Source: Nitrososphaerota archaeon (GTDB lineage Archaea; Thermoproteota; Nitrososphaeria; Nitrososphaerales; Nitrosopumilaceae). From it: 39,513 nt of DNA. Position numbers and translations under genes: made by a program. Numbering within the stretch: the first letter of the stretch is position 1; each line of letters starts with the position of its first letter. Below, piece after piece: positions 1-39,513 of the stretch. The stretch spans positions 1-39,513 of the forward strand of contig JAGWGA010000013.1 of the NCBI GenBank assembly GCA_028867675.1. The letters are read 5' to 3'. The notes under the pieces were generated by a model. That model searched no databases, was not told where the DNA came from, and worked only from the letters and a program-made list of their open reading frames with translations.

Positions 1-968
1 ATGCTACTGCAACTGACATTCAACCAGTTACCATAACTAACAACGCATCAAAGACATTCCCATTAGGAAAGACTACTATATTATGGATTGCAAAAGATGT
101 TTCTGGTAATACTTCAAACGGTACTCAAGTAATTGATGTAGTAGATACTACTGCACCAAAGATTACTGTACCACATGATGTTATTGTTAATGCAACAAGT
201 TCAACAGGTACACATGTAGATATCGGAACTGCAACAGCATCTGATAGTGTACATCTAGCTTCAGTTAGAAACAACGCACCAGCATTATTCCCGTTTGGAA
301 ATACCACTGTTGTATGGACAGCTAAAGATGATGCAGGAAATACTGCAAATGCAACACAGGTTATTCAAGTAGTTGACAGATCACCACCAACATTAACAAT
401 TCCTCAAAATCTAGTAACTGATGCAACAGCATTTGAGACTCCTCTGGTTGTAGGACAAGCTACTGCAACTGGAATCATGGATCAGTCCCCAACGATAACA
501 AGTAACTCTACTGAATTATTCCATATTGGTAAAACTGTAATTCAATGGACTGCAATTGACAAATTTGGAAATAAAAACGCCTTGGATCAAACGGTAACAG
601 TACTTGCATGTGGCAAGCCAGAATCTGATTATAATTTAGTAATGGGCACAAATGGTACCGATATACTAACAGGCTCGATGGTACCTAACTTGATAATTGG
701 ATTAGGTGGCAACGACATTATCCATGAAGGTCCATCTGGTGATTGTGTAATTGCAGGAAATGGTGACAATATCATATATGCAGGAAATGGCACCAACACA
801 ATTTATGCTGGCAATGGCAATAATATCATAAAAGGTGGAAGCGGAAACATGGCAGTTACTGTAGGTGATGGAAGCAACATCATTCAAGGTGGTAGTGGAC
901 AAAATACATGCAGCCTTGGTAATCCGTCAAAGGATACAGTTGTAAACTGCCAAGCAAAGCTTTCCTAA
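1..968 (+). CDS. Secreted HYR-repeat protein with C-terminal RTX-like beta-roll (5' truncated)
   Basis: The frame is open from the left edge (first full codon at base 3) to TAA at 966-968, so only the C-terminal part of about 321 residues is seen. It holds about three HYR (immunoglobulin-like) modules, each with the pattern G(K/N)T..W.A.D..GN and joined by segments such as VVDTTAPKIT and VVDRSPPTLT. After a short Cys-containing linker come about 110 residues of glycine/asparagine repeats (GLGGNDII, GNGDNIIYAG, GNGTNTIYAG, GNGNNIIKGG, GDGSNIIQGG). These resemble the calcium-binding RTX beta-roll, but with Asn at many Asp positions. Two Cys near the end (NTCSLG and VVNCQ) could form a disulfide. 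It is probably a large surface or secreted adhesin-like protein; the signal peptide lies outside the window. The role is inferred from architecture only. Confidence 0.85.
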   Translation, partial: ATATDIQPVTITNNASKTFPLGKTTILWIAKDVSGNTSNGTQVIDVVDTTAPKITVPHDVIVNATSSTGTHVDIGTATASDSVHLASVRNNAPALFPFGNTTVVWTAKDDAGNTANATQVIQVVDRSPPTLTIPQNLVTDATAFETPLVVGQATATGIMDQSPTITSNSTELFHIGKTVIQWTAIDKFGNKNALDQTVTVLACGKPESDYNLVMGTNGTDILTGSMVPNLIIGLGGNDIIHEGPSGDCVIAGNGDNIIYAGNGTNTIYAGNGNNIIKGGSGNMAVTVGDGSNIIQGGSGQNTCSLGNPSKDTVVNCQAKLS

Positions 969-990
969 ATTTTTATTAAAAATCCTATTT

Positions 991-1002
991 TTCATATATA
1001 GG
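991..1002 (+). promoter_or_regulatory. TATA-box promoter of hemL operon
   Basis: The sequence TTCATATATAGG is centred about 36 bases before the hemL ATG, so transcription should begin about 10 bases upstream of the start codon. The AGGTGA just before the ATG is too close to act as a normal ribosome binding site. Confidence 0.5.
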
Positions 1003-1033
1003 TTATAATTACAATCTCTCTCTTTCTAGGTGA

Positions 1034-2308
1034 ATGGCAAGTTCCAAGGACCTGTTTACACGTGCCAAAAAAATCATTCCTTCTGGTATAAACAGCCCTG
1101 TACGATACTATGATCCATATCCATTCTTTGTAAAAAAAGCCAAAGGCAGTATGATATCCGATGTGGATGGGAATAATTACATTGATTACTGCAACGCATA
1201 TGGTGCCTTGCTTTTAGGGCATAGGCGAAAAGAAATAATCTCCGATGTAGAAAAACAACTAGAAAAAGGTACATTGTATTGTGCACCTACTGAAATTGAA
1301 GTTGAGCTTTCTGAATTGATACATGATAATTATCCGTCGATGGATAAAATTCGTCTAGTTAACACTGGTAGTGAAGCTACAATGACTGCTATTAGATTAG
1401 CAAGGGGATTTACAAAAAAGAAAAAAATCATAAAATTTGAAGGATGTTATCATGGTGCACATGATTCTGTCTTGGTAAAAGCAGGATCTGGTGCAGCACA
1501 CATTGGCGTATCAGTATCAGAAGGAAGTCTAGATGAAGTTTCCAAAAATACACTTGTAATTCAGTATAACAATTCACAAGAATTACAATCGTTATTGGAA
1601 AAAGAAAAAGATGTTGCAGCAGTAATTATAGAACCAGTTCTTGCAAACATGGGTCTAGTACTTCCTGAAAAAAACTTTCTAAATGAAGTACGAAAGATTA
1701 CCTCAGAAAATAATGTTGTATTAATTTTTGATGAAGTAGTTACTGGATTTAGAATGTCCATAGGTGGCGCACAAAAATACTATTCTATAAAACCCGATAT
1801 CACAACACTTGGCAAAGCATTAGGAAATGGTTTTCCAATTGCTGCAGCGGGAGGAAAAAGTGAGATTATGGACATGCTCTCTCCAGAAGGCAAAGTCTAT
1901 CAGGCAAGTACCTATGCAGGAAATCCTATCTCTGTTTCAGCAGGGGTATCATCTGTCAAAACTATGAATAAACTCGAGTCTAAATTGTATCCAAGACTAG
2001 AAAAGAACTGTACAAAACTAGTTTCCGCAATACGTGACTTGGCAGCAGACATGAAGATTCCGCATCAAATCAATTCTATATCATCAATGTTTCAGATATT
2101 TTTCACAGATGACCCAGTTGTAGATTATACTACAGCAAAAAAAGCAGACATGATAAAATTCAAGAAATTATTTGAAGTGTTATTAAAAAATGGAGTTTTC
2201 ATCGCACCGTCACAATTTGAAACTGTATTTTTGTCATATGAACACTCTAAAGACGATATTGGAAAAACCGTCAATGCTTATGAAAAAGCGCTAAAAGCGG
2301 TGAAATAA
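1034..2308 (+). CDS. hemL: Glutamate-1-semialdehyde 2,1-aminomutase
   Basis: This cytosolic PLP enzyme converts glutamate-1-semialdehyde to 5-aminolevulinate, completing the C5 route begun by HemA (encoded at 21535 in this window). It has 424 residues, the usual family length. Class III aminotransferase features are clear: NTGSEATM for phosphate binding, the FDEVVTGFR segment with the cofactor Asp near residue 233, and the Schiff-base lysine in LGKALGNGFP at about K261. It is the first gene of a four-gene operon; its TAA overlaps the ATG of hemC by one base (TAATG). A TATA box lies just upstream. Family and function are secure. Confidence 0.97.
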   Translation: MASSKDLFTRAKKIIPSGINSPVRYYDPYPFFVKKAKGSMISDVDGNNYIDYCNAYGALLLGHRRKEIISDVEKQLEKGTLYCAPTEIEVELSELIHDNYPSMDKIRLVNTGSEATMTAIRLARGFTKKKKIIKFEGCYHGAHDSVLVKAGSGAAHIGVSVSEGSLDEVSKNTLVIQYNNSQELQSLLEKEKDVAAVIIEPVLANMGLVLPEKNFLNEVRKITSENNVVLIFDEVVTGFRMSIGGAQKYYSIKPDITTLGKALGNGFPIAAAGGKSEIMDMLSPEGKVYQASTYAGNPISVSAGVSSVKTMNKLESKLYPRLEKNCTKLVSAIRDLAADMKIPHQINSISSMFQIFFTDDPVVDYTTAKKADMIKFKKLFEVLLKNGVFIAPSQFETVFLSYEHSKDDIGKTVNAYEKALKAVK

Positions 2309-3243
2309 TGAAGTATACAATCGGAACAAGAGGTAGTCTTCTTTCACTTACTCAGACAAATTGGGTAATATCTGAAATAAAAAACAAATCTCCTCAAACG
2401 GAACTTGAGATTATGACAATCAAGACACAAGGTGATACTGATGCAAGACCTCTTTTTACTATAAACCAAAAAGGAATATTCGAAAAAGAAATTGACAGAG
2501 CAGTTGCAGAAAAAAAAGTAGACTTTGCAGTACATAGCCTAAAAGATGTTCCTGCCGAACTTCCAGAAGAACTGGTATTAGCATGCGTTCCAAAAAGAGA
2601 AGAAGCAAATGATGTCTTTATTTCAAATGATGACAGTTCACTTGATACCATAAAAAAAGGGGCAGTAATTGGTACAAGTAGCTTAAGAAGAGCAGTTCAG
2701 ATTACAAGGCTTAGACCTGATGTTACAGTAAAGCCAATTCGCGGAAATATTGAAACAAGAATAAGAAAAGTTCAGGATGGCGAATTTGACGGCGTAGTAT
2801 TGGCACAAGCCGGAATATCCCGACTAGGTCTAGATGTAAAATTTCAACCACTCTCAATAACTGCATTTCCTCCCTCTCCAGGACAAGGAGCATTAGGCAT
2901 AGTATCAAGAAGGGATAATTTGGAATTGATTGAATTATTAAAAAAGATTGAAGATCCTGAAACTAGAAATGCAGTTGAGGCAGAGAGGTCGCTTTCCATG
3001 TTTGTAGATTCTGGTTGTAGATTTCCAGTAGGTGCATTTGCTCATGAAGAAAATGACCGGCTAAGATTAAAAGTGGTTGTTTATTCGGTAGATGGGAGTA
3101 AATCTATAATGGTAGAAAGGGATTCAGAAATAAATCAGGCAAATGATCTTGGTAAACAAGTTGCAACAGAACTTAAAGAAAAAGGGATATCCGATATTGC
3201 TAAAAACTGGAGAGAAAAAGTAGAGGAATGGAACAGTAAATGA
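2308..3243 (+). CDS. hemC: Porphobilinogen deaminase (hydroxymethylbilane synthase)
   Basis: It joins four porphobilinogen molecules into the linear tetrapyrrole hydroxymethylbilane. The protein has 311 residues. It starts with the family signature IGTRGSLLSLTQT; the substrate and cofactor segments HSLKDVP, TSSLRR, RGNIETR and PSPGQGALG are all intact. The cysteine that carries the dipyrromethane cofactor is in SGCRFPVGA at about C237. The start overlaps the hemL stop as TAATG and the stop overlaps sumT as ATGA, so the operon is probably translationally coupled. The product is used by HemD two genes downstream. Confidence 0.97.
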   Translation: MKYTIGTRGSLLSLTQTNWVISEIKNKSPQTELEIMTIKTQGDTDARPLFTINQKGIFEKEIDRAVAEKKVDFAVHSLKDVPAELPEELVLACVPKREEANDVFISNDDSSLDTIKKGAVIGTSSLRRAVQITRLRPDVTVKPIRGNIETRIRKVQDGEFDGVVLAQAGISRLGLDVKFQPLSITAFPPSPGQGALGIVSRRDNLELIELLKKIEDPETRNAVEAERSLSMFVDSGCRFPVGAFAHEENDRLRLKVVVYSVDGSKSIMVERDSEINQANDLGKQVATELKEKGISDIAKNWREKVEEWNSK

Positions 3244-3980
3244 CTGGCAAAGTTTTCATTGTTGGCGCAGGACCAGGTGATCCAAAATTAATTACACTAA
3301 AAGCTGTTGAAGCTATAAAATCATCAGATGTAGTCTTGTATGATAGATTGGTAAGTAAAAAAATAGTTGCCATGATTCCAAAAAAATCCACAAAATTATA
3401 CGTTGGTAGAGATGTTGGTGATGATTACAAACATCAAGATACAACAAATGACATGATGGTAAAATATGCGAAAAAAAATAAAACAGTTGTAAGACTGAAG
3501 GGTGGAGACCCTTTCATATTTGGCAGAGGTGGAGAAGAAGCAGAATTTCTAAAAAAACACAATGTCAAGTATGAGATAATTCCTGGTATAACGTCTGGGA
3601 TGGGCTCTTCAGTGTATTCTGGCATTCCTCTTACACACAGAAACTTTGCATCTTCTGTTGTTTTTGTAACTGGTCATGAAGATGCAAAGAAAAAGGAAGG
3701 TGTAGTTGACTGGAAGAGACTTGGAAAAGCAGTAGATACTATTGTTATAATGATGGGACTATCAAGACTGGAAATAATATCGAAGAAATTGATTAGTGGA
3801 GGACTAAACAAGAATACTCCAGTAGCTGTGATTCAAAACGGAACTACTGATGAACACAAGATGATTAAAGGAACTTTATCAAATATATCAAAAAAAGTCA
3901 AAGACGCAAAGGTGAAACCTCCGACTATAATCATAGTGGGTAAGGTAGTCAAACTCTCGGATAAAATAGGGTGGAGATAA
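3240..3980 (+). CDS. cobA: Uroporphyrinogen-III C-methyltransferase (SUMT)
   Basis: This SAM-dependent enzyme methylates uroporphyrinogen III at C2 and C7 to give precorrin-2, the branch point to siroheme, cobalamin and, in archaea, heme through siroheme. It has 246 residues, a stand-alone SUMT without CysG fusion. Motifs are the N-terminal VGAGPGDP..LT.KA, LYDRLVS, the glycine-rich LKGGDPFIFGRGGEE, and PGITS. The precorrin-2 dehydrogenase that would act next is encoded separately at 20885. The start overlaps the hemC stop (ATGA), and its TAA overlaps the next ATG by one base. It could equally be named sumT. Confidence 0.95.
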   Translation: MTGKVFIVGAGPGDPKLITLKAVEAIKSSDVVLYDRLVSKKIVAMIPKKSTKLYVGRDVGDDYKHQDTTNDMMVKYAKKNKTVVRLKGGDPFIFGRGGEEAEFLKKHNVKYEIIPGITSGMGSSVYSGIPLTHRNFASSVVFVTGHEDAKKKEGVVDWKRLGKAVDTIVIMMGLSRLEIISKKLISGGLNKNTPVAVIQNGTTDEHKMIKGTLSNISKKVKDAKVKPPTIIIVGKVVKLSDKIGWR

Positions 3981-4774
3981 TGATACAAGGAAAAGTTATT
4001 GCAATTACAAGATCAAAAGAAGATTCAGAAGAGTTTACTAGACTAATATCTAATGCAAAAGCTAAAGCAATATCATTGCCCACAATAGAATTGATAAGCA
4101 AGGGGGAAGGAATGGTAGATGAATTTCTTGATGCTGTCAAGACTGGTGACCCCGATTATTCTGTTTTTATGAGTTCTAAAGCAGTAAAACTCTTGTTTGA
4201 TACTGCAAAGAAAATTTCAAAATATGAAAAACTTCAACTTGCTGTTGCAAACACTACAGTCATTGCAGTAGGGCCAAAAACAAAAACTGCACTAGAATCT
4301 GAAGGGATTAGAGTTGCACATGTTCCAGAACGATTTTCATCAGTTGGAGTAGGAGAAGTATTTTCATTTCTTAATGCAGAAGGAAAAAAAGTAATTGTTC
4401 CAAGAAGCGGCGCATCAACTCCATTTCTAAAACAACTATTGGAAAAGATCGGACTTGAGGTAAAAGAAGTATATCTCTATGATGTAAAATCGTCTAGTGC
4501 TTTATCTCATTGGGTAGAATTCAAAGAACTTTTCTCCCAAAATAAAGTTGATGGAATAATATTTACAAGCGCCTCATCTGTTAGAGCATTTTTTGATATC
4601 ATGTTGTCTGACTCTGATGAGCAAACTCTGAAAAATAATCTCAAGAAAACTACCGTTATCGCAATAGGTCCATTTACTGCAGACGAACTCCAGAAATTTG
4701 GGGTAAAACAAGTAACTGCTGACGTACATACTGTACCTGGTGCTGTAGAATCAATCAAGAGTTGCTTTTGTTAG
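3980..4774 (+). CDS. hemD: Uroporphyrinogen-III synthase
   Basis: It cyclises hydroxymethylbilane to uroporphyrinogen III with inversion of ring D. The protein has 264 residues. HemD is weakly conserved, but the two-lobed plan shows: an N-terminal AITRSKEDSEEF segment, VFMSSKAV, IAVGPKTKTAL, IVPRSG, IIFTSASSVRAF and the C-terminal IAIGPFTADEL. The ATG at 3980 was chosen because it overlaps the cobA stop as TAATG, like the junction before hemC, and has GGAG a few bases upstream. A GTG at 3971 is in frame and would add three residues. It is the last gene of the hemL-hemC-cobA-hemD operon. Confidence 0.93.
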   Translation: MIQGKVIAITRSKEDSEEFTRLISNAKAKAISLPTIELISKGEGMVDEFLDAVKTGDPDYSVFMSSKAVKLLFDTAKKISKYEKLQLAVANTTVIAVGPKTKTALESEGIRVAHVPERFSSVGVGEVFSFLNAEGKKVIVPRSGASTPFLKQLLEKIGLEVKEVYLYDVKSSSALSHWVEFKELFSQNKVDGIIFTSASSVRAFFDIMLSDSDEQTLKNNLKKTTVIAIGPFTADELQKFGVKQVTADVHTVPGAVESIKSCFC

Positions 4775-4824
4775 TTGAGCAATTTTAATAACGGTCAAAT
4801 AGCCACAAAATAACAGAGAGCGAC

Positions 4825-5997
4825 TTGAGTACTATACAAAAGAAGACGACCCCTATTAACAGAACCCTTTCTATTGTTATTCCTACCTATAATGAATCAA
4901 AAAATATTGTAAAAATACTAGATTCATTACGTGTCGCTATTACCAGAGAAATGAATGCAGAGATTATTGTAGTAGATGATAATTCTCCTGATGGTACAAG
5001 CAATACTGTTGAAGAGTATGCAAAAAACTCCAAAAATCATGAATATTCTATCAAAGTAATACGCCGTGATAACAAGAAAGGCCTAAGCTCTGCTATTGTA
5101 ACTGGTATACAACGTGCCAAAGGTGATGCAGTAGTTGTAATGGATAGTGACATGTCTCATCCGCCTCAAACCATACCAAAAATGGTAGAAGAACTGCAAA
5201 ATTCTGACTATGATATAGTAGTAGCATCAAGATATGTCAAAGGCGGAACTGTTTCAGGCTGGCCATTTAAAAGAAAACTAATCAGCAAAGGTGCAACCAA
5301 GATTGCACAACATGGACTTGGAATAAAGATTAAAGATCCAATGTCTGGATTTTTTGCATTCAAACGTCATATTGTAAATAATATCAATTTTGATGCAATT
5401 GGATACAAGATACTACTTGAAATTCTTGTAAAAGCAAGAGGTGCCAAAGTCAAAGAAATCCCATATAATTTCATTGATAGAACAACTGGCAAAAGCAAGA
5501 TGGATGTTTCAGTAGGAGTCGATTATCTAAAATCAGTCTGGAAATTATATCGATATGGTAAATCTGTAAAAGTAAGTGAAAGACGTACATCAGTTCATTT
5601 CCTCTCAAAAGCTGGAAGATTCTATACTGTTGGTGCTTCAGGATTACTTGTAAACTATTTTGTATCGTTTTTGTTTGGGGCAGTACTTTCTAATCTTTGG
5701 TACATCTATGCTACAATGATCGGAATTGTTTTTTCAATGACTACCAACTTTATACTCAACAAAATATGGACATTTGAAGATAGAAATTTTGCTTCAAAAC
5801 GAACTCTTATGCAATATGGATTGTTCCTTGGATTTAGTGGAATAGGTGCAGTCTTCCAACTTTTAATGGTATACGGACTAGTTGAACTAAGACACGTGAA
5901 TTACTCTATTGCATTATTCTTGGCAGTCGCTATTGCATCTGTTGGAAACTTTTTGCTAAATAAAAAATGGACTTTCCAAGAAAAAGTTTGGAGCTAG
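4825..5997 (+). CDS. Family 2 glycosyltransferase (DPM-like) fused to GtrA-like membrane domain
   Basis: The 390-residue protein has two parts. Residues about 15-240 form a GT-A fold dolichol-phosphate mannosyltransferase-like domain, with IVIPTYNES, the nucleotide-sugar motif VVDDNSPDGT, MDSDMSHPP and ASRYVKGG. The C-terminal part, about residues 255-385, has four predicted membrane helices of the GtrA type (GASGLLVNYFVS, NFILNKIWTF, NFLLNKKWTF). Such fusions make dolichyl-phosphate sugars for N-glycosylation of surface proteins and flip or anchor the product; the sugar cannot be read from sequence. The start is TTG 50 bases after hemD, with its own AT-rich promoter-like stretch, so it need not belong to the heme operon. 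Confidence 0.9.
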   Translation: MSTIQKKTTPINRTLSIVIPTYNESKNIVKILDSLRVAITREMNAEIIVVDDNSPDGTSNTVEEYAKNSKNHEYSIKVIRRDNKKGLSSAIVTGIQRAKGDAVVVMDSDMSHPPQTIPKMVEELQNSDYDIVVASRYVKGGTVSGWPFKRKLISKGATKIAQHGLGIKIKDPMSGFFAFKRHIVNNINFDAIGYKILLEILVKARGAKVKEIPYNFIDRTTGKSKMDVSVGVDYLKSVWKLYRYGKSVKVSERRTSVHFLSKAGRFYTVGASGLLVNYFVSFLFGAVLSNLWYIYATMIGIVFSMTTNFILNKIWTFEDRNFASKRTLMQYGLFLGFSGIGAVFQLLMVYGLVELRHVNYSIALFLAVAIASVGNFLLNKKWTFQEKVWS

Positions 5998-6039
5998 AAA
6001 AATATTTTTGATTTTATCTTTGATACAAAACACGTTCTG

Positions 6040-6057
6040 ATTCTAAATTCTTAGAAT
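6040..6057. promoter_or_regulatory. Dyad 1 (ATTCTA-N6-TAGAAT) upstream of sufB
   Basis: An inverted repeat with perfect 6-base arms and a 6-base spacer lies about 125-140 bases before the sufB start. The same arms and spacing occur before sufC at 29438-29455. The match to the sufC copy, read on the + strand, extends outward to TTCTG on one side and one further A on the other. It is a candidate operator; the binding protein is unknown. Confidence 0.55.
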
Positions 6058-6065
6058 ACGATCTC

Positions 6066-6079
6066 TTAGCTGAACCTAA
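6066..6079. promoter_or_regulatory. Dyad 2 (TTAG-N6-CTAA) upstream of sufB
   Basis: TTAGCTGAACCTAA lies 8 bases after dyad 1 and about 20 bases before the TATA box. The sufC upstream region has TTAGCTAACGCTAA at the corresponding place on its own strand. The shape is reminiscent of DtxR/IdeR-type iron boxes, but this is resemblance only. Confidence 0.5.
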
Positions 6080-6098
6080 TGAATTTTATTTAATTTTT

Positions 6099-6110
6099 AT
6101 TTTTAAATAC
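6099..6110 (+). promoter_or_regulatory. TATA box of the suf operon
   Basis: ATTTTTAAATAC fits an archaeal TATA element. It lies about 75 bases before the sufB ATG, which implies a leader of roughly 45-50 bases containing GGGG just before the start codon. This is a longer leader than most genes here have. Confidence 0.5.
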
Positions 6111-6180
6111 AATTTAGCTTAGCCTACTCCGCTATACGAGTGTGAAGCGTGGTGATACTTTTTTATAATATAACGGGGTT

Positions 6181-7590
6181 ATGGTACTCATGACTTCTGA
6201 AAACCTCAATATGGATTATAGTAAATATGATTTTAAGGACTCTACTGAGATGTATGTTTACACTAGTAAAAAGGGTTTGTCAAAGGAAGTTGTTGAAGAA
6301 ATTAGCCGAATGAAGGGTGAACCACAATGGATGCTTGACTTTAGATTGCGTTCTTATGATATCTTTATGAAAAAACCAATGCCAAACTGGGGTGGTTCTC
6401 TTACTCAAATTGATTTTAACAATATCTACTATTATGCAAAAGCTTCTGAAAAAACAGAAAAGGACTGGGATAATGTTCCAACCGAAGTAAAAGCAACATT
6501 TGATAAATTAGGAATTCCTGAAGCAGAAAAGAAATTCCTAGCAGGTGTAGGCGCACAATATGAATCAGAAGTTGTATATCATTCTCTAAGAGAAGATCTT
6601 GCAAAACAAGGTGTCTTATTCTTGGATACTGATACTGCACTAAAAGAACATCCAGAAATTTTCAAAAAATATTTCGGTAAAGTAATCCCACCAGAGGATA
6701 ACAAGTTTGCAGCACTCAACAGCGCTGTATGGAGTGGAGGATCATTCATCTATGTTCCAAAAGGTGTGAAGGTAGATCTACCATTACAAGCATACTTTAG
6801 AATCAATAAAGAAAACATTGGTCAGTTTGAAAGAACTCTGATTATTGCAGACGAAGGTGCAGAAGTACATTATATCGAAGGTTGCACAGCTCCTGTGTAT
6901 TCTTCAGAATCTTTGCACTCTGCAGTTGTCGAATTAATTGCAATGAAAGGTGCAAAATTAAGATACACTACAATTCAGAATTGGAGTAATGATGTTTACA
7001 ATCTAGTTACAAAGAGAGCATATGCATACGAAGGTGCACGTGTAGAATGGATTGACGGAAACATTGGAAGTAAATTAACAATGAAGTATCCGGGAATTTA
7101 TCTCCTAGGTCAACGCGCACATGGAGAAACACTCTCTATTGCATTTGCTGGTAAGAATCAACATCAAGATACTGGTGCAAAAATGGTACACCTTGCTCCA
7201 AATACAACATCTAGAACAACATCAAAATCCGTTAGCAAAAACAATGGAAGAACCACATACAGAGGTCTCTTACACGTAGCAAAAGGCGCAACCAATGTCA
7301 AGGCTTCTGTTAGATGTGATGCTTTGTTACTAGATGATATCTCCAAGACTGACACTTATCCCTACATGGAAATTAACCAAGAAGATGCAACCGTAACTCA
7401 TGAAGCTACAGTCGGTAAGATTGGTGATGAGCAAATCTTCTATCTTATGACAAGAGGATTTACTGAAGAAGAAGCACTGACACTTATCGTAAACGGATTC
7501 ATCGAACCATTTACCAAAGAGCTCCCAATGGAATATGCAGTAGAGCTCAACAGACTAATTAAAATGGAAATGGACGGCTCAGTCGGCTAG
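6181..7590 (+). CDS. sufB: Fe-S cluster assembly scaffold SufB
   Basis: SufB is the scaffold subunit of the SufBC2D complex, on which Fe-S clusters are built in the cytosol. The protein has 469 residues, typical length. It carries the family segments [34 protein letters not shown], the central beta-helix with HYIEGCTAP, and the C-terminal [19 protein letters not shown]. The conserved scaffold cysteine is in [13 protein letters not shown] at about C379. It is the first gene of the suf operon; the ATPase partner SufC is not here but at 28600-29376. An in-frame ATG at 6190 is an alternative start. Confidence 0.97.
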
Positions 7591-7618
7591 TGCCGATTGA
7601 ATTCATTTGTGATGTAAA

Positions 7619-9019
7619 ATGTCATCTTTTGTTCTCTCTAAACTTGACTCTAATCATGTAAATGAAATTTCTGAGGCAAACAACGATCCTACATGGTTAA
7701 GAGATTATAGAAAAAATGCTCTAGCTGTATTTCAACAACTTCCACAAGAAGTTTCTCCTCTTTACAACAAGTATAGTGATGCAAACAAGATGGATTCAGA
7801 TCAGATAACATTTAGCCTAAGTTCTGACAGCACAATTCCAGATTTTGTAAAAGATAGATTATTAGAAATTGGTGAAAATCCTAGCATAGTTCAGATTGGA
7901 ACTAATATTCATAAAATCAATCTTCCATCTGAGCTAAAAGACAAGGGTGTTATCATATGTTCAATCCAAGATGCAATCAAAAATCATGCCGATAAAATAA
8001 AAAAATCATTTGAAGAAACTGATTCAAAGAGAGACAAGTACATTGCACTCAACAATGCATTTTTCAATTCTGGAATTTTTATCTACATTCCAAAAAATCT
8101 TGTCTTAGAACAAGCAATTCATGTTGTATCCTCTCTCTCACTTGACCAGACCTCTACAATATCTCGTAATGTTATAGTATCAGGAGAAAATAGCAAAGCC
8201 TCTATTATTCAAGAAATCTATGCTCCACAGGGTGCCAAACAACAAGCATATCTTGAGTTACTAGATGTTTCAGTCAGTCCTAACGGTCAATTTGATCTAG
8301 TTACACTTCAAGCAATGGATGAAACAGCTGTCAATTTCTCTTCAAGAGCCGCAAGAATAGAGCGCGATGGTAGAATGAATTGGTATCTTGGATTATTTGG
8401 TTCACATCTTTCTAGATATAAAGTTGATAATTTCCTTGATGGTCCAGGAGCAACTGCACAAGATACCGAAGTTGTTTTTGGAAACAAGAACCAATCATAC
8501 GATCTTGCATCTAATTTAATCCATAATGCACCATCAACAATTGGGAGAGTTTTAGAAAAATCAGTTCTAAAAGATACTGCAAAATCCCTCTTTAAGGGAA
8601 TGATAAGAATAGAAAAGGATGCCCATCATGCAGAATCATATCTTTCAGGACACTCTATTTTGTTAGACAAGGGTGCAAAATCAGATTCTATTCCAGGACT
8701 TGAAATATTTACAAATGATGTCAAGGCAACACACTCTGCATCAGTAGCACAGATGGATGAAGAACAGATATTCTATCTTGCAACAAGATGTTTGAGTAAA
8801 TCTGATGCGCAGAAAATTATTGTAGAAGGATTTCTTGAACCACTTTCAAGAAAAATGTCATACCAAGTTCGTGCATGGATTAGTTATCTAATTGATTCAA
8901 AATGGGCAGGACGCAATTTGACGATAAAGACAGATGAGCAACTAAAAGCTATGCTTGAAGTTGAAGAAACAAGATATCGTGAGACTGACACATTTGAAAG
9001 TCATTACAAATACAGGTGA
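7619..9019 (+). CDS. sufD: Fe-S cluster assembly protein SufD
   Basis: SufD is the SufB paralogue that pairs with it in the SufBC2D complex and helps iron entry. The 466-residue protein shows the same overall plan: NNDPTWLRDYR near the N-terminus, ALNNAFFNSGIFIYIPKN, a long beta-helix, and HHAESYLSGHSILLD followed by SIPGLEI and EEQIFYLATR. Divergence from SufB and the lack of the scaffold Cys at the SufB position support SufD over a second SufB. It follows sufB by 28 bases with GTGAT before the ATG. Its stop is just before the start chosen for the Rieske protein. Confidence 0.94.
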   Translation: MSSFVLSKLDSNHVNEISEANNDPTWLRDYRKNALAVFQQLPQEVSPLYNKYSDANKMDSDQITFSLSSDSTIPDFVKDRLLEIGENPSIVQIGTNIHKINLPSELKDKGVIICSIQDAIKNHADKIKKSFEETDSKRDKYIALNNAFFNSGIFIYIPKNLVLEQAIHVVSSLSLDQTSTISRNVIVSGENSKASIIQEIYAPQGAKQQAYLELLDVSVSPNGQFDLVTLQAMDETAVNFSSRAARIERDGRMNWYLGLFGSHLSRYKVDNFLDGPGATAQDTEVVFGNKNQSYDLASNLIHNAPSTIGRVLEKSVLKDTAKSLFKGMIRIEKDAHHAESYLSGHSILLDKGAKSDSIPGLEIFTNDVKATHSASVAQMDEEQIFYLATRCLSKSDAQKIIVEGFLEPLSRKMSYQVRAWISYLIDSKWAGRNLTIKTDEQLKAMLEVEETRYRETDTFESHYKYR

Positions 9020-9023
9020 GATT

Positions 9024-9335
9024 TTGTCCGAGTGGGTACCTGTTTGTAAATTAAATCAATTAAAGAAAGGTGAGATGATTGACTTTGATTACCAAGACAA
9101 AAAGATTCTACTTGCAAATCTTGATGGTAAAGTATACGCCTCAGACAGAATATGTACTCACGCAGATGCTGACCTCACTTCTGGAATACTAACTGAAGAC
9201 GGAGTGACATGTCCCTTACATCTCTCAACTTTTAACCTAAAGACTGGTAAACCTGAGAACCTTCCTGCTGAGATACCATTGAAAATCTACAATGTTAAAA
9301 TAGAACAAAACGAGATCTACATCGAGGTTAATTAA
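9024..9335 (+). CDS. Rieske-type [2Fe-2S] ferredoxin of the suf operon
   Basis: A small soluble Rieske protein of 103 residues, similar in size to NirD-like or biphenyl-dioxygenase-type ferredoxins. The cluster ligands are visible: CTH (C44, H46) and CPLH (C63, H66), followed by the STFNLKTGKP loop. The start was taken as TTG 9024, because GGTGA (9015-9019) sits at good spacing and the protein then begins MSEWVPVCKL. The upstream ATG at 8955 would overlap sufD by 65 bases and add an unlikely tail. Its place between sufD and sufS suggests electron supply for cluster assembly, or that it is a client of the system; this is inference. Confidence 0.85.
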   Translation: MSEWVPVCKLNQLKKGEMIDFDYQDKKILLANLDGKVYASDRICTHADADLTSGILTEDGVTCPLHLSTFNLKTGKPENLPAEIPLKIYNVKIEQNEIYIEVN

Positions 9336-9336
9336 T

Positions 9337-10581
9337 TTGCAAACAAGTTTCATAAATATTGAAAATATTCGAAATGACTTTCCTATTCTAAAACGTAAAG
9401 TACACAAGGACAAACCCCTCGTTTATCTTGATAATGCAGCTACCACACAAAAACCAATTCAAGTAATTGATGCAATCAGCAACTATTATCTAACTTACAA
9501 TTCCAACATTCACAGAGCAGTCCACGAACTTGCTGAAGAAGCCACACTTGCATACGAGGCAACAAGAGACAAGGTTGCCAAATTCATTAATGCAAAAAAT
9601 CGTGAAGAGATTGTCTTTGTTAGAGGAACAACTGAAGCAATCAATTTAGTCGCTTATGCATGGGGACGACAAAATGTTAACAAAGATGACATTATAGTAA
9701 CTACTGAATACGAACATCACAGCAATATTGTTCCATGGCAACTTTTGGCAAAAGAAAAAGGTGCAAAACTAGAATACATTGGAGTAGATGATAACGGAGA
9801 ACTAATTCTTGATCATCTGGATAAATATCTCGCAACAGGTAAAGTAAAGATTGTAACTTTTAGTCAGATGTCTAATGTTCTGGGAACGATAACAAATTCT
9901 GAAGAGATTGTTAAAAGATGCAAAAAATATGGTGTACGAGTATTAATTGATGGAGCCCAATCTGTCCCACATCTCAAAGTTGATTTACAAAAACTTGACT
10001 GTGATTTCTTTGCATTTTCTGCGCATAAAATGTTAGGTCCTACAGGTGTAGGAATTCTCTGGGCAAGAAAAGAATTACTTCAAAATATGGTTCCATTTAA
10101 CGGCGGAGGAGACATGATACGTGAGGTTCACAAGTATGAGACCACATGGAACGATCTTCCCTACAAATTTGAGGCGGGAACTCCAAACATTGCAGATGTG
10201 ATAGGATTTGCTGCAGCAATTGACTATCTTGATAGAATTGGTATGGACAAGGTACGAGAACATGAAATGGAACTGACAAAATATGCATTGGATAAACTTT
10301 CTCAAATGAAAGGAATAGTACTGTATGGTCCAAAGGACGTAACAAAGCGAGGAGGTGTCATATCATTTAACTTGGGAGACATACATCCACATGATCTTGC
10401 TACTATAATTGATGAAGATGGAATTGCAATTCGTTCTGGACATCATTGCGCACAGGTCTTGATGGAAAGATTAGATGTATCTGCAACATCTCGCGCAAGC
10501 TTTTATATCTATAATACAAAAGAAGAGGTGGATGTTTTCATCAAGTCTCTTAACAGAGCAAAGGAGTTGTTTAAGCTATGA
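9337..10581 (+). CDS. sufS: Cysteine desulfurase SufS
   Basis: A PLP enzyme that removes sulfur from L-cysteine as a persulfide for Fe-S assembly. It has 414 residues and the group II (SufS/CsdA) plan: YLDNAATTQKP, TEYEHHSNIVPW, DGAQS, the Schiff-base lysine in FSAHKMLGPTG (about K231), and the persulfide cysteine in RSGHHCAQ (about C371). The start is TTG, one base after the Rieske stop and with GAGGT at about 9324-9328. Its stop overlaps the sufU ATG (ATGA). The paired sulfur acceptor is probably SufU, because no SufE is present. Confidence 0.96.
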   Translation: MQTSFINIENIRNDFPILKRKVHKDKPLVYLDNAATTQKPIQVIDAISNYYLTYNSNIHRAVHELAEEATLAYEATRDKVAKFINAKNREEIVFVRGTTEAINLVAYAWGRQNVNKDDIIVTTEYEHHSNIVPWQLLAKEKGAKLEYIGVDDNGELILDHLDKYLATGKVKIVTFSQMSNVLGTITNSEEIVKRCKKYGVRVLIDGAQSVPHLKVDLQKLDCDFFAFSAHKMLGPTGVGILWARKELLQNMVPFNGGGDMIREVHKYETTWNDLPYKFEAGTPNIADVIGFAAAIDYLDRIGMDKVREHEMELTKYALDKLSQMKGIVLYGPKDVTKRGGVISFNLGDIHPHDLATIIDEDGIAIRSGHHCAQVLMERLDVSATSRASFYIYNTKEEVDVFIKSLNRAKELFKL

Positions 10582-11018
10582 GTAGTGCAGATATTTACCG
10601 TGAAATTATTCTTGATTATTACAGAAACCCACGAAACTATGGGAAGATAACAGACCCTGATATTGCTCAACGCGACAGTAATCCACTTTGTGGAGACGAG
10701 CTTGAAATGCATCTTAACATCAAAGACGACAAAGTTGCAGACGTAAAATTCACTGGAAAAGGTTGTGCAATAAGCCAAGCTAGTGCATCAATGCTTACTG
10801 AATTAATCATGGGAAAAGATTTCGAATATGTTAAAAAACTTACCAAAGAAGATATTCTTGATAATTTAGGACTACATGATCTTGGACCTGCCCGAATAAA
10901 ATGCGCATTATTGTCATTAAAGGTACTAAAATCCGGTCTCTATTCCTATCTTGTTGATAAACTAAAAGATACTGCATCTGCAGATAAAATCAAAGAAGAA
11001 GCTTCGGGCCTTTTCTAA
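10578..11018 (+). CDS. sufU: SufU-type Fe-S assembly / sulfur-transfer protein
   Basis: A 146-residue IscU-fold protein of the SufU type. The three conserved cysteines and the aspartate are present: PLCGDE (C38, D40), GKGCAISQAS (C63) and RIKCALLSLKV (C109). In Bacillus-type systems SufU is a zinc-dependent sulfurtransferase for SufS rather than a true scaffold, and the adjacency to sufS with an ATGA overlap fits that role. The stop is followed after one base by the TTG of the next gene. Confidence 0.94.
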   Translation: MSSADIYREIILDYYRNPRNYGKITDPDIAQRDSNPLCGDELEMHLNIKDDKVADVKFTGKGCAISQASASMLTELIMGKDFEYVKKLTKEDILDNLGLHDLGPARIKCALLSLKVLKSGLYSYLVDKLKDTASADKIKEEASGLF

Positions 11019-11019
11019 A

Positions 11020-11358
11020 TTGGCTGCTCCGAGTGTATTACTACCCCTTCAGATAAGGAAGATTATTTTTGAAAAGTTCAACGATCCAAACTTGAGATTT
11101 ACCAACGACGAAATCTTTGAAATCCTTCAAAGTAGTGAAATTGATAAATCTCTTACAATTGATGATGTGGAACAATATTTTAATCAATTACGTGATGGTG
11201 GCCTTATCAGACAGATTGCCCAAAACTTTACCACTAATCATTACAAACTCTTTGACATAGTAGAGAAATTCAAATGTAATTCCTGTAACCAGGAAATTTA
11301 CTTGGGAAAAATGGAACCTCGAGTATGTCCTAATTCTGAATGTAAAGCAACTATTTAG
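11020..11358 (+). CDS. Winged-helix protein with C-terminal zinc ribbon, last gene of suf operon
   Basis: The 112-residue protein has an N-terminal helical part resembling a winged helix (about residues 25-80: FTNDEIFEIL, TIDDVEQYFNQLRDGGLIRQ, then a wing). The C-terminus is a four-cysteine zinc ribbon with C86-x2-C89 and C103-x4-C108. The start is TTG one base after the sufU stop, so it is almost certainly co-transcribed with suf. I do not recognise a named family. Position and domain makeup suggest a transcription factor, perhaps for the suf genes themselves, with the cysteines as a metal or cluster sensor. That is a hypothesis. Its last 8 bases overlap the end of the convergent pgk. Confidence 0.8.
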   Translation: MAAPSVLLPLQIRKIIFEKFNDPNLRFTNDEIFEILQSSEIDKSLTIDDVEQYFNQLRDGGLIRQIAQNFTTNHYKLFDIVEKFKCNSCNQEIYLGKMEPRVCPNSECKATI

Positions 11359-12559
11359 AACGATATCTTGTTGCAGCTTCTTCTAAAGCCTGGATCATTG
11401 GTAGCTTTACACCAGTCAAGTATAGCACCAAAGCACCACCTGCAGTACTGATGTGATTTATCTTCTCAGCAAGACCATATCTCTTCAATGCCGCAGTTAA
11501 ATGTCCTCCACTTACAATTGTAGTTGCAAAAGAATTTGCAACTCCTTTAAGAAGTGACTCGGTTCCAAATTTGAAATTCTCGTTTTCAAAAAATCCTGCA
11601 GGACCGCTCATAAATACAGTTCCAGCACTTTGAATTGATTTTAAATAATAATCCACTGATTTTGGTCCCAGATCAAATATCTGATCACCTTTTATAATTT
11701 CACGAACATCCATCTCTACTCTTTTTCCATTTCTTTCAACAGCAATATCTACCGGAACTGAAAATACATCTGGATATTCACCAATCAATGCATGTGCCTT
11801 TGAAACAACCTCCTCTTCTCTTTTAATTCCTAATGGAAACTTGATTCTCCCTTGAGCTCTGAGAAATACATTAGCAATTACACCTGTAAGAAGAACTTGA
11901 TCAGCTCTACCGTTTTGAATCAGTTCTTTAATTGCCTCAAGCCTGTCTACCACCTTTGAGCCTCCTAGTACTACAACATGAGGCCCCTTGGCAACAGTCA
12001 TTATCTCATCTAATTTTCTAACCTCTCGCTCTACTAATCTGCCTGCACAGGATGGAAGAACATGGGCAAAACCAATTATGGATGGATGTGATCTGTGAGA
12101 GCTTGGAAATGAATCCAAGACGCATATATCAAATAATTTTGATAGTCTTTGCACCATTATAGTTTTAGATGCATCAGCTGCAGCAAACTCATAATTTTCT
12201 TCTGCACATAATCTTAGATTATCAAGCAAAACTATGTCGCCATCTTTCATATTTTTAATTTCTCTTTGTGCATCGGAGCCTATGACATCTTCAACGTATT
12301 TTATTTTACGTCCCAAGATTTGTTCTAGTACCTTTGCATGTTTTTCCATTCCAGTATAGTCTTTGTTTCCAACTCTTCCTTGATGCGATCCAATTACAAC
12401 CTTGGCACCTTCTAGATCTTTTAGAGATTCTGTAGATTCTCTGATTCTACTTGTTTCAATTATATCAAGTGTGACAGGATCGATGGGACAATTCATGTCT
12501 ACTCTTAGAAATACTGTTTTACCCTTTGTATCAAAATCGTCTATTGTTAATATCTTCAA
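11351..12559 (-). CDS. pgk: Phosphoglycerate kinase
   Basis: It interconverts 1,3-bisphosphoglycerate and 3-phosphoglycerate, mainly for gluconeogenesis in this kind of autotroph. It has 402 residues and the archaeal-type plan: RVDMNCPID near the N-terminus, SHQGRVGN, LLDNLR, an SHRSHPS segment, VVLGGSKVVDR, the hinge region FMSGPAGFFE, and the C-terminal nucleotide loop SGGHLTAAL with STAGGA. The start is TTG at 12559. It is transcribed alone towards the suf operon, and the two transcripts overlap at their 3' ends by 8 bases. Confidence 0.96.
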   Translation of the reverse strand: MKILTIDDFDTKGKTVFLRVDMNCPIDPVTLDIIETSRIRESTESLKDLEGAKVVIGSHQGRVGNKDYTGMEKHAKVLEQILGRKIKYVEDVIGSDAQREIKNMKDGDIVLLDNLRLCAEENYEFAAADASKTIMVQRLSKLFDICVLDSFPSSHRSHPSIIGFAHVLPSCAGRLVEREVRKLDEIMTVAKGPHVVVLGGSKVVDRLEAIKELIQNGRADQVLLTGVIANVFLRAQGRIKFPLGIKREEEVVSKAHALIGEYPDVFSVPVDIAVERNGKRVEMDVREIIKGDQIFDLGPKSVDYYLKSIQSAGTVFMSGPAGFFENENFKFGTESLLKGVANSFATTIVSGGHLTAALKRYGLAEKINHISTAGGALVLYLTGVKLPMIQALEEAATRYRSK

Positions 12560-12611
12560 TGCCGATCCTATCTTTAGATGTGGTTAAAATCTTTTAGTCA
12601 GAAAACGATCA

Positions 12612-13361
12612 ATGGCAAGCCTCAAAGATGAGTACTCTAATTTTAATAATGGTTGGATACTCGATCATGGTACAGATGTTGATACTTGGGGAGGAGTTTC
12701 TTTGCAAAATTGGATCTTCGATATAAGAAGTAGAACATTTTTCTTACTGTTACTTGCTTTTTTAATTCTACTTTATCTTGTAGTTGCAAAAACAGTATTG
12801 GTATACGACACTGGCTTTGAAAATTATATTTCAAAACTCGTGGGAAATAAAACAATAGATCTTACCATGGGGGTATTTACAGAACTGGGATGGGTTCTAT
12901 ATCCAATATTTGTCAGCATCGTACTATTTATCATAAAAAGAACAAGGCGGCTAGGGCTGGTATTGCTTCTTTCACTGTTGGTAGGAAGCATGGCTGTAGC
13001 CTATATGAGGTGTTATACAGGATATGAAAAACCAGCCATGGACTACCTAGGAGCACACCTGGCGATTAAATCCGGAGCAGATGTTGGAGTGCCATGCCAG
13101 ATTGATGGTACATTTCCTGCAGGAGCCACTGTACGAACTACGATATTTGCGTTTATTGTAGGATATGCTCTGTCAAGGAGGTTTCCACGTGGATGTTATC
13201 TTTTGTGGCTTTATCCAGCTGTAGTTTCAATTAGCAGATTGTACCTCTTACAAGAATATCCTACAACTGTGATATCTGGTGTAATCTTTGGCATATTGAT
13301 TGCAAATATAGTATCCAAGAAATTAAAGATCGAACTAATCTTTGATAAATCAAAAACCTAG
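12612..13361 (+). CDS. PAP2-like multi-pass membrane protein with degenerate active site
   Basis: The 249-residue protein has about six hydrophobic segments (near residues 43-62, 90-108, 113-132, 170-186, 195-212 and 215-235). The layout and short motifs resemble the PAP2 phosphatase / undecaprenyl-pyrophosphatase family: FPAGATVRT at the place of PSGH and SRLYLLQEYPTT at the place of SRxxxxxHxxxD. The key histidines are not there (Ala/Thr after PAG, and Glu instead of His in the second motif), so it may not be a phosphatase. It is divergent from pgk and convergent with the next gene, overlapping it by 12 bases. Confidence 0.65.
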   Translation: MASLKDEYSNFNNGWILDHGTDVDTWGGVSLQNWIFDIRSRTFFLLLLAFLILLYLVVAKTVLVYDTGFENYISKLVGNKTIDLTMGVFTELGWVLYPIFVSIVLFIIKRTRRLGLVLLLSLLVGSMAVAYMRCYTGYEKPAMDYLGAHLAIKSGADVGVPCQIDGTFPAGATVRTTIFAFIVGYALSRRFPRGCYLLWLYPAVVSISRLYLLQEYPTTVISGVIFGILIANIVSKKLKIELIFDKSKT

Positions 13362-13706
13362 TTCTTGCATAACTTTGGAGCTTATCAAAACCATTGCATA
13401 ATGATCAGCATCGTGGCTGTATATCCAATATCTGACATCACGTTCTTGTTTTGTTTTTCTTAATCCAAAATTAAGCTCATTCATAATTGTAAAACCGATC
13501 TTTTTTGCAACCTTTTGCTCCTTTGTCATAATAACTTTGAATGCCCCTTTTTGTAATGCAAAGCCAAGTTTTACCATTTGTCCTGCTAGTTCTGTAGCTT
13601 TTCTTTCATCAACGATCTCAAAAGATTGGGCAACTGGTAACTGTGAAGGATGAAATTCCATGTTTTTCATAGATACTTGGTAAATAAAACTACTTGGTGA
13701 TGCCAA
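13350..13706 (-). CDS. Conserved hypothetical protein
   Basis: An ORF of up to 118 residues with no signal peptide or membrane segment and no motif I recognise. It is mixed alpha/beta with many charged residues; one part reads DVRYWIYSHDADHYAMVL. The longest start is TTG at 13706. An ATG at 13670 (giving MKNMEFHPSQ) is more plausible, because an AT-rich TATA-like stretch around 13680-13690 lies between the two. It ends by overlapping the tail of the PAP2-like gene. It is a stand-alone gene of unknown function. Confidence 0.7.
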   Translation of the reverse strand: MASPSSFIYQVSMKNMEFHPSQLPVAQSFEIVDERKATELAGQMVKLGFALQKGAFKVIMTKEQKVAKKIGFTIMNELNFGLRKTKQERDVRYWIYSHDADHYAMVLISSKVMQELGF

Positions 13707-13819
13707 AGATCCATTAAAATTTTAGAAAATAGATCAAAAATATGTTGAAAATTTTAACTCGTATGTCAAATACTGATCATAACAAAAACTTAATCGATTA
13801 CAAAGGCTCATGAGTACAT

Positions 13820-14704
13820 ATGGCATCACTAGAGGCACTATCAAAATCATATGGTATTAAAAAAGCAGAAGTATCTAAATTACGAAAACAGGTTGAAAAT
13901 AAACTAAAGGAAGCTGTTTCTAAAAAAAGAAGATCATCATCAGGTCTTGTTGCCTTGGAGCAGAAAAAAGAAGAACTAACCAGAGCAAAAGACCACGCCA
14001 TGCAAGTTCTAAACCAGCATCTCTCACAAAAGGCAAGCATTGAGAGGCTCAAAATTGCTGCTGAAGAGAGACTAAAAGTAGAAGAAAATGCAAAAGATGA
14101 GGCAAAACAGCAAAGTGAGTATGGTCCTGCTGAAGAAAAAGCTAATGCTATTCAAAGGCTAAAGTATGTCGAGGAAAAAATTGCCGAATTACATGCAGAA
14201 TTAAAAGAAAGGGAATCTAATATGGGAAGGTTAGAAAAAGAGATAGAATCTACTGAAAAAGAAAAGGCAAAGATCGAAGAACAACTCAAAAAACAAGTTC
14301 ACACTAAACCTGCATTATTAGAACAACTCAAAGTGGGTACAAAAGAAGAAGCCGCATTGAGACCTAAATTTGAATCTCTACAAAAAATTGAATCACAAGT
14401 AAGCAATGCATTATCACAAGTTCACAAGAAGTTGGCTATACTTGCAGCTGCTAAAAGAAAGAGAATGGCAATACTTGCAGCTGCTAAAAGAAAGAGAATG
14501 GCAGCACTTGCAGCAGCAAAAAGAAAGATGATGGCCGCAAGACGAAAAAGATTAGCTGCCATTGCTGCTTTGAAAAGAAAAAGAATGGCGACAAAACGAA
14601 AACCTGCTAAAAGAAAAGCAACAAAGAGCAAAACAAAATCTCGTTCAAAAAAATCTCCCAAGCGAAAAGCGGCAAAACAAAAAATAAAGTCTAGACGAAA
14701 GTAG
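13820..14704 (+). CDS. Coiled-coil protein with histone-H1-like Lys/Arg/Ala-rich tail
   Basis: The 294-residue protein is all helical in appearance. Residues 1-200 form a long charged coiled coil (runs such as RKQVENKLKEAVSKKRR and KYVEEKIAELHAELKERES). From about residue 205 it changes to 11-residue tandem repeats of the type ILAAAKRKRMA, then a tail of KRKPAKRKATKSK character ending KSRRK. The tail is like the C-terminal domain of eukaryotic histone H1 or of some bacterial nucleoid proteins, which suggests non-specific DNA or RNA binding. No enzymatic motif is seen. A TATA-like stretch (about 13780-13795) lies roughly 30 bases before the ATG. The nucleoid role is inferred. Confidence 0.8.
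   Translation: MASLEALSKSYGIKKAEVSKLRKQVENKLKEAVSKKRRSSSGLVALEQKKEELTRAKDHAMQVLNQHLSQKASIERLKIAAEERLKVEENAKDEAKQQSEYGPAEEKANAIQRLKYVEEKIAELHAELKERESNMGRLEKEIESTEKEKAKIEEQLKKQVHTKPALLEQLKVGTKEEAALRPKFESLQKIESQVSNALSQVHKKLAILAAAKRKRMAILAAAKRKRMAALAAAKRKMMAARRKRLAAIAALKRKRMATKRKPAKRKATKSKTKSRSKKSPKRKAAKQKIKSRRK
14438..14536 (+). repeat. 33-bp tandem repeat encoding 11-residue basic units
   Basis: Three consecutive 33-base units start at 14438, 14471 and 14504. The first two are identical at the DNA level; the third has several changes. Each encodes a unit of type ILAAAKRKRMA. Near identity points to recent duplication in the basic tail. Confidence 0.85.
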
Positions 14705-14749
14705 TAATCCTACGCTTAATTAATATTGAATTAATTTTTCCGTAACGAT

Positions 14750-15526
14750 ATGTCTTTACCCCAACGTATTATTGTAGAAATTCTTGATATGCCAAATCTT
14801 AGAAATCCGTCTATGATATGCGGATTTCCTGGAAGTGGATATGTTGGAAAAATTGCAATCGATCATATTATTGAAGAATTAAAAGCAATTCCATTTGCAA
14901 ACATGTTCTCATCCTCATTTCCTCCTCAAGTTTTGATTCAATCTGATGGAACTGCTGATCAAATGAAAAATACTTTTTACTATTCTAAAGGTGACACAAA
15001 TGATTTGATTCTATTGAGTGGTGATGCACAACCTGTAACTCCAGAAAGTGAATATGAAATGGCTGAAGAAATTGTAAAAATCTGTGACAAATTGGGCGTA
15101 AAAACAATCTACACTCTTGCTGCATATATCACTGGAACTTTTTCTAAAAATCCCAAAGTGTATGGTACTAGCACTGTATTGCAAATTGTAAATGAATTTC
15201 AAAAGTATGATGTATCTACTATGAACAGTGGAAGCATAACTGGAATGAATGGTCTTATCCTCGGTGTTGCAAAGAGAAAAGGAATTAATGGAATTTGTTT
15301 ACTTGGCGAAACTTCTGGATATGTAGTTGACGCAAAGGCATCAAAAATTGTTCTTGAAACACTGATAAAAATGCTGAACCTTAAACTTGATCTTGCAGGA
15401 ATAATCAAGAAAGCTCAAGACACAGAACATCTTGTAAAAACAATTGAAGAACAAATGAATCAGAGATCTGGTGGAGGTTCTCTACCAATGCCGCAACACG
15501 ACAAAAAATTGGGATATATTAGTTAA
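14750..15526 (+). CDS. PAC2-family protein (proteasome assembly chaperone-like)
   Basis: The 258-residue protein belongs to the PAC2 (DUF75) family, seen from CGFPGSGYVGKIAIDHII near the N-terminus, the FANMFSSSFPPQ segment, YEMAEEIVKICDKLGVKTIYTLAAY, and a late GMNGLILGVAKRKGINGICLLGETSGY segment. Eukaryotic relatives are proteasome-assembly chaperones and archaeal members are proposed to be similar, but function is not proven in archaea. An AT-rich TATA-like stretch (about 14714-14724) lies before the ATG, suggesting a leaderless transcript. The next gene starts two bases after its stop and is probably co-transcribed. Confidence 0.88.
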   Translation: MSLPQRIIVEILDMPNLRNPSMICGFPGSGYVGKIAIDHIIEELKAIPFANMFSSSFPPQVLIQSDGTADQMKNTFYYSKGDTNDLILLSGDAQPVTPESEYEMAEEIVKICDKLGVKTIYTLAAYITGTFSKNPKVYGTSTVLQIVNEFQKYDVSTMNSGSITGMNGLILGVAKRKGINGICLLGETSGYVVDAKASKIVLETLIKMLNLKLDLAGIIKKAQDTEHLVKTIEEQMNQRSGGGSLPMPQHDKKLGYIS

Positions 15527-15527
15527 G

Positions 15528-16130
15528 ATGAAAAAACGCGGACCAATAGTTCTGATTGCAGGAGTTGTGATGATTACACTTGCTGCATCGATTGCTTATT
15601 TGATAATGCCAAAAGAACAAGGTATTAACGGAGATTTTTTTCCATCCCCAGAAAGCCTGTTTGATAATGTATCTGATAAAGTAACAATTGAAGCAGGTAA
15701 TGTGTATACATTCTCACACACTGTTAATGCTGCCAACGTGCCTCTGATGTGGGGAGTTCACATTGTAGATTACAACCCAGATGATAATGTAGGAATAAAA
15801 ATATCCAACATTTTTGGAGACAAGTTTGGTGAGTTTACTGAGACTGACCCAATTTTCATAAAATCCTTTGATGTTTTAAAGGCTGATACGTATAATTTCA
15901 ATATCGAAAACAAGGGCAAGACGCCCATTACTGTAATAATGCTGTTTACTGAGAATCCTGAAAAATCTAAGGCCTTAACTGATCCTAATTCACCATTTGT
16001 CAAAAATATCATTCCGTTGGCTGAGGCAGGGTTTCTACTAATCATCGGAATTATTGTATTAATTGCTGGGATAATACTTAGCGTAATGGACTGGAGAAAA
16101 GGGAAGAATCAATCTAGCAGATATATCTAG
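15528..16130 (+). CDS. Two-helix membrane protein with extracytoplasmic domain
   Basis: A 200-residue protein starting at ATG 15528, one base after the PAC2 stop. An N-terminal membrane helix (about residues 6-26) and a C-terminal one (about 163-187) flank an extracytoplasmic beta-rich domain of about 130 residues. A basic tail (DWRKGKNQSSRY) is at the C-terminus. The middle resembles thaumarchaeal proteins of unknown function with jelly-roll-like content (YTFSHTVNAANVPLMWGVHI). I do not recognise a named family. Earlier in-frame starts inside the PAC2 gene are less likely. Its end overlaps the convergent OB-fold gene by 4 bases. Confidence 0.75.
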   Translation: MKKRGPIVLIAGVVMITLAASIAYLIMPKEQGINGDFFPSPESLFDNVSDKVTIEAGNVYTFSHTVNAANVPLMWGVHIVDYNPDDNVGIKISNIFGDKFGEFTETDPIFIKSFDVLKADTYNFNIENKGKTPITVIMLFTENPEKSKALTDPNSPFVKNIIPLAEAGFLLIIGIIVLIAGIILSVMDWRKGKNQSSRYI

Positions 16131-16426
16131 AATTCTAGTACTACTAGTTTTCCAAATTTTCCGACATTGAGTGCATTTTCGCCTCTGAATGTGGAAATGT
16201 ATCCGTTTTCAATTCTGACCTTGGAACCTTGTTTTACCATCTTTATCTGTGCATCCCATAGACTAAGCTTGATCTGTCCAGTTTCATCTTTTAACATTGC
16301 ATCTGCAACTTGAGCTTGTCCGCCTGTTTTGAGGTTGACAGTTCTTGGTTCACTGATGCTTTCGATTACTCCTTCGACCGGTTCGAGCTTGTTTTGCGGT
16401 CTGCTCAGTTGATCTATACTTGGCAT
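16127..16426 (-). CDS. Small OB-fold nucleic-acid-binding protein (RPA/SSB-like)
   Basis: The 99-residue protein fits a single OB fold of the archaeal RPA/SSB type: VEGVIESISEPRTVNLKTGG, an AMLKDETGQIKLSLWD segment typical of these folds, then GSKVRIENGYISTFRGENALNVGKFGKL. It lacks a zinc finger or long acidic tail. It likely binds single-stranded DNA or RNA; whether it is the main SSB cannot be told from the window. It is a stand-alone gene with ATG start at 16426. Confidence 0.82.
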   Translation of the reverse strand: MPSIDQLSRPQNKLEPVEGVIESISEPRTVNLKTGGQAQVADAMLKDETGQIKLSLWDAQIKMVKQGSKVRIENGYISTFRGENALNVGKFGKLVVLEF

Positions 16427-16562
16427 TTAAGAAAATTTTCCATCTTCAAATAATAAGTGTTTTGATAGATACTTCTGTTAATTTGTTGGAGGTTTGATCT
16501 ATTTTGATACTAAAAATTCTCCGTGCTAAGTTTCGAGGTTTATAGATCTTAGAATATCACGA

Positions 16563-16712
16563 TTAACAATTTTTGACATTAAACTTGGTAGAACCACAAA
16601 ACGAACAATGTGGCTTGTTCCACGTCAGATACCCTAACGCTTCTTCAATGTCTTTAAGTTTTCTACCTTGATGACCGTTTTCACATACAATGTGAACAGG
16701 AGGCATATTCAT
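16563..16712 (-). CDS. 49-residue zinc-ribbon microprotein
   Basis: A short ORF from ATG 16712 to TAA at 16563-16565. The protein begins MNMPPVHIVCENGHQG, continues with a basic/acidic helix, and ends HCSFCGSTKFNVKNC. Cys10 and His14, with C36-x2-C39 and possibly C49, make a plausible zinc site like that of small rubredoxin-like or zinc-ribbon proteins. Its codon use looks normal and there are no overlapping genes. A second ATG (16706) gives two residues less. The function is unknown. The CxxC with the flanking GS-T-KF pattern argues that it is real. Confidence 0.72.
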   Translation of the reverse strand: MNMPPVHIVCENGHQGRKLKDIEEALGYLTWNKPHCSFCGSTKFNVKNC

Positions 16713-16739
16713 GATATTCTAAAAATGTGATTGTGATAA

Positions 16740-16883
16740 TTAAGAATTTTGAAGTAACCTTTGTTTTGAAGCAAGTTTTATCAGATTCTCAATTTTATTC
16801 TGTCCTAAATCTATTTTGATTCCTGCTTGTTCAGCAGGAGTTTTCTTTATTGAACTATGTTCTTGTATGAAATTATGATAAAT
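16740..16883 (-). pseudogene. Transposase remnant (C-terminal fragment, IS6-like DDE type)
   Basis: On the minus strand a frame without start codon reads IYHNFIQEHSSIKKTPAEQAGIK and so on to a stop at 16740-16742. The N-F-I-x-E-H-S ... K-T-P-A-E-x-A-G-I pattern followed by LIKLAS is the typical C-terminal end of IS6-like archaeal DDE transposases. A stop codon directly upstream (16884-16886) and the absence of the catalytic part show that it is a decayed fragment. No terminal inverted repeats or target duplication could be found by eye. Confidence 0.7.
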
Positions 16884-16891
16884 TCAAAAAT

Positions 16892-17260
16892 TTACTTGGA
16901 AATAATCTGATTTTTCAACCAAATTGCAATCTGTTTAGTTGCAGCATTGTGCGACATGTCGATTATCGGTAAGAGCACGTTGTTGGTAGTATTTTTCAGA
17001 TATGGCTTGAATTGTGGCATCTCGGTATATTCTATTGCAGCAAAGTGGATCTTTCCTTCGATCTGATCCTTGATTATTTCAGGTGTAGGTGGAAAGCCTT
17101 GTGGTTCGTATAGTATTCCATCTGCCCATCTTGCAGGAGGAGCAGAATTGCCTAGAGGGACATTGTTTGTCTTTATGCTAAGAAAATCTTCAATGCTGTT
17201 GACTTTAACAAGCTCATGAATTATGATTTCATTTATTGGCTGATGCCTGATTGTTACCAT
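16892..17260 (-). CDS. Conserved hypothetical protein next to transposase relic
   Basis: The ORF encodes 122 residues, starting at ATG 17260. It has no signal peptide or membrane helix. Sequence features are NSAPPARWADGILYEPQGFPPTPE in the middle and a C-terminal amphipathic helix. I do not recognise a family. It lies between a transposase remnant and a 31-residue membrane microprotein, so recent rearrangement around it is possible. No operon partner is evident. Confidence 0.65.
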   Translation of the reverse strand: MVTIRHQPINEIIIHELVKVNSIEDFLSIKTNNVPLGNSAPPARWADGILYEPQGFPPTPEIIKDQIEGKIHFAAIEYTEMPQFKPYLKNTTNNVLLPIIDMSHNAATKQIAIWLKNQIISK

Positions 17261-17321
17261 AATTGTAAAGCAATAGGTGGAACATTTAACGGATCCGATT
17301 GTATTGGACTTTAGAATATTG

Positions 17322-17417
17322 TCAAGAGTTTGACTGGAGTACCAAAATAATCATTACAATTGTAAATGCTGCAAAAATAGCACCAAATCCAATTACCATC
17401 TTGGCATTTCTCTTCAT
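17322..17417 (-). CDS. 31-residue single-pass membrane microprotein
   Basis: A very short ORF from ATG 17417 to TGA 17322-17324. It begins with the basic MKRNAKM, has one hydrophobic helix (about residues 8-27, FGAIFAAFTIVMIILVL) and ends QSNS. GGGAAGGAATTAC just before the ATG supplies a good ribosome-binding-site-like stretch. The positive N-terminus and single helix are typical of membrane microproteins attached to larger complexes. Homology could not be tested, so it remains a candidate gene. Confidence 0.55.
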   Translation of the reverse strand: MKRNAKMVIGFGAIFAAFTIVMIILVLQSNS

Positions 17418-17502
17418 GTAATTCCTTCCCAGTCTAGTAATTTAAGATATTACTAGGTACGAATATCTCAGATCTTGGTTTTCCTCAAAGATAATCTGAT
17501 TA

Positions 17503-17516
17503 GATTTTAAATAAGG
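17503..17516 (+). promoter_or_regulatory. TATA box of the Cld-like operon
   Basis: GATTTTAAATAAGG is centred about 27 bases before the ATG at 17537, the spacing expected for a leaderless archaeal transcript. Confidence 0.6.
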
Positions 17517-17536
17517 ACGTGCAAGTCTAATTCATC

Positions 17537-18208
17537 ATGACCGAACAGCCAAGAACCTTTTTCAATTTTTCATTCTTTAAAGTAGACCCTAAATGGAGAT
17601 GGATGGCAGATCTTGCAAAAGAAGAGTCTGCAAAGGAAGTAGAAATCATTCTTAAAAATTCGCAGATAAAGTATAGGACATATTCAACACTTGGTCTAAG
17701 GGATGACGCTGAATTTCTATTTTGGTTTGCATCTGAATCACTTGAAAAAATTCAGGATGTTACATCAAAATTATATCTTACAGTCTTTGGAAAATATATT
17801 TCTCCAACCCATGTTTACTTGTCAAATACAAGACCATCAATGTATGCAAATAATCCTCCACCGCGTGGTTGGTTAGGGGGTGAAGCACAGAAACAATATG
17901 TCGTTGTTTATCCTTTCATCAAGACAAGAGAATGGTATCTCTTACCGATTGAAAAACGAAAAGAGATGATGGCAGAACACATCCAAGTTGGACACCGATA
18001 TCCCGAAGTGCAACTTAACACGACCTACTCTTTTGGAATTCACGATGAAGACTTTATGCTCGCATTTGAAACTGATAACATCAACAAGTTTCAGGATCTT
18101 ATAATGGACTTGCGTGAAACTCGAGTAAGTGGATATGTTGCAGTAGATACACCAATGATTGTATGTGTCAAAAAAGATGTTGTTCCTTTGATTAGGAGTC
18201 TTGGATGA
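17537..18208 (+). CDS. Chlorite dismutase family protein, possible coproheme decarboxylase (ChdC/HemQ-like)
   Basis: The 223-residue protein has the plan of the Cld/HemQ family: an N-terminal FFNFSFFKVDPKWRW strand, VYPFIKTREWYLLP matching the WYMLP segment of ChdC proteins (Tyr about residue 134), and EHIQVGHRYPEV, in which His148 is the likely proximal heme ligand. C-terminal FQDLIMDLRETRVS also fits. Known members include chlorite dismutases and coproheme decarboxylases that make heme b. Neighbouring ahbAB, met8-like, hemA and hemB genes favour a heme role over chlorite breakdown. It heads a three-gene operon (TGATG overlap with the next gene). The reaction is inferred. Confidence 0.85.
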   Translation: MTEQPRTFFNFSFFKVDPKWRWMADLAKEESAKEVEIILKNSQIKYRTYSTLGLRDDAEFLFWFASESLEKIQDVTSKLYLTVFGKYISPTHVYLSNTRPSMYANNPPPRGWLGGEAQKQYVVVYPFIKTREWYLLPIEKRKEMMAEHIQVGHRYPEVQLNTTYSFGIHDEDFMLAFETDNINKFQDLIMDLRETRVSGYVAVDTPMIVCVKKDVVPLIRSLG

Positions 18209-18753
18209 TGAAAGCCCTAAAGGAATGGGCTACTGTTGTAATGGCGCTTGAAAATGGAGATCAAACAGTTTTACTCCGAAAGGGTGGAATACTTGAGACT
18301 GCTTCTGGTTTTAGAGTTGAAGACAAAAAATTTACACTATTCCCAACATATGAGCACCAAGATAACACCTCACTAAAATCACAATTTTACAGATATCTTG
18401 CAGATGCAAGAGAACAAAAGCCACGTGAGGGTTTTAACAGAATAACATCCTATGCCGAGGTTCTTGCTGAGCACGACGTTTCATCTATGGAGAAAATTGA
18501 GAAACTCTCAGATTTTCATATCTGGAGTGATTCGTATATTGTTGAGAGGATGAACTGGATGCCTCAAAAGCCAATGACTGTAATTTTCTTGAAAGTTTAC
18601 AAGATTCCTCCAGTTGAGATTCCTGTACTCCCAGAATATCATGGATGCAAATCTTGGATAGACATAAATGTAAATAATGAATCTGAAAAATCTGTTTTAA
18701 ATGAAGCAGAACTTGAAAAAAAATTATCAGAGTTTAGGAGGATTTTAAATTGA
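18205..18753 (+). CDS. DUF1802-like protein
   Basis: The 182-residue protein resembles the DUF1802 family: KEWATVVMALENGDQTVLLRKGGI at the N-terminus, FRVEDKKFTLFPTYEHQ and a late segment with FLKVYKIP. The function of that family is not known. The start overlaps the stop of the Cld-like gene (ATGATG: start at 18205 or 18208), and its stop overlaps the TTG of the aldo/keto reductase, so the three genes are translated from one transcript. A role connected to heme or redox metabolism would be guesswork. Confidence 0.7.
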   Translation: MMKALKEWATVVMALENGDQTVLLRKGGILETASGFRVEDKKFTLFPTYEHQDNTSLKSQFYRYLADAREQKPREGFNRITSYAEVLAEHDVSSMEKIEKLSDFHIWSDSYIVERMNWMPQKPMTVIFLKVYKIPPVEIPVLPEYHGCKSWIDINVNNESEKSVLNEAELEKKLSEFRRILN

Positions 18754-19748
18754 AATATAGAAAATTAGGTAAAAGTGGAATCGAAGTATCTGAAATAGGA
18801 TTTGGAGCTTGGACTCTGGGCCTTGACTGGTGGGGTAAAAAAATCGAAGATGATGAAGCTAGGAAGATGTTAAAACGCGCATTTGATCTAGGCATTAACT
18901 ACTTTGAGACCGGTGACATTTATGGAAGAGGAAAAAGTGAAAAACTAATTGGTGAAGTATTCTCTGGAATGCGAAATGAAATTGTTTTGTCCACAAAATA
19001 TGGTTATGATATTTACTCTACTGAACAGATAGGTCACAAGGAACTTCCACAAAAATTTACAACTGAATTTACTGATTTTGCTTTAAAGAAAAGTCTTGAA
19101 AGATTACAAACAGATCATGTAGATGTATATGGTTTACACAATCCAAAAATCCATACAATTCGAGACAAACAGATCTTTGAGTTTTTGGACAAAAAGATCA
19201 AAGATGGTATAATCAAAAGTTACCAGATTGCATTGGGTCCTGCTATTGGATGGACACAAGAAGGAATAGAATCAATGAAGATTACAAATGCTACTGCAGT
19301 TCAAACTGTCTACAACATACTCGAACAAAATCCTGGAAACATACTGATTGCAGAAGCAGAAAAGCATAACGTAGGAATTCTAGTTCGAGTACCAGATGCT
19401 TCTGGAATATTGACCGGAAAAGTAAACGCAGATACAAAGATTAGTGAAAAAGACCACCGTTCAGTAAGAACTGGCGACTGGGTAAAAGAGGCACTAAAAA
19501 AAGTAGACCAGTTGATGCCTATTGCAAAAAGAAATGGACTAAACATTACAGAACTTGCAATCAAATTCATTTTATCTCAAAAATCCGTCTCATCTGTACT
19601 GCCTACTGTGGTAAGCGAAGAGGAAATTGAGATGTTCTCTGCAATGTCTGATGGAAAATACCTCAGCGATTCTGACAAAAATGAGGTAACTGGTCTATTC
19701 AACCAGTGGCCATCATATGACTTGAAAGCATCAGCACAGACTGCGTAG
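18750..19748 (+). CDS. Aldo/keto reductase
   Basis: The 332-residue protein is an NADPH-type aldo/keto reductase with a TIM barrel: LGKSGIEVSEIGFGAWTLG at the N-terminus, the YFETGDIYGRGKSE segment, STKYGY with catalytic Lys about K83, VDVYGLHNP with His about H130, and a C-terminal segment that selects the cofactor. The residue at the catalytic Asp position (usually FDT) is Glu here (FET, E53); Tyr58, Lys83 and His130 are kept. The start is TTG with GGAGGATTT before it, overlapping the previous stop as TTGA. Substrate is unknown. Confidence 0.9.
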   Translation: MKYRKLGKSGIEVSEIGFGAWTLGLDWWGKKIEDDEARKMLKRAFDLGINYFETGDIYGRGKSEKLIGEVFSGMRNEIVLSTKYGYDIYSTEQIGHKELPQKFTTEFTDFALKKSLERLQTDHVDVYGLHNPKIHTIRDKQIFEFLDKKIKDGIIKSYQIALGPAIGWTQEGIESMKITNATAVQTVYNILEQNPGNILIAEAEKHNVGILVRVPDASGILTGKVNADTKISEKDHRSVRTGDWVKEALKKVDQLMPIAKRNGLNITELAIKFILSQKSVSSVLPTVVSEEEIEMFSAMSDGKYLSDSDKNEVTGLFNQWPSYDLKASAQTA

Positions 19749-19782
19749 ATTCTAATAGTTTTAAATTAGTTTTCTTAAAAAT

Positions 19783-20796
19783 TTATGCTGTGATTGGATC
19801 TTCGATGTTAAATTCATGTTCTACAAAATATTCTACTCTGGTTTTCTTAAACTCCCTAGAACTAAAGAGAATCTTGTAATCGTCAACATTTACTTGTTTT
19901 TGAATTTGTTTTGCCATGTCTTCCGCATCTGCAATTGATTTGCAATGAACCATGGAAAATACACTATATGGCCAGTCTGGATATACTGGTCTTTGATAAC
20001 AATGACTAATCTGTGGAAATGCTCCAAGCTTTGCACCAACTTCTTCGATTTTTTCATCGGGAACTTTCCAAACTATCATACCGTTTGCAGTAAAACCTAC
20101 TTCTCTATGTCGTAATATGGCAGCAAATCTTCGCATTACTCCAATCTCTTCATATTCTCTTACTTTGTCCAAAAGTTGCTCTTCTGTTATTCCAAGTTTT
20201 TGTGCTGACTTTAAAAATGGTCTTTCAACTATCTCAAGATCTTTTTGTAACTCTCGTATGTAGTTCTTCTCTTCCTCAGTTGCAACAAACTTTGTCTCTA
20301 CAATCTTTTTCTTTTCTTCAGATGGTTTAACGTCTGATTTCTTTTCATCTACCATCTCAAGTTTTACTCCAATCTTGAATAGTTTTATTGTAGGAAGTAA
20401 TCTTGTCTTTAAAATACCTGGTAACTTGGAGAATTTGTCAATCTCTGTTTTTAGATCAGATCCTGGTGGAACTGCCAAAGTAAACCAAAGATTATACTCG
20501 TGATTTCTCTCATAATTGTGACTTACACCCGGATGTTTGTTTACTTGATTTGCAACATAATCTAATTTCTCTGGTTCGATTGCCATTGCAACTAGTGCGC
20601 TCTTGTATCCTAATTTTCTTGTATCAAATATCGCGCTAATCTGTCTGATGATTCCTGCTTTCTTTAGAGCAGCAAGTCTTTGCATCATCTCTTCATCAGA
20701 CAGGCCAAACTTTTTTGCCATTTGTGAATATGGTTTTGGAGTCAAAGGAAAAGTCCACTGGATTTCATTTAGAATCTCTTTGTCCAGGTTATCCAT
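19783..20796 (-). CDS. ahbAB: Siroheme decarboxylase, fused AhbA-AhbB
   Basis: The 337-residue protein contains two Lrp/AsnC-like modules in tandem. The first (about residues 1-150) has the helix-turn-helix-like MDNLDKEILNEIQW start and NHEYNLWFTL; the second (about residues 175-330) has CYQRPVYPDWPYSVFSMVHC. These are the AhbA and AhbB signatures. AhbA and AhbB normally form a heterodimer that decarboxylates siroheme to didecarboxysiroheme on the archaeal heme pathway. A lysine-rich linker joins the two. Despite its helix-turn-helix look it is most likely an enzyme, not a regulator. It is divergent from the met8-like gene across an 88-base promoter region. A TATA-like element (about 20820-20830) suggests a leaderless start. 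Confidence 0.9.
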   Translation of the reverse strand: MDNLDKEILNEIQWTFPLTPKPYSQMAKKFGLSDEEMMQRLAALKKAGIIRQISAIFDTRKLGYKSALVAMAIEPEKLDYVANQVNKHPGVSHNYERNHEYNLWFTLAVPPGSDLKTEIDKFSKLPGILKTRLLPTIKLFKIGVKLEMVDEKKSDVKPSEEKKKIVETKFVATEEEKNYIRELQKDLEIVERPFLKSAQKLGITEEQLLDKVREYEEIGVMRRFAAILRHREVGFTANGMIVWKVPDEKIEEVGAKLGAFPQISHCYQRPVYPDWPYSVFSMVHCKSIADAEDMAKQIQKQVNVDDYKILFSSREFKKTRVEYFVEHEFNIEDPITA

Positions 20797-20851
20797 TCTA
20801 CAGCAAAAAGATTGGCTTACAATTAAAAACGTTACCTAGTTTTTCATAGAA

Positions 20852-20863
20852 TCTATAAATATC
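20852..20863 (+). promoter_or_regulatory. TATA box of met8-like/hemA transcript
   Basis: TCTATAAATATC is centred about 28 bases before the TTG at 20885, the right spacing for a leaderless transcript. It shares the 88-base gap with the divergent ahbAB promoter. Confidence 0.6.
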
Positions 20864-20884
20864 ATTCAAAGTCAGCGTGATTGA

Positions 20885-21538
20885 TTGATAGTTGATCTAA
20901 ATCTTAGAGGAGATTTGGTAATTATAGTAGGCGGGGGAAACGAAGGCCTAAAAAAAGTTAATACTCTTTTGACACAAGACTGCAAAATTCTTCTTATCAG
21001 CGATTCAACCAATAGACAAATTCAAAATTATGTAAAACTAAAAAAAATTAGTTTCAAAAAAATGAAATTAGATGATGCTGATTTCTTAACAAAATTCAAA
21101 CCTTTCATGGTATTGGCAACTACAAACAATAAAGAACTCAATCGTAAAATTGTTGAACAAGCAAAGAAAATGCATTGTTATGCATATGCATCAGATGATC
21201 CAGAAGTTAGCGATTTTGCATTTGGTTCTGTAATTAATATAGATGATACTGTGCAAATTGCAATATCTACAGGAGGTCGAAGTCCTGCCATGGCAAGGAA
21301 ATTAAAAATCCAGACAGAAAAAATCTTTCAAAAATTAATTAAAAAAGAGGATATTTATCATATACAACTTCAGGATTTTGCCAGAAAGGCAGCCAAGGCC
21401 AAGATCGCCCAATTTCCTGAAAGAAGAAAGTTTCTCTATAGTGTTATGAATGACAATCATGTTAAACAATTAATACAAGACGGAAATCTAAAAAAGGCAC
21501 AGAAGCGGGTTATGGAAATGCTAGGTGATCTAATCTGA
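20885..21538 (+). CDS. Precorrin-2 dehydrogenase (Met8/CysG-N-like)
   Basis: The 217-residue protein oxidises precorrin-2 to sirohydrochlorin with NAD+, and in some homologues also inserts iron. The Rossmann motif is GGGNEGLKK near residue 16, followed by FMVLATTNNKELN and the family segment ISTGGRSPAMARKLK. The C-terminal part is charged and helical. It follows SUMT (3240) in the pathway and feeds AhbAB. No separate chelatase is seen here, so chelation by this protein or by a gene outside the window is possible. The start is TTG and leaderless. The TGA at its end overlaps the probable CTG start of hemA. Confidence 0.9.
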   Translation: MIVDLNLRGDLVIIVGGGNEGLKKVNTLLTQDCKILLISDSTNRQIQNYVKLKKISFKKMKLDDADFLTKFKPFMVLATTNNKELNRKIVEQAKKMHCYAYASDDPEVSDFAFGSVINIDDTVQIAISTGGRSPAMARKLKIQTEKIFQKLIKKEDIYHIQLQDFARKAAKAKIAQFPERRKFLYSVMNDNHVKQLIQDGNLKKAQKRVMEMLGDLI

Positions 21539-22791
21539 CAAGTGATGTAATCAACGCTAGAGTTACTTTTAGAAAGTCTCCTATTCATATGCTTGAAAGA
21601 TTTACTTTTCGCGATGTTGATTCTGCTTACGAGTCATTTTTGAAACATTCTGGACTACAAGAATGTGTCATATTGCAAACTTGCAATAGAGTTGAACTCT
21701 TTGGATGTACAAATACAGCAGATCTTGAAAAAATAAAAAAGACTTGGGCATCTGTTGCAGGACTAGAAGAAAATGCGTTTAGAGATAATCTTGAGATAAG
21801 TCAGGGAACTGACGCCTATACTCATTTGCTCAAACTCAGTTCTGGACTTGATTCTCTTGTAATAGGAGAAGAGCAGATACTTGGTCAGATAAAGGACTCT
21901 ATAACTACTGCAAGAGGGCTAAAAGCCTCTGGAGAAAATCTCAATACTTTATTTGATAAAGCAATTAGAATTGGTTCTCGTGTACGTCAAGCAACTGGAA
22001 TCAGCAAGGGTAGTATCTCTGTTGGTTCTATGGCAGTAAATCTTGCAGAAGAAAATGTCGACGACTTGAAATCAAAGCATATTTTGTTAATTGGAACAGG
22101 AGAAGCGGCAAGTTTAGTTGCAAAATCACTCAAAAAACGAGAAATCGACTTTCTTGTTACAAGTAGAACATTGGAGCGCTCAAAGGCGTTTGCAGAAACT
22201 GCAGGTGGAAAAGCAATTCCATTTGATGATGCTACATCTAATTTCAAATCAATTGATGTCTTGTTTGTAGCTACTACTGCACCATACTTTCTTGTTACCT
22301 ATGATAGAGTAAAGGAAGCAATGGACTTTCGTAAAGATGGTATGCTCATAATGGATCTCTCTAATCCGCGAACTGTAGATGATAAAGTATCAACAATTGA
22401 TAAAATCAAGGTAATGAACATGGACCAAATTGCAGAAATGGTTCAAAAGAACATGGATACTAGGATGGGAGTAGTATCTTCAGCAGAGCAAATTATTAAT
22501 GATGAACTTCCAGTAGTAGAGGCGGCAATGAAGAGACTCGAAGTAGAACCTATTGTAACTAACGTCTTTAAGGAAATAGACCAGGTACGAGTCAAGGAAT
22601 TGAAAAAGGCCCTTCAAATGCTAGGTGAAAAAGATGAAGGAAAAATACGAATCATTGACCAACTTACTCAGGCAATAGTTGAAGATATCATGTCAATTCC
22701 TATGAATAATCTACGAAAGGCCTCAGAACAAGGGGATTCTGAAATTCTAAAAACTGTTACCAAGCTCTTTGATTATAAGATAAGAGAGTAA
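21535..22791 (+). CDS. hemA: Glutamyl-tRNA reductase, probable CTG start
   Basis: It reduces glutamyl-tRNA(Glu) to glutamate-1-semialdehyde with NADPH, the first step of tetrapyrrole synthesis. Family motifs are QTCNRVELF with the nucleophilic Cys (C50 from the CTG start), SGLDSLVIGEEQILGQ, the Rossmann segment LLIGTGEAA and DLSNPR. The first ATG (21589) would cut off the N-terminal strand INARVTFRKSPIHMLERF that includes the conserved substrate-binding segment. The frame is open back to a stop at 21526. The only start-like codon with a ribosome binding site (GGTGA at 21524-21528) is CTG 21535, overlapping the previous stop as CTGA. The protein would then have 418 residues. Enzyme identity is secure; the start is inferred. 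Confidence 0.95.
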   Translation: MTSDVINARVTFRKSPIHMLERFTFRDVDSAYESFLKHSGLQECVILQTCNRVELFGCTNTADLEKIKKTWASVAGLEENAFRDNLEISQGTDAYTHLLKLSSGLDSLVIGEEQILGQIKDSITTARGLKASGENLNTLFDKAIRIGSRVRQATGISKGSISVGSMAVNLAEENVDDLKSKHILLIGTGEAASLVAKSLKKREIDFLVTSRTLERSKAFAETAGGKAIPFDDATSNFKSIDVLFVATTAPYFLVTYDRVKEAMDFRKDGMLIMDLSNPRTVDDKVSTIDKIKVMNMDQIAEMVQKNMDTRMGVVSSAEQIINDELPVVEAAMKRLEVEPIVTNVFKEIDQVRVKELKKALQMLGEKDEGKIRIIDQLTQAIVEDIMSIPMNNLRKASEQGDSEILKTVTKLFDYKIRE

Positions 22792-22804
22792 CAAATTATA
22801 TTGC
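22791..22804 (+). promoter_or_regulatory. Possible TATA box of hemB
   Basis: ACAAATTATATTGC lies about 27 bases before the hemB ATG, so hemB may have its own leaderless promoter in addition to read-through from hemA. Confidence 0.45.
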
Positions 22805-22825
22805 TAAAAAAGAGTATTTTGTATA

Positions 22826-23806
22826 ATGTCTTTTCCTAATTTGAGACTACGACGTCTAAGAACAACTGCCAAAATTAGGGAACTTTTAGAAGAGGTACGA
22901 TTATCTCCAAAGGATCTTATCTGTCCAATCTTTGTTCAAGAGGATCTAAAATCAAGAATTCAGGGAAGTTCTATGCCCGGTATGGAAAGACTCCCACTTT
23001 CTGATGTGGTAAATGAAGTAAATTCAATTGCACAATTAAAAATTCCCGCAGTAATGGTATTTGGAATTCCAACTCTCAAAGATGATCATGGTACATCTGC
23101 ATTTACTCAAAATGGAATTGTACAAAAAACAATTTCTGAAATAAGAAAAAATCTTGGAAATGATATTGCAATAATGGCAGATGTCTGTCTTTGCCAGTAT
23201 ACAAGTTCTGGTCATTGTGGATTGGTAAAAGGCGATAAAATAGACAATGACTCTAGTCTTCAAACATTAGCAAAAATTGCTGTAAGCCAAGCTCAAGCTG
23301 GAGTGGATGTTGTATCCCCATCTGCAATGATGGACGGACAAGTGAAAGCAATAAGGCAAGGCCTTGATGATGCTGGTTTTCACGATGTTGCAATAATGTC
23401 CCACTCTGCAAAACATCGCTCATCATTGTATTCACCATTCAAAGATATGGCACACTCTGCTCCACAGTTTGGAGACAGAAAGAGCTACCAATTACCATAC
23501 TCTAATCCAAAAGAAGCTATGCGAGAGGTCGAGACTGACATACAAGAAGGAGTTGATATTGTTATGATAAAACCTGCACTTGCATATCTTGACTTGATCT
23601 CTATGACACGACAAAAATTCAATGTCCCAATAGCCGCATATAGCGTCTCAGGTGAATATGCACTAGTCAAGGCAGCTGCAATGGCTGGATATATTGATGA
23701 GACAGAGGTTACTTTGGAGATTCTCACTGCCATAAAACGTGCTGGTGCAGACATGATAGTAACATATTTCTCAAAGGGTGCAGCAAAAGCACTCAACGAG
23801 AGATGA
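22826..23806 (+). CDS. hemB: Delta-aminolevulinic acid dehydratase (porphobilinogen synthase)
   Basis: It condenses two 5-aminolevulinate molecules to porphobilinogen. The 326-residue protein carries the two active-site lysines in SHSAKHRSS (about K196) and VMIKPALAYLD (about K249). The zinc-binding DVCLCQYTSSGHCG has three Cys (C121, C123, C131), which marks a zinc-dependent enzyme. The order hemA-hemB with a 34-base gap is as expected, and a TATA-like element in the gap allows separate expression. Its TGA overlaps the ATG of the next small gene. Confidence 0.97.
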   Translation: MSFPNLRLRRLRTTAKIRELLEEVRLSPKDLICPIFVQEDLKSRIQGSSMPGMERLPLSDVVNEVNSIAQLKIPAVMVFGIPTLKDDHGTSAFTQNGIVQKTISEIRKNLGNDIAIMADVCLCQYTSSGHCGLVKGDKIDNDSSLQTLAKIAVSQAQAGVDVVSPSAMMDGQVKAIRQGLDDAGFHDVAIMSHSAKHRSSLYSPFKDMAHSAPQFGDRKSYQLPYSNPKEAMREVETDIQEGVDIVMIKPALAYLDLISMTRQKFNVPIAAYSVSGEYALVKAAAMAGYIDETEVTLEILTAIKRAGADMIVTYFSKGAAKALNER

Positions 23807-24114
23807 GAGAAGACCAGTCTTTTGAAATAACACGAGCATATGACCTACTACCACATGTAGTGGGTGCTAGCTGGGCGTCACTTTGGTTTAGAATGAATAA
23901 TAGAAGAAGGCCCACTCAAGAAGAATTTCGAGAAAAAGTTGCTGAATATTTCAATATGTTAGAACCATTAACAAATGCATTTCCAGAAGATGAAAATTTC
24001 AAAGAAATTACTGAATATGCACGTGAAAAACATGAAGACGAAATTAGAAAAATTTTAACTGGAAATAACCCTGAAATTGAAAAGCGATACAAAAGATACG
24101 TCGACTATGGTTAG
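23803..24114 (+). CDS. Small acidic helical protein coupled to hemB
   Basis: A 103-residue, mostly helical protein without recognised domain: it begins MREDQSFEITRAYDLLPHVVG, has a basic patch (FRMNNRRRPTQEEFREKV) and ends KRYKRYVDYG. The ATGA overlap with hemB shows translational coupling. A link to tetrapyrrole synthesis is suggested by position only. The 3' end overlaps the convergent HD-domain gene by four bases. Confidence 0.75.
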   Translation: MREDQSFEITRAYDLLPHVVGASWASLWFRMNNRRRPTQEEFREKVAEYFNMLEPLTNAFPEDENFKEITEYAREKHEDEIRKILTGNNPEIEKRYKRYVDYG

Positions 24115-24728
24115 ATCTCTTTTTTTAATTCATCAAGAAATTTTTTCATAATTTTAATTCTCTTTCTTGCTTCTAATTTTCCAGTTTTTGTGTTCATTGT
24201 TTTTTCTAAAAGCAAAAGTTTTTTGTAAAAATGATCTAATGTCCAAGCATGGTCATCTGGAGAACGTTTCTTACAAAAAGGATCGACCTTGTTGTAAAAT
24301 GGTCTATTCTCTGCGCCGCCCACTGCAAATGTTCTTGCTATGCCTATTGCTCCCAGTGCATCTAACCTATCTGCATCTTGCAATATTTTGCCTTCTAATG
24401 TATTAGGAACAATTCCTCGTGAAAAACTATGATCTCTTATGGCATCTGCAATGACATTCATTTCATCCTGGGTAAAATCATATTTTTTTAAAATTTTTCT
24501 TGATTCTTCTGCGCTTTCTAATGATGCATTCTTTGATCTAGGATCGGATTTTGGATAAGTTGTAATGTCATGTAATAATGCTGCAGCAGTAATTATTCTA
24601 ATGTCTGCTTTTTCTTTTCGTGCAATCATTGTGGCATTTTTTAGCACTCTCATTATATGTTCAAAATCATGAGCCGAATCGTTTTCTAGCTTCTTTCTTA
24701 CCTGATCTCTTAATTTTTCTAATTTCAA
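24111..24728 (-). CDS. HD-domain phosphohydrolase
   Basis: The 205-residue protein has the HD metal-binding signature: SAHDFEHIMRV (H20, D21, H24), ALLHDIT (H53, D54), RDHSFSRG and LQDADRLDALGAIG. It is like bacterial YedJ/YpgQ-type proteins, which hydrolyse nucleoside di- or triphosphates. The start is TTG at 24728. A TATA-like TTTATAAAAT (about 24752-24762) is at leaderless spacing. It is transcribed alone, convergent with the hemB operon. Confidence 0.88.
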   Translation of the reverse strand: MKLEKLRDQVRKKLENDSAHDFEHIMRVLKNATMIARKEKADIRIITAAALLHDITTYPKSDPRSKNASLESAEESRKILKKYDFTQDEMNVIADAIRDHSFSRGIVPNTLEGKILQDADRLDALGAIGIARTFAVGGAENRPFYNKVDPFCKKRSPDDHAWTLDHFYKKLLLLEKTMNTKTGKLEARKRIKIMKKFLDELKKEI

Positions 24729-24875
24729 TTTGGTCTTTGAAAGGAATTCTTATTTTATAAATTGAGGTTTTCCATACATCTTGAATCTATATCTGAAGAA
24801 AAATTTTAGAAATGTCTTTGTAAACTTCAAATAATTTTAAACAATTAATTTCTGAAACTCTATTATCATAAAAAA

Positions 24876-24890
24876 TGGATTTAAAATCCA
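24876..24890. promoter_or_regulatory. 15-bp palindrome before the zinc-finger microprotein gene
   Basis: TGGATTT-A-AAATCCA is a perfect dyad. It ends where the TATA-like AATATACTT (about 24890-24898) begins and lies 26 bases before the ATG at 24916. It is a candidate operator. Confidence 0.4.
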
Positions 24891-24915
24891 ATATACTTAT
24901 TAGTTAAAATCACGT

Positions 24916-25047
24916 ATGGGCTCTATGAATGCCAAGGCGTGGAAATGTTATCGATGCAACCTGACCTTTACTGATGAATCCTACGCTGCTTTACATGAAG
25001 ATCTCTCAAAACACCATGTCAGAGAAATCCAAATTGTAAAAGTATAG
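24916..25047 (+). CDS. 43-residue zinc-finger microprotein
   Basis: A short ORF from ATG 24916 to TAG 25045-25047. The product reads WKCYRCNLTFTDESYAALH and then HH, that is a C2H2-like finger with C11-x2-C14 and histidines at 27, 33 and 34. This is typical of the single-finger proteins frequent in thaumarchaea. An AT-rich TATA-like element and a palindrome are upstream. DNA, RNA or protein binding cannot be told apart. It occupies most of the gap between the HD hydrolase and the acyl-CoA dehydrogenase; nothing else was seen there. Confidence 0.8.
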   Translation: MGSMNAKAWKCYRCNLTFTDESYAALHEDLSKHHVREIQIVKV

Positions 25048-25091
25048 AAACTCAAGTGAAAAGATATTCTTAGAGATGACTAGATAGCAAC

Positions 25092-26345
25092 ATGTCGTAC
25101 ACAAATATTTCCAATATGAATTTTGAAGTCTCAGAAGAGCAAAAAATTTTCCTTGAAAAAATCGATAGAGTTTGTAAATCAATTAGAGATCATGAAACAA
25201 GATGTTATCTAGATGAGAAATTAAACGACAGACTAATTCCTGAATTTGGTGAAATTGGAATGCTTGGATGTCCAATATCTAAAAAATATGGAGGTCTTGG
25301 ATTTGATATTTTGACTTATTTATTTGCAATAGAACGAATTGGACGAGAAGGAAATTCACCGCGTACATTTTTTTCTGCACATATATCCATTGGTCAAATG
25401 GTTATACAAAACTGGGGAAATGAGGAGCAAAAAAAGAAGTATCTTCCAAATACTACAAATGGAAATAGCATAATGGGTTTTGCACTAACTGAACCAGATG
25501 CTGGAAGTGATCCTGGAAAGATCTCAACAAAATTTGAAGAACGTGGAGATAACTATGTTCTCAATGGCATAAAACATTGGGTTGGAAACGGTACATTTGC
25601 TAAAGTTATAACAACATATGCACGAGGACCTGACGGAAAGATTTCTGCATTTATTGTAGATACAAACTCAAAGGGTTTTCAAGCTGAAGAGATGCACAAT
25701 AAAATGGGACTGCTTACAATAAAAAATGCAGAGATTACTTTTGAAAATTGTATTGTTCCAAAACAAAATCTTCTTGGAAAACTTGGAAATGGTTTGAGTA
25801 TTGCATATAGCGCAATTATAGATGGAAGATTGAGTGTGGCAGCAGGTGCAGTGGGAGTTATGAAAGACTGCCTTGATGAATCAATAAGATATTCACAAAA
25901 AAGAGAACAGCACGGCTCAGTCCTTGCAAAAAAACAATTGATTCAAGAACATATTGCCACAATGATTGTAAATATAGAAAGTTCTAGATGGCTAGTATAT
26001 CGAGCAGGATTTGCAAGGCAAAAACTCCAAGATTATGTGGAAAACCTAAAAGAAAACAATCCAGACTGGCTATCTTTACTCGATAGAGAAAACAAGGAAT
26101 ATTCTGCTCTACGAAATAGAGCAGACAGGCTTGCCGCTATAGCAAAACTTCATGCAACAAATGCTGCATTTGATTGTGCAAATAGAGCAGTTCAGGTCTT
26201 TGGCTCATACGGGTATCAGAAAACAAGCAGAGTGGCAAGACACTTTCTTGATTCTAGAGCAATTGTAATCTATGAAGGAGCAAACGAAGTGCTCAAACTC
26301 AAAATCGCATCACTTGAAATGGGTGACAAGTATGACGCATACTAG
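25092..26345 (+). CDS. Acyl-CoA dehydrogenase
   Basis: The 417-residue flavoprotein oxidises an acyl-CoA at the alpha-beta position, passing electrons to ETF or a similar carrier. It has FALTEPDAGSD, KHWVGNG, DGRLSVAAGAVGV and QVFGSYGYQ. The catalytic base is Glu in YEGANEVLK (about E395). An insert of about 20 residues (LKENNPDWLSLLDRENK) lengthens the C-terminal helical domain. The chain length of the substrate is not clear. Its 3' end overlaps the convergent aminotransferase by four bases, and no partner ETF is in the window. Confidence 0.93.
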   Translation: MSYTNISNMNFEVSEEQKIFLEKIDRVCKSIRDHETRCYLDEKLNDRLIPEFGEIGMLGCPISKKYGGLGFDILTYLFAIERIGREGNSPRTFFSAHISIGQMVIQNWGNEEQKKKYLPNTTNGNSIMGFALTEPDAGSDPGKISTKFEERGDNYVLNGIKHWVGNGTFAKVITTYARGPDGKISAFIVDTNSKGFQAEEMHNKMGLLTIKNAEITFENCIVPKQNLLGKLGNGLSIAYSAIIDGRLSVAAGAVGVMKDCLDESIRYSQKREQHGSVLAKKQLIQEHIATMIVNIESSRWLVYRAGFARQKLQDYVENLKENNPDWLSLLDRENKEYSALRNRADRLAAIAKLHATNAAFDCANRAVQVFGSYGYQKTSRVARHFLDSRAIVIYEGANEVLKLKIASLEMGDKYDAY

Positions 26346-27568
26346 CTTTTCATCAAAACTTTGTGCATTATATCTAGACCTTCATGTATCTGATCTTTTG
26401 TAATTATTAGTGGAGGTATAATCCTCATTGATTTTTGACCTGCTCCCAAAGTTAACAATCCATGTTTGAATAACTCTGTAAGTTTTTTGTCACGACGTGC
26501 TGTTGTATCAAATTCAACTCCTACCATCAAACCTAATCCTCTGACATCTATTACTCCTTTTTTTCCAATCATTTCTTCCAAACCTTTTTTCAGTATACGA
26601 CCCATCTTTGTTGCATTATCTAATAATTTATCTCGCTTTATTACCTGTATAACCCGTGATCCAACTGCCATGTCTATTCTGTTTCCTCCACCCCATGTAC
26701 TTGATAACACTGATCTTTGTCCTGGATCAAATTTCTTGTTATATGCAGTAGCTCCTATTTGTAATGCCTTTGCAGTACTCATGATATCTGGTTTAATTCC
26801 GTAATGCTCAAAGGCCCACCACTTGCCAGTGTGCCCTATTCCAGATTGGACCTCATCCAAGATTAATGGAACCCCATACCTTGTAGCAAACTTTCTAAGA
26901 TTTGAGATGAATTTCTTACTTGCAACATTGTACCCTCCTTCTCCTTGGATTATTTCAGTTAGAATAAATGCAATTTTATTTTCTTTTAATAAATTCTCGG
27001 CAGCATCAATTTCTGGATCATCGTCTTTTATACAAAATTTGATTCTCTTTGATGGAAATTCTGGAAAGTTGTACTTTTGAACAGGTCTGCTATATGTAAA
27101 ACTAAGAGCCCCTAATGTTCTTCCATGAAATGCACCAGTACAAGAAATTCCGGGGAGTGGACCTCGTTTTCTATATGCAATCTTGATTGCATTTTCAACC
27201 GCTTCAGCACCGCTGTTGATAAAAAATGTCTTAAAACCACTAGGTAGTATAGTTGAAATGTTTTCTGCAAGGTCGGCATGTTCTTGACAGTAAAAATCCT
27301 GTCCTGCTATCTTGTATGTTCCATTTGATGAATATGCAGCAAGTATTTCTATTATATCTTGATGCGAATATCCTAAAGGACAAGCACCAATGTTGGATGT
27401 AAAATCAAGGTACTTGTTACCATCAATATCTTCTATGATGCAATTGTGTCCGTGTGATACAACAAGTGAATACATGAATGTTGAATCATATGCATGTTTT
27501 TTCATAGTATCAATAACACGCATGGCTTTTGGCCCAGGTATCTTGTCTTTGGTTTCTATCTTCTCCAT
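26342..27568 (-). CDS. Class III aminotransferase (4-aminobutyrate / acetylornithine type)
   Basis: The 408-residue PLP enzyme has INSGAEAVENAIKIA (cofactor phosphate), GAFHGRTLGALS, EIIQGEGGY, LDEVQSGIGHTGKWWAFE, and the Schiff-base lysine in STAKALQIGA at about residue 270. The overall pattern is nearer to 4-aminobutyrate or beta-alanine transaminases than to HemL. Its real amino donor is not clear. It is a single gene with ATG start at 27568 and an AT-rich promoter (about 27585). It is convergent with the acyl-CoA dehydrogenase, so the two are not an operon. Confidence 0.9.
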   Translation of the reverse strand: MEKIETKDKIPGPKAMRVIDTMKKHAYDSTFMYSLVVSHGHNCIIEDIDGNKYLDFTSNIGACPLGYSHQDIIEILAAYSSNGTYKIAGQDFYCQEHADLAENISTILPSGFKTFFINSGAEAVENAIKIAYRKRGPLPGISCTGAFHGRTLGALSFTYSRPVQKYNFPEFPSKRIKFCIKDDDPEIDAAENLLKENKIAFILTEIIQGEGGYNVASKKFISNLRKFATRYGVPLILDEVQSGIGHTGKWWAFEHYGIKPDIMSTAKALQIGATAYNKKFDPGQRSVLSSTWGGGNRIDMAVGSRVIQVIKRDKLLDNATKMGRILKKGLEEMIGKKGVIDVRGLGLMVGVEFDTTARRDKKLTELFKHGLLTLGAGQKSMRIIPPLIITKDQIHEGLDIMHKVLMKS

Positions 27569-27676
27569 CTTTCTACTGGGGTATAGTAAAATTTTCTAAT
27601 AAACACTGGCATGGATAGTCATGGGTGAAAATCATAGAGGATTTGATGAGCCAAATCGTAAACAAAGACAAAGAAG

Positions 27677-27696
27677 AGAGAAAAAGAAAAGAAAGG
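27677..27696 (-). terminator. T-rich terminator of tRNA-Leu
   Basis: Directly after the tRNA 3' end the minus strand has T runs broken by single C bases (TTTCTTTTCTTTTTCTCTC). This pattern fits archaeal oligo-T termination. Confidence 0.5.
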
Positions 27697-27795
27697 TGCA
27701 GAGAGTGGGATTTGAACCCACGAACCCCTAAGGGAAGGGATGTCTTATAGAAGATCTTGAGTCCCTCTCGGTTGACCGGGCTTCGGTATCTCTGC
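27697..27795 (-). tRNA. tRNA-Leu(CAA) with a 14-nt intron
   Basis: Read on the minus strand: acceptor stem GCAGAGA...TCTCTGC with discriminator A; a weak D arm containing GGTCAA; anticodon stem AGGGA/TCCCT with loop C-T-CAA-G-A; a long variable arm with CCCT-TA-GGGG (type II); T arm GTGGG-TTCAAAT-CCCAC. The anticodon arm is interrupted after G37 by a 14-base intron. Spliced length is 85. CC follows the discriminator in the DNA, then a T-rich run. AATATATAAC at 27816-27825 is the promoter. Confidence 0.92.
27742..27755 (-). other. tRNA-Leu intron (canonical 37/38 position)
   Basis: On the minus strand ATCTTCTATAAGAC interrupts the anticodon loop, restoring loop CTCAAGA when removed. TCTT/AAGA can pair inside it, giving a short bulge-helix-bulge-like structure. 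Because A flanks both ends, the exact cut sites are ambiguous by one base. Confidence 0.8.
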
Positions 27796-27815
27796 AACGA
27801 GAGATCCCTTTACTG

Positions 27816-27825
27816 AATATATAAC
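27816..27825 (-). promoter_or_regulatory. TATA box of tRNA-Leu
   Basis: AATATATAAC on the + strand (GTTATATATT on the coding strand) is about 25 bases before the tRNA 5' end. Confidence 0.55.
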
Positions 27826-27859
27826 TGAAACCGTACTTGCCTTGATTTTCTGAATGCTT

Positions 27860-28138
27860 TTACTGTTCGCTTATAATTTTCTCTGACATGGCAGGCATGG
27901 TATAGAAAAACTCATCTTCAAAACCAAAGTCCTGTTTTCCAGTCTTTCTTAATGCTTCAAAATATCTCATACAGTTTGTGTAAAACTCGTTTGATGTGGG
28001 TTGACTTGTTGTCTGCATGTATGATGGTTGAAAAAATAAGGTTTGTACACCGATGTAAGAAATTTTAGACTCTGTTATTTCCTTTTTTTTATTAATTATC
28101 CATCTAGCATATTCAGAGATTTGATAGGCCATGGACAA
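27860..28138 (-). CDS. Conserved hypothetical protein downstream of peroxiredoxin
   Basis: A 92-residue ORF (start TTG 28138, or ATG 28132 giving MAYQISEYARWIINKKKE). It has no signal or membrane segment. Aromatic residues are frequent (FFQPSYMQ, EFYTNCMRYFEALRK, FEDEFFYTMP). It overlaps the end of the peroxiredoxin gene by 20-26 bases in another frame, so it is translated from the same message. No family is recognised. Confidence 0.7.
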   Translation of the reverse strand: MSMAYQISEYARWIINKKKEITESKISYIGVQTLFFQPSYMQTTSQPTSNEFYTNCMRYFEALRKTGKQDFGFEDEFFYTMPAMSEKIISEQ

Positions 28139-28550
28139 ATTCTATATGATTTGATGCTCCCATTCCTTCTACAATCTTCTCAATTTTACCATCTAATCCA
28201 ATTAGGTACGTGATTCGTCTAGTGTACATTCCAAGAGCCCCTTTTGCATCATATAGTGAAGCCACTTTTTTTCCAAGATCTGAGAGTATCTTAAAGGGGA
28301 GTTTATGTTTTTGACAAAAGTCTACATGTGATTCTATGGAATCTTGGTTTATTCCAAAAACTTCATAGTCATTTGATACTTTGGGATAATAATCTCTGAT
28401 GCCAATTACTTCAGCAGTACAGCCTGGAGTATTATCTTTAACGTAGAAAAAAAGTACTATCTTTTTCTTTCCAAAATAAGAAGAGAGTTTTATATTCTCA
28501 CTAGTGTTTGATTTGAGTTCAAAGTCTGGCGCAAGGTCTCCAACTTTCAT
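28113..28550 (-). CDS. bcp: Peroxiredoxin (Bcp/PrxQ-like)
   Basis: A thiol peroxidase of the AhpC/TSA fold, 145 residues. It has the N-terminal VGDLAPDFELKS, the active-site segment DNTPGCTAE with peroxidatic Cys about C44, GINQDSIESHVDFCQKH (a further Cys near residue 80 that could resolve the disulfide), and FKILSDLGKKVASLYDA. The five-residue-apart resolving Cys seen in some PrxQ proteins is absent, as Val/Ile are there. It removes peroxides in the cytosol. It lies 49 bases downstream of sufC on the same strand, so sharing of a transcript is possible. Confidence 0.92.
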   Translation of the reverse strand: MKVGDLAPDFELKSNTSENIKLSSYFGKKKIVLFFYVKDNTPGCTAEVIGIRDYYPKVSNDYEVFGINQDSIESHVDFCQKHKLPFKILSDLGKKVASLYDAKGALGMYTRRITYLIGLDGKIEKIVEGMGASNHIEFVHGLSNL

Positions 28551-28599
28551 GATATGCTTTTAGAATTATTCTCTGATATAGTTGTTGTAAGAAATTTTT

Positions 28600-29376
28600 C
28601 TATCCTGTAGTTTCTTGTATTCCAAGCCATGCATAGCCTTTTTGTTCCAATTCATCAGCAAGCTCCTTTGGACCTTCTTTTATCATCTTTCCTTGTGCCA
28701 TAACATGGACAAAGTCAAGCTTGTCTAGGAATTTTAGAATTCTTGCATAGTGGGTGATTACTATGACAGTTGCATCTTTTCTTGAAACTGCGCTGATGGC
28801 CTTTGCCACTGCTTGTACTGCATCAATATCTAGACCTGAATCTGGTTCGTCAAGAATTGATATTCTTGGTTGTAGTACTGCCATCTGCAAAACCTCTGAT
28901 CTTTTCTTTTCTCCACCTGAAAATCCTTCATTGAGATATCTTGACAAGAAATCGTGCTTTAGTCCTACTTCATCAAGATTTTTCTTGAGATAATTTTGAA
29001 ACTCTCTAACTGTAAGAAAGACCTCTCTTTTTTCATCTGCAAGTGATTTGCTTAGTGCATTGTATGCAGTTCTTAGAAAATGTGAATACCCGACACCTGA
29101 TACTTCAGTAGGATATTGAAATGCCAAAAACAATCCTTTCTTTGCTCGTTCATCAGGAGAAAGGCCAAGGATGCTTTCGCCATCTAATAAAATATCTCCT
29201 TTTGTAACTTCATACTTTGGATGACCTAAAATTGTATATGATAAAGTGCTTTTTCCAGATCCGTTTGGACCCATTATGGCATGAACCTCTCCTGGACCTG
29301 TCTTGAGATTTACTCCTTTGAGAATTTCTTTACCGTCCCTTTGTACATGGAGGTCTTTAATCTCAAGTATTGCCAT
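28600..29376 (-). CDS. sufC: Fe-S cluster assembly ATPase SufC
   Basis: SufC is the ABC-type ATPase of the SufBC2D complex. The 258-residue protein has Walker A GPNGSGKS (residues 36-43), a Q-loop FLAFQYPTEVSGV, the SufC-type signature NEGFSGGEKKR, Walker B ISILDEPDSGLDIDA, and the H-loop ITHY. No membrane domain is encoded next to it. It is about 23 kb away from sufB and in the opposite direction, but the two upstream regions share a pair of dyads (29419-29455 and 6040-6079), suggesting joint control. An ATTATATATCC-type TATA lies before the ATG. Confidence 0.97.
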   Translation of the reverse strand: MAILEIKDLHVQRDGKEILKGVNLKTGPGEVHAIMGPNGSGKSTLSYTILGHPKYEVTKGDILLDGESILGLSPDERAKKGLFLAFQYPTEVSGVGYSHFLRTAYNALSKSLADEKREVFLTVREFQNYLKKNLDEVGLKHDFLSRYLNEGFSGGEKKRSEVLQMAVLQPRISILDEPDSGLDIDAVQAVAKAISAVSRKDATVIVITHYARILKFLDKLDFVHVMAQGKMIKEGPKELADELEQKGYAWLGIQETTG

Positions 29377-29418
29377 TATACCTACAAGATGATTTTGGAT
29401 ATATAATCTAACAAAAAA

Positions 29419-29432
29419 TTAGCGTTAGCTAA
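29419..29432. promoter_or_regulatory. Dyad 2 (TTAG-N6-CTAA) upstream of sufC
   Basis: On the gene strand it reads TTAGCTAACGCTAA and lies next to dyad 1 and before the TATA box. It matches the sufB copy in 11 of 14 positions. Confidence 0.5.
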
Positions 29433-29437
29433 TTCTG

Positions 29438-29455
29438 ATTCTAGAAATTTAGAAT
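29438..29455. promoter_or_regulatory. Dyad 1 (ATTCTA-N6-TAGAAT) upstream of sufC
   Basis: The same perfect arms and 6-base spacer as before sufB; on the + strand the flanks TTCTG before and A after are also shared. It lies about 62-79 bases before the sufC ATG. Confidence 0.55.
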
Positions 29456-29511
29456 AATAACACTAGGCATACTTTCTAAAACTGTCAGGCTGATGGTACC
29501 ACAATTCCAGT

Positions 29512-29539
29512 TTACCATTTTCGTTTATGGGAATGGTAA
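29512..29539. repeat. Inverted repeat TTACCATT-N12-AATGGTAA
   Basis: Perfect 8-base arms with a 12-base spacer, about 35 bases before the start of the membrane-protein gene at 29575. It could be an operator or a hairpin; nothing decides between them. Confidence 0.35.
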
Positions 29540-29574
29540 CTATGTAATTAAATACCAAACACTATTCATGAGTG

Positions 29575-29985
29575 ATGAAAAAATCTGCATCGCAATTGAT
29601 ATTGATTATAACAATTCTTGCCCTCTCAAATAGTGGAATCTATTTTGTTACTGCTTATTCACAAATGAATGAATCTTCTGACGATTCAAGCAAAATCCAG
29701 ACAATGGTCTTTGCAACAGCTGCGATATCTTATCTTCCACTTGGAATATGGATGGTAAAGAACAGATTCCATAGTAGAGCACCATATGTTATTACAAGTT
29801 TGATCTCATTGGCGCTAATTGGACTCTATATTGCATCAAGGACAATATCTCTTCCTATAGTTGGAATACAGCAAGATATTGGTGTGATTGATATGGTTGC
29901 CAAAATCACTCAGGGCTCAATCATTGTAATGTCTGTTATATTGATACTGAAATGGAATAAAGAAAAGATCAAACTTACACAATAA
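29575..29985 (+). CDS. Four-helix membrane protein
   Basis: A 136-residue protein with four predicted membrane helices (about residues 8-27, 42-59, 73-92, 107-127) and a basic C-terminus. A loop rich in Ser/Asp (MNESSDDSSK) follows the first helix, which might also be a signal anchor. No family is recognised. The ATG 29575 is preferred; a GTG three bases before (29572) is in frame. ATGTAATTAAATACC about 25 bases upstream is a TATA-like element. It is convergent with the winged-helix gene. Confidence 0.7.
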   Translation: MKKSASQLILIITILALSNSGIYFVTAYSQMNESSDDSSKIQTMVFATAAISYLPLGIWMVKNRFHSRAPYVITSLISLALIGLYIASRTISLPIVGIQQDIGVIDMVAKITQGSIIVMSVILILKWNKEKIKLTQ

Positions 29986-29989
29986 TATT

Positions 29990-30331
29990 TTACTTTTCTG
30001 AGAATTTTTCCCAGAGTCTTTGAATCTTTTGATCCATTGTAAATTTTTCAATTTTACAAGTGATTTCACCATCTTTGAATTTGATATCTATGCCTGAAAC
30101 TAGACTTTTGTAGTAACTCTCGTCAAGACCTTCAAGGGTTCGGACAACTTTAGTCTTTTTTACCAGTCCAAGATTTTCCAAGTTTTTTATCTTTCTATAT
30201 GTGGTAGAATTTGGAATTCCTAGATTATTTGATATCTCTTGCGCACTCATCTCATTTTTTGACAATGTAGAAAGAATTTTTCTGCTATATTCATCCCCCA
30301 AAATGGATAAAATTTCATCATCGTCTGTCAT
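29990..30331 (-). CDS. Winged-helix transcriptional regulator
   Basis: A 113-residue protein with an ArsR/TrmB-like winged helix: ILGDEYSRKILSTLSKNEMSAQEISNNLGIPNSTTYRKIKNLENLGLVKK, then a wing (TKVVRTLEGLDESYY). The C-terminus is a short beta/alpha tail (IDIKFKDGEITCKIEKF) that could dimerise. It ends in DQKIQRLWEKFSEK. Its ATG is two bases after the stop of the upstream membrane-protein gene, so the pair is co-transcribed. Such regulator plus small membrane protein pairs are common in archaea. Its target is unknown. Confidence 0.88.
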   Translation of the reverse strand: MTDDDEILSILGDEYSRKILSTLSKNEMSAQEISNNLGIPNSTTYRKIKNLENLGLVKKTKVVRTLEGLDESYYKSLVSGIDIKFKDGEITCKIEKFTMDQKIQRLWEKFSEK

Positions 30332-30333
30332 TT

Positions 30334-30606
30334 TCAGCTTTTCTTGACTGCAATAATCAATACAACAAATCCAGCTATCTCAAAGCCTTCTTCGATTATT
30401 TTTTGGAGATTCTCGTTTTGAAGAAACGCAAGAGCATACTCCATGACTGTTTCTCCAAGAACTAGAAGTGTGAAGCCTATTACAAGAAGAATCATTGGTT
30501 GATATTTTGTTCTCTTGAATGCCTTGGCTGCAAAGAATACTAGTAAAAATCCTACAATCAAATGTGCGGCAAGGAGAATATATTCGGTTATACCTGATTC
30601 TTCCAT
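30334..30606 (-). CDS. Three-helix membrane protein paired with winged-helix regulator (DUF7521-like)
   Basis: A 90-residue protein with three membrane helices (about residues 8-26, 38-56, 72-88) and a short basic loop (KAFKRTKYQP). It precedes the winged-helix gene by two bases. The size, helix pattern and regulator partner resemble the archaeal DUF7521 family, but this was not tested. It may be a membrane sensor or anti-regulator for its partner; that is inference. Confidence 0.75.
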   Translation of the reverse strand: MEESGITEYILLAAHLIVGFLLVFFAAKAFKRTKYQPMILLVIGFTLLVLGETVMEYALAFLQNENLQKIIEEGFEIAGFVVLIIAVKKS

Positions 30607-30648
30607 TCTACATCAATTTTACAAATTTACTATCTTATAGTCTTGGTG

Positions 30649-31206
30649 TTAATCTTCGCCTAATTCTTTGTCTACTTTGTCTCTGAGTGATTTGTAATTG
30701 GAAAATCTCTTATTCCAATGTGAAAAGAACTTGTATTCCTTAATTGCAACAATCAACAGAATTATTGCAAATATTATTGAAATTACGATAAAGACTCTCA
30801 ATCCTAATAATATCGGTGCAGTATGCTGACGAGCTCCTGACTGCATCATCATGGGTAATTCTCTAATTACTGTGCCATTTTGATCAACTAGTTGGAGATG
30901 CATTCCGGAAATACTGTGTGTACCTGTAAAATTTGGCCCACCCTGTCCTTGAAATCCTTGACCACCTTGTTGATATTCTAAATGTCTTATGTTGTAGTCT
31001 GGATGTCCAAGCAAAACTCCTCCTAATACCACTGCGACAGGTCCAAAAAATAATGCACTTGCAATAAATATCAAAAATAAACGTCTTGAACTGTTAGTGT
31101 GAGCTAAAAGTTCATCTAAGATTTTTAAAATATTCTCAGATTCTTTTTTATCGTCTTTATCTTCAGGTATGTCTTTTTCAGGATAATTGTTTTCAGGCTC
31201 TGACAT
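30649..31206 (-). CDS. Two-helix membrane protein with Gly/Gln-rich external loop
   Basis: A 185-residue protein. An acidic N-terminal part (PEKDIPEDKDDKKESEN) is cytosolic, followed by a membrane helix near residues 44-66. An external loop of about 65 residues contains GGQGFQGQGGPNF and an NFTGT glycosylation sequon. A second helix lies at about 132-156, then a basic tail. The Gly/Gln stretch is nearly the same at the DNA level as the repeats in the exoprotein gene at 35703, hinting at exchange or common selection. The gene is downstream of the winged-helix gene at 31244-31576 with a 37-base gap. Confidence 0.75.
   Translation of the reverse strand: MSEPENNYPEKDIPEDKDDKKESENILKILDELLAHTNSSRRLFLIFIASALFFGPVAVVLGGVLLGHPDYNIRHLEYQQGGQGFQGQGGPNFTGTHSISGMHLQLVDQNGTVIRELPMMMQSGARQHTAPILLGLRVFIVISIIFAIILLIVAIKEYKFFSHWNKRFSNYKSLRDKVDKELGED
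30938..30963 (-). repeat. GGQGFQG-encoding segment shared with 35703-35794
   Basis: On the minus strand this 26-base stretch differs at only a few positions from the repeat unit of the exoprotein gene. It encodes GQGFQGQGG. Confidence 0.6.
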
Positions 31207-31243
31207 CTACTAGATCTCTCCTGTTTGGATTAAAAATGCTTCG

Positions 31244-31576
31244 CTAACTTTGTTCTTCATCATGTTTCTCCTTCCTAGGGAAAATATCTTCATATGGTTC
31301 TAAAATTAATTTGCAAAACTCTCTTCCCTTCTGAGTAACTCCGTATTTTATTATCTTCTTGTTTCCCCATGCTTGCTCTGTTCTCTTTATGAAACCTTTT
31401 TTCTCAAGACTTTCAAGTATGTCCTTATGTTTCATTAAATTCAAGCCACAATAGCTAAGAAGTGATGTCTGATTGAGATCACCAAATTCTGTTAATTTTA
31501 AAATTATATCTTTTCGTATGTAAATTCTATCTCTATATTCGTGTGACAAGTAATAGTGTGATGCAGTCCAAGTCAA
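31244..31576 (-). CDS. Winged-helix regulator divergent from the PepSY gene
   Basis: A 110-residue protein with a MarR/PadR-like or PF14947-like winged helix: KLTEFGDLNQTSLLSYCGLNLMKHKDILESLEKKGFIKRTEQ, then the wing KKIIKYGVTQKGREFCKLI, and an acidic/basic tail. The start is uncertain: TTG 31576 is the longest, and a second TTG lies eight codons further in. It faces the secreted PepSY gene across a 128-base region that holds the regulon dyad (31645-31664). Position makes it the best local candidate for the protein that binds these dyads, which is inference. Confidence 0.85.
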   Translation of the reverse strand: MTWTASHYYLSHEYRDRIYIRKDIILKLTEFGDLNQTSLLSYCGLNLMKHKDILESLEKKGFIKRTEQAWGNKKIIKYGVTQKGREFCKLILEPYEDIFPRKEKHDEEQS

Positions 31577-31644
31577 GTATTAAGCTTTATCGAAATTTTA
31601 TTTTTTGAGCACGAAATTAGTGCTAGTACATTTACCTTTCACTA

Positions 31645-31664
31645 ACAATGTTCACTGACAAAGT
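31645..31664. promoter_or_regulatory. Envelope-regulon dyad, copy 1
   Basis: ACAATGTTCACTGACAAAGT, a diverged copy of AC-N2-TGTTC-N2-GAACA-N2-GT. It precedes a TATA-like TTCTTTATTAATTAA and the PepSY gene. The flanking CACTA is shared with copies 2 and 3. Confidence 0.6.
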
Positions 31665-31704
31665 GCCGTAATTCTTTATTAATTAATCACTGATCCCATG
31701 GATC

Positions 31705-32250
31705 ATGAATACACAAGAACTGGTAAGAAACAAAAAGATGCTTGCCCTCATCATCGGTGTGGCAATATTTGCCACAGCAGGAGTGTCGGTAGCATCTGCA
31801 CAAACAGCAGACCCCAGTACTACCGGTCAAACAAATACACCACCACAAATCCAAGGTTCAATTGTATCTGAACAGTTACTTTTGTCTAGTGTAAAGACAG
31901 ATTTCTCCACTGCAGCAACAACTGCAGCAGGCGCAGTAACAAATGGTAAAGTGATAGGTGGAATGTTGACTGAGAAACAAGGATTCCTCGTGTACGCCTT
32001 TAGAGTAATTGACGACAAGAACATGGTTTATTCTGTGATTGTTGATCCAGGAAATGGAAGCGTACTATACACATCACCAGGTCACGCATTTTCAATGGGC
32101 GGCTTTGGAATGGGTCAAGGAGGAATGAGACATGGACACCATATGGGTGGCCAAGGATGGAATAAGCAAACACCATCATCTGGCGGAACAGCATCTCCAT
32201 CAGGTAGTACAAATCCGTCTGACTATACAACCCCAAGTGGATTACAATAG
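31705..32250 (+). CDS. Secreted PepSY-like protein
   Basis: A 181-residue protein with a signal peptide (hydrophobic residues about 12-30, ending VSVASA-QT). A PepSY-like domain lies at about 75-128: GKVIGGMLTEKQGFLVYAFRVID and VIVDPGNGSVLYTS. The low-complexity tail is rich in Gly, Met and His (MGGFGMGQGGMRHGHHMGGQGW), which could bind metal, then a Ser/Thr/Pro tail. PepSY domains are thought to inhibit proteases or act in envelope control. The gene carries a regulon dyad before its TATA box and faces a winged-helix regulator. Confidence 0.82.
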   Translation: MNTQELVRNKKMLALIIGVAIFATAGVSVASAQTADPSTTGQTNTPPQIQGSIVSEQLLLSSVKTDFSTAATTAAGAVTNGKVIGGMLTEKQGFLVYAFRVIDDKNMVYSVIVDPGNGSVLYTSPGHAFSMGGFGMGQGGMRHGHHMGGQGWNKQTPSSGGTASPSGSTNPSDYTTPSGLQ

Positions 32251-32305
32251 TAATCCATTTTTTACTTTTTATTCTTAAACAAAGATCAGAACAAAATCTT
32301 CACTA

Positions 32306-32325
32306 ACAATGTTCTTGAACAAGGT
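32306..32325. promoter_or_regulatory. Envelope-regulon dyad, copy 2
   Basis: ACAATGTTCTTGAACAAGGT, the best-formed copy, with perfect TGTTC/GAACA arms and AC/GT at the ends. A TATA-like ATTGTTTTAAC begins about 5 bases after it; the gene at 32365 is next. Confidence 0.65.
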
Positions 32326-32364
32326 TCGATAATTGTTTTAACTGTATCATTTTGAATAATTAAT

Positions 32365-32787
32365 GTGGTAATTGATATGCAATCTATCCAAAACATCAGT
32401 CATGTAAATTACTCTCTAGAAACATTCGAGTCATTTTGTGACGAAATTTTGCATTTGGATCCTAAAATAAGATTTGTTGGAATAATTGATGATAAAGGAA
32501 AACTGCTTACTAAAAATACAAGAAAAGGGTTAGAAGTTTTCATTGAGACCAAAGATCTAGAGATTCTTCTAATGGAAACCGCATTAGGGGTAAGGATGCG
32601 TAGAGAGCATGATGACCAACTTGGACCTGTAAACTTTACTATATCTTATGGTAGGAACATACTCTCTATAATATTTCCATTCAAGCAAGAAATGTTATGT
32701 GTCTCAGCTGAAAAAGAGATTGATTTTTCAAAAATTCCATTTGTTATACTACATCTCTTGGAGACAAGAATTGCAAAAAAGGTTTAG
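32365..32787 (+). CDS. Thaumarchaeal DUF6659-like cytosolic protein
   Basis: A 140-residue soluble protein: TFESFCDEILHLDPKIRFVGIIDDKGKLL, ETALGVRMRREHDDQLGPVNFTISYGRNILSIIFPF and a late LCVSAEK segment. This pattern (sensor-like alpha/beta fold similar to roadblock or profilin-like folds) is that of a family expanded in thaumarchaea, DUF6659 to my recollection. Function is unknown. The start is GTG 32365, or ATG 32377. The dyad copy 2 and a TATA box directly upstream place it in the same putative regulon as the exporter. The zinc-finger microprotein follows 20 bases downstream. Confidence 0.75.
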   Translation: MVIDMQSIQNISHVNYSLETFESFCDEILHLDPKIRFVGIIDDKGKLLTKNTRKGLEVFIETKDLEILLMETALGVRMRREHDDQLGPVNFTISYGRNILSIIFPFKQEMLCVSAEKEIDFSKIPFVILHLLETRIAKKV

Positions 32788-32807
32788 AACTCACATGAGA
32801 AAATAAA

Positions 32808-32948
32808 ATGTTTGATAAAGGGAAAGATTTCAAATGTAAGGAATGTGGGATGCAATTCTTGGATGATGTTAGATTAGAAAGACACTTCAGAGTTGCTCAT
32901 CCAACAAAACATGATGGATTTAGACAAAAATGGTATTGGGACAATTAA
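32808..32948 (+). CDS. 46-residue C2H2 zinc-finger microprotein
   Basis: ATG 32808 to TAA 32946-32948. The sequence FKCKECGMQFLDDVRLERHF and on to AH gives a classical C2H2 finger, C10-x2-C13-x12-H26-x4-H31, followed by a basic/aromatic tail (KHDGFRQKWYWDN). This is nearly the eukaryotic consensus, and single-finger proteins like this are known in thaumarchaea. It lies between the DUF6659-like gene and another zinc-binding microprotein, all on one strand with small gaps, so they may share the transcript from the dyad-2 promoter. Confidence 0.85.
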   Translation: MFDKGKDFKCKECGMQFLDDVRLERHFRVAHPTKHDGFRQKWYWDN

Positions 32949-32951
32949 GAT

Positions 32952-33116
32952 ATGATGGATTTTAAACTAGAACCAAGAGATATTGCAAGATTAAGTACAA
33001 TTGGAAACAATATTTGTAGAAAATGTAGTAATCCACTAGTTGAAGGGGATATTGTAATAAGAATTGGGGCAAGACCTACAAAATATTTTCATAAAGACTG
33101 TTTTAGACCTTACTGA
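32952..33116 (+). CDS. 54-residue zinc-binding microprotein
   Basis: ATG 32952 (or 32955) to TGA 33114-33116, three bases after the C2H2 gene. It has NICRKCSNPLVEGDIVIRIG and then YFHKDCFRPY: C22-x2-C25 and H47-x2-C50, a zinc-ribbon or LIM/PARP-finger-like arrangement. An N-terminal helix (EPRDIARLSTI) precedes the knuckle. It is probably co-transcribed with the C2H2 microprotein. Function is unknown; binding of nucleic acid or protein is possible. Together these two fill most of the gap between the genes at 32365 and 33311. Confidence 0.8.
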   Translation: MMDFKLEPRDIARLSTIGNNICRKCSNPLVEGDIVIRIGARPTKYFHKDCFRPY

Positions 33117-33160
33117 AATTTTTCATTAATAATTTTATATCTAAAATTCACTCTTCACTA

Positions 33161-33180
33161 ACAATGTTCTTGAACAAGGT
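33161..33180. promoter_or_regulatory. Envelope-regulon dyad, copy 3
   Basis: ACAATGTTCTTGAACAAGGT, identical over these 20 bases to copy 2 and with the same CACTA flank. It is followed by TTTGACAAG and a TATA-like GTTTTATGT, ahead of the exporter operon at 33311. Confidence 0.65.
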
Positions 33181-33214
33181 TTGACAAGTGTTTTATGTAA
33201 AATTTTTTAACTAA

Positions 33215-33228
33215 GATATCATGATATC
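33215..33228. promoter_or_regulatory. 14-bp perfect palindrome at the exporter-operon start site
   Basis: GATATCATGATATC is self-complementary over 14 bases. It lies about 20-30 bases after the presumed TATA box, so over the likely transcription start of the exporter operon. It is a candidate second operator. Confidence 0.45.
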
Positions 33229-33310
33229 ACATGCTTTGCAATTATGTAACTCCTATAGAGATTTCAGTGTATATGAAATTCTGTTGGATGAATTTTAAAG
33301 GGTATTAACT

Positions 33311-34057
33311 ATGAAAAAAAATACACAAAATTTGACAGTTGAAAAAAACATGGAAGACGAATCTAACGACAATTCTATCGCACTTCGAGTTGAAAATCTC
33401 ACCAAGATCTATAATACCTCTGCAGGAAGGGTGGTTGCTCTTGATAACGCAAGTTTTTCTATTAAAAAGGGAGAATTTGTTTCTATTGTGGGGCCTTCTG
33501 GCAGCGGCAAGTCTACTATACTAAATTTAGTTGGTGCACTTGATAGGCCTAGTAGTGGAAAAATCTTCATTGATGAAGTAGACATATTTTCCTTAACTGA
33601 TTCTGAAATCGCTACTATGAGAAACAGAAGTATTGGCTTTATCTTTCAGTCATTTAATTTGATTAATCGCACTACTGTTCATAAAAATGTAAAATTGCCT
33701 GGAATTATAGCTGGCATGTCAAACGATGTAGCAGATTATCGTGCCATGAAAATATTGGAAGCACTTGATATTGCTGGCAAGGCAAAACAAAAACCAGTGA
33801 ATCTTAGTGGTGGTCAACAACAAAGAGTTGCAATTGCCCGCTCTTTGATTAATAATCCAACTATACTATTAGCAGATGAGCCTACTGGAAACTTGGATAC
33901 AAAGACTGGCGATGATGTATTTGCAATGATGAAAAATCTTTCACACAAATTCAAACGTACTATTGTAATGGTAACACACAATCCAGAGTTGGCAGAATCT
34001 ACGGATAGATCCATATACCTACGAGACGGGAGGATAGAGAAAGATGTCGTCAATTAA
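33311..34057 (+). CDS. ABC transporter ATPase (MacB/LolD-like)
   Basis: The 248-residue ATPase has Walker A GPSGSGKS (residues 61-68), signature LSGGQQQR, Walker B ILLADEPTGNLDTKT, and H-loop VTHNPEL. The DEPTGNLD motif is typical of the MacB/LolD/FtsE subfamily that powers mechanotransmission permeases. About 25 N-terminal residues are extra and charged. It is the first gene of an operon ATPase-exoprotein-permease. The ATG lies about 90 bases after the probable transcript start, and the 3' end overlaps the next ORF by 14 bases. Confidence 0.94.
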   Translation: MKKNTQNLTVEKNMEDESNDNSIALRVENLTKIYNTSAGRVVALDNASFSIKKGEFVSIVGPSGSGKSTILNLVGALDRPSSGKIFIDEVDIFSLTDSEIATMRNRSIGFIFQSFNLINRTTVHKNVKLPGIIAGMSNDVADYRAMKILEALDIAGKAKQKPVNLSGGQQQRVAIARSLINNPTILLADEPTGNLDTKTGDDVFAMMKNLSHKFKRTIVMVTHNPELAESTDRSIYLRDGRIEKDVVN

Positions 34058-36206
34058 ACCGATCAAGTCTTTTACAAAAAGACTTGGTGTAAAAATAACA
34101 ATTCCAATACTGATCTTGATGCTTCTCGTACCTACGACACTTGTTTCTTTTAACGCATATGGGCAAACAACTACTACTACAACTACAACAACTGGTGTGC
34201 CTCCGCAGACACAAGACTGTTTTGCTCCACTTACTACTATACTTGATGCCACTTATGCTGGACCTGTAGTAGTTGATTCGTATTGGGTAGACCAAGGAAC
34301 GTCTTCTTCAACTGATATAACAAGTAATCCTGTCAAAAAGGAAATAGGTCCTGGAGAAGGACCATCAGTATTTGCTGTAGTCATGAATAATAGGAATTCA
34401 AACTTTCCAATTACATCCATCACTGCATTTCTAAACTTGCCATCTGGATTTGTAGCCACTGGGGAAAGCAAGAATCCCCAATTGCTTCAAAATTATAATC
34501 AAGCATCCGCAGTAGTCCATAAGGGAGGTACACAGGGACAACAGTTTGCTTTAGCAAATTATTATGGTCAAGTTCCAGTTGGAGGTTCATTTACTATGTA
34601 TTTTAACATAAACGTATTACCTTCTGCCCAAGTTGGTACTCTTTCTACTACAGTTGTTGCAAATTATGTACAAGTGGGAGTGGTTGGACAACAATGTTCT
34701 TCTGCACTACTTGATGTCCCATTTGTACTCCCAGGAAAAGTAGTATTGGATGCATCTGTAGTAACTCCAGATCTTGTTCCACAGAGTAAAAATACAGTTT
34801 CATTTGCAATTGAAAACAAAGGTACTGCTGATGCAACTGGAGTGGTAGCAACAATTGCAAGTCTTGGCAATTCTAAAGGTGCCACAGGGTCAAGTAGTAG
34901 CGGAGGTGCACTTGTGTTACAGTCAACGTCTACAGTTCTTGTAAATCTTGGACCAAGTACATTTAACATTGGAACAATACATCCAGGCTCAAAAGTTATA
35001 GTAAGTACTACTCTTTTCCCAGGAGCTGCTGCAAGTGGTTCTACACAAAATGCAGAACTTTCAATAAACTATCAAAATGCTTGGGGTAAACTCTTAACAG
35101 CTGATGTCAATACGGGACTTGTTATTCCACCAAATCCACCAGAATCTCTTAGCTTGTCGTATCTTGGAAATACTACAACTCCTTTGATTACTTCAGGCAT
35201 GTTAGATGACTTAAATTTTGCAGTTCAAAACAATAGTACTAATCCAATGTCTAATATTGTTGTCTCACTTGTACCACAATCCACTTCTGTATCTATAGTT
35301 GGTACATCTACTTGGACAATACAAAACATGAATCCTGGAGACAGACAGATATTGTCAACCAAGGTATATGCAGCAAATTCTCTTATCAACTCTCCATCTT
35401 CATTTACATTGACTGCAAACTATGTTTCAAAAGGACAATCACAAACAAACTCTCTTACACTTGGAACATTTGTTGTAGGAAACATCAAACTCCAAGTCTA
35501 TGATCTTACATCTACATCTGGGGCCAGTCCTGGTGTTACAGGTAATCTTCTAAATCAGGGAAGTACAACTGGATTGTTTACAACAATCCAACTTGCTCCT
35601 TCTCCACTACTTGATGCAATCAGAGCTGCAAGAATTGCAAATTTCACAAATAGTACTAATGGACAAGCATCAACATTTGCAGGTTCTAGTTCACAAGGAC
35701 AAGGCGGTGCCGGAGGTCAAGGATTCCAAGGACGTGGTGGCGGTGCCGGAGGTCAAGGATTCCAAGGACGTGGTGGCGGTGCCGGAGGTCAAGGTGGATT
35801 TGCACCGCAATTCATAGGAGATCTTTCACCTGATTCTCCAATTCCATTTAGTGTTCCTATTAGGGGAATAAATTCCCTATCTCCTGGAATGTATCCTGTA
35901 GCATTCAAAGTATTATATGCAGATGATCTGAAGAACTTTCATACTGTCATACTAAATGGTACGGTTGCTATTTCTGGCAAAGGTTCAGGACCTGTAGTGC
36001 GTCAAACATCAATTTTTGATAAGATACCGTTACCTATGCCGGAAATCACTATCCCAGCAATTGGAATTGCTGTAGCGATTGCAGTGACAATACTTGTAAT
36101 AAAAAGAAAAAGATCGAAAAATAAAAAACTAAAACTAGTGGCAAAAGGTGAAGACGACATAGTTTCGATATTCGATAGTGACAAAAAGAAAAAAAATGAA
36201 TCCTAA
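34044..36206 (+). CDS. Large secreted, membrane-anchored COG1361-like exoprotein of the exporter operon
   Basis: The 720-residue protein begins with a signal peptide (helix about residues 15-37 ending SFNAYG-QT) followed by a Thr run. Then come several beta-sandwich domains of the COG1361/CARDB type (VSFAIENKGTADATGVVATI, LNFAVQNNSTNPMSNIVVSL, VTGNLLNQGSTTGLFTTIQL). A Gly/Gln-rich repeat is near residues 550-585. A C-terminal helix (about 672-690) is followed by a strongly basic cytosolic tail. In archaea such proteins often accompany MacB-like ATPase/permease pairs and may form the outer part. Overlaps (14 bases before, 11-29 after) show coupling with both neighbours. Confidence 0.85.
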   Translation: MSSIKPIKSFTKRLGVKITIPILILMLLVPTTLVSFNAYGQTTTTTTTTTGVPPQTQDCFAPLTTILDATYAGPVVVDSYWVDQGTSSSTDITSNPVKKEIGPGEGPSVFAVVMNNRNSNFPITSITAFLNLPSGFVATGESKNPQLLQNYNQASAVVHKGGTQGQQFALANYYGQVPVGGSFTMYFNINVLPSAQVGTLSTTVVANYVQVGVVGQQCSSALLDVPFVLPGKVVLDASVVTPDLVPQSKNTVSFAIENKGTADATGVVATIASLGNSKGATGSSSSGGALVLQSTSTVLVNLGPSTFNIGTIHPGSKVIVSTTLFPGAAASGSTQNAELSINYQNAWGKLLTADVNTGLVIPPNPPESLSLSYLGNTTTPLITSGMLDDLNFAVQNNSTNPMSNIVVSLVPQSTSVSIVGTSTWTIQNMNPGDRQILSTKVYAANSLINSPSSFTLTANYVSKGQSQTNSLTLGTFVVGNIKLQVYDLTSTSGASPGVTGNLLNQGSTTGLFTTIQLAPSPLLDAIRAARIANFTNSTNGQASTFAGSSSQGQGGAGGQGFQGRGGGAGGQGFQGRGGGAGGQGGFAPQFIGDLSPDSPIPFSVPIRGINSLSPGMYPVAFKVLYADDLKNFHTVILNGTVAISGKGSGPVVRQTSIFDKIPLPMPEITIPAIGIAVAIAVTILVIKRKRSKNKKLKLVAKGEDDIVSIFDSDKKKKNES
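35703..35794 (+). repeat. 36-bp tandem repeat encoding 12-residue Gly/Gln-rich units
   Basis: Units start at 35703, 35739 and 35775 (the last is incomplete). They are identical at the DNA level and encode GGAGGQGFQGRG. Identity points to recent expansion inside the exoprotein gene. Confidence 0.9.
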
Positions 36207-37437
36207 AGATATTTTTTTATTAGCTTTCGAGGCATTAGTTGATAGGAAAGTAAGAACAGTCCTGACCATACTGATGGTTGTTCTTGGAAGTAGTCTTGTT
36301 GTAATATTAAATGGACTAAGTGCAGGTCAAGCTGCTTTCTTGGAACAACAATTTAACACTTTGGCTGCTAACGTTCTTTTTGTAGGGAGTGGACAACGTT
36401 CATTCAGTTCTTTTGCAACTTCTACAAGTAATTCTTTGATAATAAATAATGTAGTTCTGGCAAAAATCAAATCTCTTCCAAATGTGTCTGACGCTATACC
36501 AGAATATACTGGATCTGTTCAGATGAATGTTGAAGGAAATACTCAACGTGCATCTATTACCTCAATTGATCCATCAAAGTTAGTAGTTGAACTACCAAAT
36601 CTTCAATATGTTGATGGTTCTACAATAAAACCCGGAGATCGCTCATCAGCTATTGTTGGTGATACTATAGTGAATCCACCAGGTGCATCTACCCCATTTC
36701 TTACACTTGGTGAAACAATAAAGGCAACCGCGACTTATTCTGATTCAAGTGGATCACATACTGTAGTAAAAAATTTTGTTATTACTGGAATACTAAAACC
36801 GTCTGGTAATGCTGGAATAGATCGTTCAGTTATCATAAATCTTGATGCTGGTAATGAATTACTACACAAATTAAACAGGTATGATCAGATAATAGTTGCA
36901 GCTACCACTCCTGATGACGTGGATACAGTACAAGGAGAATTGACGTCTACATTTGGGAAAACTCTTGGTGCTACAACACCAAAAGCTTTGATGGCAGTAA
37001 GAGTACAAGCTGCCAGCGGAAATAATGCCTTTATCCTAATGGTTGGAATCATTGCACTTGTTGTGGGTGCAGTTGGAATTGTTACTACTTTGTATAATTC
37101 CGTTACAGAAAGAATTAGAGAAATAGGTACAATGAAAGCAATAGGGGCACAGAATACTGAAATACTTGCTCTCTTTATTGTTGAAGCCGCACTGATTGGA
37201 ATAATTGGAGCTTCATTAGGAACCATCATCGGAATAGTTGGTGGTTACATACTATCTATTTTTACAACAACTTCTCCTGCAGGAGGAGGTCCGCCTATAC
37301 ATATACCTCCAATATTTGTTCCAATGGACTTGATCAAAGTCTGGCTACTCTCATTATTCCTAAGTGTTCTAGCTGGAATGTATCCTGCATGGAAAGCATC
37401 AAAGCTTTCTCCAATGGTTGCATTAAGAAGAGAATAA
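36178..37437 (+). CDS. MacB/FtsX-like ABC permease
   Basis: The 419-residue permease has the MacB fold: an N-terminal helix (about residues 25-45, TVLTILMVVLGSSLVVIL), a large extracytoplasmic domain of about 240 residues, then three helices near residues 283-306, 331-358 and 384-404. The FtsX-type segment VTERIREIGTMKAIGAQNTEILALF is present, as is the terminal YPAWKASKLSPMVALRRE. It pairs with the ATPase at 33311 to drive export or envelope work by mechanotransmission. The GTG start at 36178 overlaps the exoprotein gene by 29 bases; ATG 36196 (MNPKDIF) is an alternative and perhaps better. Confidence 0.93.
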   Translation: MTKRKKMNPKDIFLLAFEALVDRKVRTVLTILMVVLGSSLVVILNGLSAGQAAFLEQQFNTLAANVLFVGSGQRSFSSFATSTSNSLIINNVVLAKIKSLPNVSDAIPEYTGSVQMNVEGNTQRASITSIDPSKLVVELPNLQYVDGSTIKPGDRSSAIVGDTIVNPPGASTPFLTLGETIKATATYSDSSGSHTVVKNFVITGILKPSGNAGIDRSVIINLDAGNELLHKLNRYDQIIVAATTPDDVDTVQGELTSTFGKTLGATTPKALMAVRVQAASGNNAFILMVGIIALVVGAVGIVTTLYNSVTERIREIGTMKAIGAQNTEILALFIVEAALIGIIGASLGTIIGIVGGYILSIFTTTSPAGGGPPIHIPPIFVPMDLIKVWLLSLFLSVLAGMYPAWKASKLSPMVALRRE

Positions 37438-37466
37438 AATACAAATTTTAAGTATATTTTTTCTAA

Positions 37467-37697
37467 TTACTTTATCATTGATCTTAGCTTACCTGGAGTT
37501 GCCTTCATGATTTCATCTTTAGTGTATGGCCTGTTCAATCTTTTTTGGATTAGAACTATGCTCATTCCTCTTGGTATCTCCTTTCTTGAACTCAAAAAAC
37601 TCTGATATCTTTCTTTTTCCTCTTCAGTACAAAATACCGTTTCATAATTACTGGATATCCAGACTTGTTCAAATACTTCATCGTTAATTTGCATCAT
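37467..37697 (-). CDS. Small hypothetical protein
   Basis: A 76-residue soluble protein, MMQINDEVFEQVWISSNYETVF at the start, with an acidic/basic helix (TEEEKERYQSFLSSRKEI) and a C-terminal segment RLNRPYTKDEIMKATPGKLRSMIK. It has no recognised domain. It is the only minus-strand gene inside the exporter region and lies 38 bases before the dyad of the next gene, divergent from it. It could be controlled by the same dyad (37736-37755). Function is unknown. Confidence 0.7.
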   Translation of the reverse strand: MMQINDEVFEQVWISSNYETVFCTEEEKERYQSFLSSRKEIPRGMSIVLIQKRLNRPYTKDEIMKATPGKLRSMIK

Positions 37698-37735
37698 GGC
37701 ATATCTATGTTAAAGAATCTATAAGGAATTGTGAT

Positions 37736-37755
37736 ACATTGTTCAGTAACAAAGT
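37736..37755. promoter_or_regulatory. Envelope-regulon dyad, copy 4
   Basis: ACATTGTTCAGTAACAAAGT keeps TGTTC-N4-ACAA-R-GT but not the full right arm. It precedes a TATA-like CTTTATCCCTAAATA and the gene at 37792. The small minus-strand gene ending at 37697 is on the other side. Confidence 0.55.
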
Positions 37756-37791
37756 TACTTTATCCCTAAATACCCAGAAAAAAATGTTAAA

Positions 37792-38481
37792 GTGTTGAAT
37801 TTAAGATTTTTTGCACTTTTAGGAATAATATTCATTGCGGGGTCAATATTTGCAGTGCAGGCCAATGCACAATATCAAGGTCAATACGGCTCACAACAAA
37901 ATCAAATCCCACGTACTCCTGTAAATGGCGCCTATTCCAACTCTGACTTTGGAGTGCAAATAACACTCCCTGATGGATGGAATGGTTTTGAAATGAAACG
38001 ATCTTCTGGAACCACTTCTGTCATGGCATTTCCCGGTGGAATGCCTACTCCTGGACAACGTCCTCCAGTAATGATGACGATATCAATGCAACCAAAAACT
38101 GCCACATCATCTCCACAATATATGCCACAACGTTTACCACAGAATGAAACCTGTAATACTGATTCTACAAACATGAAGACTATCAATACGATGAATGTTA
38201 ATGAAGTGATAGTGGACTGTACTGGACCTATGACAATGAAGGCTAAATATGAAATAGCACAGACTGACTCCGCATACATTGTACTTGGATTTAGAGCCAA
38301 TCCTTCTTCAGGCTATGATTCTCAAGTTGCCACATTTGATTCTGCAGTTAATACACTTCAAGTGGCAAATGCCATTGCACCTCCAGCCGTACCTGAATTC
38401 CCAATTGCTATTCTAGTCTTGATTGTTGCGACATTCTCAATAGTTGTGATTTCAAGAAAAACTCATGCGTTAAAACTCTAG
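37792..38481 (+). CDS. Secreted protein with PEFP C-terminal membrane anchor
   Basis: The 229-residue protein has a signal peptide (hydrophobic about residues 5-22, ending VQANA-QY) and a Gln/Tyr-rich start. An extracytoplasmic domain follows (YSNSDFGVQITLPDGWNGFE, like PsbP/Mog1-type folds), with Met/Pro-rich parts and two Cys (NETC, VDC). The C-terminus is PAVPEFPIAILVLIVATFSIVV followed by SRKTHALKL. The PEF motif, hydrophobic helix and basic end match archaeal PEF-CTERM-like sorting signals. The start is GTG 37792 or TTG 37795. It has dyad copy 4 upstream and precedes the second ATPase by 51 bases. Confidence 0.85.
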   Translation: MLNLRFFALLGIIFIAGSIFAVQANAQYQGQYGSQQNQIPRTPVNGAYSNSDFGVQITLPDGWNGFEMKRSSGTTSVMAFPGGMPTPGQRPPVMMTISMQPKTATSSPQYMPQRLPQNETCNTDSTNMKTINTMNVNEVIVDCTGPMTMKAKYEIAQTDSAYIVLGFRANPSSGYDSQVATFDSAVNTLQVANAIAPPAVPEFPIAILVLIVATFSIVVISRKTHALKL

Positions 38482-38532
38482 GACAAAATGATTGATTAAA
38501 TAATTCCTTTAACATAAAATAAACATAAAATA

Positions 38533-39309
38533 ATGACAAAATCTATTGGTGTGCAAAATGATGAGAAAAATACTAACGATGTAAGTAACACCAAGTCTGA
38601 AAAATCTATGCAATCCATTATAGATGATTTTGTATTAAAAACTGAGCATGTTTACAAGACATTTGATTCTGCAGCAGGTAAAGTTATTGCACTAGAAGAT
38701 ATAAACTTCAAAGTAAAAAGGGGTCAGTTTGTATCGATAATGGGCCCATCTGGGAGTGGTAAATCTACACTTCTCAATATCCTTGGAGCGCTAGACAGGC
38801 CATCATCTGGCAAAGTCATCATCAATGGATATGACATATTTTCACTTGCAGATTCTGAAATTGCAACCATGAGAAATCGTCTAATAGGATACATCTTTCA
38901 ATCGTATAATCTGGTAAATAGATCCACAGTTGAGATTAATGTCAAACTTCCTGCAATCATAGCAGGAATGTCTACATCTGAGGCAAACTCTAGAGCAAAG
39001 AAAATTTTAGAAGAACTTGGAATTGCAGACAAGGCAAAACAAAAACCATCTAATCTAAGTGGTGGTCAACAACAAAGAGTTGCAATTGCAAGGTGTTTGA
39101 TTAACAATCCAGCAATAATTATGGCAGATGAACCTACGGGAAACTTGGATACAAAAACTGGTCAAGACATATTTGATATGCTAAAGCTACTATCACATAA
39201 GTTTGGACGTACTATATTGATGGTTACCCACAATCCTGAACTTGCACAATTAACAGATAGAACAGTTCTGATAAAAGATGGTAGAATTGAAAACGATATT
39301 ATGAATTAA
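38533..39309 (+). CDS. Second MacB/LolD-like ABC ATPase (orphan paralogue)
   Basis: A 258-residue ATPase close in sequence to the one at 33311: identical or near identical in GPSGSGKST, LNLVGALDRPSSGK/LNILGALDRPSSGK, DSEIATMRNR, KAKQKPxNLSGGQQQRVAIAR, DEPTGNLDTKTG and VTHNPELA. The differences are scattered, so it is a real old duplicate. It also has about 35 extra charged N-terminal residues. No permease follows in the window; next is a gene on the other strand. It may use the upstream permease (36178), or act with one elsewhere. Two AACATAAAATA direct repeats lie just before the start. Confidence 0.93.
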   Translation: MTKSIGVQNDEKNTNDVSNTKSEKSMQSIIDDFVLKTEHVYKTFDSAAGKVIALEDINFKVKRGQFVSIMGPSGSGKSTLLNILGALDRPSSGKVIINGYDIFSLADSEIATMRNRLIGYIFQSYNLVNRSTVEINVKLPAIIAGMSTSEANSRAKKILEELGIADKAKQKPSNLSGGQQQRVAIARCLINNPAIIMADEPTGNLDTKTGQDIFDMLKLLSHKFGRTILMVTHNPELAQLTDRTVLIKDGRIENDIMN

Positions 39310-39402
39310 TTTCTTGTATACTTCATAATTTTTTAAACTGAAATTATTGTTACGATGACTTAAAAAAATTGTATGAAAGAAAAATCTTTCATTTGGGTTA
39401 AT
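39310..39402. other. AT-rich intergenic region
   Basis: No gene, RNA or clear hairpin was seen between the orphan ATPase and the partial minus-strand gene. It holds several T-runs that could end either transcript. Confidence 0.4.
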
Positions 39403-39513
39403 TTAATTTTGATTGGTTACTATGGTTATGTGTCTGTGATATTTGTTTGGTAAATCCATTGCCATGAATGTGTGTTGATATTTGTTTGGTAAATCCATTG
39501 CCATGAATGTGTG
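39403..39513 (-). CDS. C-terminus of a repeat protein (partial, cut by window edge)
   Basis: On the minus strand a frame is open from the edge to TAA at 39403-39405. It reads HTFMAMDLPNKYQ twice (second copy ending in H), then RHITIVTNQN. The 39-bp DNA period equals 13 residues, and the forward frames have stops inside the repeat. This supports coding on the minus strand. Only 36 residues are seen, so the protein type is unknown. Confidence 0.5.
   Translation of the reverse strand, partial: HTFMAMDLPNKYQHTFMAMDLPNKYHRHITIVTNQN
39438..39513. repeat. 39-bp tandem repeat at the right edge
   Basis: Two adjacent units start at 39438 and 39477. The second is identical to the first as far as the window goes (37 bases). 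There is no spacer, so it is not CRISPR-like. Confidence 0.9.

Follow-up and report, generated by a model that had tools for sequence, protein, structure and literature searches.

Four inverted repeats stand before TATA-like elements in the stretch of DNA analysed here (the window, 39,513 nucleotides). Do they place the genes behind them under a common regulator, and which protein reads them? The window comprises bases 1-39513 of contig 44 (C44) of a 1.74-Mb draft genome, and its host is a Candidatus Nitrosotalea, that is, one of the acidophilic ammonia-oxidizing archaea of acid soil. We scanned genomes with sequence patterns, each with the reversed pattern as control; the genus sample holds 37 Nitrosotalea genomes and the order sample 201 genomes. 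The answer we favour, with a probability of about 0.68, is that a dimer of a winged-helix protein encoded in the window (wHTH-A) would bind the dyads, be controlled by the membrane protein of the adjacent gene and most likely activate an envelope regulon.

An earlier reading of the sequence alone (the sequence-only reading) had reported the four dyads, the identity of the copies at 32306-32325 and 33161-33180, a CACTA flank in three copies and a nearly constant distance to the TATA box. All four dyads were located where it had placed them, identity and flank are borne out, and the distance is even exact to one base. The dyad reads ACNNTGTTNNNNAACANNGT, and its 5′ flank is usually CASTA. The 37 Nitrosotalea genomes contain 190 copies versus 19 of the reversed control, and the host genome has seven exact copies versus none. 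With up to three mismatches, ACNNTGTTCNNGAACANNGT is found 10 times within the window where 2.3 are expected, and 0 of 100 shuffles get to 10. The exact core TGTTCNNNNACAANGT has just eight copies in the host genome. Four are in the window, one is at C44:40707 (1.2 kb beyond the window end), and a stretch of about 5 kb on contig 213 carries the other three. The strand bias of this single pattern (8 plus, 0 minus) is an artefact, because an asymmetric consensus was applied to a symmetric site. Multi-copy matches to ACAATGTTAACTTACAACGTTAATCAAGTTCTTAA in the Nitrososphaeraceae genera g47 and g53 were left uncounted, as they are of another sequence class and stand before other genes.

Sites aligned across many genomes yield the directional signature CASTA - ACNNTGTTNNNNRACANNGT - 5 nt - AANNNNTTWW, in which the palindrome is followed by the BRE (the AA) and then by the TATA box. 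Of 29 palindromes, fetched regardless of a TATA box, 26 are followed on one side by AANNNNTTWW at a distance of exactly 5 nt. When the offsets 0-39 were scanned, 89 of the 184 directional reads matched at offset 5, and none of the other offsets had more than 4 matches; the unbiased figure is 26/29, since some loci of the scan were fetched with the directional pattern. The start codon is mostly located 25-28 nt past the TATA reference base, which is, as judged from the sequence, the arrangement of leaderless archaeal transcripts. In relatives the operator has the same fixed position before the same genes, as befits a regulon defined by its operator. Both the fixed place before TATA boxes and the conservation at the same genes are seen genus-wide. 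The proposal that the dyads unite mainly envelope and secreted genes in one regulon is supported by this conservation and by the exact promoter position, and we regard operator and regulon as almost certainly real.

When sites with up to two mismatches are counted, provided that a gene follows, the host's promoters of this kind number about a dozen; most of them precede genes for secreted or membrane proteins (Table 1). Genus-wide, the downstream genes cluster into PepSY (27 sites), the MacB operon (22), DUF6659 (13), the winged-helix protein wHTH-B (9), the 76-aa protein (8), Ig-like proteins (8) and others. Small membrane peptides are also among the outputs, and DUF6659, wHTH-B and the 76-aa protein are among the members other than envelope proteins. 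Many of the products are secreted, G/M/H-rich or export-related, which suggests envelope or metal stress.

Table 1. Positions of the operators, promoters and genes discussed in the text; plain numbers refer to the window, C-numbers to contigs of the host genome
Feature	Position	Strand	Remarks
Probable membrane partner of wHTH-A	30649..31206	-	two TM helices; no Pfam or NCBIfam family
wHTH-A, 101 aa	31247..31549	-	PadR/MarR-like winged helix (HTH_45); probable TTG start, from alignment
Operator before PepSY gene	31645..31664	+	ACAATGTTCACTGACAAAGT; 1 mismatch to palindrome; 5′ flank CACTA
BRE/TATA of PepSY gene	31670-31682	+	AATTCTTTATTAA
Secreted PepSY-domain protein, 181 aa	31705..32250	+	G/M/H-rich C-terminus; start 27 nt past TATA reference point
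Operator before DUF6659 gene	32306..32325	+	BRE/TATA AATTGTTTTA at 32331-32340
DUF6659-family protein	32365..32787	+	PF20364 E=3.7e-09
Operator before MacB-like exporter operon	33161..33180	+	BRE/TATA AAGTGTTTTA at 33186-33195
Leaderless leader-peptide ORF ahead of exporter ATPase	33221..33298	+	MISHALQLCNSYRDFSVYEILLDEF
MacB/LolD-like ABC ATPase	33311..34057	+	PF00005 E=6e-35
720-aa extracytoplasmic protein of exporter operon	34044..36206	+	no Pfam or NCBIfam family matched
MacB/LolC-like FtsX permease	36178..37437	+	PF02687 1.5e-20, PF12704 9e-14
76-aa protein, no known family	37467..37697	-	exact-spacing TATA; start at 25 nt
Operator, principal direction minus, possibly bidirectional	37736..37755	-	BRE/TATA within 37721-37730
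PEFG-CTERM secreted protein, possible divergent target	37792..38481	+	TIGR04296 3.7e-07
Promoter of small ORF	C44:40688	-	
Promoter of second PepSY gene	C44:40806		
Promoter of secreted 216-aa protein	C213:42202	-	
Promoter of Ig-like secreted protein	C213:43295		
One palindrome, apparently firing both ways	C213:47311/47326		wHTH-B gene and G/H/M-rich membrane protein
Promoter of secreted protein	C174:3454		
Promoter of secreted 334-aa protein	C158:44939		

The PepSY operator is found ahead of PepSY in many Nitrosotalea genomes. The window protein itself stays under the Pfam cutoff and belongs to the PepSY family (PF03413) through its homologues, as eight of the nine aligned ones match (best E 4.5e-08). 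The MacB operon seemed to be an exception to the start spacing with its start about 110 nt away. This is resolved by a leader ORF of 19-25 codons, seen in the window as well as in most of the Nitrosotalea genomes examined, which starts 25-29 nt after the TATA box and usually ends in ...DEF-stop. The permease of the operon matches lolCE with 5.7e-26, yet far under the cutoff. The leader peptide, the contig-213 cluster, the winged-helix gene within the regulon and the membrane partner were absent from the sequence-only reading. Near the contig-213 cluster we note, judged by eye, a CopC-like gene and a putative multicopper oxidase.

Of the four targets named previously, PepSY, DUF6659 and the MacB-like operon stand, whereas the fourth, the PEFG gene, gives way to a minus-strand gene that had not been listed. 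For the dyad at 37736 the TATA box with perfect spacing is found on the minus strand (ACTTTGTTACTGAACAATGT-ATCAC-AATTCCTTAT), which rules this dyad out as a promoter of the PEFG gene only. The 76-aa protein encoded on this side has seven homologues of 47-75% identity in as many other genomes, with a site of this kind ahead of every one, and in N. devanaterra (G035, LN890280) the site lies about 0.8 Mb away from the MacB cluster; thus the dyad belongs first to the 76-aa gene. On the plus strand there is a TAAATA at the canonical place and a possible TTG start at 37795, with two mismatches in the signature, and the PEFG homologue of N. bavarica has a degenerate half-site only. If the PEFG gene is a target at all, it would be a secondary one, read in the divergent direction.

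Exact BRE/TATA spacing would be expected of a core-promoter element too. The palindrome could therefore be a constitutive extended promoter element, or else the site of a nucleoid protein, rather than an operator under regulation. We consider this highly improbable. Only about a dozen promoters per genome carry the element, and their genes form a coherent set. In the 201 genomes of the order sample the directional signature is present in Nitrosotalea and one more genus of the family (G079), absent from most of the family and sporadic elsewhere. Moreover, in distant lineages the element is tied to one regulator gene.

This gene codes for wHTH-A. Homologues are present in Nitrosocaldus, Nitrososphaera, Nitrosopumilales and other lineages, often with the palindrome alongside and several of them facing a PepSY gene. 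Each of the sporadic single sites, found in G053 (Nitrosocaldus), G096 (H03B2), G140 and G186 (both of genus g27) and G139 (Nitrososphaera), has a wHTH-A homologue within a distance of about 50-700 nt. Outside Nitrosotalea 13 of 24 wHTH-A loci have a palindrome that is exact or has one mismatch, versus 1 of 25 wHTH-B control loci (Fisher P 1e-4, a value that is too small and serves as a guide only, because genomes and loci related by descent were treated as independent). A set of 47 wHTH-A loci, likewise related by descent and nearly all non-Nitrosotalea, comprises 317 kb and overlaps with the 24 loci. It contains 15 palindromes with no more than one mismatch, all of them in the interval -1000..+1500 around wHTH-A, where 0.7 are expected. 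The neighbouring target is of the PepSY type in Nitrosocaldus SKYG19, Nitrososphaera LEAR1, UBA218 and RBC_AOA1; elsewhere it is another secreted protein, encoded at the opposite end of the operon. As the adjoining target thus varies in kind and in side, wHTH-A is the constant. No recognisable palindrome is found near about two thirds of the loci that the 47-locus set contains outside Nitrosotalea, so that there the specificity of wHTH-A may have drifted or the site may have moved. Within Nitrosotalea, G001 (78% complete) has eight palindromes and no wHTH-A match, and G028 (84% complete) has three palindromes and a marginal wHTH-A match only.

The sequence-only reading had proposed as regulator one of two winged-helix proteins, encoded at 29990-30331 and 31244-31576. 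The second is wHTH-A, and for it the proposal is supported by the operator linkage across the class. Among the loci examined, the first has homologues in three Nitrosotalea genomes only and in 0 of 17 distant motif-bearing or wHTH-A loci; it was rejected. Winged-helix proteins besides wHTH-A are present in every genome, and wHTH-A could be a mere neighbour of the true binder, either the 29990-30331 protein, with its absence from the distant loci checked, or wHTH-B (MSKQQ..., G000:C213). The latter has a perfect-spacing operator of its own in the host and in several other Nitrosotalea genomes, which fits autoregulation. However, operator-free genomes across the whole family have wHTH-B homologues of about 50% identity, and G096 has the operator and no wHTH-B match. 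We have rejected wHTH-B on account of these family-wide homologues without the motif and find a binder other than wHTH-A quite unlikely.

Its own features are in line with wHTH-A very probably being the protein that binds the operator. The predicted structure is a winged helix without a TM helix (mean pLDDT 81), and a fold search with the model gives PadR/MarR dimers as the closest matches (TM about 0.7, E about 1e-4). At the sequence level wHTH-A exceeds the gathering score of HTH_45 (PF14947; 28.7 bits vs 25.5), and 14 of 14 homologues match this family at E≤0.001. The window protein stays below the MarR gathering score (17.7 bits vs 24.6), PadR is matched by only 2 of 14 homologues, and a PDB sequence search with wHTH-A returned nothing significant; the likeness to PadR/MarR is one of fold only. 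The HTH segment NQTxLLSYCGLNLxKH is nearly invariant; of the cysteines C34 is invariant and C79 nearly so. A stand-alone paralogue of wHTH-A in the host (C158:46071), which has relatives in other family members, has neither a membrane partner nor a palindrome beside it.

The gene of the membrane partner is located directly downstream of nearly all wHTH-A homologues with an intact frame and enough contig. The window protein has a cytoplasmic N-terminal helix, TM1, an extracytoplasmic loop of about 75 aa, TM2 and a conserved C-terminal helix. The cytoplasmic ends are conserved, the N-terminal one as hhDELhhHhNxT[RK] and the C-terminal one as FFxxWNxRFxxYxSxxxxIDxEL, and the loop varies between about 8 and 130 aa. 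None of the members tested reaches a Pfam or NCBIfam cutoff. From this layout we think it probable that the partner controls wHTH-A. Alternatively, it could be a co-transcribed effector, a stress membrane protein rather than a sensor, with wHTH-A sensing a cytoplasmic cue, for example via C34/C79. The conservation of both cysteines and a loop of only about eight residues in many lineages are consistent with such a role; against it speaks that the conserved part is the cytoplasmic ends, which would be able to touch wHTH-A, and that the membrane gene follows wHTH-A and not the targets. The effector role therefore appears rather doubtful to us.

Does wHTH-A activate or repress? The palindrome abuts BRE/TATA and overlaps neither these elements nor the start, the spacing is invariant to a base, and the site is near the region bound by the archaeal activator ArnR. 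For these reasons we favour activation and hold it to be the probable mode. A spacing fixed to a single base leads us to expect direct contact with TBP/TFB. A repressor beside the BRE would instead block TFB or polymerase until a signal relayed from the membrane frees the promoter. Many PadR/MarR proteins, the closest folds, are repressors, and the divergent layout of regulator and target is typical of repressor modules. Still, the site stops before BRE/TATA, and one-base spacing is needed for contact with the initiation complex, not for simple blocking. Repression is in our view unlikely.

We suggest that activation by wHTH-A could proceed as follows. A dimer of wHTH-A would bind the 20-bp palindrome just upstream of BRE/TATA, roughly 40-60 bp ahead of the leaderless transcript start. 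There it would most likely act by aiding TBP/TFB assembly. The membrane partner, whose cytoplasmic ends would be a natural docking surface for wHTH-A, would hold or release it through these ends upon a change of the envelope, which the variable loop or the hairpin itself might sense. The genes so controlled would be those of the secreted PepSY proteins, of the exporter of MacB/Lol type together with its large extracytoplasmic partner, of the secreted Ig-like proteins, of DUF6659, the 76-aa protein and small membrane peptides and, as a second tier, of a winged-helix regulator.

With somewhat better than even odds, we further propose that the soluble winged-helix protein and its dedicated two-helix membrane partner are an undescribed, class-wide signalling pair of ammonia-oxidizing archaea. 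Its ancestral output would be an adjoining PepSY-type or other secreted protein. In Nitrosotalea the pair would have gained further targets, so that its envelope-stress regulon now takes in an exporter, a second-tier regulator and about a dozen promoters overall. In the open-licence papers searched we found neither a defined transcription-factor regulon for ammonia-oxidizing archaea nor a description of this pair and regulon, and the Nitrosotalea genome papers available there mention no PepSY, MacB or such a regulator. Ammonia-oxidizing archaea are globally important. As operator, geometry, probable regulator, probable membrane partner and gene list are now named, the envelope response of an acid-soil nitrifier becomes directly testable. 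If our reading is true, a DNA-binding protein split from a membrane hairpin would add a form of membrane-to-gene signalling, which is poorly understood in these archaea.

How does the system compare with known ones? The exporter resembles those of the MacB/LolCDE type (type VII) in its ATPase and FtsX/MacB-PCD permease, but the operon has no adaptor of known family and instead the 720-aa extracytoplasmic protein of no known family. Regulators of the PadR-s2/MarR type are dimeric palindrome binders and often control exporters. They include the best fold matches of wHTH-A (LmrR, Rv3488), yet identity is only about 15-26%, and wHTH-A is paired with a membrane protein. The Sso10a proteins, small winged-helix architectural chromatin proteins (PMC4941522), are of similar size and domain; wHTH-A matches the Sso10a model with E=1e-6 but reaches 28.7 bits where the NCBIfam cutoff is 60, a specific operator is implied for it, and the fold search prefers PadR/MarR.

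Similar in design are ArnR and ArnR1 of Sulfolobus, membrane-bound one-component regulators with an HTH and two TM helices that activate surface-structure genes (PMC6396743). The promoter fragments bound by ArnR span -38 to -79 and -41 to -82, and inverted-repeat boxes are present at the flaB promoter (PMC6396743). Here too an archaeal HTH function would be coupled to two TM helices, and the operators lie upstream of the BRE of genes mostly for secreted or membrane proteins, with the palindrome ending 5 nt before the AA. However, ArnR carries HTH, HAMP/sensor region and membrane helices in one chain, whereas here they are distributed over two adjacent genes and wHTH-A has about 100 aa. The two-protein design as such is that of the co-component transmembrane transcription regulators (coTTRs; ToxRS, VtrAC type), in which a winged-helix factor is paired with a membrane-anchored partner (PMC13042144). 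There the factor spans the membrane with its own TM helix and has a periplasmic domain, and its partner crosses the membrane once and likewise has a periplasmic domain; in contrast, the wHTH-A model is soluble and its partner a two-helix hairpin with an optional loop. Since wHTH-A carries no TM helix, it lacks the defining feature of both the ArnR and the coTTR type. On our best reading, wHTH-A and its membrane partner look like a surface-sensing switch that has not been described before, a split regulator.

At one locus (L010, 14000-14918), a single palindrome, the candidate operator, has TATA boxes at exact spacing on each strand. From its sequence this palindrome is predicted to drive both a winged-helix gene in one direction and a G/H/M-rich membrane protein gene in the opposite one.

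Further genes lie near the operators of the window (table). The leader ORF of the MacB operon, with a size of 19-25 codons and a C-terminal DEF, is kept in most Nitrosotalea genomes examined; its role may be in exporter translation, either by coupling or by attenuation. The zinc-finger ORFs probably form one transcript with the DUF6659 gene. The second MacB-like ATPase has no adjoining permease gene. The second winged-helix pair consists of an ArsR/TrmB-like HTH protein and a DUF7521 (PF24365) protein and is present in only a few Nitrosotalea genomes.

Further genes near the operators, and a paralogue of the proposed regulator wHTH-A
Feature	Location	Strand	Setting
Leader ORF, leaderless, 25 codons	window 33221-33298	+	between MacB promoter and ATPase gene
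Two tiny CxxC-type zinc-finger ORFs	window 32810-33115	+	between DUF6659 gene and MacB promoter
Second MacB-like ABC ATPase	window 38533-39309	+	3′ of PEFG gene
Second winged-helix/membrane-protein pair	window 29990-30331 and 30334-30606	-	adjoins wHTH-A operon
Stand-alone wHTH-A paralogue, 57% identity	G000:C158:46071-46364 (L198)

Head-to-tail repeats of about 39 bp (window 39430-39513; L009 11430-11690) lie at the 3′ end of a gene for a secreted fibronectin-like protein, and the array continues into an N run.

The stand-alone paralogue, which has relatives across many Nitrosopumilaceae genomes, is accompanied at its locus neither by a membrane partner nor by the palindrome. In the Nitrososphaeraceae genera g47 and g53 (L098-L103, L179, L180), a related, palindrome-like promoter sequence, ACAATGTTAACTYACAACGTTAATCAAGTTCTTAA, occurs in multiple copies and precedes several genes for small membrane proteins; this set is possibly a sister regulon under a different wHTH-A paralogue.
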